Below the pieces are notes generated by a model, which saw only the letters and a list, made by a program, of their open reading frames with translations, was not told where the DNA came from and ran no database searches. A stretch of 64,000 nt of DNA from Bolinopsis microptera (taxonomy: Eukaryota > Ctenophora > Tentaculata > Lobata > Bolinopsidae): NCBI RefSeq assembly GCF_026151205.1, contig NC_087075.1:15797571-15861570 (forward strand). Reading direction: 5' to 3'. The translations under genes and the position numbers were made by a program. Of the stretch, positions 1 to 64,000 are shown in pieces (the stretch's first letter is position 1; the number at the start of each line of letters is the position of its first letter).

Positions 1-2120
1 CGAAGGCCGCCGCCTCCGGCAGGAGTTTTTCAGGCATTAAGACTCATCGGGAGTCGTTCAGCAGATTTATTTTTAGTTCAAAACATTCTAATTTGATGTC
101 AAAGATGACAGGAATAAAAAATAGTTATGTTGAGATTTTTAAGAAATTTGCATAAAATACTCGCCAGCACTGTTATACGAAATTCGGTAAAAAACCCAAA
201 ATCGCCATATTCAGGTGCCTTAAATACCATGTTAAAATTGAGTTAGAGATCTGAAACTTTGCAGGGCGTCTAGACGTTGACCAAATCGACTGCAAAAAAA
301 GTTTCAGGTTTCAGGAGCATCTGGAAATGGGTTTTCTTGAACCCCTGTTTTACGACAGATTGTCGGGATATATATCTATCTATCTATCACCTTAATAACA
401 CCAGAATGTGTGTGTGTGTGTGTGTCTGTCTGTCTGTCTGTCCGTGTGTAATTTCCGGTCGGTTATACAAAAAAAACGGTAAGAGTTACGGGACTGATTT
501 TTTCGGTATAGTGTCGACAAAACTCTGATGAAGCCCATAGGAAATTTTTAAAAAAATCGGCCGGTGGTTAGTGGTTTTATTGATGGTTTTGTACCACAAA
601 TGTTACATAAAGTTGCTTGAGCAGAACGGCAAGAGTTACGGGGCCTGCTCTCTCTTTCTCTCGCTCTCTCTCATTACTGTGTAATATGTTATCTGCTGCA
701 TTTAAGTAGCGTCATAATTGGATTAGCCCGGAAGATTTGCTGTAATGTTATACCTTAAGCTTATTAGGGGAGGGAGTACTGTTAGTGTTTGGGGTCTGTT
801 TGGACTGCAGAGAGAGAGTTCATACGACAATGTTATGCGTGTTTTCAAATATAATATGCGGGTGTGGTGCGGAGTTAACAAGGGTTAATTTCTATAACGA
901 TTTAAATAAAAATAGAAAGCGGTTCAGGACGGGAGTGATGAGGTGTAATACTCGGTGTTCAGACCTTATGATCATGGAATGTGGTGCCTAATAATGATTA
1001 AATTATCCACAAGAAATAACTGATTATGAGATTATTGTTTAAGAAACTATTGGGTCACCTAATGCGGGTTTTGACTCAGCGGGTAATTACTCCTACCCTT
1101 TTTAGCTGCGGCAGTGAAATCCCGGCCGTAGGCCGGGTTACACTAGTATACATATATTCAGGGATAGACGCTTTGCCAGTCAATTATAGGCTATATTTAG
1201 GTGTCCGTCGATTCAGAAGCTTTAAAGATACAGCCATTTCGGACCACAGGTCTTGAAGATAATTGTTTAAACTTTAGTTTACATTATGTTAAAAAGTAAT
1301 TTAACGTCATCATCACCACTTGATGACGTCATCAAGTTAACCATTTTCAAAACTTGATTTTTCACAAAGTAATCATTTTTCAAATCGATTTTACGCCATT
1401 AAGGAGTAATTTTATTCAGAATTTGAGGACATTTTCATCTTAGATAATTGTTTAAGCATTCTGAAAATCTACCGGAAAGTTTTTCTAGCTTGCTCCTTCA
1501 TAAAGATATTCGCTATTGAAGTTATTGCTTTTTTAAAGAATAATTTTATAAAAACGCTAATTTTACGTTCTAGTATTCTCTGGTGTTACACCATCCCTTG
1601 GGTTGTGGAGCTCAATTTTGCTTCCTAAAGGTCTAAATTGTGTCATAGGCTAGTTTTAAAGTTGAAAATCGAAAAGTTGCACACGTGGGGCCACGCCCAA
1701 ATTGATAGAAAATTGCTAAAATCACTGAAAATTGCTGTTTTCACCAATTTCCGTCAACTTTGGAGTGCCGTTGTGATAACAGTTCTTCTTGAAATACTTT
1801 AAAACTTTTCATGCTTATCAAACTATATATAAAACACCATCATGCAAAAATTTACGGTGATTCAATATTGGAAGGGTTTCAAAGGGTTTCAAAATAAAAT
1901 GATCATTACAATAAACATTGTGTCGGATCTAAATTTTAAAAAATAAAGATAAAATGAAAGTCAAAAACGAAATAACCGAAACCTGTCCTGAAAAATGCAC
2001 GGTTGACGGTTATAGTCTAAAGAGTTTAAAAACCGAGCTATTCTAAAAAGGAATGTTCATGACGCGAACAACCAGTCCTTTGTGTCCATGCCTAAGATCC
2101 ACACATAAATTCCACACTAA
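1..2120. other. No gene seen; AT-rich sequence with microsatellites
   Basis: I see no splice-supported or homologous coding sequence here. Short open frames exist on the plus strand but have no recognisable motif. A compound microsatellite lies at about 370-441: TATC units, then TG dinucleotides, then CTGT units. The string GGCCGGGTTACACTAGT near 1131-1147 recurs near 29035, so at least part of this stretch is dispersed repeat. Confidence 0.5.
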
Positions 2121-2190
2121 ATCAAAAGTGTGAAACGCACACGAAAAATAACACACTGTCGGATCCACGTTTCGCATGTTGAGTCCGTGA

Positions 2191-3330
2191 GTCATGTTGT
2201 AGGTCCTTCCTTTTCTTTTCTGTCACTCGGGGGGAACCTCCGCTTGTTCACTTTACTCAAGAATCTGGCAGTTTCTCTGATCAATAGGATATCCTTGAAG
2301 AGGTCGGCAAAGGTCTCCGCTCCAGAGGTGATCATGGTTCTCGCCTGCTGACCTATGTTTCGCCTCAGGTCGTCGTAAAGCGAACAATCCGTGAGAATGT
2401 GTTTCTCATCTTCAATGATCGGCTCAAACATTGGTAGTTCGGCCAGTATACCGACAGCTTCAAGGTCTGATGAAGAACAGTGCTTACAAATGCGACTGAG
2501 CGGATTTTCACGGTTAATGGCGTATCTACCGGTCTCGATGTTGAACTTATGAGCACTCATTCTGAACTGCGCCAGCCGCTTCACCTCTTCTCCACTGAGC
2601 TGCAGGTTCAGGTACGCTTCAGCTGTGAATTCACTTTTGATAGTGTTGTAGAAACTGAGCTTCCGGTTGTTTTGCCGCTCCTCGTTCCAACAGTTAATAA
2701 AAGTACTACGTAGTGCTGTTTTGAATTGGTTGGGGTAGGTCAACCTGCGAGATGATACTGACTGAAGGCTTTGTCGGAGATCTTCTATACCTTTGTACCA
2801 TGGCAGATTGAGTGTGCGTTGTTCTATGAACGCCTGTCTGGCTAGACTTGTGCAACCAGCTCTGTCCATTTGCTCAAGTCGGTTGAAATACCCAAATACT
2901 TGCTTTGATGCCTTTATCACTAGGGGGCAGCGGCCTGTATCACCCCATACACTCGCATTTGAGGTTTTTCTGCCCACTCCTAAGGTCCACTTGAGGAATG
3001 AGAGATGAAGCTTTTCGAGAGGATCTCTTGCAGTCTCCTTCAGGAGAGATTTGGTGTTGATATTATCTTGATAGTTTCTGACAAAGAGAGTCTCTGGGAG
3101 CCACACCTGACATCCGTATGTCACAATCGGTACCACAAGCGCGTCGAATAGCTTGAATACGATTGTTCGCCTGAAGTGTCTTAAGTCAATACTGCTTTTT
3201 AGCGCGAAGTAGCTTCTGAGACCTTTTTGCTTCAGTTTGTTCTGTGCTACTGCTGAAGAACCGTTGAGGGTAAAGGTTATCCCGAGGTAGCAATATTCTC
3301 GAACTGATGTGATGTTGGATGCGCACGCAA
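2191..3330 (-). mobile_element. LINE (non-LTR retrotransposon) ORF2 3' fragment, 5'-truncated
   Basis: A 314-codon open frame (2192-3136) continues upstream in the same frame to about 3330, where a stop and unrelated sequence mark a 5' truncation. The protein has the late reverse-transcriptase/thumb signature EYCYLGI, then KGLRSYFALK, then LVVPIVTYGCQVW, then VWGDTGRCP. The C-terminus has a zinc-finger-like CX2C (CKHC), about 27 residues, then HX4C (HILTDC). This order is typical of Jockey/CR1/I-type non-LTR elements. The catalytic YxDD region is not present, so it cannot be autonomous. Two further fragments of the same family lie at 45420-46448 and 52118-52291. Clade assignment is inference; LINE origin is firm. 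Confidence 0.88.
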
Positions 3331-3663
3331 CTTCCGCTCAAGGTTTGCACGCGCGCGCGAAAAGTGGCATGCAACGTATGTCAACGAAAGGTTCAAATTT
3401 TGCTCATTCGTGATTTTGAACAAATTCTGCTTTGCCACGACAGTTCAATGTCATTATATATGAATTTAATGCCAACTTGAATGAGCATAAAGTGGCATAT
3501 TCAGTCAGTGATCGACCGATATGCTTACCTAAACACAAGGAAATGTTTTTAAAGGAAAAATTTCGAAATTGTTGAAATCACCTCCTTATTAATATTAATG
3601 AAGTTATGAGTTTACATTTCGGCTTTGTAAAGTACCCTGACATTATATAATCAAAAAGAGATG

Positions 3664-4027
3664 ATATTTGACCAAAACCCATAATCATGGGTAGAGTGGA
3701 GCGCTGCCAGTGTCTCTCTTTCCCAAACAAAAGGCAATGATATCAATTTGAATGACCGTTATCAAATGCAAAATGATACCGAGAATGAAATCGGTCGCTC
3801 GCTTTTCCCATTCATTTACAATTTAAATAGATTACATGTTATAAATCGAAACTTATTACAATTCGTAAGCCATGAATGAGTGGGAAAAGCGAGCGACCGA
3901 TTTCATTCTCGGTATCATTTTGCATTTGATAACGGTCATTCAAATTGATATCATTGCCTTTTGTTTGGGAAAGAGAGACACTGGCAGCGCTCCACTCTAC
4001 CCATGATTATGGGTTTTGGTCAAATAT
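3664..4027. mobile_element. Foldback element with ~153-bp inverted arms
   Basis: Left arm 3664-3816 and right arm 3875-4027 are reverse complements in fixed register (paired coordinates sum to 7691) with one mismatch noticed near the inner end and no indel. The spacer is 58 bp and AT-rich. The outer ends read ATATTTGACCAAAACC and its complement. TA occurs at both edges, as expected for a mariner-type MITE, but the palindromic ends make the target duplication ambiguous. There is no coding capacity. The near-identity of the arms implies recent formation or ongoing arm conversion. Confidence 0.85.
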
Positions 4028-4143
4028 GCAATAAAATATTGTGTAAAATCTGGTAAAGTTTTTATGTTTTAAGTTACTTTCAATTTCATTTTAATAATTT
4101 ATATCCTTCCAGTTCCATCAGTTACTTCGCAAGAATTTCTCAC

Positions 4144-4280
4144 TAATCTTAACTTTAAGAAGAAAAATTCATGATAATGCAGTAGAATTTGCTTCTGGTA
4201 GCTAAAGGGCCAATCAAATAGTTGCAAGCTGAGCTGGTGCCAAGGGATCATTCTCTGGAACTGAGAATTTAATTAATTCT
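4144..4280 (+). repeat. Interspersed repeat, copy 1 of 3
   Basis: This segment starts TAATCTTAACTTTAAGAAG and ends TTTAATTAATTCT. It recurs, slightly diverged, at 4858-4951 (3'-truncated) and 4991-5140. Copies 1 and 3 share the same 3' end. The SINE and the palindrome at 4352-4853 separate copies 1 and 2. No coding potential. Confidence 0.75.
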
Positions 4281-4351
4281 AATAAGATGGAGCTACTCAA
4301 CAAAAAGTAGGGTTTCCAAACGATTACGTTAGTGTAATTTTGACACAATAA

Positions 4352-4590
4352 CGGCCAGGTAGCGCAGTTGGTTAGCCAGCTTTGCAATCGTGAGGTTGCG
4401 GGTTCAAATCCCACTGCCTGCCTGGTCGTGGGGTGAGTGTCGTTGACATTCAGCTAAGGATCGTGAGTGGTCTATGCAGCCCCCGGTGTACTCAGCCGAA
4501 TACTCGAGAAATCGGGTGTGAGGGTTAAATGAGGAGCTGCACATTGCAGCAAAGTCTCGGGCGAAGAAAGTATGGTACACACTACCTTAA
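4352..4590 (+). mobile_element. tRNA-derived SINE (tRNA-Ala-like head)
   Basis: The head is tRNA-like. A pol III box A (TAGCGCAGTTGG, 4360-4371) and box B (GGTTCAAATCC, 4401-4411) lie at tRNA spacing, with a seven-base anticodon loop reading UGC (Ala) after U33. The anticodon stem is badly mispaired, so it is not a functional tRNA. About 165 bp of unrelated body follows, to about 4590, as in SINEs. The reverse strand gives the GFEPATSRLQ peptide often seen when tRNA-SINE heads are translated. The 3' boundary is approximate and no clear poly(A) tail or target duplication is seen. Confidence 0.75.
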
Positions 4591-4800
4591 CCGTCACTGG
4601 CTAAAAACAAATTCTTCGGCTTCCTGTAATTGGCTGGTTGCACTTGTGTAACAATATGGCTGTTGGAATACTCCGAAGTAAAATAAGTGTCTAGATTATA
4701 AAAAAAACTATTCGTAAAACTAATTACGGAGGGGGAGCTAGGGGGGGGGGATAAAAATTGTCCAAAGTGATTACGTAATATGTGAACGACCACTAATGCC

Positions 4801-4853
4801 ATAGCGCTTGCCGGGTCAGTCCATTAGTAATGGACTGACCCGGCAAGCGCTAT
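4801..4853. repeat. 53-bp perfect palindrome (26-bp arms, 1-nt centre)
   Basis: The arm ATAGCGCTTGCCGGGTCAG plus CCATTA is followed by a single G and then its exact reverse complement. It would form a very stable hairpin or cruciform. It lies between the SINE and copy 2 of the neighbouring repeat and is GC-rich against an AT-rich background. It may be a miniature foldback relic or a template-switch product. Confidence 0.9.
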
Positions 4854-4857
4854 TTAT

Positions 4858-5140
4858 TCTTAACTTTAAGAAGAAAAATTCATGATAATGCAGTATAATT
4901 TAATATTGCTTCTGGTAGCTAAAGGGCTGATCAAATAGTCGCAAGCTGAGCTTTTGAAAATCCGAGCAAGTTTATTTTTATCGTGGTCCCTAATCTTAAC
5001 TTTAAGAAGAAAAATTCATGATAATGCAGTATAATTTAATATTGCTTCTGGTAGCTAAAGGGCCAATCAAAAAGTTGCAAGCTGAGCTGGTGCTAAGGTG
5101 TAAGGGATCATTCTCTGTATCTGAGAATTTAATTAATTCT
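4858..5140 (+). repeat. Interspersed repeat, copies 2 (4858-4951) and 3 (4991-5140)
   Basis: Both match the segment at 4144-4280, including the internal TTCTGGTAGCTAAAGGGC string. Copy 2 stops in the middle; copy 3 runs to the same TTTAATTAATTCT end as copy 1 and carries a small insertion. Three copies in 1 kb, in one orientation, suggest local duplication. Confidence 0.75.
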
Positions 5141-6540
5141 TTCTCGTCAGGGTTAGGGTTTCAGCATATGCTTTTGTTAGAGATTGGGTTAGGGTTTCGA
5201 ATAGTCGCTCAGGGCCAGCTAGAGAACCTGTAGAAAAACTCACGTGACAGTAGAGTGTAGTGATAGTCATCCTCTACTGTACTCAGATCTGGTTTTGAAG
5301 TAAGGCACTCAGCCAGGGGTGATTTTCAGAATTTTACTAATAATAAATTTTACTATAAATTTTAATTTTCCTTTCCCTATATTCAATTATACTTATAGTC
5401 ACATCATCAAGTACAGTCAGGAAATTATATTTTATCAACTATGTAAGAGCATACTTATCACTCAATTTTCCAGATCGGAATCATTTGAAGCCGGTTCATA
5501 GACAATGACACCTTTCATAACCAAAATTAGTAAACTCGTATACGTATTTTAATTAAACTTTGAATTCACCGATCGAAGCCAAATGATTTGATAAAAACCT
5601 ACGAAAAGGTAAACAGTAAACAACAAATCTCATTCCATTAAAGTATATTTACAATTAATTTATATAGTTATACTATATATACTGTTTTTGTGAACAGATA
5701 CATTGTGGTTGCAGGGATGGATTAGTGTACATCGCAAACCTTAATCTAGTAGCAGGGCATATAATAGTTGAGTGTGCACTTCGATGTACACGATTTCTGA
5801 CGACACAGGGTCCTTTGTAATAGGTCATTTTGACCCAAAATCGTTAAGGTACGCAATTTGTTTCGCTAGAGACAACCATACAGGGCACATTTTCTAAATT
5901 ACCCTCAGTCGCGTATATGGGATTTTTGTATTTTGGCTCCTGAAGGTCATAGAGACTTCACTTTTAGCTTAAAACAACCGCAAAAGTCACATTTATATAC
6001 AAGTTATGAAGAAACATAAGGTCTCCAGTACTCCGTTTTAAAGATATTGACAAAAAAATGTTTTTTGACTCAGCGACCCAAAGATACTAAAGTATTTAAC
6101 TTCGAGTGGTTATTATTTAGTAATCTTTATTTTCAAAAAAAAGTCTTTCTGCTTCTTTAAATTTAGTTAACTCACATTAGCAGTCAACACAGTTTCATCA
6201 ATAATGGTAAAATGTTATACTTCTAGGATTAATTCTTTAAGAAAATGAAAACCTTATCAAGCTATTTAATTATGTAAAACATTTAGTGGGCTCTACTCAG
6301 GGCATACGAAGCTTTATAAGTATATAATTAGCTACTTATTTTAGCAGGATAAAGCCCCAGTGTTATCGGTAAGTTGATAGTAAAACATCTTTTTTGCAGG
6401 CAGCTCGGCCTCAATTATGGGCACCACTGTTTCTTGAGAAAACACAATCTTTAGTCAGATGATATGGTCTCAGCAAATCACATACAAAGCAGCCATTTAC
6501 ACAACATACACTTCCGTCTTGTTGTTCGTCAGATTAAAAC
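5141..6540. other. No gene seen
   Basis: AT-rich sequence without splice-supported coding frames, tandem arrays or recognised transposon ends. Confidence 0.4.
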
Positions 6541-6556
6541 ACGAGTAGTGTAGTGT

Positions 6557-6906
6557 TACCATGGTTACACTACTAGTTACCATGGTTACACTACTAGTTA
6601 CCATGGTAACACTACAGAGTAGTGCAGTGTGCACAGAGGGAGGGAGGGAGGGAGGACACGTTTACCACAAATCTGTAGTGTTAAACTATCCCCGGTTTAA
6701 TTTTATAGGATCCTATGGAAATCCTTCCAAGTTGACTCATTCTACAGTATCACGTAGAAACAGAATCCTATACTTGTTACAGTATCCCATGGTTACGGGG
6801 TCACGTGGTTACAGTATCCCATGGTTACGGTATCCCATGGTTACGGTTTCACGTGGTTACAGTATCCCATGGTTACAGTATCCCATGGTTACGCTGTCAC
6901 GTGGTT
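6557..6906 (+). repeat. GTTACCATGG-containing minisatellites
   Basis: A first block at 6557-6612 repeats GTTACCATGGTTACACTACTA; its last unit contains the 14-bp perfect palindrome GTTACCATGGTAAC (6597-6610). A second block at about 6778-6906 repeats a roughly 17-bp unit, CAGTATCCCATGGTTAC. Both share the CCATGGTTAC core with arrays elsewhere in the window. The open frames across them are by-products of the repeat. Confidence 0.85.
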
Positions 6907-7027
6907 AATGCTCACCTCCGACTTGTATATCTGGCACAAATTCGATCCAAGCGGGAAATAATACTGCGTCCTGGCATGATTTGAAATGTGGTTTGATAAT
7001 TATTTAATTGAATAATTGGTCCATCAA

Positions 7028-7150
7028 TTAACTCCTTAACGACTGCCTCTTTTCGTTCATTTCCCGTTTGAATTGGACGCCGTGTTGTGGGGTGTTGGAG
7101 GATATCACGAGGGACAGCTCTGTTCGTGGGATGTCCTTGTTAGCAAACAT
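7028..7150 (-). CDS. Candidate alternative last exon (8b) of the calbindin-family gene
   Basis: The exon begins after a TTTCAG acceptor with ATGTTTGCTAACAAGG and encodes 40 residues plus a stop (TAA, 7028-7030). It is paralogous to exon 8a at 10366-10473: both follow a polypyrimidine-CAG, both start Met-Phe, both contain an AsnLys..ProArg..(I/L)SL core, and the DNA aligns after a 5-bp gap. Exon 7 ends in phase 0, so either exon continues the frame. The encoded MFANKDIPRTELSL corresponds to the degenerate sixth EF-hand region of calbindin-D28k. Using 8b gives a 296-residue protein with a basic C-terminus (QSLRS) in place of the acidic HDDTS end from 8a. Expression is unproven. Confidence 0.65.
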   Translation of the reverse strand: MFANKDIPRTELSLVISSNTPQHGVQFKREMNEKRQSLRS

Positions 7151-7182
7151 CTGAAATATTACTAATATTACTGGAAATATAT

Positions 7183-9144
7183 ATATACTTCTGTATACTT
7201 CAGTGATTGGGCTGATGACTCCAGTGAAAGGGCTGGTGACTCTAGTGAAAGTGCTGGTGACGATGAGAAAGACCATAAACCAGGGATTCCTTCGGGAGCA
7301 TGTAAGATTATATCCAAAGTTTGTTCGCCAATGGGGTGTGTCTGGGTGTCAAAGATCTTCAAGGTGGGTGCTACTTGTGATGAACTCTAGAAGGATGGGG
7401 TGGTAATACTCGGTCTGGCCGTCTGGAAGCCCATAGAATTCCAGTTCAGAAACCGAGTAAGGAGGTGCGGCTACTGATGAGAAGCCTCCTTAAAGTTTAT
7501 TTGGGTTAGAAACGACATCTGGGTCCCTACCCTCGCACAAGATTATTCTCAATTTTCTTGTTGTGTTCCACAACTATACTTCTGTATACTTCAGTGATTG
7601 GGCTGATGACTCCAGTGAAAGGGCTGGTGACTCTAGTGAAAGTGCTGGTGACGATGAGAAAGACCATAAACCAGGGATTCCTTCGGGAGCATGTAAGATT
7701 ATATCCAAAGTTTGTTCGCCAATGGGGTGTGTCTGGGTGTCAAAGATCTTCAAGGTGGGTGCTACTTGTGATGAACTCTAGAAGGATGGGGTGGTAATAC
7801 TCGGTCTGGCCGTCTGGAAGCCCATAGAATTCCAGTTCAGAAACCGAGTAAGGAGGTGCGGCTACTGATGAGAAGCCTCCTTAAAGTTTATTTGGGTTAG
7901 AAACGACATCTGGGTCCCTACCCTCGCACAAGATTATTCTCAATTTTCTTGTTGTGTTCCACAACTATACTTCTGTATACTTCAGTGATTGGGCTGATGA
8001 CTCCAGTGAAAGGGCTGGTGACTCTAGTGAAAGTGCTGGTGACGATGAGAAAGACCATAAACCAGGGATTCCTTCGGGAGCATGTAAGATTATATCCAAA
8101 GTTTGTTCGCCAATGGGGTGTGTCTGGGTGTCAAAGATCTTCAAGGTGGGTGCTACTTGTGATGAACTCTAGAAGGATGGGGTGGTAATACTCGGTCTGG
8201 CCGTCTGGAAGCTCATAGAATTCCAGTTCAGAAACCGAGTAAGGAGGTGCGGCTACTGATGAGAAGCCTCCTTAAAGTTTATTTGGGTTAGAAACGACAT
8301 CTGGGTCCCTACCCTCGCACAAGATTATTCTCAATTTTCTTGTTGTGTTCCACAACTATACTTCTGTATACTTCAGTGATTGGGCTGATGACTCCAGTGA
8401 AAGGGCTGGTGACTCTAGTGAAAGTGCTGGTGACGATGAGAAAGACCATAAACCAGGGATTCCTTCGGGAGCATGTAAGATTATATCCAAAGTTTGTTCG
8501 CCAATGGGGTGTGTCTGGGTGTCAAAGATCTTCAAGGTGGGTGCTACTTGTGATGAACTCTAGAAGGATGGGGTGGTAATACTCGGTCTGGCCGTCTGGA
8601 AGCCCATAGAATTCCAGTTCAGAAACCGAGTAAGGAGGTGCGGCTACTGATGAGAAGCCTCCTTAAAGTTTATTTGGGTTAGAAACGACATCTGGGTCCC
8701 TACCCTCGCACAAGATTATTCTCAATTTTCTTGTTGTGTTCCACAACTATACTTCTGTATACTTCAGTGATTGGGCTGATGACTCCAGTGAAAGGGCTGG
8801 TGACTCTAGTGAAAGTGCTGGTGACGATGAGAAAGACCATAAACCAGGGATTCCTTCGGGAGCATGTAAGATTATATCCAAAGTTTGTTCGCCAATGGGG
8901 TGTGTCTGGGTGTCAAAGATCTTCAAGGTGGGTGCTACTTGTGATGAACTCTAGAAGGATGGGGTGGTAATACTCGGTCTGGCCGTCTGGAAGCCCATAG
9001 AATTCCAGTTCAGAAACCGAGTAAGGAGGTGCGGCTACTGATGAGAAGCCTCCTTAAAGTTTATTTGGGTTAGAAACGACATCTGGGTCCCTACCCTCGC
9101 ACAAGATTATTCTCAATTTTCTTGTTGTGTTCCACAACTATATT
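7183..9144 (+). repeat. Five-copy tandem repeat, 391-bp unit
   Basis: Five nearly identical copies have an exact 391-bp period (matching points 7558, 7949, 8340, 8731). Copy 1 has different upstream sequence. I noticed one substitution (C to T, copy 3, near 8213). Each unit holds a 160-bp stretch bounded by acceptor-like TATACTTCAG and donor-like AAG|GTGGGT, open in one frame and rich in Asp/Ser/Glu then Cys. The stretch is 3n+1 long, so two copies could not be spliced in series in frame. The array sits between candidate last exons 8b and 8a of the calbindin-family gene, on the opposite strand. No homology was recognised. Confidence 0.9.
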
Positions 9145-9950
9145 ACTAGAAATCTTACAAATATGCAGTATTAGTAAAATATGAAACATATTACCAGACT
9201 GATCGTTTTTTAAGAGATTGAGGATAAAAACCTACTAATGAGTGTTTAACAAGTTAGACAGGATAAACTGTTTAACAAGTCTAAGATGTAAAGTTATATA
9301 TTCTGTGTGCTTGTCTTTAATTAGCATACAATGACAAGTTACATGAAGTATAATTAACTGTTAACATACTAATTGCTCATAATTAATTATACACTTTTGT
9401 GTTTCAGCTGAAATTAGATTTATTTTTAAATGGAGCCCAACAATATTCACACTTAATACTTTCAAAACTATTATATAACAAACAATTTGACGATATGAGT
9501 ATGACGTAAAAATGTCGATACGTTATTCAGCTATTTATTTCCATTAGAATCTGTCTTCACTGAGTCTATTCAGAAACAATCAGAAATTTGAATGAAAGAA
9601 CTATCAAATCATGAGACTCAATAACACTACACGAATCCACCAGAATATTCACACTGTTTAACTTATTATATATATATATCCAAAAATTCACAAATTGTTC
9701 CAGAAACATTGTGTTGCGATACATCTTCTGTTTTTTACATGATCGATCAATTATTTCTCAAAGATATTTTGTAAATCAAATGTTCGGAGAGTTGTCCAGA
9801 GTAAAGAGTAAAGAGTTAAATAACTGAAAGGTAAAATGTTATGGAACTGGATAACTACTATTTTACTGTTGGCAAAATGCCAGGCTGGTTGATGTCTGGT
9901 AAGCCAAAGTGTTTATAAAAGTATTTAAGTAGTCATGTTTACTGGACAAC
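9145..9950. other. No coding feature seen (between candidate last exons 8a and 8b)
   Basis: AT-rich DNA without arrays or splice-supported exons. If exon 8b is used, this is intron of the calbindin-family gene; if 8a is used, it is downstream of the gene. Confidence 0.4.
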
Positions 9951-9955
9951 GCCAG

Positions 9956-10100
9956 TAACAAGACGTCGTAACAAGTGGTAGCTAGTGGTAACTATTGGTA
10001 ACAAGTAGCAGCAAGTGGTGGCCAGTGGTAACTATTGGTTACAAGTAGCAGCAAGTGGTAACAAGTAGCAGCAACTATTGGTTACCACTTGTAACCAATA
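9956..10100 (+). repeat. GTAACAAGTGG-type array ending in an 11-bp-stem hairpin
   Basis: Degenerate GTAACAAGTRG/GTAACTATTGG units run from about 9956. The array ends in an inverted repeat, CTATTGGTTAC, five bases, GTAACCAATAG (about 10075-10101), a perfect 11-bp stem. Confidence 0.75.
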
Positions 10101-10242
10101 GTAATAAACATTAAAAGATTAAAGCCTGAGTTCCCATGAATCGTCACATAAAGTTTAGAGTTTGTATGTTCCAAGGAAGTATAGTCATGTCGTCATGGTT
10201 TTGATAAAAGTGGGTATAGTATCGGCACGGTTAAAAAATGTC

Positions 10243-10378
10243 GTCATAGTTATTGGTTATGAAGTGTTGTCATGGTTACGAAATGTCGTCATGGTTATTG
10301 GTTATGAAGTGTTGTCATGGTTACGAAGTGTCGTCATGGTTATTGGTTATGAAGTGTTGTCATGGTTACGAAGTGTCG
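10243..10378 (+). repeat. 45-bp minisatellite overlapping the end of exon 8a
   Basis: A 45-bp unit containing GTTACGAAGTGTCGTCATGG and TTATTGGTTATGAAGTGTTG repeats (matching points 10261, 10306, 10351). Further copies lie at about 10808-10833 and 11303-11391. On the minus strand the first repeat supplies the last codons (DDTS) and the TAA stop of exon 8a. Confidence 0.88.
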
Positions 10379-13300
10379 TCGTGTCCGTCACGTGCCAACG
10401 CTTCGTACACGCACTTTGTCGTCAAGAACAGGGATATCTTGTCCCTTGGGAGCTTGTTAGCATGTCCAAACATCTGAAGATAATTATAATAGTTTACCCA
10501 CTATTATACATTATAATTTATAATATAATATAATATATAATTATAATAGCGTTGCTGGAAAAAGTTCAGTCATATGTCTAAACAGTGTAATATCCGGGTT
10601 GGAACACAATCTATTGGTCGCATTGTTGGAATGTTTCTGGGGACAAATTTATAGTGTTCCCGTTTATTATTGCGACTAGGAAAACAAACTGTATAAACAG
10701 TATTTAAATGTACGAACTTGCAGTTTTCACTTTGTCGGATAAAAAATATTCTGTAAACTTTACCTGGAAGTATTTAGTATTCATTTATGGTTGAGTTTGT
10801 AATATCTGTGAAGTGTTGTCATGGTTACGAAGTGTCTGTGATCGTTTAACACATAGTTGACAGTTGTCAGAATTTCATGGTGTTATAAGTATAATGGGTA
10901 TCCCCGATGTTGTCAAAATGTTTGAGTCAATTTTTGACGGGTCACATTTACGAAGTATAGTGTGCATGAGTGAATAAAAATCTAAAAATAGAATTTGGGT
11001 AGAATGTGATCAACAAAACCGGCTATTTATTCTTGACACTTTCAAATTACCCAAGATATCATTATTAACTTCAATCCTTCTCAGATCTAAAAATGTGGAT
11101 TCCGGTGGGGTGGAGGGTGGGGGGAGGGGGGGGGGGGTTGAGGGATGGTGGGGAGGGGGGATGGTGGGGTGGGGTGAGTGAGGGATGGTGGGGGTGAGGG
11201 AGGGTAAGGGATGGTGGGGTGGGGTGGGGGTGATAATGTTTTGATAACTGACAGCAATAAACCACCCAGCTTCCACTATTAAATACACAGTTTAATCACT
11301 GACCTGAATTGGTTATTGGTTATGAAGTGATGTCATGGTTACGAAGTGTTGTCATGGTTATTGGTTATGAAGTGTTGTCATGGTTACGAACCTGTATCAA
11401 CCTGCCGCTTATTTCGGCGACCTGCTTATCGTTGAGGTTAGTTTTACTAATCTTAGACAGGTCTGAAATCATTTTAGGGAGCTGTTTAGCTGTCACCATT
11501 CCTGATTTGTTGGTGTCGTACTGGTCAAATAATCTGAAAGATTTGATATTAATGGTAACTAGTGGTAACTAGTGGTAACTAGTGGTAACTAGTGGTAACT
11601 AGTGGGTACCGCGACAATTGACCCCCCGACAATTGACCCCCCGACAATTGACCCCCCGACAATTGACCCCCCGACGATTGACCCCTATGTAATTACACTG
11701 GGGTCAGTTGTCGCGAAATCTAGGGTTTAGTACGACAATTGACCCCCCGACAATTGACCCCCCATGTAGTTACACTGGGGTCAATTGATCGGGTTAGGGT
11801 CAGGATCCTGGGTCAGGGTTAGGGTTAGGGTCCTGGGTCAGGGTAACGGTTAGGGTTAGGGTTAGGGTTAGGGTTAGGGTTAGGGTTCCGGTTAGGGTTA
11901 GGGTTAGGGTTAGGGTTAAGGTTCGGGTTAGGGTTAGGGTTAGGGTTAGGGTTAGGGTTAGGGTTAGGGTTAGGGTAAGAGTTAGGGTTAGGGTTAGGGT
12001 CAGGGTCAGGGTTAGGGTCAGGGTCAATTGTATTTAATTATATTGTCGGGGGGTCAATTGTCGGGGGGTCAATTGTCGGGGGGTCAATTGTCGGGGGGTC
12101 AATTGTCGCCCACCCAACTAGTGGTAACTAGTGGTTAAATGTTGGGTCACCTAACCATATCTGCCGACATTTGATTGATAAATCGTATCGTTAAACTATC
12201 GTAAATAATCTTATGGCAGTGGTTGTCAAAATAAGTATATAATTTAATATTATATATATATAATATTAACGTTGTAAATACTAATTCTCTCACTTTGATT
12301 TATATGTTTATTTGAATGACAAATTCTTCACAAGGTTGAGAATTAATGAATTATTTTGTCAAGCATGCTCCCAATAAATAATACTGACTACCAAATAGAT
12401 ATTTTGCATATTTAGCGTGCGAGAACTATTGTGATTTGTGATATATACCGCAACTAGCGGTAACTAGTGGTAACTAGTGGTAACTAGTGGTAACTAATGG
12501 TAACTAGTGGTAACTAGCGGTGCAACTAGCGGTGACTAGTGGTAACTAGTGGTAACTGGTGGTTACAAGTAGTAACTAGTGGTAACTAGTGGTAACTAAT
12601 GGTAACTAGTGGTTACAAGTAGTAACTAGTGGTAACTAGTGGTAACTAGTGGTAACTAGTGGTTACAAGTAGTAACTAGTGGTAACTAGTGGTAACAAGT
12701 GGTAACTAGTGGTAACTAGTGGTAACTAGTGGTGACTAGTGGTGACAAGTGGTAACTAGTGGTGACTAGTGGTAACAAGTGGTAACTAGTGGTTACAAGT
12801 AGTAACTGGTGGTAACTAGTGGTTACAAGTTGTAACTTGTGATAACTAGTGGTAACTAGTGGTAACTGGTGGCAACTGGTGGTAACTGGTGGTAACTGGT
12901 GGTAACTAACCTATCAAATTCCTCCTTAGTAAATCTTTTCCTCTCTTTCAGAGCATTCGTAAACCTTTCCTCTACCGGGAAGATAGCTGCCATCTCATCA
13001 ATCTCAATAACACCTGGATAACATTAACAATTACATAATTACATAATTACATAATTACATAATTACACAATTACACAATTACATAATTAAATAATTACAT
13101 AATTAAATAATTACATAATTAAATAATTACATAATTACATAATTACATAATTACATAATTACATAATTACATAATTACACGATTACATAATTAAATAATT
13201 AAATAATTACATAATTACATAATCACATAATTAAATAACATTGCACATGCACAAGAATTTTGACATTTCTGGCTGGGATTTTGATAAGATCATATCAAAA

Positions 13301-16300
13301 TGTTGCAAATACAATTAGTACTTATGAGACTGATGACGTTTGGAACAATTTCTCTTTTGAAATTACTAGTGGTGACTAGTGGTAACTAGTGGTAACTAGT
13401 GGTAACTAGTGGTAACTAGTGGTAACTAGTGGTAACTAGTGGTAACAAGTGGTAGCTAGTGGTAGCTAGTGGTAACTAGTGGTTTCTCTTACCGTTATCA
13501 TCAGTATCAAATGTTTTGAAGAAAGTGTCCAGGTAGGTAACGTTATTCAGGTCAACTTTCACACTGTTCACTTTCAGCATGTCCTTCATGAAGTCCTTCG
13601 CCTCTGCGGGTGAATATAACTCATGAGATTTTTGAATTTTCATTCAAGTTTTGAAGAACAAGACTTAATTTAACACGTAAATAAATTAAAGGCGACATTT
13701 TCGGTGATCTACGACATCAATTCAATTTTGATTTGACACCGCTTTTTAATGATTATTCAGTAATATAATGATTATTCAGTAATATAATGATTATATTAAT
13801 AATGATTACTCAGTATTACCTGTAAAATCCAGATACCCACTACAATCCTTGTCATAATGGCACCAGATCTCTAAGAAGTCCTGACTGGAGAGCTGGGCCC
13901 CCAGGTTCTGGGATTGTATGCTGTACGCTAGCAGGAAGTTCTCTTCTGTCGGAATTATCTTGGACTGGGGGAGAAGGATATATAGCATAGGCATAGGACT
14001 AACCCCCTTGAACAGGACTAACCCCCCTTCAACAGGACTAACCCCCCTTCAACAGGACTAACCCCCCTTCAACAGGACTAACCCCCCTTCAACAGGACTA
14101 ACCCCCCTTCAACAGGACTAAGTGCCCTGGCACGGAGTGGCTTAGGCCTACAGATAAGGAGATAAGACCCTCAGACCATCCCAACTCTGGGGGTGACCGA
14201 CCTTTGCTGTGATATAAGCACTTTTCTATCAAATGTGGATTTAGCTGCTACTCCCATAACATGTGTTATATTAAACATATTTTAAGAGCTTCACGTTGCG
14301 AACAAAAGACCCATTTCAGCTGAAGTAGAAGTTTACAAAATGGATAAAAACTAATTAAGTTCATCTAGATCAGCTAACCAGTTCTTTAGCTTCTAACTTT
14401 CCGTTCTCGTTGTCATCTATCATTCCCATAATCTTGGTTTTGAACTTCTCATATTCTGCTTCGTCAACGTCTTCTCCAAGAGTTACCTCTGTGAGATCCC
14501 TGAGCAAATTATTAGCAAGTCTTTACACTATACTACAAGTCTTTCCTTAGTCTCTTGTTGAAATCAAAGACAGATTTCATTAGGTTACATTCTTACCAGT
14601 CCTTATTTAGAGGTAATCAAGCCAGATTAAAAAAGGCTATGTGATTTTTAGGGACGAAATTTAATACTTAAATTTTTTGGATTTTACCCGAATCATTGTA
14701 CAACGCAAACGTAGGATGGAAACAATTACAGGGCCTATTCTTTGTTAAACGATTTAAAGTTTCAGTTTTACAATTACCTTAGGAACCTTTCAAGTTCGGA
14801 GTACTCCAAAAAACCACTACCGTCTTTATCATAGAAGTCCCCTGAAATTAGATATAATAATAATGTATATATATATTATATAATGTATTAACCCATAATA
14901 TATCCAGAAAAGGAGAATAATCTGTAATTAACATGTGTTTTCATCAGTCGATCAAAAGGTTTAATAAGTACATACAAGTTATAGATTTTGTCTCTCGATA
15001 TAGCGTTGAGTAGAAAGTATACCGTTTTACTCGTATTAAAATTATTATATTCGATTTTTTTCTCTGAAATTGTAACGCGGTTAATTTTCAAGATTTTATT
15101 TTTATAGCTCTCTCTCGATTTTTTCCTTTTCACCCTTTTGAAAAAAGGCAATAGTGAAAGGTTACGAATGGAGGTTTTTGCAGAAAAACGTGGATTTTGG
15201 AGATAGCAGTAGGCGGGTTTGAATATGATGTCATTCCGTCCGTTACCATGCAACGAAAAAGTTGCGCGCGCGCGAGGATTGCTTGCGGAGATGTGATGTA
15301 TAGATAGCCTGTGATCTATGAATGCGCGGCGCGACTGTGTTTTAATGTATATGATGCATGTAATGTATAATATTACTATTAGGTAATACGCCCAATTTGT
15401 ACGTGGCACGCATAGTGTATTGATGTGTACACGAGTATAGTTTACCTTTGCTGATAATTTCTTGAATTACAGATACAAGTTAAGTTCTACGGCAATTGAA
15501 CTGAATGTCAAGTGTTTCCCGTATTTGATGCATAATTTATCAATATTATTATCATGCACATGAAGATTGAAGTGAGCTGATTGGAGCTTGTACTTAAATT
15601 TATAGTAAATGTGAAATGGAAATCTAGCGTCCGCCAAAACAAAACAACGGGCGCAATTCTTGTTAGAGTTCTGATCGTCTTTATGAATTGCTGTATTACC
15701 AAGACGAGTTCGTTAGTGTTCTCCTTGGTCATTTCATGTTTAATTCCTGCTTAAAGTTTAATTCCTGTTTAATAACAACACCTAAACGAATAGGTAACTA
15801 GGTAGGTTACTAATAGGTAACTGTTGCTATGGTAACTAGGTAGGTAACTTATAGCAGAGCTAACAAACATATTCCTTGCATTAAACCATGTACTGTATAT
15901 TTTTATCGTTTCTTCGACCGAATTTTCGACCAATCGTTCAACCGACCGATGGAATCTTCATGCGTCACAACTAAAATTGTGGGTGATCTGAGGGCGCAGT
16001 CTAAACTAAAATAGAATCTATAATTTGTGGACGGTATTTTCTAATTGCCATGACGTCATAACCACGGTAATACGTCACAGAATCCAATACCTCCGCATAA
16101 ATTCCTCCACTACAATCTACTGTGCACGTCAGGTAATACGTCACAGCATCCAATACCTCCGCATAAATTCCTCCACTACAATCTACTGTACACGTCAGGT
16201 AATACGTCACAGCATCCAATACCTCCGCATAAATTCCTCCACTACAATCTACTGTGCACGTCAGGTAATGCGTCACAGCATCCAATACCTCCGCATAAAT

Positions 16301-17524
16301 TCCTCCACTACAATCTACTGTGCACGTCAGGTAATACGTCACAGCATCCAATACCTCCGCATAAATTCCTCCACTACAATCTACTGCGCACGTCAGGGAA
16401 TACGTCACAGCATCCAATACCTCCGCATAAATTCCTCCACTACAATCTACTGTGCACGTCAGGTAATACGTCACAGCATCCAATACCTCCGCATAAATTC
16501 CTCCACTACAATCTACTGCGCACGTCAGGTAATACGTCACAGCATCCAATACCTCCGCATAAATTCCTCCACTACAATCTACTGCGCACGTCAGGTAATA
16601 CGTCACAGCATCCAATACCTCCGCATAAATTCCTCCACTACAATCTTCTGCGCACGTCAGGTAATACGTCACAGCATCCAATACCTCCGCATAAATTCCT
16701 CCACTACAATCTACTGTGCACGTCAGGTAATACGTCACAGCATCCAATACCTCCGCATAAATTCCTCCACTACAATCTACTGTGCACGTCAGGTAATACG
16801 TCACAGCATCCAATACCTCCGCATAAATTCCTCCACTACAATCTACTGCGCACGTCAGGTAATACGTAACAGCATCCAATACCTCCGCATAAATTCCTCC
16901 ACTACAATCTACTGCGCACGTCAGGTAATACGTAACAGCATCCAATACCTCCGCATAAATTCCTCCACTACAATCTACTGTGCACGTCAGGTAATTCAAA
17001 TAAATTGGATCTTTTGAACGTTCATTACACCTTTTCATTCAAGATCGTCATATTATACCATATCTACTCACCACAACATAACACATCACTACATTACCAA
17101 GCCTATATATAAGCGCTGTATAATACTCAAAGAGTCAGTGTACAAACTTTCAAATACTAACAGAATGAACAACCTGGTTTGATCCTTCTGTACTAATCTT
17201 CTTATATTGTTATCTATTGTTACCTTTTTATCCTCACGAGTTAATTAGGATTTTGGGTACCTGGCTATGGTTCCTCCCCTGGTTACCCTGGTTACCCTGG
17301 TTAACCAGGCTATGGGCCGTTAACCTGGCCCATGCAGGACTAGTTTATTTATAGTTGATTTAGTTCGATAGACTCAGTTCTGCATTTGGTCGTATCACCA
17401 ATTTTCCCGGAAATTGATAACAAATTTCGCAAAATGACTCACAGAGTCTCCTGAATTCTTTGCTGGTGAAGTGCTTTTTCTCGTACAGCTGGCACAGGAT
17501 AGAGGACTTCCTGTTCAGTGCCAT
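10366..17524 (-). CDS. Calbindin/calretinin/secretagogin-family hexa-EF-hand Ca2+-binding protein, 8 exons
   Basis: Minus-strand exons: 17524-17443, 14841-14778, 14499-14379, 13964-13820, 13603-13493, 13013-12911, 11533-11392, 10473-10366. All seven junctions are GT..AG with matching phase, giving 291 residues (calbindin-D28k has 261). EF loops: DKDGSGFLEYSE (32-43), DDNENGKLEAKE (77-88), DKDCSGYLDFTE (127-138) and DTDDNGVIEIDE (170-181) are canonical; loop 5 (215-226) ends in Gln instead of Glu; hand 6 is degenerate. Linker PTEENFLL is the family hallmark. The expected role is cytosolic Ca2+ buffering or sensing in excitable or secretory cells. Met at 17524 is the first in the exon; the exon's own acceptor (17531) implies an upstream non-coding or short coding exon not identified. 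Exon 8b (7028-7150) is an alternative end. Introns are packed with minisatellites. The subfamily is not resolved. Confidence 0.88.
10474..11391 (-). other. Intron 7 of the calbindin-family gene, with G-rich tract and array
   Basis: The intron runs from the donor at 11391 (GTTCGT) to the acceptor before 10473. It holds an extremely G-rich plus-strand tract (about 11104-11235, GGGGTGGGG and GGGATGGTGGGG units, potential G-quadruplex on the sense of transcription's opposite strand) and a partial 45-bp array (11303-11391) that directly abuts exon 7. The open frame with a Pro-rich segment on the minus strand reflects the G-rich tract. Confidence 0.6.
11554..11607 (+). repeat. GTAACTAGTG array, left part
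   Basis: Ten-bp GGTAACTAGT units, interrupted at about 11608 by the inverted-repeat-bounded telomere-like element and resumed after about 12115 with ACTAGTGGTAACTAGTGG. Confidence 0.8.
11608..12117. mobile_element. Inverted-repeat-bounded block with degenerate interstitial telomeric repeats
   Basis: The left end carries tandem 15-bp units CCGACAATTGACCCC; the right end carries the exact complement, GGGGTCAATTGTCGG units. The outermost 17 bases, GCGACAATTGACCCCCC and its reverse complement, match perfectly. The interior (about 11810-12035) is TTAGGG repeats degraded by CAGGGT/TCCGGT variants. Remnants of GTAACTAGTG array flank both sides, so the block appears inserted into that array within intron 6 of the calbindin-family gene. 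Mobility is inference; the nested, symmetric structure is seen directly. Confidence 0.7.
12452..12907 (+). repeat. GTAACTAGTG minisatellite abutting exon 6
   Basis: About 45 ten-bp units GGTAACTAGT with variants (GGTTACAAGTA, GGTGACTAGT, GGTAACTGGT). The array runs into the donor of exon 6 (12911/12910): on the minus strand the intron starts GTTAGTTACCACC, so the donor's downstream bases are repeat. Confidence 0.92.
13022..13240 (+). repeat. (ATAATTAC)n satellite in intron 5
   Basis: Eight-bp units, mostly ATAATTAC with ATAATTAA variants, starting 9 bp from the exon 6 acceptor edge at 13013. Confidence 0.92.
13367..13486 (+). repeat. GTAACTAGTG minisatellite abutting exon 5
   Basis: Ten-bp GGTAACTAGT units ending about 7 bp from the exon 5 border at 13493. 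Same unit as the arrays at 11554 and 12452. Confidence 0.9.
14002..14113 (+). repeat. 20-bp minisatellite upstream of exon 4 acceptor
   Basis: About six units of AACAGGACTAACCCCCCTTC. It lies roughly 35 bp on the intronic side of the exon 4 acceptor (13965-13967). Confidence 0.92.
15660..15735 (+). mobile_element. LINE 3'-region remnant
   Basis: TAGAGTTCTGATCGTCTTTA through GAGTTCGTTAGTGTT matches, in reverse complement, 45339-45395, just beyond the C-terminus of the LINE fragment at 45420-46448. It is probably a 3' UTR piece of the same family. Confidence 0.6.
16067..16998. repeat. 66-bp minisatellite, ~14 copies, open on both strands
   Basis: The unit runs AATACGTCACAGCATCCAAT to ACTGTGCACGTCAGGT; 66 bp is a multiple of three, so long frames run on both strands (minus 16001-17038, 345 codons; plus 16025-17017, 330 codons). 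The minus frame is the sense strand of the host gene and would encode 22-residue units with two Cys each. Differences are mostly single bases, for example GTGCACG/GCGCACG. Each unit has ACGTCA CRE-like half-sites. It lies in intron 1, so coding is not supported. Confidence 0.92.
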
Positions 17525-17822
17525 TGGTCTCCTGAAAGAGTTTGATTGTTATGTTGTAGTCGGAGATAATTGGGATTTAATTCCTTCTTTTGGTTCTAGT
17601 CGGTTGTTATTACTTTATTAAGTGTCGTCGTGTGAACTTATACTATGGTAACTGGTAACCATAGTAACTGTGCCGTCGTGTGAACTATAGACTGTTGTTG
17701 AGGAGTAATATTTTGTCCGAACGGGTAATTTTGAGTTTGAAGCTTGTTAAACCTGTCACTTGTTTAAATATATTGAGAAAAGTTTGATTTTTAGTCTTAA
17801 ATCAAAACCATTCAGAAACCAA

Positions 17823-18356
17823 CTTGGTAACTGGTAAAAAATGGTAACTGGTAACCAATGGTATTGGTAACTGGTAACCAATGGCATTGGTAACTGGTAA
17901 CCAATGGCATTGGTAACTGGTAACCAATGGCATTGGTAACTGGTAACCAATGGCATTGGTAACTGGTAACCAATGGTAACTGGTAACCAATGGTAACTGG
18001 TAACCAATGGTAACTGGTAACCAATGGTAACTGGTAACCAATGGTAACTGGTAACCAATGGTAACTGGTAACCAATGGTAACTGGTAACCAATGGTAACT
18101 GGTAACCAATGGTAACTGGTAACCAATGGTAACTGGTAACCAATGGTAACTGGTAACCAATGGTAACTGGTAACCAATGGTAACTGGTAACCAATGGTAA
18201 CTGGTAACCAATGGTAACTGGTAACCAATGGTAACTGGTAACCAATGGTAACTGGTAACCAATGGTAACTGGTAACCAATGGTAACTGGTAACCAATGGT
18301 AACTGGTAACCAATGGTAACTGGTAACCAATGGTAACTGGTAACCAATGGTAACTG
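17823..18356 (+). repeat. 17-bp minisatellite GGTAACTGGTAACCAAT
   Basis: Around 30 units. The proximal part has an ATGGTATT/ATGGCATT variant giving longer units, the rest is near-perfect. The unit has two GGTAAC half-sites. All three minus frames stay open because the unit lacks stops, which explains three overlapping long frames with no genuine coding. Confidence 0.93.
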
Positions 18357-18563
18357 TATATATCACTGATTATTGTTGACAACAGTTAAACACTACTGTC
18401 TGGGTCACTGATTACGATTTGTCCCTGACCACTATTATAAGTGACCACAATCTAGTGTATACTGGTGATTGGTTACAACTAACCAGTGATTATTGGTCAC
18501 TGATTAACATTTGGTTTGGTAAATGGTTGTCACTGGTCTTTGATGACCGCTCTTCTAAGTGGT

Positions 18564-18692
18564 CAGTTATCATTTCAGTGCCCTTGATCAATAATAAGTA
18601 AAAACCATTTCATATCAGAGCCCAGGTAATGACAGTTATCATTGCAGTGCCCTTGATCAATAATAAGTAAAAACCATTTCATATTAGAGGTA
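18564..18692 (+). repeat. Tandem duplication at the annexin start, creating an upstream ORF
   Basis: CAGTTATCATTTCAGTGCCC at 18564 recurs as CAGTTATCATTGCAGTGCCC at 18633, each followed by the same TTGATCAATAATAAGTAAAA and by GGTAATGACA. The first GGTAATGACA places an ATG at 18629 in the same context as the annexin ATG at 18693; it opens a 13-codon frame ending at 18670. If the transcript starts upstream of 18629 this is a uORF. Confidence 0.8.
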
Positions 18693-19777
18693 ATGACAGG
18701 GACAATTGTTTTGGATGAGAGCTGCAATGCTGAAAATGACAGCCGAGAACTCAAAAAAGCAATGAAGGGGATTGGAACAGACGAGGCTGCAATTATTAAG
18801 ATTCTGAGTAACCGGACAGTTGAACAGAGATTAGATATTTGTACCAAATTCAAGGTAACGTTTTCTAATCCACATTGTCATTTTATTACTTTGGCATATA
18901 AATACGAGAATTTTACAGTGATTTTAGTCGTCTCATTTTAATGTAATGGTATTTCATCTTTACAAATAACAACAATGGCGATCACATTAAATTTCAGAAA
19001 ATGTACGGCAAATCCCTCAAAACGGAACTGAAATCGGAGCTCAGCTCCCATTTCTTAAAACTGGTAAAAAGTTTAATCCTGCCAGTACCCCAGCTGCTGG
19101 CTAAAGAAGCTCACCGAGCCATAAAAACGAGTATGCCCCACTCACTTATAGAGGTATTAATTGGCATGGATAATAGGAGCCTTAATGAACTAAAAATATT
19201 CTACATCCAAAAATTCAACGTTTCAATCGAAAGGGACCTTGGTGGTATGTTAAACGTGAGCAGCGGTTACAAACGGTTGGTTCTAGCAATTCTGCAAGGG
19301 AGCAGAAACGAGAGCGAGATACCGGACCCAGCCCTAGCTGAACAAGACGCTAAAGACCTCTCAGAAGCTGGACCTAACAGGTTCGGCACGGAGGATCCTG
19401 TTTTCAACGCTCTGCTGGCTTCCCGAGGTTACGAGCACTTGAAGTTGGTGTTCGCGGAGTACAGGGTTGAAGCGTACGAGGATATTGGGGAGAGCATACG
19501 ATCAGAGATGATAGGGGAACATCAGGAGATATATCTACAGATCGTTAACCTGATCAGGAGACCGACAGCGTGCTTTGCTGAGGCGCTCTTCAAAATCATG
19601 AAGGGAGTAGGGACAGACGATGACGAACTAATACGGGTTATAGTGTGGAGATCAGAAATAGATCTGGAGGAGATAAAAGTAGAGTTCGGGAGACTGCTGG
19701 ATAGGAGTCTCAGTGACTACATTAGTGATGAGACCAGTGGGGATTACAGGTCTCTTCTGCTTGCCATTGTCAAATAA
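18693..19777 (+). CDS. Annexin, two coding exons
   Basis: Exons 18693-18854 and 18998-19777, joined in phase 0 across a 143-bp GT..AG intron (AAG|GTAACG ... TTTCAG|AAA), encode 313 residues, the usual length of an annexin core with a short N-terminus. Annexins bind acidic phospholipid membranes in a Ca2+-dependent way. Four repeats are visible: repeat 1 MKGIGTDEAAI (type II Ca2+ loop, residues 24-34), repeat 2 with degenerate loop KTSMPHSLIE (97-106, no GxGTD), repeat 3 RFGTED (182-187), repeat 4 MKGVGTDDDEL (255-265). Repeat ends show the YRSLLLAIV and KRLVLAIL type helices. The start ATG is preceded in the duplicated leader by an identical-context ATG. No signal peptide or transmembrane segment. 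Assignment to a subfamily is not possible here. Confidence 0.95.
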
Positions 19778-19900
19778 GTCTCTTTACACATTCCAGACAA
19801 TCGAAATGAATATAATATGAATGAATGTTTTCGTACAGCAGGGTGTACAGGATATGAAAAACCAAAGTTGCAACGCTCCGTGGCCTTGTCAGTTTTGTTG

Positions 19901-20086
19901 ATTATATAGAAAAGGTACCTTTCAAGTTTTGCAATTCCTCGCGGGATTATATAGAAAAGGTAGCTTTCAAGTTTTGCAATTCCTCGCGGGATTATATAGA
20001 AAAGGTAGCTTTCAAGTTTTACAATTCCTCGCGGGATTTTATAGAAAAGGTAGCTTTCAAGTTTTGCAATTCCTCGCGGGATTTTA
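19901..20086 (+). repeat. 45-bp minisatellite, ~4 copies, downstream of annexin
   Basis: Matching points at 19901, 19946, 19991 and 20036 give a 45-bp period; units contain TATAGAAAAGGTAGCTTTCA and GCAATTCCTCGCGGG. It begins about 120 bp after the annexin stop. Confidence 0.92.
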
Positions 20087-21143
20087 AAACCCGTAACAGC
20101 TGGTTTAATTGAGATTTTGAGATTTTATTGTTACTGTTAAGGTTTTTCGGCAGTTTTATTTTCTTATTCTTAATCAAATGATAGCTTCCCCTTATCAACA
20201 ATGTAGTTTAAATTTTTTTGCTGTCAATGTTCTAAAGATCCAAACAGCATACATTTTACATAGTATAAAACAGCATCTTACTTCGTTAACGTTTTAAGCT
20301 TTTTCAACCACATTTCTTAACAAACGATTAATTTCCTCGCTGATCACAAAAAACTGGAGCAACACCACAAACAAACAAAGTACAAACCAGTGTCCACACT
20401 ACTATATATAAACCAGTGTTCCACTAGACTGCAAACTAGGACCCTTTATTCAGAAAAATAAAAGAAATAGTTTCATGGCTGAACATTAAGCAGGAGGCCT
20501 ACTGATTAGGTGGTCTGTAGTAGGAGGCGTACTGGGAGGCGTACTGGAGTTACATTAATAATCTGTGAGGTGGACCACTGATGCACAGCTGGTGCACACT
20601 GCACAGCTGGTCCGCATATCCTACATTATCGTTGTGTGCGCTTAATAATACATGTTGCGACAGCTCTCGTAGCTTTTAACAGGTTATATAGGAAGGGGGT
20701 GCAGGTGTTTCTGAGGGAACAGTCACTTGTTTGTTACTGGTAGTGTAACTATGGTAACACTTGTTTGTTACTGTTACAGTAAGGGAACTTGTCAGGCTAG
20801 TTGTTGTAAATATTTATGATTTCTTACTCCGCAAGCAATGCTAGTATTTCTTCATATATGCGGGCAGATGTTGCGATAAATGTTGGAGGTATGGCCTGGA
20901 ATTTTCTAGAAGTAAGTTTTTGGACATGAGAATTTAGGGTCCATAGGGTGACTGGCAAAATTGTTGCCAACAAATTTACAAATTTGTTGACCTAAGAGAT
21001 TACCAAAATGTGCCATTAACTGAGGTTTTATGTGGCTTTAGCAATATGCTACTATGGTAACTATGGTAAGTATGGTAACTATGGTAACTACTCTAACTTA
21101 CCTTCTTCTTTTATTTTCCACCAGAAATTGCTTTGCATCAGAC
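20087..21143. other. No gene seen; contains a GTAAC micro-insertion
   Basis: Direct duplicates CACTTGTTTGTTACTG at 20724-20739 and 20758-20773 bracket an 18-bp insert, GTAGTGTAACTATGGTAA. A short CTATGGTAA array lies at about 21049-21090. Otherwise AT-rich without coding signal. Confidence 0.7.
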
Positions 21144-22367
21144 TAGGGTTGCCATTATCGGTACACAATTTTTTATCGCGATAATCGATAATTTTTTCTA
21201 AATTATCGCGATAATATCGGTTATCGGCGATAAATTTGGCAATATAATTGAAGTCATATTTGTATGCACTCTGCATACTTGCATTATGCTCATATGCTAT
21301 GTTACATCTTGTGCTGATTGCTTTGTTAAAGAATCAATTGCAATATTGCCCTTTTATGTAACAAGCCCATATTTCATAGACAAAATATGTTCTTAAAGAC
21401 AATTATTGCTTCTAGCAAAACATTTTTTAAAGTTTGCTGCCTGTTAGCTGTGAACAGACCTATCGTGCGAGGGTATCTGTCCTTGCTACCGTAGTCGAAT
21501 CGCTGCCCTAATGTAGGTCTGATAATTCTTTTATCAGCGGGATAGGATTGGAATCTGGCATCTGAAATTGTGGGAGTCGCCTGTGAGTCCTGAGGACCAA
21601 TCGTCGAACTACTTGAGAAGCTCAATCGCTGTTAGTCTCTTTCTGCTTAAACAACCGCTGGTGCAGAGACTTAGAGTTACGTATCAAGGTTGACTTTGTG
21701 ATCATTCTGTATTCTTGTCCTACATCTTCATTTAGAATACCAGGGTCCGAGTAGAACTTTACCAGCGATACGAAGTGAAGGTTCTTTCTCTTGGCATATC
21801 GTGTACGTAGCCTATCGAGAAGGGTTCGAGAAAGTGGCGAGTCTATCTCAGATCTCTTCTAGCTTGCTGTCAATGAACTAAATAATCACTTCTGCTTGAG
21901 CGAGCATGCTTCCTCTTTTACACAGAAACTCTTAACTCAGTTACAATCTTGAACGGTGTGAGAGCTAACTCATTCTCTTGTACATCCAGTTTAAGATTGC
22001 CTAGCTCCAAGTCATCTAAAATGCCGTGCACTGCATCAGTTATCCGGTCATATCTCTCCAACATACTGCACAGCGAGCTCCAACGAGTTTTTTAGTCTCG
22101 TTGCAGTGTGAGTTCCTTTCCGTGCTTCAACAATAACTTCGTCTGGCCATACAACCTTCATTAAACTGCAAATTATGCTAGCACTGGGTTTTAACTTTAC
22201 AAATAGAGAAATAGATTCGAAAAATATGTTAAATGTTGGCCATTTTACCCTAATAAAAATGTGTCGTTTATCGCGATAATTCTCGAAAATTATCGCGATA
22301 ATCGATAACGATTTTTGGGAAATTATCGCCGATAATTATCGGCCGATAATATCGGTTGGCAACCCTA
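21144..22367 (-). mobile_element. Decayed hAT transposon
   Basis: Terminal inverted repeats TAGGGTTGCC / GGCAACCCTA are flanked by an exact 8-bp target duplication, CATCAGAC (21136-21143 and 22368-22375), the size diagnostic for hAT. Subterminal regions are dense in the palindrome TATCGCGATA and in ATCGATAA, likely transposase-binding repeats. The interior holds degraded transposase on the minus strand: TRWSSLCSMLERYDRITDA (about 22090 downward to a stop at 21918) matches the hAT TRW...ML motif; a second open piece follows about 21850-21640. Frame breaks make it non-functional. Confidence 0.88.
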
Positions 22368-22375
22368 CATCAGAC

Positions 22376-22812
22376 ATGATTTCACCCGATAAACTAAAAC
22401 AAAAACTAGATAGCATAAACGATGATCTACTTCTAAGATCGAGCCAAAATAACCCCACTCGAAAACAAACTACAAATATCCAATATATACGTTGTCTATT
22501 TATTAAGTAATGCACTATACCCGGAGAAAATAAAGAGATTGCTAAAGCAACATCATCACAGGTGTAAACAGCTAAACTGTAAGCAGATTCCCAAATATGT
22601 GTGTTACCCCCGCTAGGTTAGTAGGTTACGGGCAGGTCGCAGCTCTAACTCGGGCAGGTCCCAGCTCTAATGCATTTAATGAGGTGTTGATTCAACCTCG
22701 TTCAAAAGTAATTTCCTTAATTCGACCTGGGCCCTGTCTCATCATCTGTATAGTGAAATTTAAATGTATTAGGTTAAGAGTTAGGTGGAGACATCTTGTG
22801 GGAACCTCATAG
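22376..22812 (+). other. Short open frame beside the hAT element; nothing else seen
   Basis: A 44-codon frame starts at 22376 immediately after the right target duplication, and across the empty site continues back to a CCACCAG acceptor-like sequence near 21122. The hAT may thus have entered an exon, but no homology or donor supports this. Confidence 0.2.
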
Positions 22813-23508
22813 TGTGAGTCAGAGTCAGAGTCAGAGTCAGAGTCAGAGTCAGAGACAGAGACAGGGACAGAGTCAGAGACAGAGACAGGGACAGAGTCAG
22901 AGACAGAGACAGGGACAGAGTCATAGTCAGAGTCAGAGTCAGAGTCAGAGCAGAGTCAGAGTCAGAGTCAGAGTCAGAGTCAGAGTCAGAGTCAGAGTCA
23001 GAGTCAGAGTCAGAGTCAGAGTCAGAGTCAGAGTCAGAGTCAGAGTCAGAGTCAGAGACAGAGACAGGGACAGAGTCAGAGACAGAGACAGGGACAGAGT
23101 CAGAGTCAGAGTCAGAGTCAGAGTCAGAGTCAGAGTCAGAGTCAGAGTCAGAGTCAGAGTCAGAGTCAGAGTCAGAGTCAGAGTCAGAGTCAGAGTCAGA
23201 GTCAGAGTCAGAGTCAGAGTCAGAGTCAGAGCAGAGTCAGAGTCAGAGTCAGAGTCAGAGTCAGAGTCAGAGTCAGAGTCAGAGTCAGAGTCAGAGTCAG
23301 AGTCAGAGTCAGAGTCAGAGTCAGAGTCAGAGTCAGAGTCAGAGTCAGAGTCAGAGTCAGAGACAGAGACAGGGACAGAGTCAGAGTCAGAGTCAGAGTC
23401 AGAGTCAGAGTCAGAGTCAGAGTCACAGTCAGAGTCAGAGTCAGAGTCAGAGTCAGAGTCACAGTCAGAGTCACAGTCAGAGTCAGAGTCAGAGTCAGAG
23501 TCAGAGAT
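22813..23508 (+). repeat. (AGAGTC)n hexanucleotide satellite, ~690 bp
   Basis: Mostly AGAGTC with AGAGAC, AGGGAC and CACAGTC variants and two single-base shifts (near 22951 and 23231). The frames encoding Ser-Glu, Arg-Val or Leu-Thr dipeptides are artefacts. Confidence 0.96.
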
Positions 23509-25438
23509 GTCATTCTAGGTTTATATCTGCAGCAATTCCGAACTGTGACAGGGATGACGTTATTAGTCTGTATATATTATATATATTAGTCTGTTGTAGA
23601 AACTTAGAAAGGAACTGTCAGAAGTTGGCACTGGCACCACTTGTCAGAAGTTTACGTAGGCAATTTGGCGATCGTGCGAATAATTAGTTATGTCAGACGG
23701 TTTTAAAGTTGTGCATGCTGATTGCTGCTGCTGATGCTGGGTAACAAAAACATGGTTTCTGAGTGTTTACGATGTTAAGATCAAAGAATGGTCATTAAAG
23801 TTTGCACATCGCAGGTAAATTAATTATTGATCTCAGAAGAAGTCCATGCAATTTTACAAGAGATCCCAATTGGAAGACTATTGAGCCTTTTGAACTTACG
23901 GAAATATCTTGGTCACTGCGTATTAATGTAATGAATCGGAAAAACAGCCAATTCCAACAAAACCAAACTTTCAAAAAAAACAAAAATGTTCACAAAGAAT
24001 GTGTGTCCTATTACATATAAAGACTGAATCATTTCGCAACATCATTACTATTATGCAAAGTTTAAACTTACTTTTGTCTAGATCCCATGTTGTCACTAGT
24101 TGTTACACTAGTTGTTACTATGGTTACTGCTTTACTCTGCTGCCTGTTGTCACAGAGACTATCCCTCACACAAAAACAATAAACTCACAGCACTGCTACT
24201 AAAATATCACATTGAACCTACTACTACTACAGTAGTAACTAAACTAGTAACATGAGCTCAAAAGTACAGCGCTTAACAAAGTACTCTAGTAGAAACACAG
24301 TGAAATTAGTCGGATAACTGTTCGCATCACAGATCTTACATGACAACATAAAGCTGATGACAGATGACTATAAAACGTAGGTCACTCAATGGACAATGCC
24401 TAATTATCTAATTAAACAATATCTAATTGACCAACAGCTTGATGCGTGACTGTGTGTGCTTGTGGAATGTGTGCTAATTAAGTGCCGGCCTGCATGGTAG
24501 GTACACAGTACACATACCAAGCTTTAACTAAGTGAGTAATTGTGCTCACAGGTAACACTTGACTGTGACTGGTAGTGTAACTATGGTAACAGTAAAATAG
24601 GTTGAAACGTAATAGAGCAAAACTTGGACGCGGTATAGGAAGTCTGGTTACACAAATCAAAATCTACAGACGCTGAGTAAATAGCTCTGGATATTAATAT
24701 ACAACAGACGCTGAGTAAATAGGTCGGCATAATAATCTACAACAGACGCTAAGCAAATAGGTCGGCATAATAATCTACAACAGACGCTAAGCAAATAGGT
24801 AGGCATAATATTCTTTAAATTGTTGGTGTAATAATGACAGCTGGCTCTACTACTCTATAATACTGCAGTAACTATGGTAACTAGTAGTGTAACTATGGTA
24901 ACAGTACTACTACTCTATACTGCAGTAAATGAGTTGCTAATCGTTGCAACTAACTCCATAAAGAGATTACATTTTACAACTTCGCTTGACTCTGGTGTGA
25001 TTAAGCTCTAATGACTGAGAATCAGAAACTTGCTACATATCGAATAGAATAGAATGACGATTCGAGCAAAACTTTTAATTTTATACTGCGACATGATGAA
25101 TTTGCCACCAGCTCTCAAAGCCATGAATCTGGTGGCACTTTTACCTGATCTTCTATAACAACACAAAACACACACAACCTGATCTTCTACTCACCGTGTA
25201 AAATAGTTGACAGGTAGCAAAGGGTCACACTATAGAGGTCACAATTTCTGTGAGGATCAACAGTTTGACAAGTTGTGTACTTATAACGGTTAAATGTTTG
25301 TAAACAGCTTATATTTATAACGTCAACAAAAGTACTGTGCACAAAGTAAACAAAGAGCTGTGCACAGTAAAGTTGCAAAACAATAATTCTAATGTTTATA
25401 AATAGATGCCCGACATGTTCATACTATGCGAATAAAGT
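23509..25438. other. No gene seen; includes GTAAC micro-insertion and small repeats
   Basis: A 24-bp or so flanking duplication, CTACTACTCTAT..ACTGCAGTAA (24847-24871 and 24907-24928, differing by a 3-bp indel), brackets a CTATGGTAACTAGTAGTGTAA insert. A roughly 44-bp unit, CAGACGCTGAGTAAATAGGT-like, repeats three to four times at 24664-24815. Other parts show no coding signal. Confidence 0.6.
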
Positions 25439-25533
25439 ATAACTTGTAACTGGGTGGTTACCATGGTTACTGAGCAATAACTTGTAACTGGGTAGTTACC
25501 ATGGTTACTGAGCAATAACTTGTAACTGGGTGG
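25439..25533 (+). repeat. Three ATAACTTGTAACTGGGTGG copies separated by GTTACCATGG spacers
   Basis: Copies at 25439-25457, 25477-25495 and 25515-25533 are separated by 19-bp TTACCATGGTTACTGAGCA. This is the structure expected after insertion of a GTTACC element with flank duplication followed by one tandem amplification. Confidence 0.85.
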
Positions 25534-25698
25534 ACGATACATTTTATGTTCATGAGTATAATACCCATTTTATATGATTAATGAACGATATCGGTGGAGT
25601 TCTAACGAAAACTGACTGCTCTTATGATTTATCAGACAAATTTATCAGCGATAATTTTATCTGGTGGTAACTCTATTTTCTCATTTTATAAGGACTGA

Positions 25699-25764
25699 TA
25701 ATACAGAATGTAACTAGTAGTGTAACTATGGTAACTAGTAGTGTAACTATGGTAATACAGAATG
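25699..25764 (+). repeat. GTAACTAGTAG insert with 12-bp direct duplication
   Basis: TAATACAGAATG at 25699-25710 and 25753-25764 brackets a 42-bp insert made of two TAACTAGTAGTGTAACTATGG units. Confidence 0.9.
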
Positions 25765-25879
25765 CGATAATATATGACCAATTATCGATTCTCAGCTGCT
25801 AAAAGAGTAAAATTGGAGCTTTGATCCTCTCATATTTCGTCTCAGGATGAATTAAAAGTCGGAGAATTTAAATGTAATC

Positions 25880-26140
25880 TAACCTAATCATTATAGCCAG
25901 GACAGCTATATTTATAACTATAACCCTAATCATTATAGCCAGGACAGCTATATTTATAACTATAACCCTAATCATTATAGCCAGGACAGCTATATTTATA
26001 ACTATAACCCTAATCATTATAGCCAGGACAGCTATATTTATAACTATAACCCTAATCATTATAGCCAGGACAGCTATATTTATAACTATAACCCTAATCA
26101 TTATAGCCAGGACAGCTATATTTATAACTATAACCCTAAT
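25880..26140 (+). repeat. 42-bp minisatellite, 6 copies
   Basis: The unit contains CATTATAGCCAGGACAGCTA and TTATAACTATAACCCTAAT. Because 42 is a multiple of three, a hydrophobic 14-residue repeat frame runs on the minus strand; not judged coding. Confidence 0.93.
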
Positions 26141-26367
26141 CCCACTATTGAGGGCGAGCTTCCTTTCTATCTGCTTGTCTTTCAATCTGCCCAAACCCGA
26201 ATACTCAAACGAGAGAGGAATTCAAAAAGACCATAAAAGATTGAATAATCCGACTGCAGGGACCGTAGAAAGATTGAATAATCCGACCAGGGACCGTAGC
26301 CAAAATACAATTATTATTATGTTTATAGGCCGGTCGCCTATAAATATCCAAAAGTTGGTCGCCTCAA

Positions 26368-26478
26368 AAGGTGGGTGACAGAAGGAGCATTACAAAAGGT
26401 GGGTGACAGAAGGAGCATTACAAAAGGTGGGTGACAGAAGGAGCATTACAAAAGGTGGGTGACAGAAGGAGCATTACC
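26368..26478 (+). repeat. 28-bp minisatellite, 4 copies
   Basis: Unit AAAAGGTGGGTGACAGAAGG followed by AGCATTAC. Confidence 0.92.
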
Positions 26479-26799
26479 AAGGATTGTCCCTCTACACAAA
26501 ACATTGCAACTAGTCTCATTACAGTGATATCAGTAAACAAAGGCAACAATCTCTGACGTGCACAGTTTCTAAACGCGAGCACGTTGTAACCATAGCAACC
26601 CAGTGCGAGCACATTGTAACCATAGTAACCCAGTGCGAGCACATGAATATTTACCAACCATAAATGACAGCCATTATTGACACCATACCAATAATTATAG
26701 CGTCCTGTCAGGACAATTCATTATCATTTGCCATGGCCCGTAGTCCGTACTGATAGGGGTGAAGTTTGTGGCCCCGTAATAAGGTTTGTGGCTCTCGCC

Positions 26800-27140
26800 C
26801 CTCAGTGCTTATAATACAGCTATACAGTGCCTATACTCAGTGCCTATAATGCAGCTATACAGTGCCTATACTCAGTGCCTATACAGCTATACAGTGCCTA
26901 TACTCAGTGCATATACAGCTATACAGTGCCTATACTCAGTGCCTATACAGCTATACAGTGCCTATACTCAGTGCCTATACAGTGCCTATACTCAGTGCCT
27001 ATACTCAGTGCCTATACTCAGTGCCTATACAGCTATACAGTGCCTATACTCAGTGCCTATAATACAGCTATACAGTGCCTATACTCAGTGCCTATAATAC
27101 AGCTATACAGTGCCTATACTCAGTGCCTATAATACAGCTA
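26800..27140 (+). repeat. CAGCTATACAGTGCCTATACT composite minisatellite
   Basis: Irregular mix of three words: CAGTGCCTATACT, CAGTGCCTATACAGCTATA and CAGTGCCTATAATACAGCTATA. The overlapping three-frame peptides with YTQCLYSVPI are artefacts. Confidence 0.92.
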
Positions 27141-27235
27141 TAGTTATTTGTCAACAATACTATCATTCCTCGTTGATCCCTGCAGGGCCTGTACCCTAAT
27201 TGCAGTGAGTAGCGAGCAGTAATTAGTTAATAGTC

Positions 27236-27868
27236 ATGTCAGTAATTACTGACTAATTACTGACTAATCACGGACTAATTACTGACTAATAACTGACTAA
27301 TTACTGACTAATTACTGACTAATTACTGACTAATTACTGACTAATTACTGACTAATTACTGACTAATAACTGACTAATTACTGACTAATTAGTGACTAAT
27401 TACTGACTAATTACTGACTAATTACTGACTAATTAGTGACTAATTACTGACTAATTACTGACTAATTACTGACTAATTAGTGACTAATTACTGACTAATA
27501 ACTGACTAATTACTGACTAATTACTGACTAATTACTGACTAATAACTGACTAATTACTGACTAATTACTGACTAATTACTGACTAATTACTGACTAATTA
27601 GTGACTAATTACTGACTAATTACTGACTAATTACTGACTAATTAGTGACTAATTACTGACTAATTACTGACTAATTACTGACTAATTAGTGACTAATTAC
27701 TGACTAATAACTGACTAATTACTGACTAATTACTGACTAATTACTGACTAATAACTGACTAATTACTGACTAATTACTGACTAATTACTGAATAATTACT
27801 GACTAATTACTGACTAATTAGTGACTAATTACTGACTAATTACTGACTAATTACTGACTAATTAGTGA
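27236..27868 (+). repeat. 11-bp satellite ACTGACTAATT with higher-order structure
   Basis: About 57 units with variants AGTGACTAATT and AACTGACTAAT. The order of variants repeats with a 209-bp period (19 units; TAGTGACTAATTACTGACTA at 27478 and 27687), showing block-wise amplification. Confidence 0.93.
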
Positions 27869-29261
27869 ACGATTAACTGACCGTAACTTAAAGTGTAACC
27901 ACCACTGAATTATCTTAATTACAAACTCGTTGACGATTACCACCGATTGTACGATGATTCTAAGATAAAGACCCTGTAAAGCTATAAGCTCGAAAATACG
28001 AGTTTTTAATTGGATACCATAAACGACAAAAAATCAGTGTAAACTATTATTGCAAATTTATTAACTTGAAGCCTTGCCGGCGCTTAAAAAGGCTGTGATT
28101 GCAATAAAACGAGCTTGAAAATCGTATTTATAAATAAATAAAATCTGAACACGGAAAAAACTTACCCGACTTTAAGTAGCTGATTTTTGCCCATATTAGT
28201 ACAGACAGAGCAGGTGCAGCAGGTACTATATCACAAGAAAATCCACGAAAAGACAGGTCAAATGCAGGTGTATATCTCCCAATTCTAATGTTAATATCAG
28301 ATATCACACAACAAAATAGTCCAGCTGGTACGGTATCATCTTACTTTATAATGGTACTGTTAGCGATATCAGCTATTAATGGATATATAGTCTGATAGTA
28401 TTATCACTATTATATTACGAGGTCACTTTGACTGGAGCGATCATTGTTTATCATTTAACACATATCATGCAACGTGTTGCTCATAATTATTTATATTGTT
28501 CATGATATCGACCCAGTTCGAGTTCTCTGTGACCCAGGTCGAGGTCTCTGTGACCCAGTTCGAGTTTTCTGTGGCCCAGTTCGAGGTCTCTGTGACCCAG
28601 TTCGAGGTCTCTGTGGCCCAGTTCGAGGTCTCTGTGACCCAGTTCGAGGTCTCTGTGACCCAGTTCGAGGTCTCTGTGGCCCAGTTCGAGTTCTCTGTGA
28701 CCCAGTTCGAGGTCTCTGTGACCCAGTTCGAGGTCTCTTTACTGCTTATTTCTGTAATTTCCAGCTTTTGTAGCGCCTCTTATATGGGTTTATAACTTTA
28801 TGACAAATCTGTCGAAGTAATTTTAATGGCGTTACAATTACATAGGGAGAAAAATTTGAATATTCATGAAAAAAGCTATTATTAAATCTCTAAAGTTTAG
28901 TTTCTGTCTGTCTTTGTGAATAGTATAGGCCGATTAATTAAGTAATTATTGTCTTCAGCATATCTCAAGTTTATTTACTGTCGAAACAGTCACAGTAGTA
29001 TATGATATATACTACTTGTTACAATGTTAATAAGGCCGGGTTACACTAGTGTTAATAATAATGGCAAAGAAGTTTGAAACAGAGAGTGAACAAAATATGA
29101 AAGCAGTTATTAACGTAGTCTTGAAACGTTTTGTTAAGTTGTGTAACGTAACATGGTAACACGGCAAGTTGTGTGTATCTTTGTCGGAAACTGGAAATGA
29201 CAAAGTCGGATGCTAATGACTTTGTTGACAGATGGTGGAGTCAAATTGCAAGATGTAAACT
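27869..29261. repeat. 21-bp array (28505-28737) in otherwise gene-free DNA
   Basis: About eleven 21-bp units GTGACCCAGTTCGAGGTCTCT with GTGGCCC and GAGTTCT variants. Seven-residue peptide repeats appear in two frames because 21 is divisible by three. No other feature seen here. Confidence 0.85.
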
Positions 29262-29490
29262 TGCACTATATAATGTCACTATATACTTGCACTATATAAT
29301 TTCACAATATACTTGCACTATATAATTTCACTGTATACTTGCACGATATAATGTCACTATATACTTGCACTATATAATTTCACTATATACTTGCACTATA
29401 TAATGTCACTATATACTTGCACTATATAATGTCACTATATACTTGCACTATACAATTTCACTATATACTTGCACTATATAATGTCACTAT
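29262..29490 (+). repeat. 26-bp AT-rich satellite, left block
   Basis: Units TTGCACTATATAATGTCACT plus ATATAC with GTCACT/TTCACT variants. The same array resumes at 30119, so the intervening segment interrupts one array. Confidence 0.93.
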
Positions 29491-29959
29491 ATTTGAGAGA
29501 GCGAAAGACTGGAAGCTGATATGGGACGAGGATACACTACCTGCCCAGTTCCCACAGCACATCTACAACACAGCGGAGAGACCCGACATTGTAGTATGGT
29601 CGGATAGTTTGAGAGAAGTAGTTCTGATTGAACTGACTTGTGGTGACGAGAGTAACTTCAGTGACCAAGTAGCACGTAAAGAAGCACGCTACAACAGAGA
29701 GCTGATTCCTGGCATCGACGGGTGCGGTTGGAAAGCTCTGCTCTTTACGGTAGAGATTGGGTGCTTCTGGCACCATACTGTACCAGCTCTATTCAACTAC
29801 TTTGGATTGGCGAAGAGAACGAAGAATAAAGCCCTGAATGAGGCTGCTTTGGTCGCTCTTCGATGTTCCTATACAATCTGGTTAGCCCGCGACAACAAGA
29901 AATGGTCTACCTGCTACGACATCGCAAGGAGGCCAGAAGTCATAAACTGTGAAAGCTGA
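29491..29959 (+). mobile_element. Retroelement C-terminal fragment with PD-(D/E)XK-nuclease-like motif
   Basis: The frame is open from the array junction to a TGA at 29957-29959, about 155 residues. The order is RPDIVVWSDS, then VVLIELTCGDE, then VARKEARYNREL and GWKALLFTVEIGC. A PD..(hydrophobic)ELT pattern followed by a KxxRY helix resembles the restriction-like, PD-(D/E)XK-type region that accompanies some invertebrate retroelement reverse transcriptases, with Thr in place of the catalytic Lys. No reverse transcriptase motif precedes it, so it is 5'-truncated. The apparent Met upstream (29417) lies in the satellite and is not a credible start. Its 3' flank, 29960-30118, is probably element 3' UTR. 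Family assignment is from memory of motif shape and is uncertain. Confidence 0.6.
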
Positions 29960-30118
29960 GTGTTGGGCCCATAAAACATGTTGAAAGCTGCAACCAGGAT
30001 CACAAGTACTGGTGGAATACAGAATGACTTGCTAATCAGATTTATAGATGGAGTTGCTATCGAAAGATATAGAACTCAGGTAAACATCTAACCTGTAATA
30101 GTTTATTGTTGATTTTTC

Positions 30119-30447
30119 TCTTGCACTATATAATTTCACTATAAATTTGCACTATATAATTTCACTATAAACTTGCACTATATAATTTCACTATATACTT
30201 GCACTATATAATGTCACTATATACTTGCACTATATAATGTCACTATATACTTGCACTATATAATGTCACTATATACTTGCACTATATAATTTCACTATAA
30301 ATTTGCACTATATAATGTCACTATATACTTGCACTATATAATTTCACTATAAATTTGCACTATATAATGTCACTATATACTTGCACTATATAATTACACT
30401 ATAAATTTGCACTATATAGTATATAATTTCACTATATATTTGCACTA
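30119..30447 (+). repeat. 26-bp AT-rich satellite, right block
   Basis: Same unit as 29262-29490, with ATAAATTTGCAC variants more frequent. Confidence 0.92.
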
Positions 30448-31076
30448 GAAGGGATCTCTAAGAAATTGGTGTGTTGTTGTACAGTGTACACAACAAAACT
30501 TAATTGCAATTGAGCAAGTGAATGCCCTTAAGTTGAAGGGATTGTCTTAGGCTTCATTTTACTATAATAAAACTATCCAAGACTGAAGGTGATCGATTAG
30601 TAGAGTAGTCGAGGGTAAATTATTTTGAGTTTAAATAATTATGGGAGACCGCTAAAACTTTGAAATATCTAAAATCTTACCTTATCTTTTATTTGTAAAT
30701 ATCTAAACGCTTAAAGTTTTTATGGAAACAGCATGCCAGATTAATTAATATTTTTGAGTGATTTTTGACATATTTTTTGACAATGTGGCTTGATTGCAAC
30801 AAGAGTAGATAATATGAGGAAAGGCAACTCTCAATTTTAGTAGATTAAAGTATGGGCGTGACAGCCGTTAACATCAACGTTTTAGAAGTCGGAACTTTAA
30901 CAAATGAGGTATTAGCATTATTAGAGGGGATGCATTTTAGTGATACTGTAACTACAGTCTAGTCCTATACGAGATAACACTTTTATATGGCATGATTAGC
31001 ACAACAAACCTTACATAAATGGGCAAGTGGGCGAATGTCCGAACACTAACAAGCACGCACCGAGTCTGTATCTTAC
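30448..31076. other. No gene seen
   Basis: AT-rich, no arrays, no splice-supported frames. Confidence 0.4.
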
Positions 31077-34057
31077 TATATGGACACGTTCATTTGAGTT
31101 TGAGGATATTGGTAAATATAAGTGACCCTATTAAAAGGCACAGTGTAGTTGACTTTGTCACACTATGAAATTACACAAACCCTTGATGGTTAGGATAATC
31201 GTCTCATCCTCTAGGCTAACTTTGTCACATAACGATATCTTAATCAGGTGATAAGATATTGCTTAAATACGGCCGGCACGGAAATGGTTACATTGTCACA
31301 CTATAAACATGTGACAGAGTAAATATGGACCCCTTGCTGCCGTTTTTGACCAAAATTTTGAGTGTCCAGTTGATTGGATGGCTACATATGACCATTACCT
31401 ACATATTTGACGACTTTTTTCGTTAGATGGTGCACTCAGGTTTACTGTGTCACACATTTAAGAAAATATGTGAAGAATGTTTAGGGAACCCTGATAAGCA
31501 ATGCTGAGTAGTGTAGGTTTATTTAATGGCCTGGAAGTGCTAGGAATTGTTATTATATCATATAGTCGCAAGGAATTAAAACACAGAAGGCACAGACAAG
31601 TTTACTTTGTCACATAATCTTGATGATATCTGAACATGTGTGAAATTGAACAAATAATGATATACCAGCTTAAACCCTTTGTATTACGTACTATGGATCA
31701 AACAACACTGCTAGTACCATGCACCAGTCACATAAATCATTATCGGGTGGTAATATGTTAACAGTGTCACAATTAAACTACCGCAACATGGTCAAAAATA
31801 GGGTAATTTCGTCACAAAAAAATTATTATAACTCTGTCAGTTCCTTGCTGGCAAAATAACTAGTTTATCGAAATTTTTTTGATGATAAAGTTACATAGTA
31901 TTCTAATAGAGGTATAGTTCTTCAAAATAGGGGCAAGACATGTTTACTTTGTCACATCAGTTATTATAAGAGTTAGGTAATCGTCATCAGATTAACCGAT
32001 CTTTTTCGTAGTATGGATCGATTAATATAGGCAATAAAGCATCCTAATTCCTATTCCAATTTTAACACACTATCTTGATATTGTTGGGGCAGGAAAAGTT
32101 AATTTTGTCACATTTTTAGTGACTTAGACAAATTTAACCTGAAATTGTTAAACTTGAGCTCTGATGTTCTGGACAATATTCTACCAATCGTTTCTGAAAG
32201 AATGTTGAATTCTAATACAGTTATAGATAAATAGATCTTCAAAATAGGGGCAAGACATGTTTACTTTGTCACATCAGTTATTATTAGAGTTAGGTAATCG
32301 TCATCACATTAACATATATTCTTTTGTAGTTTGGATTGATTTATTTAGGTAATAAAGCAGCCTATGCTAATTTTTACACACTATCTTGAAATTGTTGGGG
32401 CAGGAAAAGTTAATTTTGTCACATTTTTAGTGACTTAGACAAATTTAACCTAAAATTGCTAAATTTGAGCTCTGATGTTCTGGACAATATTCTACCAATC
32501 GTTTCTGAAAGAGTATTGAATTCTAATAGAGTTATAGATCTTCAAAATAGGGGCAAGACATGTTTACTTTGTCACATCAGTTATTATTACAGTTAGGTAA
32601 TCGTCATCACATTAACATATATTTTTTGTAGTTTGGATTGATTTATTTAGGCAATAAGGCAGCATAAGCTAATTTTTACACACTATCTTGAAATTTTTGG
32701 GCAGGAAAAGTTAATTTTGTCACATTTTTAGTGACTTTGACAAATTTAACCTAAAATTGTTAAACTTGAGCTCTGATGTTCTGGACAATATTCTACCAAT
32801 TTTTTCTGAAAGAATGTTGAATTCTAATAAAGTTATAGAATATATAGATCTTCAAAATAGGGGCAAGACATGTTTACTTTGTCACATCGGTTATTATAAG
32901 AGTTATTAAAGGAGACTATTTCATTATATAATCATTGTTTTTAACCTATTTGCGATTTCGTATAATTTTTTGTGACAATGTAAACATCAACTGATCTTAA
33001 CTTGCATCAACTACATTGTCATCATGTAAAGTTTTCCCGCCTTTCAAACCAAAATCAGATATAAATAATTCGCCCAAAATTTTAAATTCCATATATTTGT
33101 AGGTTTGCCGTGTTCCTACTTTAATTTACTTTGCGTTCTTTACTTTGAGAAGGAGCAAACAAAGAGAAACGAGGAGGATAACAACGTTAGAACAAAAGGG
33201 TATATTAGGGAATAGAACAACACGTATAAACAAGACCGACTAAAGGGAATAGGGAAAATGTGGGGGAATAGGGAAAGTGTGGGATAACTTTACTCCAAAA
33301 CTTTTACTATTTATATGGGCTGATTGCTTGCGAGGCAATACTAACGGTGCATCTGAAATATCTAATCAGTGCGGGGCATTGCTTAACTAAGCTTAAAAAC
33401 GGTTTAACTAATGAGCCAAATAATTGCTTAAGATCGCAATGGCTATTGACACTGAACATAAAACGGTTTGAACTTGGAACCAAATACCGTTAACTTTAAA
33501 CCAACCAATATCTGGGATCCCTACATATTGTGACAGAATTAACCTCATTTCCCAATAACCAAGTGCCTGTATTAGCTAACTTTTCAAAGCAACATATTTA
33601 AGGGCTATGATTGGTACTCCGTACTTGGTAGATCAACCATCAAATAATGAGTAAAAAGGGTTTTGAGGACACATCACAGTAGAATAGAGGTATGGTATTC
33701 TGAGTGTGACAAAGTTACCTAAATATTGCCTTGTAACCGTTCAATCCGTGCCCTTTAACCAATGTTGTATCATAATTGTTAGATTGACCTAATCTACTAT
33801 GTTTCAGGCCAAGAAATGGTAATTAGACAACTGCAGTTAATTAAGTCACACAAAATGTGACATTTGATACATTTTAGTGCCTAACAACAATAGATTTTCT
33901 TTCTGAGCAGTGCATATGGGAGTATGGGTTATGTGGCTAATGTTCAGAACTTCTGAACGTGCTAGGTTAATAGATGTCAAAATTAAGCCACTATCGTCAA
34001 AAACGCTATTATTTTTATTTACCAATATCCTCAAACTCAAATGAACTTGTCCATATA
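31077..34057. mobile_element. 2.98-kb element with 42-bp terminal inverted repeats, non-autonomous
   Basis: 31077-31118 starts TATATGGACACGTTCATTTG; 34016-34057 in reverse complement starts TATATGGACAAGTTCATTTG. The 42-bp termini differ at one position. No transposase frame is visible (longest frames about 64 codons). The interior has about four ~310-bp direct repeats (31909-32930; CAAAATAGGGGCAAGACATG at 31923, 32240, 32543, 32853) and a recurring TTTGTCACA motif. Termini ending in TATA are compatible with TA-target elements, but the target duplication cannot be resolved. Right end abuts a GTTACC array. Confidence 0.75.
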
Positions 34058-34059
34058 TA

Positions 34060-34250
34060 CCTGCTAGTTACCACCTAGTTACCACCTAGTTACCACCTAG
34101 TTACCCCCTAGTTACCACCTAGTTACCACATAGTTACCACCTAGTTACCACCTAGTTACCACCTAGTTACCACCTAGTTACCACCTAGTTGCCCCCTAGT
34201 TACCACCTAGTTACCACCTAGTTACCACCTAGTTGCCCCCTAGTTACCAA
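34060..34250 (+). repeat. 11-bp array TAGTTACCACC
   Basis: About 17 units with TAGTTACCCCC and TAGTTGCCCCC variants; another array built on GTTACC. It directly adjoins the inverted terminus at 34057. Confidence 0.94.
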
Positions 34251-37050
34251 CGTGATGTGAGCTGCGAGATGATGGTAGCTGGGATATCGCTCTGTTATTT
34301 GTTAATATCTATCATATTATCTGGTTAATTGCACGTTTATTTATTGATGGACTTATAATATTATGTCGTAAGATCTCTTAAATCTTCTTTGTTCATTAAA
34401 GATTTATGAACAAGAAGAGTGACAGTTTCAAAAGTTTTTATTTGAATCCTTCCTTCTTTAGTTCTTTAGGTCAAGTGTAAACTGAAATATCATCATAATT
34501 ACAATTTAAATTGGTATAATTGGTAGACCTGTTCTGTTGTTATGACAACTACATATATTTTGGTTGTATGAGACCTCCGTATTTAAGCGGCATACTCCCC
34601 TAATTACTGGTCGATGGCAGCCCTCTTATAAAGTGTTTCTTTGTATGGACGTTCTTCTAGGAAAAATGTAAAAAACAGCGAGAAGTTTAAACTTAAGTTT
34701 TATATTTGTTTGAAACTGTTCTCAATTCACATCATGCTATGCAATACTTACACTATTTTTAATATATAACTTAAATCTTTCACCATAAAATGTTGAACTT
34801 GAACATCGAGATTACCAAAAAGGTATGATTTGATAATCAGCACCATTCTTCCATGTAACTCCACCGCGATTTGAATATATTCATAATGTCTCGTTGCTAG
34901 TTTTACCATTATCAAGTTACACGGTTTATACAAGTCTTATGATTAATAAGTTTTATGATAAATCCCAAGAGTAAAATAGATACTTTACACCGACAAACAC
35001 AAATCTAATTGCAGTAGAGGCGAGGCAGGGTGTCACTGCGTGTCAAAAAAGTTCGAACAAAAACTAATCACCTAATCAACTAAATAATTATTAATCAATT
35101 ACCTAATCAACTAAATAATTATTAATCAATTACCTGAGTGGGGAGGGAGGAAGAGAATCAGTGTCAAAAGAATCATTTCTTTTACCCAAGCTCTTCACCT
35201 TACTCCATATTCCTTTCAACATTGTATGTTGCCAATTGTTGCCAATTGTTGCCAATTGTTGCCAATTGTAGCCAATTGTTGCCACTAAGGAGCATGAGCA
35301 CGCTATCTGACTCTCATTAGTATATCATCACGTGCAGAGATGTGTTGGGAGCTGGCTATACGGAAATAATAAACATTATCCCTACTTTTTAACTGTTTAA
35401 TAAAAGCGATTATTCTTGCTTTTCAACTGATTATAAGCGAGGAAGTAAAGAAATAACAACTACAAACGCATTAAAAAGGAGGCAAGGGAGGATATCATGT
35501 TCCAGATTATGAATAAAATGGTACGGAAATGTGTTCATTAATAGCCGGATATAGTTGAGACTCGACCAATAGCAAAGATACGCAAAACTATTATTAACTT
35601 AAACAAATCCATTAGCGCACCAAGAAAAACGCAAATATTAACTAGATATCAATAATAAAACCAACGTTATAATAAACATTAAACGACCATGGCAGTATAA
35701 ACTGTTAAGTGAGAAGTTTAAAAGGAATAAAGCTAAGGAGTACAAAATCCTAATTATAGGTAAGCATTACTAGAACACCCTGTCTAAAACTATAATATTT
35801 CCAAAGTTAGACATCTGAAGCTGTACAACTATAAATCGATAAGACTTAAAAGAAAATCCAGAAAACTAGTAACTGTGAAGTCGTAAGGCTTTCTCAAAGA
35901 CTATGCCACACTATACCCTTACTACTATACCATACCCTTCAGCAGAACTTTCTTAAGTCTTAGTAATAGTATCATAGGAATTAGTTTTTCTATTACTTTT
36001 TGACAGTAAGTTAATTATAAAAGAAAGAATCGAGAGGTACTAGAGTTTCAGAACTGACGATGTAATGAACTAAAAAGAATTGACGAAATCGGAAATTTGT
36101 CGACATTTGTCGATGAGGTCAAAATCTTGACGTAAGAAACTGCTTAATGTAGGAGCGTAATGTTAATGGAGGAGAGAGGAAGTGCGATGTAGGCAAAGAA
36201 CTCTTAATCAATTATCGACTGGTATCAATTTGGTGTCCAGGATATCCTATTGCAACCGAAGCCGGGATTCAACCGTTTTAGGAATTATGTGGATGGGACC
36301 GAGGGGGCTGCATTAATTCAAACGGGATAAAGCTAGTGAGTTGAGAAGATAATATGTAATTATCAGTGTCGCTGGGCAGTGGCGTAACGAAGGGCTCTGC
36401 GCCGAGGGAGGGGGGCGTCATCTTAGGGGGGGGGGGGCGCCAAATCGTCGTTTGAATATAGGACAATTTTGAAAACGTAACTACGGTACTAGAGCACAAG
36501 CAAAACAAATTGAACCCGATGGAATTTTATATGTTAAAATTTTTACTGAACAAATTGTGTCACAGATCACTGGATTGGAAGCATTTACTGTTGATTGAAG
36601 GGTAACAAGACCCCGTCTGCTTTATGACCACGAAATCCCGGAAGCAGTACAGATCGATTTCGAGTTAAGCCTTGCATACTAGATTAGACTTTCTTACAGT
36701 GCTTTAGTTTTGTACATCAACTCTTATACACGAGAAATAATTTCCCATTACAAACGGAATACAAGATTATCAATTAATAAATTAATGGTGCCAAACTTTG
36801 CATTGTGGAATGTGGCGATATGACGTTAGTGTACCATTGTGGGTTTGTTATTATATATATATATATATATATATGTTATATATTTCAAAGTACAATTACA
36901 AGAATATTTCTGCAGAATATGTCAAAGGTGTCAAGAAAAAAAGTGGCAAATTAAGTAATTAAGTGTTTGTGAATGAGTTAACAAACTAATAATGTGCGAA
37001 TAACGAATGTGTGAAACTAAAGATATACACAAATCACGTACGTACGTACC
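34251..37050. other. No gene seen; short repeats only
   Basis: GCCAATTGTT 10-bp units at about 35230-35286; ACCTAATCAACTAAATAATT duplicated near 35065-35130; poly-G at 36426-36438; (TA)n at 36853-36874. A single CAGTGGCGTAACGAAGG terminus-like string at 36377 resembles the ends of the small element at 37056-37118. Confidence 0.5.
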
Positions 37051-37055
37051 TCGTA

Positions 37056-37118
37056 CAGTGGCGTAACGTTGCCTGTTGGCGCACAGCGGGGTCGGCGGGG
37101 CCCTTCGTTACGCCACTG
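37056..37118. mobile_element. 63-bp miniature element, 13-bp TIRs, CGTA target duplication
   Basis: Ends CAGTGGCGTAACG and CGTTACGCCACTG are perfect inverted repeats; CGTA flanks both sides (37052-37055, 37119-37122). The flanks themselves are CGTA-repeats, so the duplication is suggestive only. Similar termini occur singly at 36377 and partly at 50608 and 45088. Confidence 0.65.
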
Positions 37119-37130
37119 CGTACGTATATA

Positions 37131-37284
37131 CAGGGTGGGCCTAAAGTCAGTACCCATACGTTTCTGACACCGTGACACGATACCTTAATTGGGCAGCCTT
37201 AACGATTCCCCGTAATGTTTAACGGGGTGACCTTATCACGTGATTAGGTAAGTCAATCACCTGACTTACTTTTGGCCCACCCTA
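37131..37284. mobile_element. Mariner-like MITE
   Basis: Left CAGGGTGGGCCTAAAGT and right (complement) TAGGGTGGGCCAAAAGTAAG are near-inverted, with TA on each side (37129-37130, 37285-37286). A mariner/Tc1 origin is inferred from terminus shape and TA target. No coding. Confidence 0.7.
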
Positions 37285-38230
37285 TACATTATGCATAAAC
37301 ATGATAAAGTACACGTACGTTTAAAACGGCCAATGGGCATTTTTTTGTGAAACTTGGTTTCGAGATAGCAGTTGACCAACAAACTAGGACCGGTGACCGA
37401 ACTTTTGAGGGGGTCCCGGACACCAACCGCCAAACGGTGCCTGTGGGGCAGCGACGCCCATATTTGGTACAAATTAGGCCCAATTTGGTCTCACATACCC
37501 AAACCCAGGTTTAAGATGCTTTACTTGTAGCTATAAGTGGTCTCCTGAACTCGTATATGAAATTTCATCACGATTGGACACAACATTAGTATTACTGAGT
37601 TATGATCCAAAACCATATGCCCAAATTTAATAGATTTCGGCCCATAAATTGGTAAAATATAAATATTTTTGAATGAGACTAACTTTATGTGAAAGGTAAG
37701 CTTCCACAAAAATTATTAAAAGTTAAAAGTAAGTTCAAAGCTTTGTCTGATCAAAATGATACGATCATGAGAAAGGTGATAAAATTAAATTCAGACCCAA
37801 CTGCGACAAGATGGGCTAAAGCAACAATTCAATAAACCCTGTACTCACAAATACAAGCATTTTTAATTTTTACTTTTCCACCACAAGACTCTGAGCTACA
37901 TTTCAACTTCATCTTGAAGTAAAGTCAGCATGCTTGACACGCCAAATTTGTTTATATATGTATTATATTCAATGAAATTTAAACACAACCGCAAAAAAAT
38001 AATCACGAATCAAATGAAGACTCGGTATTTTGTACTGAGATTCAAGTAACATAGTAACTTGGTAACCATAGTAACTAACTCAGTGCTAAAAATAAAAAGC
38101 ATCCTACCTATCAAACTATGCCGAAAACAAAAGTTATGTCACAGAAGAAAGCGACAAGGATGAAAGACTTGACGGCTGACATATTTCAATTTCATCTAAA
38201 AGTGAAGTCAACGCTGACAGTTACACAATT
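37285..38230. other. No gene seen
   Basis: Minus-strand frames of about 60 codons exist (for example 37266-37472) but lack motifs and overlap the MITE end. AT-rich. Confidence 0.4.
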
Positions 38231-38487
38231 CTGCTATATATAATACTATATAATACTATATAATACTATACAATACTATATAATACTATGTAATACTTTT
38301 TAATACTATATAATACTATATAATACTATATAATACTATATAATACTATATAATACTATATAATACTATATATTACTATATAATACTATATGATACTATA
38401 TAATACTATATGATACTATATAATACTATATAATACTATAGAATACTATATAATACTATATAATACTATATAATACTATATAAGTAT
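38231..38487 (+). repeat. (TATAATACTA)n 10-bp satellite
   Basis: About 25 units with few substitutions (TATTACTA, TATGATACTA). Confidence 0.95.
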
Positions 38488-40678
38488 ATAATAATGCCTT
38501 CACCAAAACCGTTGAAAAATTATTTTTGCCTATAGTGACTTAGTGAAAGTTCATTTCCCATTTTAAATGCTGTCAAATGCGGAAAGAGCTCATTACATTT
38601 ATGAGACACCATTTACATTTTGTGGCCAAATTTTTGCTCAGTAGATACCAACCCCGATAAATGTAAACTTGGACTATGTTGCAATGATATGAATCAGGAA
38701 CACATAGATATTACACAATTGGTAACACAGTCCGACCGCCAGCCTGCCAGTTAATAGGATACCCAAAATTATTGCCAAATAGCCAAGAATACCTACTTAT
38801 ACTCCCAAGTCCGGGCATTTACACATCAGTTTAAAGTGTAATAGTGGAATATTTATATTTTAACAGTCTAGCCTAGTTGGCTAACCATTATATACCATAT
38901 CTAGATTGCTATAATTATATCATGAACTTGCTCTACGACGTAGTGGTGCAGAAAAAGTACAGAAAGAAAGCTACAAAAGTAGAAGGAACAATATATTGAA
39001 TGATAGAACCTTAAAAGCTCGAAGAGATTAAAGTAGAACTTTGAAAAGACTAGTACCATATTACCATACTCTTTGTATGTCAAAACTTTAAAAAGAGTAT
39101 AATAAAACTTTGAAGCGACAACTTATTGAGTAGCAATATTATAAACGACCTCGTAAAATTTAACCCAAATTCAGAATAAAGTAAGATTCCTAAATATTTC
39201 TTCACAAGTATAATAGGCTATAGTCCTAATTGAATGGGTGTGTTATTCCAGTTAAGTGCGTGAATTAGTATTATTGATACAGATTATCATTAACAAATTT
39301 AATTATTTAAGAGCAAAACAATAGTCCAGTTTTTGAATAACCAACTGTATTGCCAAGATAATAACCACAATTACTGAGGGAACTAGAGGGAACAACATTG
39401 ATCTAAACCTGTAGAATTAAGATTAAACTCTTGGTGAAACCATGGCCACAAACCTTTTGAATAACTAACAAGAATATTAAATAGAGTAGGCGTTACTTGT
39501 TGAATATTGAATATTCACCTGTTAAACGAACAGAGCCCACGCCCTTCTTGCTTCCACATAGTGACGATTTTAGTGAAGGAAGTTACATAGTTCTGTTCAA
39601 CGTAATAGTGGTTTACCGGTCAAGTATTTTAAACTCTTCCTCGATTCTCTGACTAAAATCATATTTTGTATTGAGATTCTATGGTTACTACGGTAACTAT
39701 GGTTACCATAGTAGCCTTATTGTAATGTCAACTACAGACATTATAACTTCAAGGCCTGGGTTTCACATATATAACCATATAACCTATGCTCTTGATTTTA
39801 CGTAAATGAATCATATTTAACTAGTACCTTCTTCCACGAGTATGATATCTTTATTACATAATTATACTTATAAAACATAAATAGATAAAATCTTAGGTAA
39901 AATATTCGGCACGAAATTAAAAATGAGCATGATTTAAACAACAACAAAATTCTTCACTTTTAGAACTACGAAATCAAAATCACAACATACAAACCAACCA
40001 AATATAAACCAAAGCAAATTATTAATGAAGCGTAAACGCGAAACTTGTAAAGAGTTAAAGCACCGTGCAAACTTGTTGATTTCTACGTCAGATATATATT
40101 CCAATGTTTCACGTTAAAGATGTATAGCGAAGTACCGATATTCTTAATACTTCCTCGGTCCCTGACGTCACTCAATAATGAGTTTTAACGATTTGGAGGA
40201 ACCGTGAGACATTGGTTTGATGTTTTGTATTTGTGCAGGTTATGTTATATGTTATAACATAACCTGTTATTATATAACATATTATGTGTGATAATAAACA
40301 AGTTAATATTAATGGATTTGATCTTATGAGAATGACAACTACTGGGGAGAAAGACTGTAAAACCTATCAGTAATATTATCAAGAGTGGTTGCAAGTGTTG
40401 ACGTTTAATTTATATTTAAAATTGGTAAATTCATAGGCTAAGTAGGCTTATAAGGGATAAAAACCAGTAGGTTACCATGGTTACTACACTGTTATAAGGG
40501 ATAAATTTACGAAATATAGTATTGGCAACCGCTTGTCAAGATATTGTAAAAAAATTTTCTTTTTTAGGCAAGAAATTAACACTATCAAAACTACAAATCT
40601 TAATTTAAGTTAACTTAAGTAGGTTACCATGACTACACTGGCACACGTACAAGGCACACCTTCGCAACAGTGACAAAA
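38488..40678. other. No gene seen; CTATGGTTAC palindromes and one micro-insertion
   Basis: CTATGGTTACTACGGTAACT with TATGGTTACCATAG follows at about 39680-39712. TTATAAGGGATAAA direct duplicates (40448-40461, 40492-40505) bracket a 30-bp insert containing GTTACCATGGTTAC; a related GTAGGTTACCATGACTACAC lies at about 40619. Confidence 0.6.
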
Positions 40679-41603
40679 AGGGGGGGGGGTCAGGGGGCGC
40701 TACTCGGTACACTGTACAGGGGGGGGGGGGTCAGGGGGCGCTACTCGGTACACTGTACAGGGGGGGGGTCAGGGGGCGCTACTCGGTACACTGTACAGGG
40801 GGGGGTCAGGGGGCGCTACTCGGTACACTGTACAGGGGGGGGGTCAGGGGGCGCTACTCGGTACACTGTACAGGGGGGGGGTCAGGGGGCGCTACTCGGT
40901 ACACTGTACAGGGGGGGGGTCAGGGGGCGCTACTCGGTACACTGTACAGGGGGGGGGGTCAGGGGGCGCTACTCGGTACACTGTACAGGGTGGGGGGTCA
41001 GGGGGCGCTACTCGGTACACTGTACAGGGGGGGGGTCAGGGGGCGCTACTCGGTACACTGTACAGGGGGGGGGGGGGGTCAGGGGGCGCTACTCGGTACA
41101 CTGTACAGGGGGGGGGGGTCAGGGGGCGCTACTCGGTACACTGTACAGGGGGGGGGGGTCAGGGGGCGCTACTCGGTACACTGTACAGGGTGGGGGGTCA
41201 GGGGGCGCTACTCGGTACACTGTACAGGGGGGGGGTCAGGGGGCGCTACTCGGTACACTGTACAGGGGGGGGGTCAGGGGGCGCTACTCGGTACACTGTA
41301 CAGGGGGGGGGGTCAGGGGGCGCTACTCGGTACACTGTACAGGGGGGGGGGGTCAGGGGGCGCTACTCCTTACACCGTACAGGGGGGGGGGGGTCAGGGG
41401 GCGCTACTCGGTACACTGTACAGGGGGGGGTCAGGGGGCGCTACTCGGTACACTGTACAGGGGGGGGTCAGGGGGCGCTACTCGGTACACTGTACAGGGG
41501 GGGCGCTACTCGGTACACTGTACAGGGGGGGGGGTCAGGGGGCGCTACTCGGTACACTGTACAGGGGGGGGGGGGTCAGGGGGCGCTACTCGGTACACTG
41601 TGC
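40679..41603 (+). repeat. G-run minisatellite, ~24 copies
   Basis: The unit is GGCGCTACTCGGTACACTGT, ACA, then a G-run, then TCAGG. Units are near-identical except for the G-run, which varies from about 7 to 13. One unit (near 41370) has CTCCTTACACCG. G-run changes shift frames, yet long frames survive because the unit lacks stops; not coding. Repeated G-runs could form quadruplexes. Confidence 0.95.
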
Positions 41604-41729
41604 AGTGTACACGTTGCTCGTGAAACTAGATAGTACGTTGGTACTCGTCTCAGAATACCAGACAGACGGACGCGTCAACAGTGTTAAAAAGAGATAATTT
41701 GTACAGTGCTGATTGTTACTCAACAAGAC

Positions 41730-44090
41730 GGGAGGATGGTAACTAGTGGTGTAACCCTGGTAACTAGTGGTGTAACCCTGGTAACTAGTGGTGTTGCCAT
41801 GGTAACTAGTGGTGTTGCCATGGTAACTAGTGGTGCAACACTGGTAACTAGTGGTGTAACCCTGGTAACTAGTGGTGTTGCCATGGTAACTAGTGGTGCG
41901 ACACTGTAAACCATAGAACAAGATATTGGGCAAAAGTACCCGAAATCACAAACAGAAATTAAAAACATGATTTTAATGACAGTACACTAGCGTAAGTGTT
42001 CGTGTAGGATATATTCGATATAATGGTTGTCATGGTGATATATTCGGCTCATATTATGAAAGGTTGGCCAGGAAATGTTTAACAAACAGTAATTCTAGAA
42101 GGGTACACGTTGTTGAGGTGTAGCAGGGAATATAATTAATTACTTGTCATCGACACACTGATAAAGATGGGAATGGAATCATTTATGGAAATGTGGATTA
42201 CCGTTTTTGGGTCCTGTCATCTTAGCCTGTGTAGTCATGGTAACCTACTGTCAGCATGATTCAAGGAGTTTAAGTAGGTGTTATTATGGCTTGTGTAAAA
42301 ACCCCGCGATTTCAGAAGATAATGTGCAGCAAAGTGCTTTGTCAAGTGACCTCATGTCTGTTGATAGTGGTGATGTCATGTTTGTTGAGTTGGTGGGTCG
42401 AGAGGTTTCTTTGGAGTTTAATTGGGAGAAAACATAATATGACTTTGTATAATGACACATAAATTATGCGACATAATGACACACAAATTATGCGACATAA
42501 TGACGCAGGAGAAAAATTTGTCAGAATGTGAAATGTGACAGGCAAATTTATGAAGAATTGGGTATATATGAATTAATTGCATGGTGAAACAGTGCTCAGA
42601 CAGTTCAGCAGTAAAATAAATTATGAATTAAACGTAATATTAAATATATTCGTTTGTGACAGCATGTGACGTTAAACAGTTTGTGGGAAATCATGGTCTT
42701 AGATTCAATAAGAAAAATAAATCATGCTCATAAACAAAATACATTATGCTCGCAAAAAAATAAACTGTGCTTAAAAATAGAATAAATTTCAATTATGCTT
42801 TTACAACAGCGATAACGCTAGAAAACATCAACATAATGCAGAATGCTCCCACACCAGCTCTTACAAAATGCTTGAAAACACACTTACATGAGAGGGTCCA
42901 GTGACATGACGGAATCCTGGGAGTGGTGTAACCCTGGTAACTAGTGGTGTAACCCTGGTAACTAGTGGTGTAACCCTGGTAACTAGTGGTGTTGCCATGG
43001 TAACTAGTGGTGCGACACTGTAAACCATAGAACAAGATATTGGGCAAAAGTACCCGAAATCACAAACAGAAATTAAAAACATGATTTTAATGACAGTACA
43101 CTAGCGTAAGTGTTCGTGTAGGATATATTCGATATAATGGTTGTCATGGTGATATATTCGGCTCATATTATGAAAGGTTGGCCAGGAAATGTTTAACAAA
43201 CAGTAATTCTAGAAGGGTACACGTTGTTGAGGTGTAGCAGGGAATATAATTAATTACTTGTCATCGACACACTGATAAAGATGGGAATGGAATCATTTAT
43301 GGAAATGTGGATTACCGTTTTTGGGTCCTGTCATCTTAGCCTGTGTAGTCATGGTAACCTACTGTCAGCATGATTCAAGGAGTTTAAGTAGGTGTTATTA
43401 TGGCTTGTGTAAAAACCCCGCGATTTCAGAAGATAATGTGCAGCAAAGTGCTTTGTCAAGTGACCTCATGTCTGTTGATAGTGGTGATGTCATGTTTGTT
43501 GAGTTGGTGGGTCGAGAGGTTTCTTTGGAGTTTAATTGGGAGAAAACATAATATGACTTTGTATAATGACACATAAATTATGCGACATAATGACACACAA
43601 ATTATGCGACATAATGACGCAGGAGAAAAATTTGTCAGAATGTGAAATGTGACAGGCAAATTTATGAAGAATTGGGTATATATGAATTAATTGCATGGTG
43701 AAACAGTGCTCAGACAGTTCAGCAGTAAAATAAATTATGAATTAAACGTAATATTAAATATATTCGTTTGTGACAGCATGTGACGTTAAACAGTTTGTGG
43801 GAAATCATGGTCTTAGATTCAATAAGAAAAATAAATCATGCTCATAAACAAAATACATTATGCTCGCAAAAAAATAAACTGTGCTTAAAAATAGAATAAA
43901 TTTCAATTATGCTTTTACAACAGCGATAACGCTAGAAAACATCAACATAATGCAGAATGCTCCCACACCAGCTCTTACAAAATGCTTGAAAACACACTTA
44001 CATGAGAGGGTCCAGTGACATGACGGAATCCTGGGAGTGGTGTAACCCTGGTAACTAGTGGTGTAACCCTGGTAACTAGTGGTGTAAGCG
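41730..44090. repeat. 1114-bp tandem duplication with GTAACTAGTGG arrays at the junctions
   Basis: CCATAGAACAAGATATTGGG at 41911 recurs at 43025, and sequence to about 42925/44040 is practically identical. Arrays of GTAACTAGTGGTGTAACCCTG occupy 41735-41905, 42925-43018 and 44037-44085, at each junction. Each unit's right end includes 30 or so bases from the 3' end of the exon at 44108-44343 with its GTAAGT donor. A 76-codon plus-strand frame (42207-42437 and 43321-43551) is duplicated but unsupported. Confidence 0.93.
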
Positions 44091-44107
44091 CTTGAAAACA
44101 CACTTAC

Positions 44108-44343
44108 ATGAGAGGGTCCAGGGACATGACGGAATCCTGGGACGAGGCTCTGTTAGGGTTGCTTGCGGAGGAGGCTGTCCGTTCGTGGTCCTGACTGAAC
44201 GAGTCCGGGCTGAACAGACCGCTCAGTGTCCGGGTCAGTTTGCTGAACGCTTTGTTGAACATCCGGGTTTTCTTCTGAGAGTAACTGTTGAAATTGCAGT
44301 TGGGGATTGAGTAACGAGGGTAGTTGCGGCACTGTAGGGGGAA
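44108..44343 (-). CDS. Internal coding exon of an unrecognised gene
   Basis: Minus-strand segment of 236 nt between a polypyrimidine CTCTTCAG acceptor and a perfect GTAAGT donor. It is open in one frame and encodes 78 residues: CRNYPRYSIPNCNF near the start, then KKTRMFNKAFSKLTRTLSG, then a Ser-rich tail ASSASNPNRASSQDSVMSL. Composition and splice sites look genuine; no domain recognised. No partner exon found with confidence on either side. The 3' end of the exon plus donor is copied twice downstream in the 1114-bp duplication, with GGG changed to GTG. An alternative acceptor (CCCTACAG) lies 12 bp inside. Confidence 0.5.
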
Positions 44344-45419
44344 CTGAAGAGCACAAATCCTGTTAAATTTGAAATTTAAATGACAGCTGCGTAACAAATT
44401 CAGAACTGCTTGCAAATTCAAATTCGTTGAAATTGAGCTCGATTAGAGGAAGAATTGGGGATGAGCCCTGGGTGGTGCCCCCGTGGTTACCATGGTAATA
44501 ATGTAAAACTACAACTCTTGCTCTAACGTCTTGTGAGGTAACTAGTCTCACCTTGCAGTTACTGTGTCTCGAAGCAGTAACCAGGGGTAACCAGGGTAAC
44601 AGCAATTGTTGGTTTAAAGAGTTACGCGGTTTCAAAGTATGGAGACGTTTATAATAAAGGGGAGTGTCTTTTGGTAGGAATCACAAAACGAAGCTGTAGA
44701 AGCCGGAGTGTTCGTTACCCTGGCAACAGTGTCACGTGATACGGCAGCTGAAGAGCTATCAAAACCATTAACCAAGATTTAAGTCAGTTCGGGTAGGTCA
44801 TTCTTGAGGCAGATCCATTATAGATGACTACAGCTAGCTAATAAGGTCAGATAAGGTAGACATTAATGAATTATATTTATATGCAGCTTCTGTAGAAGTT
44901 TCGCGGAGTATTAGAGCCTCGTAGAGAGAGTATTAGAGCTCCGAAACTCTTTAAAAATCAAATGGTTACATTAAAGCAGTAAAGAGCGAGTAAGAACCTC
45001 TTACAATATGTAAATTATAAACGGTAGTTCGAACTGCTGGCACAGTTTTGGTATCAAATATCAGCGAAACAATCAACAAAGAATGAGTGGCGTAACGTGT
45101 GAATTATCACTCTTATATCTTAATGTTAAAAGTGGTGAACGACGTGAGTTCATGTGGTAACTTCATCTGGTAACGTCAGGGGGTGGAGCTGCTAAAGAAA
45201 CATTCATAGAAATGGTTTTAGATAATGCATCGTTAAAAGTTGACTTCTTCTTTAGAATTGTGAGGAAATAAAGTCCGCTCTGATCAAGATATTCAATACG
45301 CAAGGATGATTTCTGTAGCTAACATGAATATGTTGAACACTAACGAACTCGTCTTGGTAATACAACAATTCGTAAAGACGATCAGAACTCTAAAAATCGA
45401 GAGAAAGCTATAGATGTAC
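44344..45419. other. No gene seen
   Basis: GTTACC-containing motifs near 44484 (GTGGTTACCATGGTAATAA) and 44583; no coding support. A short LINE 3' match at 45339-45395. Confidence 0.4.
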
Positions 45420-46448
45420 TTGCCAAATTCTTTTGCACGGAATAAGTTCATGATGGCCCCATATTCTTTGAGCATTGAGGCTTTTAAGGTTGTCTAAGAG
45501 GTTTAGTTGGACCCGAGGGAATGGTAGCTGGGACATTCATTTATGACGTGGTCCTCGGTTTCAAGGATTGGTGTTTCAAAGAATGGTAGTTCTTCGAAGA
45601 ACCGCATGACGTCGGTGTCTGAGGAGCAGCAAAAGCGACATGTTTTCACTGCTATGTTGTAGCGATCTGCAGTGTAGCGACCTTTCTCTACCCTCAGATC
45701 GTGACTGCCAGATCGAAGTTTAGCAATGTTAGCTCTTTTAACCTTGCATGGGTGCTGTAAGTACGGTTCTTCACCAAACTCAGCTTTGACCGCAGTGTAG
45801 AATGACATTAACTAGTAGTGTAACTATGGTAACTAGTAGTGTAACTATGGTAACGCAGTGTAGAATGACATTTTAGGCTGATTGTGAAGATCCTCCTTGC
45901 AATACATTGAGGGAGGACGGTCACTGTCCAGGGGGTTCTTCCTGTGTCGCCGTAACAAAAGTTGTTATTTGCCTTTTTGTGGAAACCCAATATCATTTAA
46001 GAATTTTCAAGTGAGTGGTTTCAAGAGCATTTTTTGTTGCTGCTTTGGAAAGACTCGCTTCTTGATTTTTCGAGAGGATGGCTTTCACGATGTTGGTTGA
46101 TGGCAGCCAATCAGGGCATCCATATGTGGCCACTGGCTTGACTAAGCTATCGATGAGTTTTAGCATCGTGCTAGTGGTAAGGGCTCTCGTGTCAATAATT
46201 CGTCTCAAAGAAAAGAGTGAGCGAAGACCTTTCTTGCTAAGTTCATTGATCGCTTGTTTAAGGGAACCGTTCAGAGATAATTGGATTCCAAGATAGTAGT
46301 ATTTTCTGACTGGTGCGATGTCCAAGTTGCCTAGTTTGAAGCCGTAAGCACATTTCAGTATTCGTGAGCTTGTGTTGAGGACCATCACACTGGTTTTGTT
46401 GATATTCACAGACAGCTCCCACTTTTCAGCATAGTCATGCAAGCAATG
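45420..46448 (-). mobile_element. LINE ORF2 fragment, frameshifted and interrupted by a GTAAC insertion
   Basis: Same family as 2191-3330. Upper part (46442-45993) has WELSVNINKTSVMVLN, KYYYLGI, KGLRSLFSLRR, PVATYGCPDWLP. A 1-nt frameshift at an AAA run near 45994 leads into the next frame (GYGDTGR equivalent CYGDTGRTP). At 45810-45854 a 45-bp GTAACTAGTAG insert with an 18-bp duplication breaks the SFYTAVKAEF segment. The lower part (45808-45503) has CRFC, ~27 residues, HVINEC. A second frameshift near 45505 precedes the tail. The 5' break at about 46448 meets a minisatellite. Non-functional. Confidence 0.88.
45792..45872. mobile_element. 45-bp GTAAC micro-insertion with exact 18-bp target duplication
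   Basis: GCAGTGTAGAATGACATT occurs at 45792-45809 and again at 45855-45872. The insert 45810-45854 is two AACTAGTAGTGTAACTATGGT units plus AAC. The LINE paralogue at 2191-3330 is uninterrupted at the same codons (SFYNTIKSEF), so the direction, insertion not deletion, is established. Confidence 0.92.
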
Positions 46449-46449
46449 T

Positions 46450-46742
46450 GTGTGTCATACCTGCATTAGTATCATACCTGCATTACCCTGGCAATAGTGT
46501 CAGGTGATACCTGCGTTACCCTGGCAACAGTGTCACGTGATACCTGCGTTACCCTGGCAACAGTGTCACGTGATACCTGCGTTACCCTGGCAAAAGGGTC
46601 ACGTGATACCTACGTTACCCTAGCAACAGTGTCACATTATACCTGTGTTACCCTGGTAACAGTGTCACTTGATACCTGCGTTACCATGGCAACAGTGTCA
46701 CGTAATACCTGCGTTACCCTGGTAACAGTGTCACGTGATATC
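46450..46742 (+). repeat. 33-bp minisatellite with GTTACCCTGGCAAC core
   Basis: About eight units of GATACCTGCGTTACCCTGGC, AACAGTGTCACGT. Core GTTACCCTGGTAAC resembles the X-box consensus. In-frame peptide repeats (11 residues) are artefacts. Confidence 0.93.
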
Positions 46743-49700
46743 AACATTCAACATACGCATTAGAGGGAGTTGATATAACTCAGTAAACTTCAGCTTAATC
46801 CACAAAAACTACTATTAGGAAAGAAAACCAGGGGGATAAAAAGATGAAAATGAAATGTGCAAAAAAACCTTCAAAAGTAAAAATAGCTAGTGCTACGATC
46901 AATAAAACAACGAAATTTTAAGTCAACACAAGTTAACTGTAACAGTAGACGTGTATAAGTTGATGTAAGCTATCAAAGCAGGACAGAAAATTGAAAAGAC
47001 GTCACCAAACATGAATTAATAAACTGTTCGGTAATCGAATAGTTAGGTTAAAATGGGTCATGTTGGCGTCAGTAAAACGTCAGGGAATTTCTATTTGCAC
47101 TTTTAATACTTTCAACACTTTATAAATGTATAACCAATAATTTTAAAATATGAATATGACGTCAAATGTCGAAACGTGATCTGTTTACCATTATTATGCA
47201 ATCTTCATAACTAAGTCTATTAAAAAACAGTGAGACATTTTCTCGAAAGAGTTTAATTTGAGCGTATATGAGATTGTATTGTTTCATTGCACTGAAAAGG
47301 AAAAGCTAATTAATTAGAACACTGTAAATATCGTGTAATTATGATATTAGATATGTGTAAGATATAGTAATAAGGGTAAAGATAAGAAAAAGCTTTGCAA
47401 TAATTTGCATCAATGCGGTACAAGATATTTCAAATAACGTCACTGCATTCAAATACATGTAATTTATATTACCCTTATTAAGTGATTATAATTAAGTGAT
47501 TACAATTAAGTGATTACAATGAGGTGATTACAATTAAGTGATTACAATTAAGTGATTACAATTAAATAATTATGATTAATTGGATTATCAAATATTAATA
47601 ATTATAACTCCACTTTTGATCTATTGACGGCCACTTATTATTTTCATAATCGCACCAGTTTTTTGTCGTTTTTTTTTCAGGGAGTGCGATTACAAAACTA
47701 ATCGCTTTGCTTTGAGAGCAACCGAAAACATATTAAGTGCGATTATATAGGCTAATCTTTAAGAGTTAAGTGCAGAGTTAAGTAAGATAACAGAGTCAAT
47801 TAAGGGAACACACAGCAGGCAAGCAAAACGTTCAAACTAAACAATCATCACAACTGAAAATAATAGGACCTAATCTTGGTCCATCCCATCCTCTCTTCCT
47901 ATATCGGCCAATAGCAATCGTTGAGTTATGTCATGTGACTCAGATCCGACCAATCACATATTACAGGAGCAATGTAAGTGACATTCGATCCTCGGATATT
48001 TCATATCATGAGGTTTTCTTTTTCAAAGCCTGACTTCAGTAACCGACTGTAGTCATTATTGCAGTCTGAAAGTCAATTCTTATTTTAAGTAGTTGGGGAG
48101 AGAGTGCACTGTTGGGGAGAGCATATAACTACATTAAAGTAAGGTGCTTCATAAATTCTACAAATTGCACAGCTCTCAAGTGCAGGCTTTATTTTCATAA
48201 AACTTGCATGAAAATAACGTCGTCAGTGTACTTGAAGTTAGAAATATTTCGGATTCAATGGAGAAAATATTGATCTTTTGATTAATTGAGAGAGAGAGAG
48301 GGACCCCACACTTGCTTTTTTTCAGGCCACAAAATACAAAAAAAGCGACCATTTCTTACAACATTCCACTCACACCGCTACACATGGCACAGTACTATTA
48401 TAGCGATCATCACGAACAATATAAGCTTATAAATATGAGTAACACTAGGCCCAGCAAAGAGTAAATTTAGTAGAATTAATGAACTAGTAGAGATTATAAA
48501 CCACTATTGGGATGAAAGTGAGATGAGCTAAGTATTAATTAATTTGCTTCTGCACTCCTTGGCCCGTGACGTAAATTATTATCTTATATCTATAATAGAC
48601 TACTATAGTCGATAAGAATGTTATGTATTTAGTAAGGAGCTTATAGACTACTGTAAGTATAAGTCGATAAGAATGTTATGTATTTAGTAAGGAGCTTATA
48701 GACTACTGTAAGTATAAGTCGATAAGAATGTTATGTATTTAGTAAGGAGCTTATAGACTACTGTAAGTATAAGTCGATAAGAATGTTATGTATTTAGTAA
48801 GGAGCTTATATACTACTGTAAGTATAAGTCGATAAGAATGTTATGTATTTAGTAAGGATGTGCTCAGTATTCGCTGTTGGGAGAAAACGATCAAATCAGT
48901 AATTATTTACATAACCCTAACATAACCAAACCAGTCATAAGAGCAACAAATCTTAACCGAACCGACATTTTGGTCGTTTCCTAACTGATATCAAATGTAA
49001 ACAGATCAGAAGGCAAGCAAATTGCTTAGCCATATGAACAGTGTAGTAAAACAACAGATTCAATTATATATCCACAAATCTAATAATTTGCATTCTATAC
49101 TGGTCCAAGTACCAACACTGAATACATACAAACCATCCAACCACCACTGAATACATACAAACCATTCAACTTTGAAAAACATTATCACTACTGCATTCAA
49201 AATATACTTCATTTAAAATTTCGAGAAATTGAGGTGGAGACTGGAGGGATCAAAGGTATAAATGGATTGTCTTGACTCCCTCAAAAAATAACACCGATCC
49301 CTTGCAAAACAACACGTATCATAGCAACACGTATCATAGCAACACGTATCATAGCAACACGTATCATAGCAACACGTATCATAGCAACACGTATCATAGC
49401 AACACGTATCATAGCAATGTAATCAGTGTTGTTATTGTTTAATACACAGCACAACAGAAAGTTAACAGATTTATACTCTCTGACTCCACATAACAGTATC
49501 AAGTAACATCAAACAAGGCATTTATCAGGATTTTCACACCCGGGTTGTGTAAACCCCATCATCTTCAGTAACTTCAGTCGAGTGTTAAGTTTCTAGTTAA
49601 GAGGGGGGGGGGGGGGGCTTGCTGTTCGGAGACTCTTACAAATGTTTTGTTGCACCGTGCACAATACGTGGCCACATAGAACTAACTCTTAGATTAGGAA

Positions 49701-49863
49701 AACGACTGGAATTCTTTATTTGATTGTACATGTTACCTGTAATCTTTAAAAGCATTCAATCCAATTATGAGCTGAATTTTCCTACCAGTCTACCACATGC
49801 TAGCAAAAGTGCCAATGTGTCTGAGGTGACCAGCAATACTGGTCACGTGGGATAACGTGTAAT
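46743..49863. repeat. Gene-free stretch with several small arrays
   Basis: AATTAAGTGATTAC 14-bp units at about 47480-47570; 55-bp units with GTCGATAAGAATGTTATG at 48590-48858 (points 48609, 48663, 48718, 48773, 48828); 15-bp AACACGTATCATAGC units at 49311-49417; poly-G at 49602-49617. No coding signal. Confidence 0.8.
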
Positions 49864-50226
49864 GTGTCTGAGGTCACGTGACCAGCAATACGATTCTCAG
49901 AAAGGCGGGAAGTTTTGTCACGTGACCAGCAATACGATTCTCAGAAAGGCGGGAAGTTTTGTCACGTGACCAGCAATACGATTCTCAGAAAGGCGGGAAG
50001 TTTTGTCACGTGACCAGCAATACGATTCTCAGAAAGGCGGGAAGTTTTGTCACGTGACCAGCAATACGATTCTCAGAAAGGCGGGAAGTTTTGTCACGTG
50101 ACCAGCAATACGATTCTCAGAAAGGCGGGAAGTTTTGTCACGTGACCAGCAATACGATTCTCAGAAAGGCGGGAAGTTTTGTCACGTGACCAGCAATACG
50201 ATTCTCAGAAAGGCGGGAAGTTTTGT
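49864..50226 (+). repeat. 44-bp minisatellite carrying a CACGTG E-box per unit
   Basis: About eight units; unit begins TCACGTGACCAGCAATACGA and continues TTCTCAGAAAGGCGGGAAGT, TTTG. Each has a perfect CACGTG palindrome and a GGCGGGAA E2F-like string. Confidence 0.93.
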
Positions 50227-51720
50227 GCCGTTCATTGGAAATAGTACAGCTCCGTTAAAACTAAACATAACAAAAGATAACAAACAAAAAAATGTGAGTA
50301 AAATTGTAAAATGTGCAATCAATAAAATGGAATTAATGAACTGTCCCGATGGGCTCATGGACTAAACATATTGGAATACTCCGTGACTAAAATACTGAAA
50401 ATAGACTAACTCTAAGACTAAATTACAATAATAATAGTACTGGTATAATAAATATATATACTACAAAACCCGTGGTGCACTCTCAGAGAGGAAGCTAATA
50501 GTATTTTTTGTTAGTAAGTTTAAATCGCGTCAAACAATATCCTACACAACCGAAGATAATTATGTCAAATTTTTCACGGACATAATTATTCACGATCATG
50601 ACCACCGGTGGCGTAACGTTGCTCTGCAACGATCTGGAAGGGTTGACATTGTCAATCAATGAAAAAGAACACGTATACTGAAAGTCTATTAAAATGCTGA
50701 TTAAGTCCGTGTCTCAGGAGACATCACACAATTAATCTTACTTGGATTAAGTTTAATTTACTAAGCATATTATATATATGCAACACTTGGTGAAGTTGAA
50801 TGATTTAATTTAATTTCGAAACCAAATTGGACGGAACAAACGTTAAATAAACTTTGCTCGTGCGGACCATAGTCACGTGACAATTTCCTGCCTCCTGATT
50901 GGTTGCCTTTTGAGTACGTACTTATTATCTCTCTCCTTTATCACGCCACTAAATCCACTTGTCTCACACGCGCTTCTCTGATAGTTATTTAGAATATATA
51001 TTCGCATGTATCCACATTCCACACTATATTTACATTACACGTTCAACGTGATATCATTATCAGTGCAGTGTGTACAACACCAACTACACCAGAGTAGGCC
51101 CTGCCATCTCGAAGTGGCTTCTCTGATAGGCCGAGCAAAGTCACGTGACAGCGACACACGACAATTTCGTTGGTTGTCATGGCGATGGTGCGCGCTGATT
51201 GATTCACAGCTTCACGTGACTTAGATACTCTATTCTGGTTGGCCCATTTGTGACAGAGACGCCTGAGGGTCGTATGTTTACTGTTTAGGGCAGAGTTCTT
51301 CGAAATATAATGGAGATAATTATAAGATAAGGGTTGTTCTAAGTAGCTACTCGAGTATTTGAGTATCATGCACGTGGGCGCTTTTCACTGAGTATATCAT
51401 TATAATTTGTGATTTGAGCAAACTGCAAATCACCTCGAATAGATTATTGCTATCCTAAAGTTACTCTAGTAGCAGGGCATAGTTAAGTAAAATGGATCAG
51501 TGGTGATCGGTAAAACCTACTCCAGTTATACAACGAGGACAAACTTGCTACGGAGCAAAAGAAATTGAATATTCTCTCTGTTAAACAAAAGTTTATTTAT
51601 AACGATCTTATGATCTTCTGATTTAAAATAGTGAACATAAGACGTGAATAATAAGAGGGAGTTATTTGCGTGAATGTTTAGTTACGAACGACAATGATTT
51701 CGTTTTATGATTATTTTGAA
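50227..51720. other. No gene seen
   Basis: Repeated TCACGTGAC strings between 50870 and 51230 in non-array context. Short frames on both strands near 51006-51369 have no recognisable motif. Confidence 0.4.
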
Positions 51721-51735
51721 AATTACCTATATATA

Positions 51736-51815
51736 GACTAGGTGACACTGGGATTCGAACCCTGAACCTTCTGCGCAGAAGGCGGATGCTCTAACCACTA
51801 GGCCACCTAGTATAG
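51736..51815 (-). mobile_element. Retroposed tRNA-like element with 13-bp target duplication
   Basis: Minus strand carries box A TGGCCTAGTGG and box B GGTTCGAATCC at tRNA spacing, a five-base variable loop and an anticodon loop CTTCTGC with U33, giving anticodon UCU (Arg). The anticodon stem has one mismatch and the normal acceptor register does not pair, but a shifted CTAGGTG/CACCTAG 7-bp terminal stem does. TTACCTATATATA flanks both sides (51723-51735, 51816-51828). It is a tRNA pseudogene or bare SINE head, unlikely to be a charged tRNA. Confidence 0.75.
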
Positions 51816-52117
51816 TTACCTATATATATATACAGGATTAAATAGGATTAAACAGGATTAAACATAAATTTTTCAATGAGAGCCCTAACACTCACGTCTT
51901 GAATATACATCAATATAATAGAAATAAATAAATAAATAATGTGCAAGAGTGTTCTTAAAATAAAAATGTAAAAATCATAAAAATTTAACTTCGTCACATC
52001 TTTTGTTGAAAGAGAAACAAGTGCAAATAATATAATTTAGTTCCCATGAACATATTGTTCCAAAATGATATGATATGGTGATCGTGATATGAAATGAAAT
52101 GAAGCTCGACTTGACTG

Positions 52118-52291
52118 TCACGTATCCGCAGAGGAGTTCTGTTGAGGTGTAGCGGGGACTTTACAGCTGGACTTCAGCAGATCCTTCTTAGTGACTTCCT
52201 TCTTCGGGAAACGCCTGTTGTTTGCTCTCACCAAGAACCTCGCTGTTTCTCTTATGAGGCTGACATCTGTGAATAGCCCCTCTAAGTTTAT
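52118..52291 (-). mobile_element. LINE ORF2 C-terminal fragment
   Basis: Encodes LIRETARFLVRANNRRFPKK to a TGA at 52118-52120, parallel to LIRETARFLSKVNKRRFPPS at the end of the 2191-3330 fragment. 5' break at about 52291. Confidence 0.82.
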
Positions 52292-52619
52292 TGTTTACCC
52301 CATATACTCAAGCAAGATGGAGTACCTATTTGTTTGCAGTGTTTGGACATGATTCTCAGTAACCTATTAATAATGTATTCAGTATTCAGTAAGTTTGATT
52401 ATTATGGAATATTTGAGTATAAATCTGATCTGTAACCGTCCCTTTCAATTTTGAGCCCACATTTTTCACCGCTGACACTTATTTAACCTCACGTTACCGA
52501 TAAGTTAAAACCGCGGCGTGCAACAATAGTTACCTGATTAATGACAAAATCATGCCACCTACAAAAGCTGGCACTTCTTCTGGCAGTGAATGAGTGAGAT
52601 ATTAGGTAATCGTACTGCA

Positions 52620-52847
52620 GTAGTAACCATGGTAACGAGGGTAGTGCGATACGTGCAGATATTAAAACTGGGCTCCTCATTCTACTGCTTCTGGTGAACT
52701 AATGACGTGACAATGTATCGCTCAATAAATAACGTGACAATGGGAATTGTGTAGATAAGAGAGCAATAAACACGTCCACAGAAAATTCGATTATTTACAG
52801 AAACCATTATCGTGGGATATCTGCAGTAGTAACCATGGTAACGAGGG
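52620..52847. mobile_element. Two identical 22-bp GTAACCATGG insertions, 206 bp apart
   Basis: GTAGTAACCATGGTAACGAG plus GG occurs at 52620-52641 and 52826-52847. The second has an exact TATCTGCA flank on each side (52818-52825, 52848-52855); the first has weaker TACTGCA/TAGTGCG flanks. A third TAGTAACCATGGTAACGA lies at 59596-59613. Confidence 0.75.
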
Positions 52848-52855
52848 TATCTGCA

Positions 52856-53900
52856 CTTGCTTTGAGAAACGTTTAATGTGCAGAAAATCAAATTGTGCGC
52901 AGTTAAGAGTAACGTCTTAGAGTCAGAGGAAAGACCATGCCTGTAAAAACATTTAAAGTTTATGACGGGATGGCTGAAAGTTGCATCCTGTCCAAATTCT
53001 ATTGGCAGATGGATAATAATGGCAAACCGTAGTCAAAATTGTTTTAAATATTTTGCTCGTCACGACAGTGCCAGGACAGTGCCACGACTGTGCCACGACA
53101 GTGCCACGACAGTGCCACGACAGTGCCACGACAGTGCCACGACAGTGCCACAACGGCGCGTCGAAGCGGCGAAGTCCTCCAATGTTAACAAGTTCTTTAC
53201 GACTACACGTGTTCTTTACGACTACACGTGTTCTTTACAGAAAGCTGTAAGGAAACCGTTCTCTGACAGATTACCAACTTTATCTTTAAGTTTATCAAGA
53301 CACTCGTCTACCATCGTCATTTTGCTTTTATTAAATTGAACGTCACAGCACGCAATAAATTTACATACAACAATGTTAAACAATTGGAGTTCACACCACT
53401 TTTTTCGTTTTTCAGGTAACTTTGACGTCAATTTTATGGACGTCAACTTAATTTGTGCGTCAAAAATTTGTTTCAAAAATGTATAATACTATTCTATATT
53501 TTAGTCAGCAAAAGTACTGAAGCAAGGGGGTTGGGGTAAGTCATTGCCTTTAGTAAATCCGAGTGCCATGAAATATTACAAAGTTTATTGCATTGAGTTT
53601 GTGACTTGGATTATTAAGCATTTAAATTCGTTATCTGACTCTTTCTAACACTGTTAAATATTATCATGTCCCTCCGCAAGCAATCCTCGCCCATTTTTTA
53701 TATCCGTGGTTTTCGATATCAAGCTAAATGGAATCAAGCATTTAAAACCTTATTTGCTACGAACATGTCTGGTATAACAAGTATAACTGCAACTTAACAT
53801 GCCTACTTTTGATTTAATTTAGTGCAGCGTGTGACAGCTTGAAACCGTGTTCTATTCTGGTTTCCTTATCTCTAATATCTGATTTACCACTAATTTGGAG
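52856..53900. other. No gene seen; 11-bp array at 53066-53155
   Basis: About seven CAGTGCCACGA units, then a duplicated TTCTTTACGACTACACGTG. A minus-strand frame at 53222-53476 lacks homology I can recognise. Confidence 0.5.
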
Positions 53901-54000
53901 NNNNNNNNNNNNNNNNNNNNNNNNNNNNNNNNNNNNNNNNNNNNNNNNNNNNNNNNNNNNNNNNNNNNNNNNNNNNNNNNNNNNNNNNNNNNNNNNNNNN
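53901..54000. other. Assembly gap of exactly 100 N
   Basis: One hundred consecutive N, the conventional placeholder for a scaffold gap of unknown size. Confidence 0.98.
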
Positions 54001-54350
54001 AACCCTAACCCTAACCCTAACCCTAACCCTAACCCTAACCCTAACCCTAACCCTAACCCTAACCCTAACCCTAACCCTAACCCTAACCCTAACCCTAACC
54101 CTAACCCTAACCCTAACCCTAACCCTAACCCTAACCCTAACCCTAACCCTAACCCTAACCCTAACCCTAACCCTAACCCTAACCCTAACCCTAACCCTAA
54201 CCCTAACCCTAACCCTAACCCTAACCCTAACCCTAACCCTAACCCTAACCCTAACCCTAACCCTAACCCTAACCCTAACCCTAACCCTAACCCTAACCCT
54301 AACCCTAACCCTAACCCTAACCCTAACCCTAACCCTAACCCTAACCCTAA
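54001..54350 (+). repeat. Perfect telomeric (AACCCT)n, 350 bp, at a contig start
   Basis: Fifty-eight error-free units begin at the first base after the gap and end at CCCTAACGGTAAACG. The C-rich strand read 5' to 3' away from the gap is the orientation of a true left chromosome end. Confidence 0.97.
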
Positions 54351-54599
54351 CGGTAAACGTTAAATACTAGTGGAGCCGCGGCAAAGTACTAAAATGCGCG
54401 GGCAATTCTAAAATTGATAATGTCGCCGCGCCTCACGTCTTGTATTATTAGACAACAACATCAAATTCACTGTCCATATTTTGTAACAAAATCTAAAATT
54501 TCATAATACATGGTGTTGTATATGTTTTAATATCACTATAACTAAAGCGGACAAGCTTTTTATTTTACAACAATATCATTCGGTCTCCTTGTCACTGTA

Positions 54600-55215
54600 A
54601 CACTTTGAAAGAAACACGAAGATTGAACAGCGAGACAGAGAATGGACAGTGAGACAGAAATTGAACAGTCAGACAGGGAATGAACACCGAGAAAGATTGA
54701 TAGGTAAGACAGGGAATTGACTCTAAAATAGAGAATGAACACTGATGCAGAGATTGAATAATGAGACGGAGAATTAACGTCGAGACAGGAATGAACAGTG
54801 ATTTAATAGTTAAACAAAGAATGATCACTGAGAAAGAGATTGAATAGTTAAACAAATAATGAACGTCGAGACAGATTGAATAGTGAGACGGAGAATGAAC
54901 GTCGAGACAGAGAATGAACATTGAGACAGATTGAATAGTGAGACGGAGAATGAACGTCGAGACAGAGAATGAACATTGAGACAGATTGAATAGTGAGACG
55001 GAGAATGAACGTCGAGACAGAGAATGAACATTGAGACAGATTAAATAGTCAGACGGAGAATAAATGTCGAGACAGAGAATGAACGCTGAGACAAAGATTG
55101 AATAGTTAAACAAGAAAATGAACACTGAGACAGAGATTGAATAGTTAAACAGAGAATGAACGTTGAGACCGATTGAATAGTGAGATGGAGACAGATCGAA
55201 TAGTTAGACGGAGAA
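54600..55215 (+). repeat. Degenerate GAGACRGAGAATGAAC minisatellite
   Basis: Irregular 30- to 64-bp units of TTGAATAGTGAGACGGAGAA, TGAACGTCGAGACAG; most regular at 54870-55040 (64-bp period). It is subtelomeric, 250 bp from the telomeric block and just beyond the 3' end of the gene ending at 55314. Confidence 0.88.
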
Positions 55216-55313
55216 TATCATAATATGGTTAGTTTAATATCTAATATCTAAAATGATTGCACGGCTTTTAAAGTAATATATTATCAAACATTATCTTATC
55301 TATGTTATCTAAT

Positions 55314-56470
55314 TTAGTTTCTTTTGTAAATATAGGATGCCACATCATTGACGGTATCTGACAGTTTCTTATATAATAATGCACGGACATCATCGTCCAT
55401 CACGTCAAACTCAGGATCATCAACGAAGGAAGTTATTCTGTTTGAAAGCTCCCGCCAATCTCCTTTATAGTCTATGTCCCGTTTCTTCTTTCTTTTATCC
55501 CCATTTCCTCCAACCTCATCATCTTCTACTTCTTCATCCTCGTCTTCTGATGCTGGATAATCGCAGCATTTGTTTACATCTGCATCAGCTGGCCATATCC
55601 CAATATCACTTCCTGCAAAAATAATATCGGATTTTATATTTTGACTATTATAAGAATTGGAAGCAAAGCAATAGGGAAAACCTGGCAAACCCTGCGGAGA
55701 TGTGATTTATGAGTCTGATGGCAGAGAGTGATAACCCACTTTAACAGACAAAATTATCTTTGTCTTTCCAACCCTGATAACAACCAGGGTCCACACGGAT
55801 ACCTCGCCTCGGAGGTCGAAGTAATGCCCTGCCTTTGATATTGATAATAATATTTACTGTTGGAAACTTCATATTTTCTCTACTAGCAGGCTCCACACCT
55901 CCTACATCGACGCGGACGCACTGCCATAGCACATGAACGAGTTATGAACCTCAATTTTGTCTTGTCTATTCAAATTGGAATGTAAACATGCATACAGATC
56001 AATTTAACAGACCTTTATCTTTTACGAAGAACAGTATGTTTCTGTAATCTTCAGGTAGGTCCTCCCATTGCATTTCATTAAACCATCATCAATAGCTTGA
56101 AAAATATGTCTGCAGGTGCAAGTTGGTCCTCTGATGTTCAGTTGGTGGGGCTCAGACCGGTGAGAGGATTTCACATAGAATACTCCATCAACGACCTTGC
56201 ACACTTTGCTTGACCGTTTACCTTCTAAAATTACTGGCTGTTGTTCAAAAAATCAAACCAAGAGAGAACACATAATATTTTGTCGCTTTATAATTCAAAT
56301 TATTACAAAAAAATACTCGATTCTCCAGAAATTTGCCTTGCACATATTATGTAGTGATATAGCACCAAGTTAGTGTCGTCGTTTTAAGCGGGTTTGAAAC
56401 TTTTAACTCACCCTTATCGTATTTCAGTCGAAGTTTTCTCTTCTTTTTCCACCAATCCCAGAGAAGTTTG
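55314..56470 (-). CDS. Uncharacterised gene, three consecutive 3' exons
   Basis: Exons in order: ~56470-56412 (start uncertain; WDWWKKKRKLRLKYDK, donor GTGAGT), 56233-56013 (acceptor GCCAG, donor GTCTGT), 55612-55314 (acceptor TTTTTGCAG, stop TAA). The first junction (G|TA gives Val) and the second (G|GA gives Gly) fit by phase, but exon 56233-56013 needs a 1-nt frame change at an AAA run near 56073, where the frame ending ..IDDGLMK passes to QWEDLPEDYRNILFFVKDKG. The C-terminal exon has an acidic run SEDEDEEVEDDEVGG, then KRKKKRD, then a helical RALLYKKLSDTVNDV. Frame change may be a homopolymer error or decay. Cys-rich TCTCRH segment in the middle exon. No family recognised. Confidence 0.45.
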
Positions 56471-56519
56471 AGTGGAAGAGTAATTAATGAGGGAAACGTA
56501 GAGTAACACTGATGAAGAC

Positions 56520-59350
56520 AGAGAGTTACCACTAAATGGGAGAGTAACTACTGAGCATGAGGGAAATGTAGAGTATCACTGACGAAGACAGAGAGTTAAT
56601 ACTGAGTGGGAGAATAACTTCTGAAGGAAATGTCTAGAGTAACACTGATGAAGATAGAGAGTTAACACTGATTGGGAGAATAACTACTGAGGGAAAGACA
56701 GAGAAGTTAACAGAGAGTTAACTCTCAGTGTGAGAGTAACTACTGAGTACTGAGGGAAATGTAGAATAACACTGATGAAGACAGAGAGTTAATACTGAGT
56801 GGGAGAGTAGCTACTGAGGGAAATATAGAATAACACTGACGAAGACAGAGAGTTAATACTTAGTGGGAGAATAACTACTGAGCATGAGGGAAATGTAGAG
56901 TATCACTGACAAAGACAGAGAGTTAATACTGAGTGAGGGAATAACTTCTGAAGGAAATGTCTAGAGTAACACTGGTGAAGATAGAGAGTTAACACTGATT
57001 GGGAGAATAACTACTGAGGGAAAGACAGAGAAGTTAACAGAGAGTTAACTCTCAGTGTGAGAGTAACTACTGAGTACTGAGGGAAATGTAGAATAACACT
57101 GACGAAGACAGAGAGTTAATACTGAGTGGAAGAGTAGCTACTGAGGGAAATGTAGAGTATCACTGACGAAGACAGAGAGTTAATACTGAGTGGGAGAATA
57201 ACTGCTGAGGGAAATGTAGAGTAATACTGACGAAGACAGAGAGTTAATACTGAGTGGGAGAATAACTACTGAGGGAAATGTAGAGTAATACTGACGAAGA
57301 CAGAGAGTTAATACTGAGTGGGAGAATAACTACTGAGCAAAATATAGAGTAACACTGACAAAGACAGAGAGTTAACTCTCAGTGTGATAGTAACTACTGA
57401 GGGAAATATAGAGTAACACTGACGAAGACAGAGAGTTAATACTGAGTGGGAGAATAACTAAGATGAGAGAAATGTAGAGTAACACTGATGACGACAGAGA
57501 GTTAAAACTGAGTGAAAGAGTAACTACTGAGAGAAATGTAGAGTTACACTGATAGAGACAGAGAGTTAACTCTCAGTGTGAGAGTAACTATACTGAGGGA
57601 AATGTAGAATAACACTGATGAAGACAGAGAGTTAATACTGAGTGGGAGAGTAGCTACTGAGGGAAATATAATAGAGTAACACTCACGAAGACAGAGAGTT
57701 AATACTGAGTCGAGTGGGAGATTAACTTCTGAAGGAAATGTCTAGAGTAACACTGATGAAGATAGAGAGTTAACACTGATTGGGAGAATAACTACTGAGG
57801 GAAATATAGAGTAACACTGACGAAGACAGAGAGTTAATACTGAGTGGAAGAATAACTGCTGAGAGAAATGTAGAGTAACACTGATGAAGACAGAGAGCTA
57901 GAGTTAATACTGCGTGGGAGAATAACTACTGAGAGAAATGTAGAGTAACACTGATGAAGACAGAGAGTTGATACTGAGTGGGAGAATAATTACTGAGAGA
58001 AATGTAGAGTAATACTGACGAAGACAGAGAGTTAATACTGAGTGGGAGAATAACTACTGAGCGAAATATAGAGTAACACTGACGAAGACAGAGAGTTAAC
58101 TCTCAGTGTGAGAGTAACTACTGAGGGAAATGTAGAATAACACTGATGAAGACAGAGAGTTAATACTGAGTGGGAGAGTAGCTAGTGAGGGAAATATAGA
58201 GTAACACTGACGAAGACAGAGAGTTAACTCTCAGTGTGATAGTAACTACTGAGGGAAATATAGAGTAACACTGACGAAGACAGAGAGTTAATACTGAGTG
58301 GGAGAATAACTAAGATGAGAGAAATGTAGAGTAACACTGATGACGACAGAGAGTTAAAACTGAGTGAAAGAGTAACTACTGAGAGAAATGTAGAGTTACA
58401 CTGATAGAGACAGAGAGTTAACTCTCAGTGTGAGAGTAACTATACTGAGGGAAATGTAGAATAACACTGATGAAGACAGAGAGTTAATACTGAGTGGGAG
58501 AGTAGCTACTGAGGGAAATATAATAGAGTAACACTCACGAAGACAGAGAGTTAATACTGAGTCGAGTGGGAGATTAACTTCTGAAGGAAATGTCTAGAGT
58601 AACACTGATGAAGATAGAGAGTTAACACTGATTGGGAGAATAACTACTGAGGGAAATATAGAGTAACACTGACGAAGACAGAGAGCTAGAGATAATACTG
58701 AGTGGAAGAATAACTGCTGAGAGAAATGTAGAGTAACACTGATGAAGACAGAGAGCTAGAGTTAATACTGAGTGGGAGAATAACTACTGAGAGAAATGTA
58801 GAGTAACACTGATGAAGACAGAGAGTTGATACTGAGTGGGAGAATAATTACTGAGAGAAATGTAGAGTAATACTGACTAAGACAGAGAGTTAATACTGAG
58901 TGGGAGAATAACTACTGAGCGAAATATAGAGTAACACTGACGAAGACAGAGAGTTAACTCTCAGTGTGAGAGTAACTACTGAGGGAAATGTAGAATAACA
59001 CTGATGAAGACAGAGAGTTAATACTGAGTGGGAGAGTAGCTACTGAGGGAAATATAGAGTAACACTGACGAAGACAGAGAGTTAATACTGAGTGGGAGAA
59101 TAACTTCTGAACGAAATGTCTAGAGTAACACTGATGAAGATAGAGAGTTAACACTGATTGGGAGAATAACTACTGAGGGAAATATAGAGTAACACTGATG
59201 AAGACAGAGAGTTAATACTGAGTGGAAGAATAACTGCAGAGAGAAATGTAGAGTAACACTGATGAAGACAGAGAGTTAATACTGAGTGGAAGAGTAACTA
59301 CTGAGAGAAATGTAGAGTAACACTGATGAAGACAGAGAGTGAACAATGAG
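56520..59350 (-). repeat. 2.8-kb VNTR, ~65-bp units with 852-bp higher-order repeat
   Basis: Plus-strand units read GACAGAGAGTTAATACTGAG, TGGGAGAATAACTACTGAGG, GAAATGTAGAGTAACACTGA. A long block near 57364-57850 recurs at 58216-58690 (GTTAACTCTCAGTGTGATAG at 57371 and 58223). On the minus strand each unit carries three pyrimidine-rich CAG sites. The array directly borders the exon at 56412. Confidence 0.92.
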
Positions 59351-59395
59351 TAGGGGGACATAAAATATGAAGTGCATGATAGTTGAATTACTCAC

Positions 59396-59487
59396 ACTGT
59401 AACTTTGATGTTATTCGATGAACCAACAAATCTCACATAGGCACAGAATTTAGTGATCGTTACATCGTTTGCAACACCAATAAAAAC
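59396..59487 (-). CDS. Internal coding exon of an uncharacterised gene
   Basis: A 92-nt minus-strand segment with acceptor ATTTTTCAG and perfect donor GTGAGT, open in one frame only, encoding VFIGVANDVTITKFCAYVRF and a further ten residues. The beta-rich look suggests an extracellular or structural domain, but I do not recognise it. It ends in phase 2. Joining to the exon at 56412 across the VNTR could not be made to fit, so an unseen exon may intervene. Confidence 0.5.
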
Positions 59488-60010
59488 CTGAAAAATGGAA
59501 GTAATGATGTACTATTATCTCTACTATAGTTCAGAGAATTGTTTCTGTCTGTACGACCGCCCACGTGCAAATTAGATGAGAAATAGGAAGTTGCATAGTA
59601 ACCATGGTAACGAAGATTGTTGTTCCCACGTGCACGTGCAAGGATTTGAGAGAGGCATTTTGATCGGTTTTTGTTATTACGTGGTGTTAAGTGCGAGCTA
59701 TATTTTAAGTGCGGCTGTATCTTCGGTTGTGATGAATATTTTTTTGATGCGATAGAAACTGACTACCAAAGAATAGTATTAGCTTCCTCCCTGTGACCAC
59801 GGGTTTTCTAGTATAATTATGTAGGGGACAAGGTTACAACGAAACAGAACATCTTACAATCATCAAAAAGCGAAGATTTTATATCAAGATTAATATACAA
59901 TGTAATATATTATATTTTATATAATATATTGATATTATATAAAGGATCATAGCAAGTATGTTGAACCTGATCATAACAATTTGAGGTTTCAATACTTACG
60001 TCTCACATAC

Positions 60011-60266
60011 CTAAAGCCAGTCAATATCTGTTTCAATGTTTCTATCATGGCAGTCCAGAGTAACTATAGCTGTATTCTCTTGCATGTTTATTATCAGTTT
60101 CGCATCAATGAGGCAGAAGGAAGTCACTGACGAAACGTATGCATTCAGCATTGCACAACTTGCAATGCACCTATTATGTTGGTAACCGTTGATGCTGTCT
60201 GCCAATTCATCACAGCAGATGAAAAAGCACTCGAAACAACAACCATGTAGCTCTTTCAAATTCAAG
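60011..60266 (-). CDS. Cys-rich coding exon of an uncharacterised gene
   Basis: Minus strand, acceptor TTATACAG at 60267-60269, then 85 codons open in one frame only, with Cys clusters (HGCCFECFFICCDE) and a long hydrophilic remainder ending DIDWL. A TAG stop is the last triplet before a donor-like GTATGTGAG. Either this is a terminal exon or the stop is a mutation at the junction. Hypothetical; no domain recognised. Confidence 0.4.
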
Positions 60267-61328
60267 CTGTATAACTATAGTCTATAATGCATATTATAAT
60301 ATGATCTACTGATGCAGGCGAAGCTAGGTCAGGAACGCAGCAATGTGAAGTGTGAACCGACGAAACCGGAAACAGGTAACCAAAGATCTCTGAATTCTCT
60401 GGTCCATTATTCAGTTCTGATGTTTCACACACACATACCTAAAATGAAGTAAATGTTATGAACGGCTATTTTTAAAAGAATACTAGAACTTGTATTATTT
60501 TTCTTCCCAATATAAAGATATACCAGTAGTTTGGCTGTTCAATATATTTTCATATTATATAAGATAACTGTATCGAGTGTACTTCTATATAACAAGAATC
60601 AGCTCTACAAAAGAGAATTGGAGTTGCTAAAAAATAGCAAAAAAAAACAAATACATCTAAGTTGAGGTCAAACACAATGAAAAGTTTTCCAATGTGAAAT
60701 TAATAGAAACATTTCCAACGGAAGTTTTTTAGAGGGTGAGACCTTTTTTAAATAAATTGACTGTCTAAAACAGAATCTAAGTAAACTATAGGTAAAAATA
60801 TAATATTAATCATAAGCTAAAATGTACTAATCTTTGTATTCTAAATGGGGAAAAAGAAGAAACATTGTCAGTCAGTCGAGAAAATTGTCAGTCAGGCTAT
60901 ATGGCAGCTTTGTAGATGTTGTGACTATGCTAGTAGTGGTCCCAGGCTTGCGACTGGAATTGCGGTGTTAAATCGATTTAATGGTACCAACGATCCACCT
61001 CCCACTTGTTGTTTGGTACTTAGCATTAATAGTGTTAGCTGTAGCCATTTATAGCAAGAATCTTAAAACTAAAGGGGATGACAAGGAAAAGAGGAAGGAA
61101 AAAGAATAACGGGACAAACAATTAATTAAAGTATTTATAGGAGCATTAGATATTGTAATTACAAGCTTCAATAATAAATCACTGACTAAAACTTCTAATT
61201 AAAATGACACTTGGTACGCACGCCCATTTTCACTGGTCAGTCTGAACTTCGGTTTAGCACGTTGTACACTTATTCACCTAAGATTCAGAATTTGTTCAGT
61301 TTAGCAGAGTTAGTATATACTGCATAGG
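60267..61328. other. No confident gene
   Basis: A minus-strand acceptor-like TTTTAG near 60440 opens a frame (VCVCETSELNNGPENSEIFG) without a good donor. A 69-codon plus-strand frame starts MGKKKKHCQ at 60845. Neither has supporting homology. Confidence 0.3.
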
Positions 61329-64000
61329 CTCAATAAAATGTGACCTCCAGATCAGTAAAATTAGGGGCGCTGGGAGAGCTGCATAGAGTTCACTAGTATT
61401 TAATATTAGCCTGTACTGGCTCAATAAAATGTGACCTCCAGATCAGTAAAATTAGGGGTGCTGGGAGAGCTGCATAGAGTCCACTAGTATTTAATATTAG
61501 CCTGTACTGGCTCAATAAAATGTGACCTCCAAATCAGTAAAATTAGGGGTGCTGGGAGAGCTGCATAGAGTCCACTAGTATTTAATATTAGCCTGTACTG
61601 GCTCAATAAAATGTGACCTCCAGATCAGTAAAATTAGGGGCGCTGGGAGAGCTGCATAGAGTCCACTAGTATTTAATATTAGCCTGTACTGGCTCAATAA
61701 AATGTGACCTCCAGATCAGTAAAATTAGGGGCGCTGGGAGAGCTGCATAGAGTCCACTAGTATTTAATATTAGCCTGTACTGGCTCAATAAAATGTGACC
61801 TCCAGATCAGTAAAATTAGGGGTGCTGGGAGAGCTGCATAGAGTCCACTAGTATTTAATATTAGCCTGTACTGGCTCAATAAAATGTGACCTCCAGATCA
61901 GTAAAATTAGGGGCGCTGGGAGAGCTGCATAGAGTCCACTAGTATTTAATATTAGCCTGTACTGGCTCAATAAAATGTGACCTCCAGATCAGTAAAATTA
62001 GGGGCGCTGGGAGAGCTGCATAGAGTCCACTAGTATTTAATATTAGCCTGTACTGGCTCAATAAAATGTGACCTCCAGATCAGTAAAATTAGGGGTGCTG
62101 GGAGAGCTGCATAGAGTCCACTAGTATTTAATATTAGCCTGTACTGGCTCAATAAAATGTGACCTCCAGATCAGTAAAATTAGGGGCGCTGGGAGAGCTG
62201 CATAGAGTCCACTAGTATTTAATATTAGCCTGTACTGGCTCAATAAAATGTGACCTCCAGATCAGTAAAATTAGGGGTGCTGGGAGAGCTGCATAGAGTC
62301 CACTAGTATTTAATATTAGCCTGTACTGGCTCAATAAAATGTGACCTCCAGATCAGTAAAATTAGGGGCGCTGGGAGAGCTGCATAGAGTCCACTAGTAT
62401 TTAATATTAGCCTGTACTGGCTCAATAAAATGTGACCTCCAGATCAGTAAAATTAGGGGTGCTGGGAGAGCTGCATAGAGTCCACTAGTATTTAATATTA
62501 GCCTGTACTGGCTCAATAAAATGTGACCTCCAGATCAGTAAAATTAGGGGCGCTGGGAGAGCTGCATAGAGTCCACTAGTATTTAATATTAGCCTGTACT
62601 GGCTCAATAAAATGTGACCTCCAGATCAGTAAAATTAGGGGTGCTGGGAGAGCTGCATAGAGTCCACTAGTATTTAATATTAGCCTGTACTGGCTCAATA
62701 AAATGTGACCTCCAGATCAGTAAAATTAGGGGTGCTGGGAGAGCTGCATAGAGTCCACTAGTATTTAATATTAGCCTGTACTGGCTCAATAAAATGTGAC
62801 CTCCAGATCAGTAAAATTAGGGGTGCTGGGAGAGCTGCATAGAGTCCACTAGTATTTAATATTAGCCTGTACTGGCTCAATAAAATGTGACCTCCAGATC
62901 AGTAAAATTAGGGGCGCTGGGAGAGCTGCATAGAGTCCACTAGTATTTAATATTAGCCTGTACTGGCTCAATAAAATGTGACCTCCAGATCAGTAAAATT
63001 AGGGGCGCTGGGAGAGCTGCATAGAGTCCACTAGTATTTAATATTAGCCTGTACTGGCTCAATAAAATGTGACCTCCAGATCAGTAAAATTAGGGGTGCT
63101 GGGAGAGCTGCATAGAGTCCACTAGTATTTAATATTAGCCTGTACTGGCTCAATAAAATGTGACCTCCAGATCAGTAAAATTAGGGGCGCTGGGAGAGCT
63201 GCATAGAGTCCACTAGTATTTAATATTAGCCTGTACTGGCTCAATAAAATGTGACCTCCAGATCAGTAAAATTAGGGGTGCTGGGAGAGCTGCATAGAGT
63301 CCACTAGTATTTAATATTAGCCTGTACTGGCTCAATAAAATGTGACCTCCAGATCAGTAAAATTAGGGGCGCTGGGAGAGCTGCATAGAGTCCACTAGTA
63401 TTTAATATTAGCCTGTACTGGCTCAATAAAATGTGACCTCCAGATCAGTAAAATTAGGGGTGCTGGGAGAGCTGCATAGAGTCCACTAGTATTTAATATT
63501 AGCCTGTACTGGCTCAATAAAATGTGACCTCCAGATCAGTAAAATTAGGGGTGCTGGGAGAGCTGCATAGAGTCCACTAGTATTTAATATTAGCCTGTAC
63601 TGGCTCAATAAAATGTGACCTCCAGATCAGTAAAATTAGGGGTGCTGGGAGAGCTGCATAGAGTCCACTAGTATTTAATATTAGCCTGTACTGGCTCAAT
63701 AAAATGTGACCTCCAGATCAGTAAAATTAGGGGTGCTGGGAGAGCTGCATAGAGTCCACTAGTATTTAATATTAGCCTGTACTGGCTCAATAAAATGTGA
63801 CCTCCAGATCAGTAAAATTAGGGGTGCTGGGAGAGCTGCATAGAGTCCACTAGTATTTAATATTAGCCTGTACTGGCTCAATAAAATGTGACCTCCAGAT
63901 CAGTAAAATTAGGGGCGCTGGGAGAGCTGCATAGAGTCCACTAGTATTTAATATTAGCCTGTACTGGCTCAATAAAATGTGACCTCCAGATCAGTAAAAT
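61329..64000 (+). repeat. 91-bp satellite, >29 copies, continues beyond the window
   Basis: Exact 91-bp period (CTCAATAAAATGTGACCTCC at 61329, 61420, 61511 and onward). Units are nearly identical; the main variable site is GGGGCGCTG versus GGGGTGCTG. Copy 1 has GAGTTCACT for GAGTCCACT and copy 3 CCTCCAAATC for CCTCCAGATC. No coding frame. Confidence 0.97.

Follow-up and report, generated by a model that had tools for sequence, protein, structure and literature searches.

Short GTAAC-repeat inserts bracketed by target duplications of variable length in the genome of Bolinopsis microptera

Inserts of a GTAAC satellite repeat have entered previously repeat-free sites at two places in the Bolinopsis microptera genome; across the wider set of such sites, the target is duplicated over a variable length, microhomology is in excess at the insert edges, and no element body adjoins the insert at the sites compared. 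The best reading, which we consider somewhat more probable than improbable, is that these inserts arise by repair of staggered breaks, with GTAAC satellite copied in through microhomology. This reading would provide a transposase-free route by which a satellite spreads as dispersed patches that can be read in the sequence. The comparable filled and empty sites make it possible to test how a satellite reaches new positions, in an animal whose lineage probably branched early.

The focal insertion and its empty sites

The focal insertion lies in a LINE-like repeat within the stretch of 64,000 nucleotides that was analysed (the window) and comprises three features:

45791..45809, no strand, left copy of the target duplication (CGCAGTGTAGAATGACATT), exact match; 18 bp without its first C (45792-45809)
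45810..45853, plus strand, GTAAC insert of 44 bp: two 21-bp GTAAC repeat units and 2 bp
45854..45872, no strand, right copy of the target duplication, exact match; 18 bp as 45855-45872

The preliminary description had placed the insert between two exact 18-bp copies inside a LINE, and this is confirmed: GCAGTGTAGAATGACATT is present exactly at 45792-45809 and 45855-45872 and is found nowhere else in the window, whichever strand is read. Both copies follow a C; with this base included, the duplication measures 19 bp and leaves an insert of 44 bp (44-45 bp by choice of border). The LINE-like character of the host repeat is indicated by the open frame of a related copy, L016, which matches the Pfam reverse transcriptase profile at 28.5 bits (E 1.6e-6), just below the Pfam cut-off (29.6 bits); a profile search of the LINE fragment in the window did not find the domain.

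Comparison with other copies of the LINE establishes that the insertion duplicated its target, as had been proposed. In a BLAST search of the assembly (264,652,675 bases in 232 contigs), other LINE copies match query positions 1-210 and 255-302, and in many of the subjects shown the two matches overlap by 19 bp on the subject; the large aligned pieces are 83-96% identical to the window copy. Explicit alignment shows the insert to be absent, and the target word single, in 28 of 29 other LINE loci, the 29th (L031) aligning only partially across the insertion site. The word is exact in 17 of the 28 loci, has one mismatch in 2 (one of which, L032, has 6 extra bases within the word) and has two mismatches in 9. 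Two of the loci, L016 and L017, have the same sequence over 3403 bases, and the loci are therefore not all independent. The empty site that had been claimed is thus real, and the other LINE copies are better examples of it than the window fragment at 2191-3330 on which the claim was based: its peptide SFYNTIKSEF agrees with a hand translation, the fragment itself having been read by eye. A tandem duplicate already present in the empty site, named beforehand as an observation that would speak against the claim, is absent from the empty paralogues, a partial test that covers paralogues.

A second pair of filled and empty sites has the same structure. Three loci (L066, L067 and L093) represent one filled site common to all three, in which the right-hand duplicate lacks three bases that the left-hand duplicate has; a locus on C2, 99% identical to them, carries a single target copy and reads through without an insert. 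We conclude that a repeat-free empty site exists at two independent places, a conclusion that applies to these two sites.

The focal LINE copy also lacks approximately 200 bp that its relatives have (the aligned pieces are 196-207 bp apart); the junction, at about 45901 and roughly 28 bp past the second duplicate, has a 3-bp overlap, and this deletion and the GTAAC insertion may be one complex event. A census of insertions in 29 aligned LINE rows detected two further minority inserts (12 and 8 bp long) and missed the window insert, probably because of the nearby deletion.

Further sites in the window and the genome

The window contains six further candidate sites:

17626..17686, plus strand, 13-bp exact target duplication, 35-bp insert of GTAAC blocks
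20724..20773, plus strand, 16-bp exact target duplication (copies 20724-20739 and 20758-20773), 18-bp GTAAC insert
24847..24924, plus strand, target duplication with a 3-bp internal difference (copies 24847-24867 and 24907-24924), GTAAC insert
25699..25764, plus strand, 12-bp exact target duplication (copies 25699-25710 and 25753-25764), 42-bp insert
40448..40505, minus strand, 14-bp exact target duplication, 30-bp insert with GTTACCATGGTTAC
43984..44141, plus strand, 52-bp flanking duplication (copies 43984-44035 and 44090-44141, 51/52 identical), array of a variant 21-bp unit

A paralogous region, L082, has an insert in the same position as the site at 24847..24924. The site at 43984..44141 is a weaker case, because it sits among related copies approximately 1.1 kb apart, and its 52-bp duplication may derive from rearrangement of those copies. 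A scan of the window for non-tandem repeat pairs returned 19, of which 7 have GTAAC spacers (two of the 7 being one site), as compared with chance levels of 1.25 and 0.1 per window, respectively, in 20 block-resampled windows; the filter of the scan excluded the focal site at 45791-45872, probably because GCAGTGTA recurs nearby, whereas another repeat search of the window includes it. Separately, a stretch at 51723-51828 that is tRNA-like by eye lies between exact 13-bp repeats (TTACCTATATATA) and looks like a retroposed tRNA or SINE.

In the assembly, GTAACTAGTAGTGTAAC with at most 1 mismatch has 1347 + 1314 occurrences, and the reversed control has 4 + 3. We took 65 sites by motif, in three selections: 20 that were isolated or in short clusters, picked among the 100 matches listed; 9 that match either of two border patterns; and 36 that match a third pattern (L114-L117 were left out of the analysis, and L077, a longer array, was inspected only). 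Five of the 65 retained too little flank for comparison and were excluded, leaving 60 usable sites. The comparison of flank duplications with controls that had been proposed for such inserts, carried out here in part, places them well above controls: direct repeats scoring at least 7 within 15 bp of the array are present at 21 of 60 sites, with 0.56 expected, and those scoring at least 12 at 12 sites, with 0.00 expected (expectations from 3534 cross-pairings of flanks). The 21 sites include a weak gapped match at L095 and exclude L112, the repeat of which (59 bp, two mismatches) falls outside the 15-bp rule. Counting three paralogues once gives 19 of 58, and with looser array limits 12 of 61 sites score at least 12, with 0.15 expected. 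An adjacent duplication is absent by the strict rule in the other 39 of the 60 sites, which may represent old insertions, blunt breaks or events of another origin. At one array, L106, GTACATGTTAC and GTAACATGTAC flank the repeat in inverted, not direct, orientation.

Exact borders around one unit gave 2 matches, and one insert variant has 23 occurrences, including four in a 110-kb stretch of C4. The loci of the third pattern are concentrated toward contig ends, with 25 of 37 (merged by hand, the small contig C16 being left out) within 1.7 Mb of an end, as compared with 18% for an even spread. The literature searched yielded no description of GTAAC inserts of this kind; among those papers listed that contain one of the repeat strings (6 of 23), only PMC11797021, on the M. 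leidyi genome, looked related, and that paper names a tandem repeat, TACATGGAGTTACAATGT, with GTTAC within it.

Insert edges and the origin of the inserts

Exact duplication lengths at 23 sites picked by eye range from 7 to 70 bp with a median of 15 (the 70-bp value, at L107, includes about ten array bases), a spread unlike that of a fixed transposase cut. By eye, the inserts begin and finish at many different positions within the 21-bp unit, that is, without defined termini, and base counts at the target borders, also by eye, contain no obvious cutting motif. Among the 65 GTAAC sites, no common flanking body is present over approximately 300 bp, paralogues and leftover array aside. Register between target and repeat was scored at insert edges formed by an exact unit, a rule that excluded 8 of the 23 sites per side; the sites were chosen by eye, with L053 and L058 re-picked and L061 and L094 left out. 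The last target bases fit the repeat register at 14 of the 15 edges that could be scored (null of 0.47 in simulated insertions), and so are the first target bases at 14 of 15 (null of 0.46), with p values for the in-register means of 0.008 and 0.003, respectively. An earlier set of 9 sites, in which the pairs at L053, L058, L061 and L094 were mis-picked, gave 8/9 and 9/9.

Variable duplication, floating ends, absence of a body and microhomology together argue for break repair or template switching, not for an element. In the staggered-break reading, the two strands would be nicked at positions offset by 7 to about 60 bp, producing a staggered break; one exposed 3' end would anneal through a short match (up to 7 bases) to GTAAC satellite DNA or transcript and be lengthened by about 18-230 bp of repeat; the newly made strand would then anneal at its end, again through a short match (up to 5 bases), to the other exposed end; and fill-in of both overhangs would yield target, repeat, target. 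We infer the paired nicks, the 3' overhangs, the polymerase used and the role of existing satellite arrays as template; local templating is weakly supported by the four copies of one insert variant within 110 kb. The mechanisms offered in the preliminary description fare differently: a repair insertion and a staggered-break fill-in that copies an array fit, and a tiny mobile element fits poorly, since lengths and ends vary and there is no body.

A replication-based mechanism of the MMBIR/FoSTeS type, in which the nascent strand would jump by microhomology to a GTAAC array and return upstream of its point of departure, duplicating the intervening stretch, accounts for the variable duplication length and for microhomology at both edges, and the loss of about 200 bp beside the focal insert, with its 3-bp overlap, is as in complex switching events. 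However, template switching does not require that the return jump be so near and always upstream, and it would also predict deletions and inversions; we regard it as possible but unlikely.

Reverse transcription at a nick yields target duplications. Abortive target-primed reverse transcription, by which a LINE or SINE would contribute nothing but its tandem 3' tail, fits the duplications in this respect, and the host LINE family does end in an 11-bp tandem tail, (CTGGAATTAAA)n; two of 20 fetched sites with this tail, L128 and L129, keep merely about 25-40 bp of LINE body. However, LINE sequence adjoins the tail at all 20 fetched sites (6 by a script pattern, and 14 by a second common flank judged by eye to be another subfamily), with no tail-only copy of the resident LINE among them, whereas the GTAAC sites lack a common body; moreover, GTAAC duplications reach 42-70 bp, and the inserts begin and end at many unit phases. 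These observations make abortive reverse transcription a doubtful source. A DNA transposon or MITE also fits poorly, given the unfixed duplication length (7-70 bp, 23 sites) and undefined termini; with no fixed duplication length, termini or adjoining body, both a tiny transposon and a LINE tail are unlikely. A telomerase-like reverse transcriptase that writes GTAAC onto break ends from its own RNA template would be compatible with the in-register target bases, the irregular related units, the crowding at contig ends (25/37 versus 18%) and the writing of telomeric repeats into mammalian breaks reported in PMC2246262, but is very unlikely, given that TTAGGG arrays are present in the genome and that the insert types look, by eye, too varied for a single template.

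The staggered-break reading has partial counterparts among known systems. LINE target-primed reverse transcription resembles the GTAAC sites in target duplication, and the resident LINE has its tandem 3' tail, but the GTAAC inserts have neither body nor fixed end. Polymerase theta end joining gives templated insertions with edge microhomology and copied filler, and deletes the target. The GTAAC inserts share the edge microhomology and the copied filler; here, in contrast, a single satellite class supplies the filler, and the target is duplicated. In rodents and primates, according to PMC2246262, telomeric repeats are inserted at breaks with bases in register, so that a short tandem-repeat insert, an empty comparison site and in-register bases at the break are features in common; the inserts there carry TTAGGG rather than GTAAC satellite, and adjacent target duplications occur at 6/130 rodent and 4/25 primate loci (Table 1 of that paper), as compared with 21/60 here. 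Breaks with complementary 3' protrusions give rise to small tandem duplications through CST-Pol alpha fill-in (PMC8355091), in which, as proposed here, tens of bp between two staggered nicks are duplicated; here a satellite insert parts the two copies, and a role for the same enzymes would be hypothetical.

Other repeats and the fate of inserted patches

Direct-repeat pairs are not a feature of GTAAC sites alone, since pairs without GTAAC are also above chance: in the window they account for 12 of 19, and 29,689 bases sampled without regard to GTAAC contain 5 pairs (at two loci) as compared with 0.3 expected, none of them with GTAAC. The prevalence of GTAAC in the inserts goes beyond what generic repair explains. 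A second unit type, GTAACCATGGTAAC, has adjacent repeats at 4 of 12 sites kept, with 0.36 expected, 8 of 20 sites, judged by eye to be members or paralogues of interspersed families, having been excluded beforehand; this is as expected if existing arrays act as templates. At seven loci (L146, L147, L149, L151, L152, L156 and L157), one interspersed repeat lies, by eye, beside or around GTAACCATGGTAAC, and a similar core is present in the window near 52623, 52829 and 59598.

At L061 and L094, target word and insert are repeated together as one unit, and a patch can thus become a new minisatellite. A broader proposal, that this lineage closes breaks with a dedicated GTAAC repeat (written from a satellite RNA or another reverse-transcriptase template) and that patch plus duplicated target can amplify into composite minisatellites near chromosome ends, is speculative, and we think it rather unlikely.

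A control with TTAGGG gave no adjacent duplication at 16 sites except at L166, inside a TCAGGG array; the control sites share flanks (five belong to one family, three to another, and more by eye) and are therefore fewer as independent cases. Among the matches listed for C1, which reach 17.1 Mb, 1 of 19 TTAGGG loci is within 1.7 Mb of the contig end, and neither GTAAC nor TTAGGG forms a terminal array in nine contig-end stretches inspected. TTAGGG arrays occur internally in the genome, where they are numerous (L158-L173, and in the window 11791-12024 and 54001-54351), and several of those fetched sit, by eye, between inverted repeats of interspersed elements.
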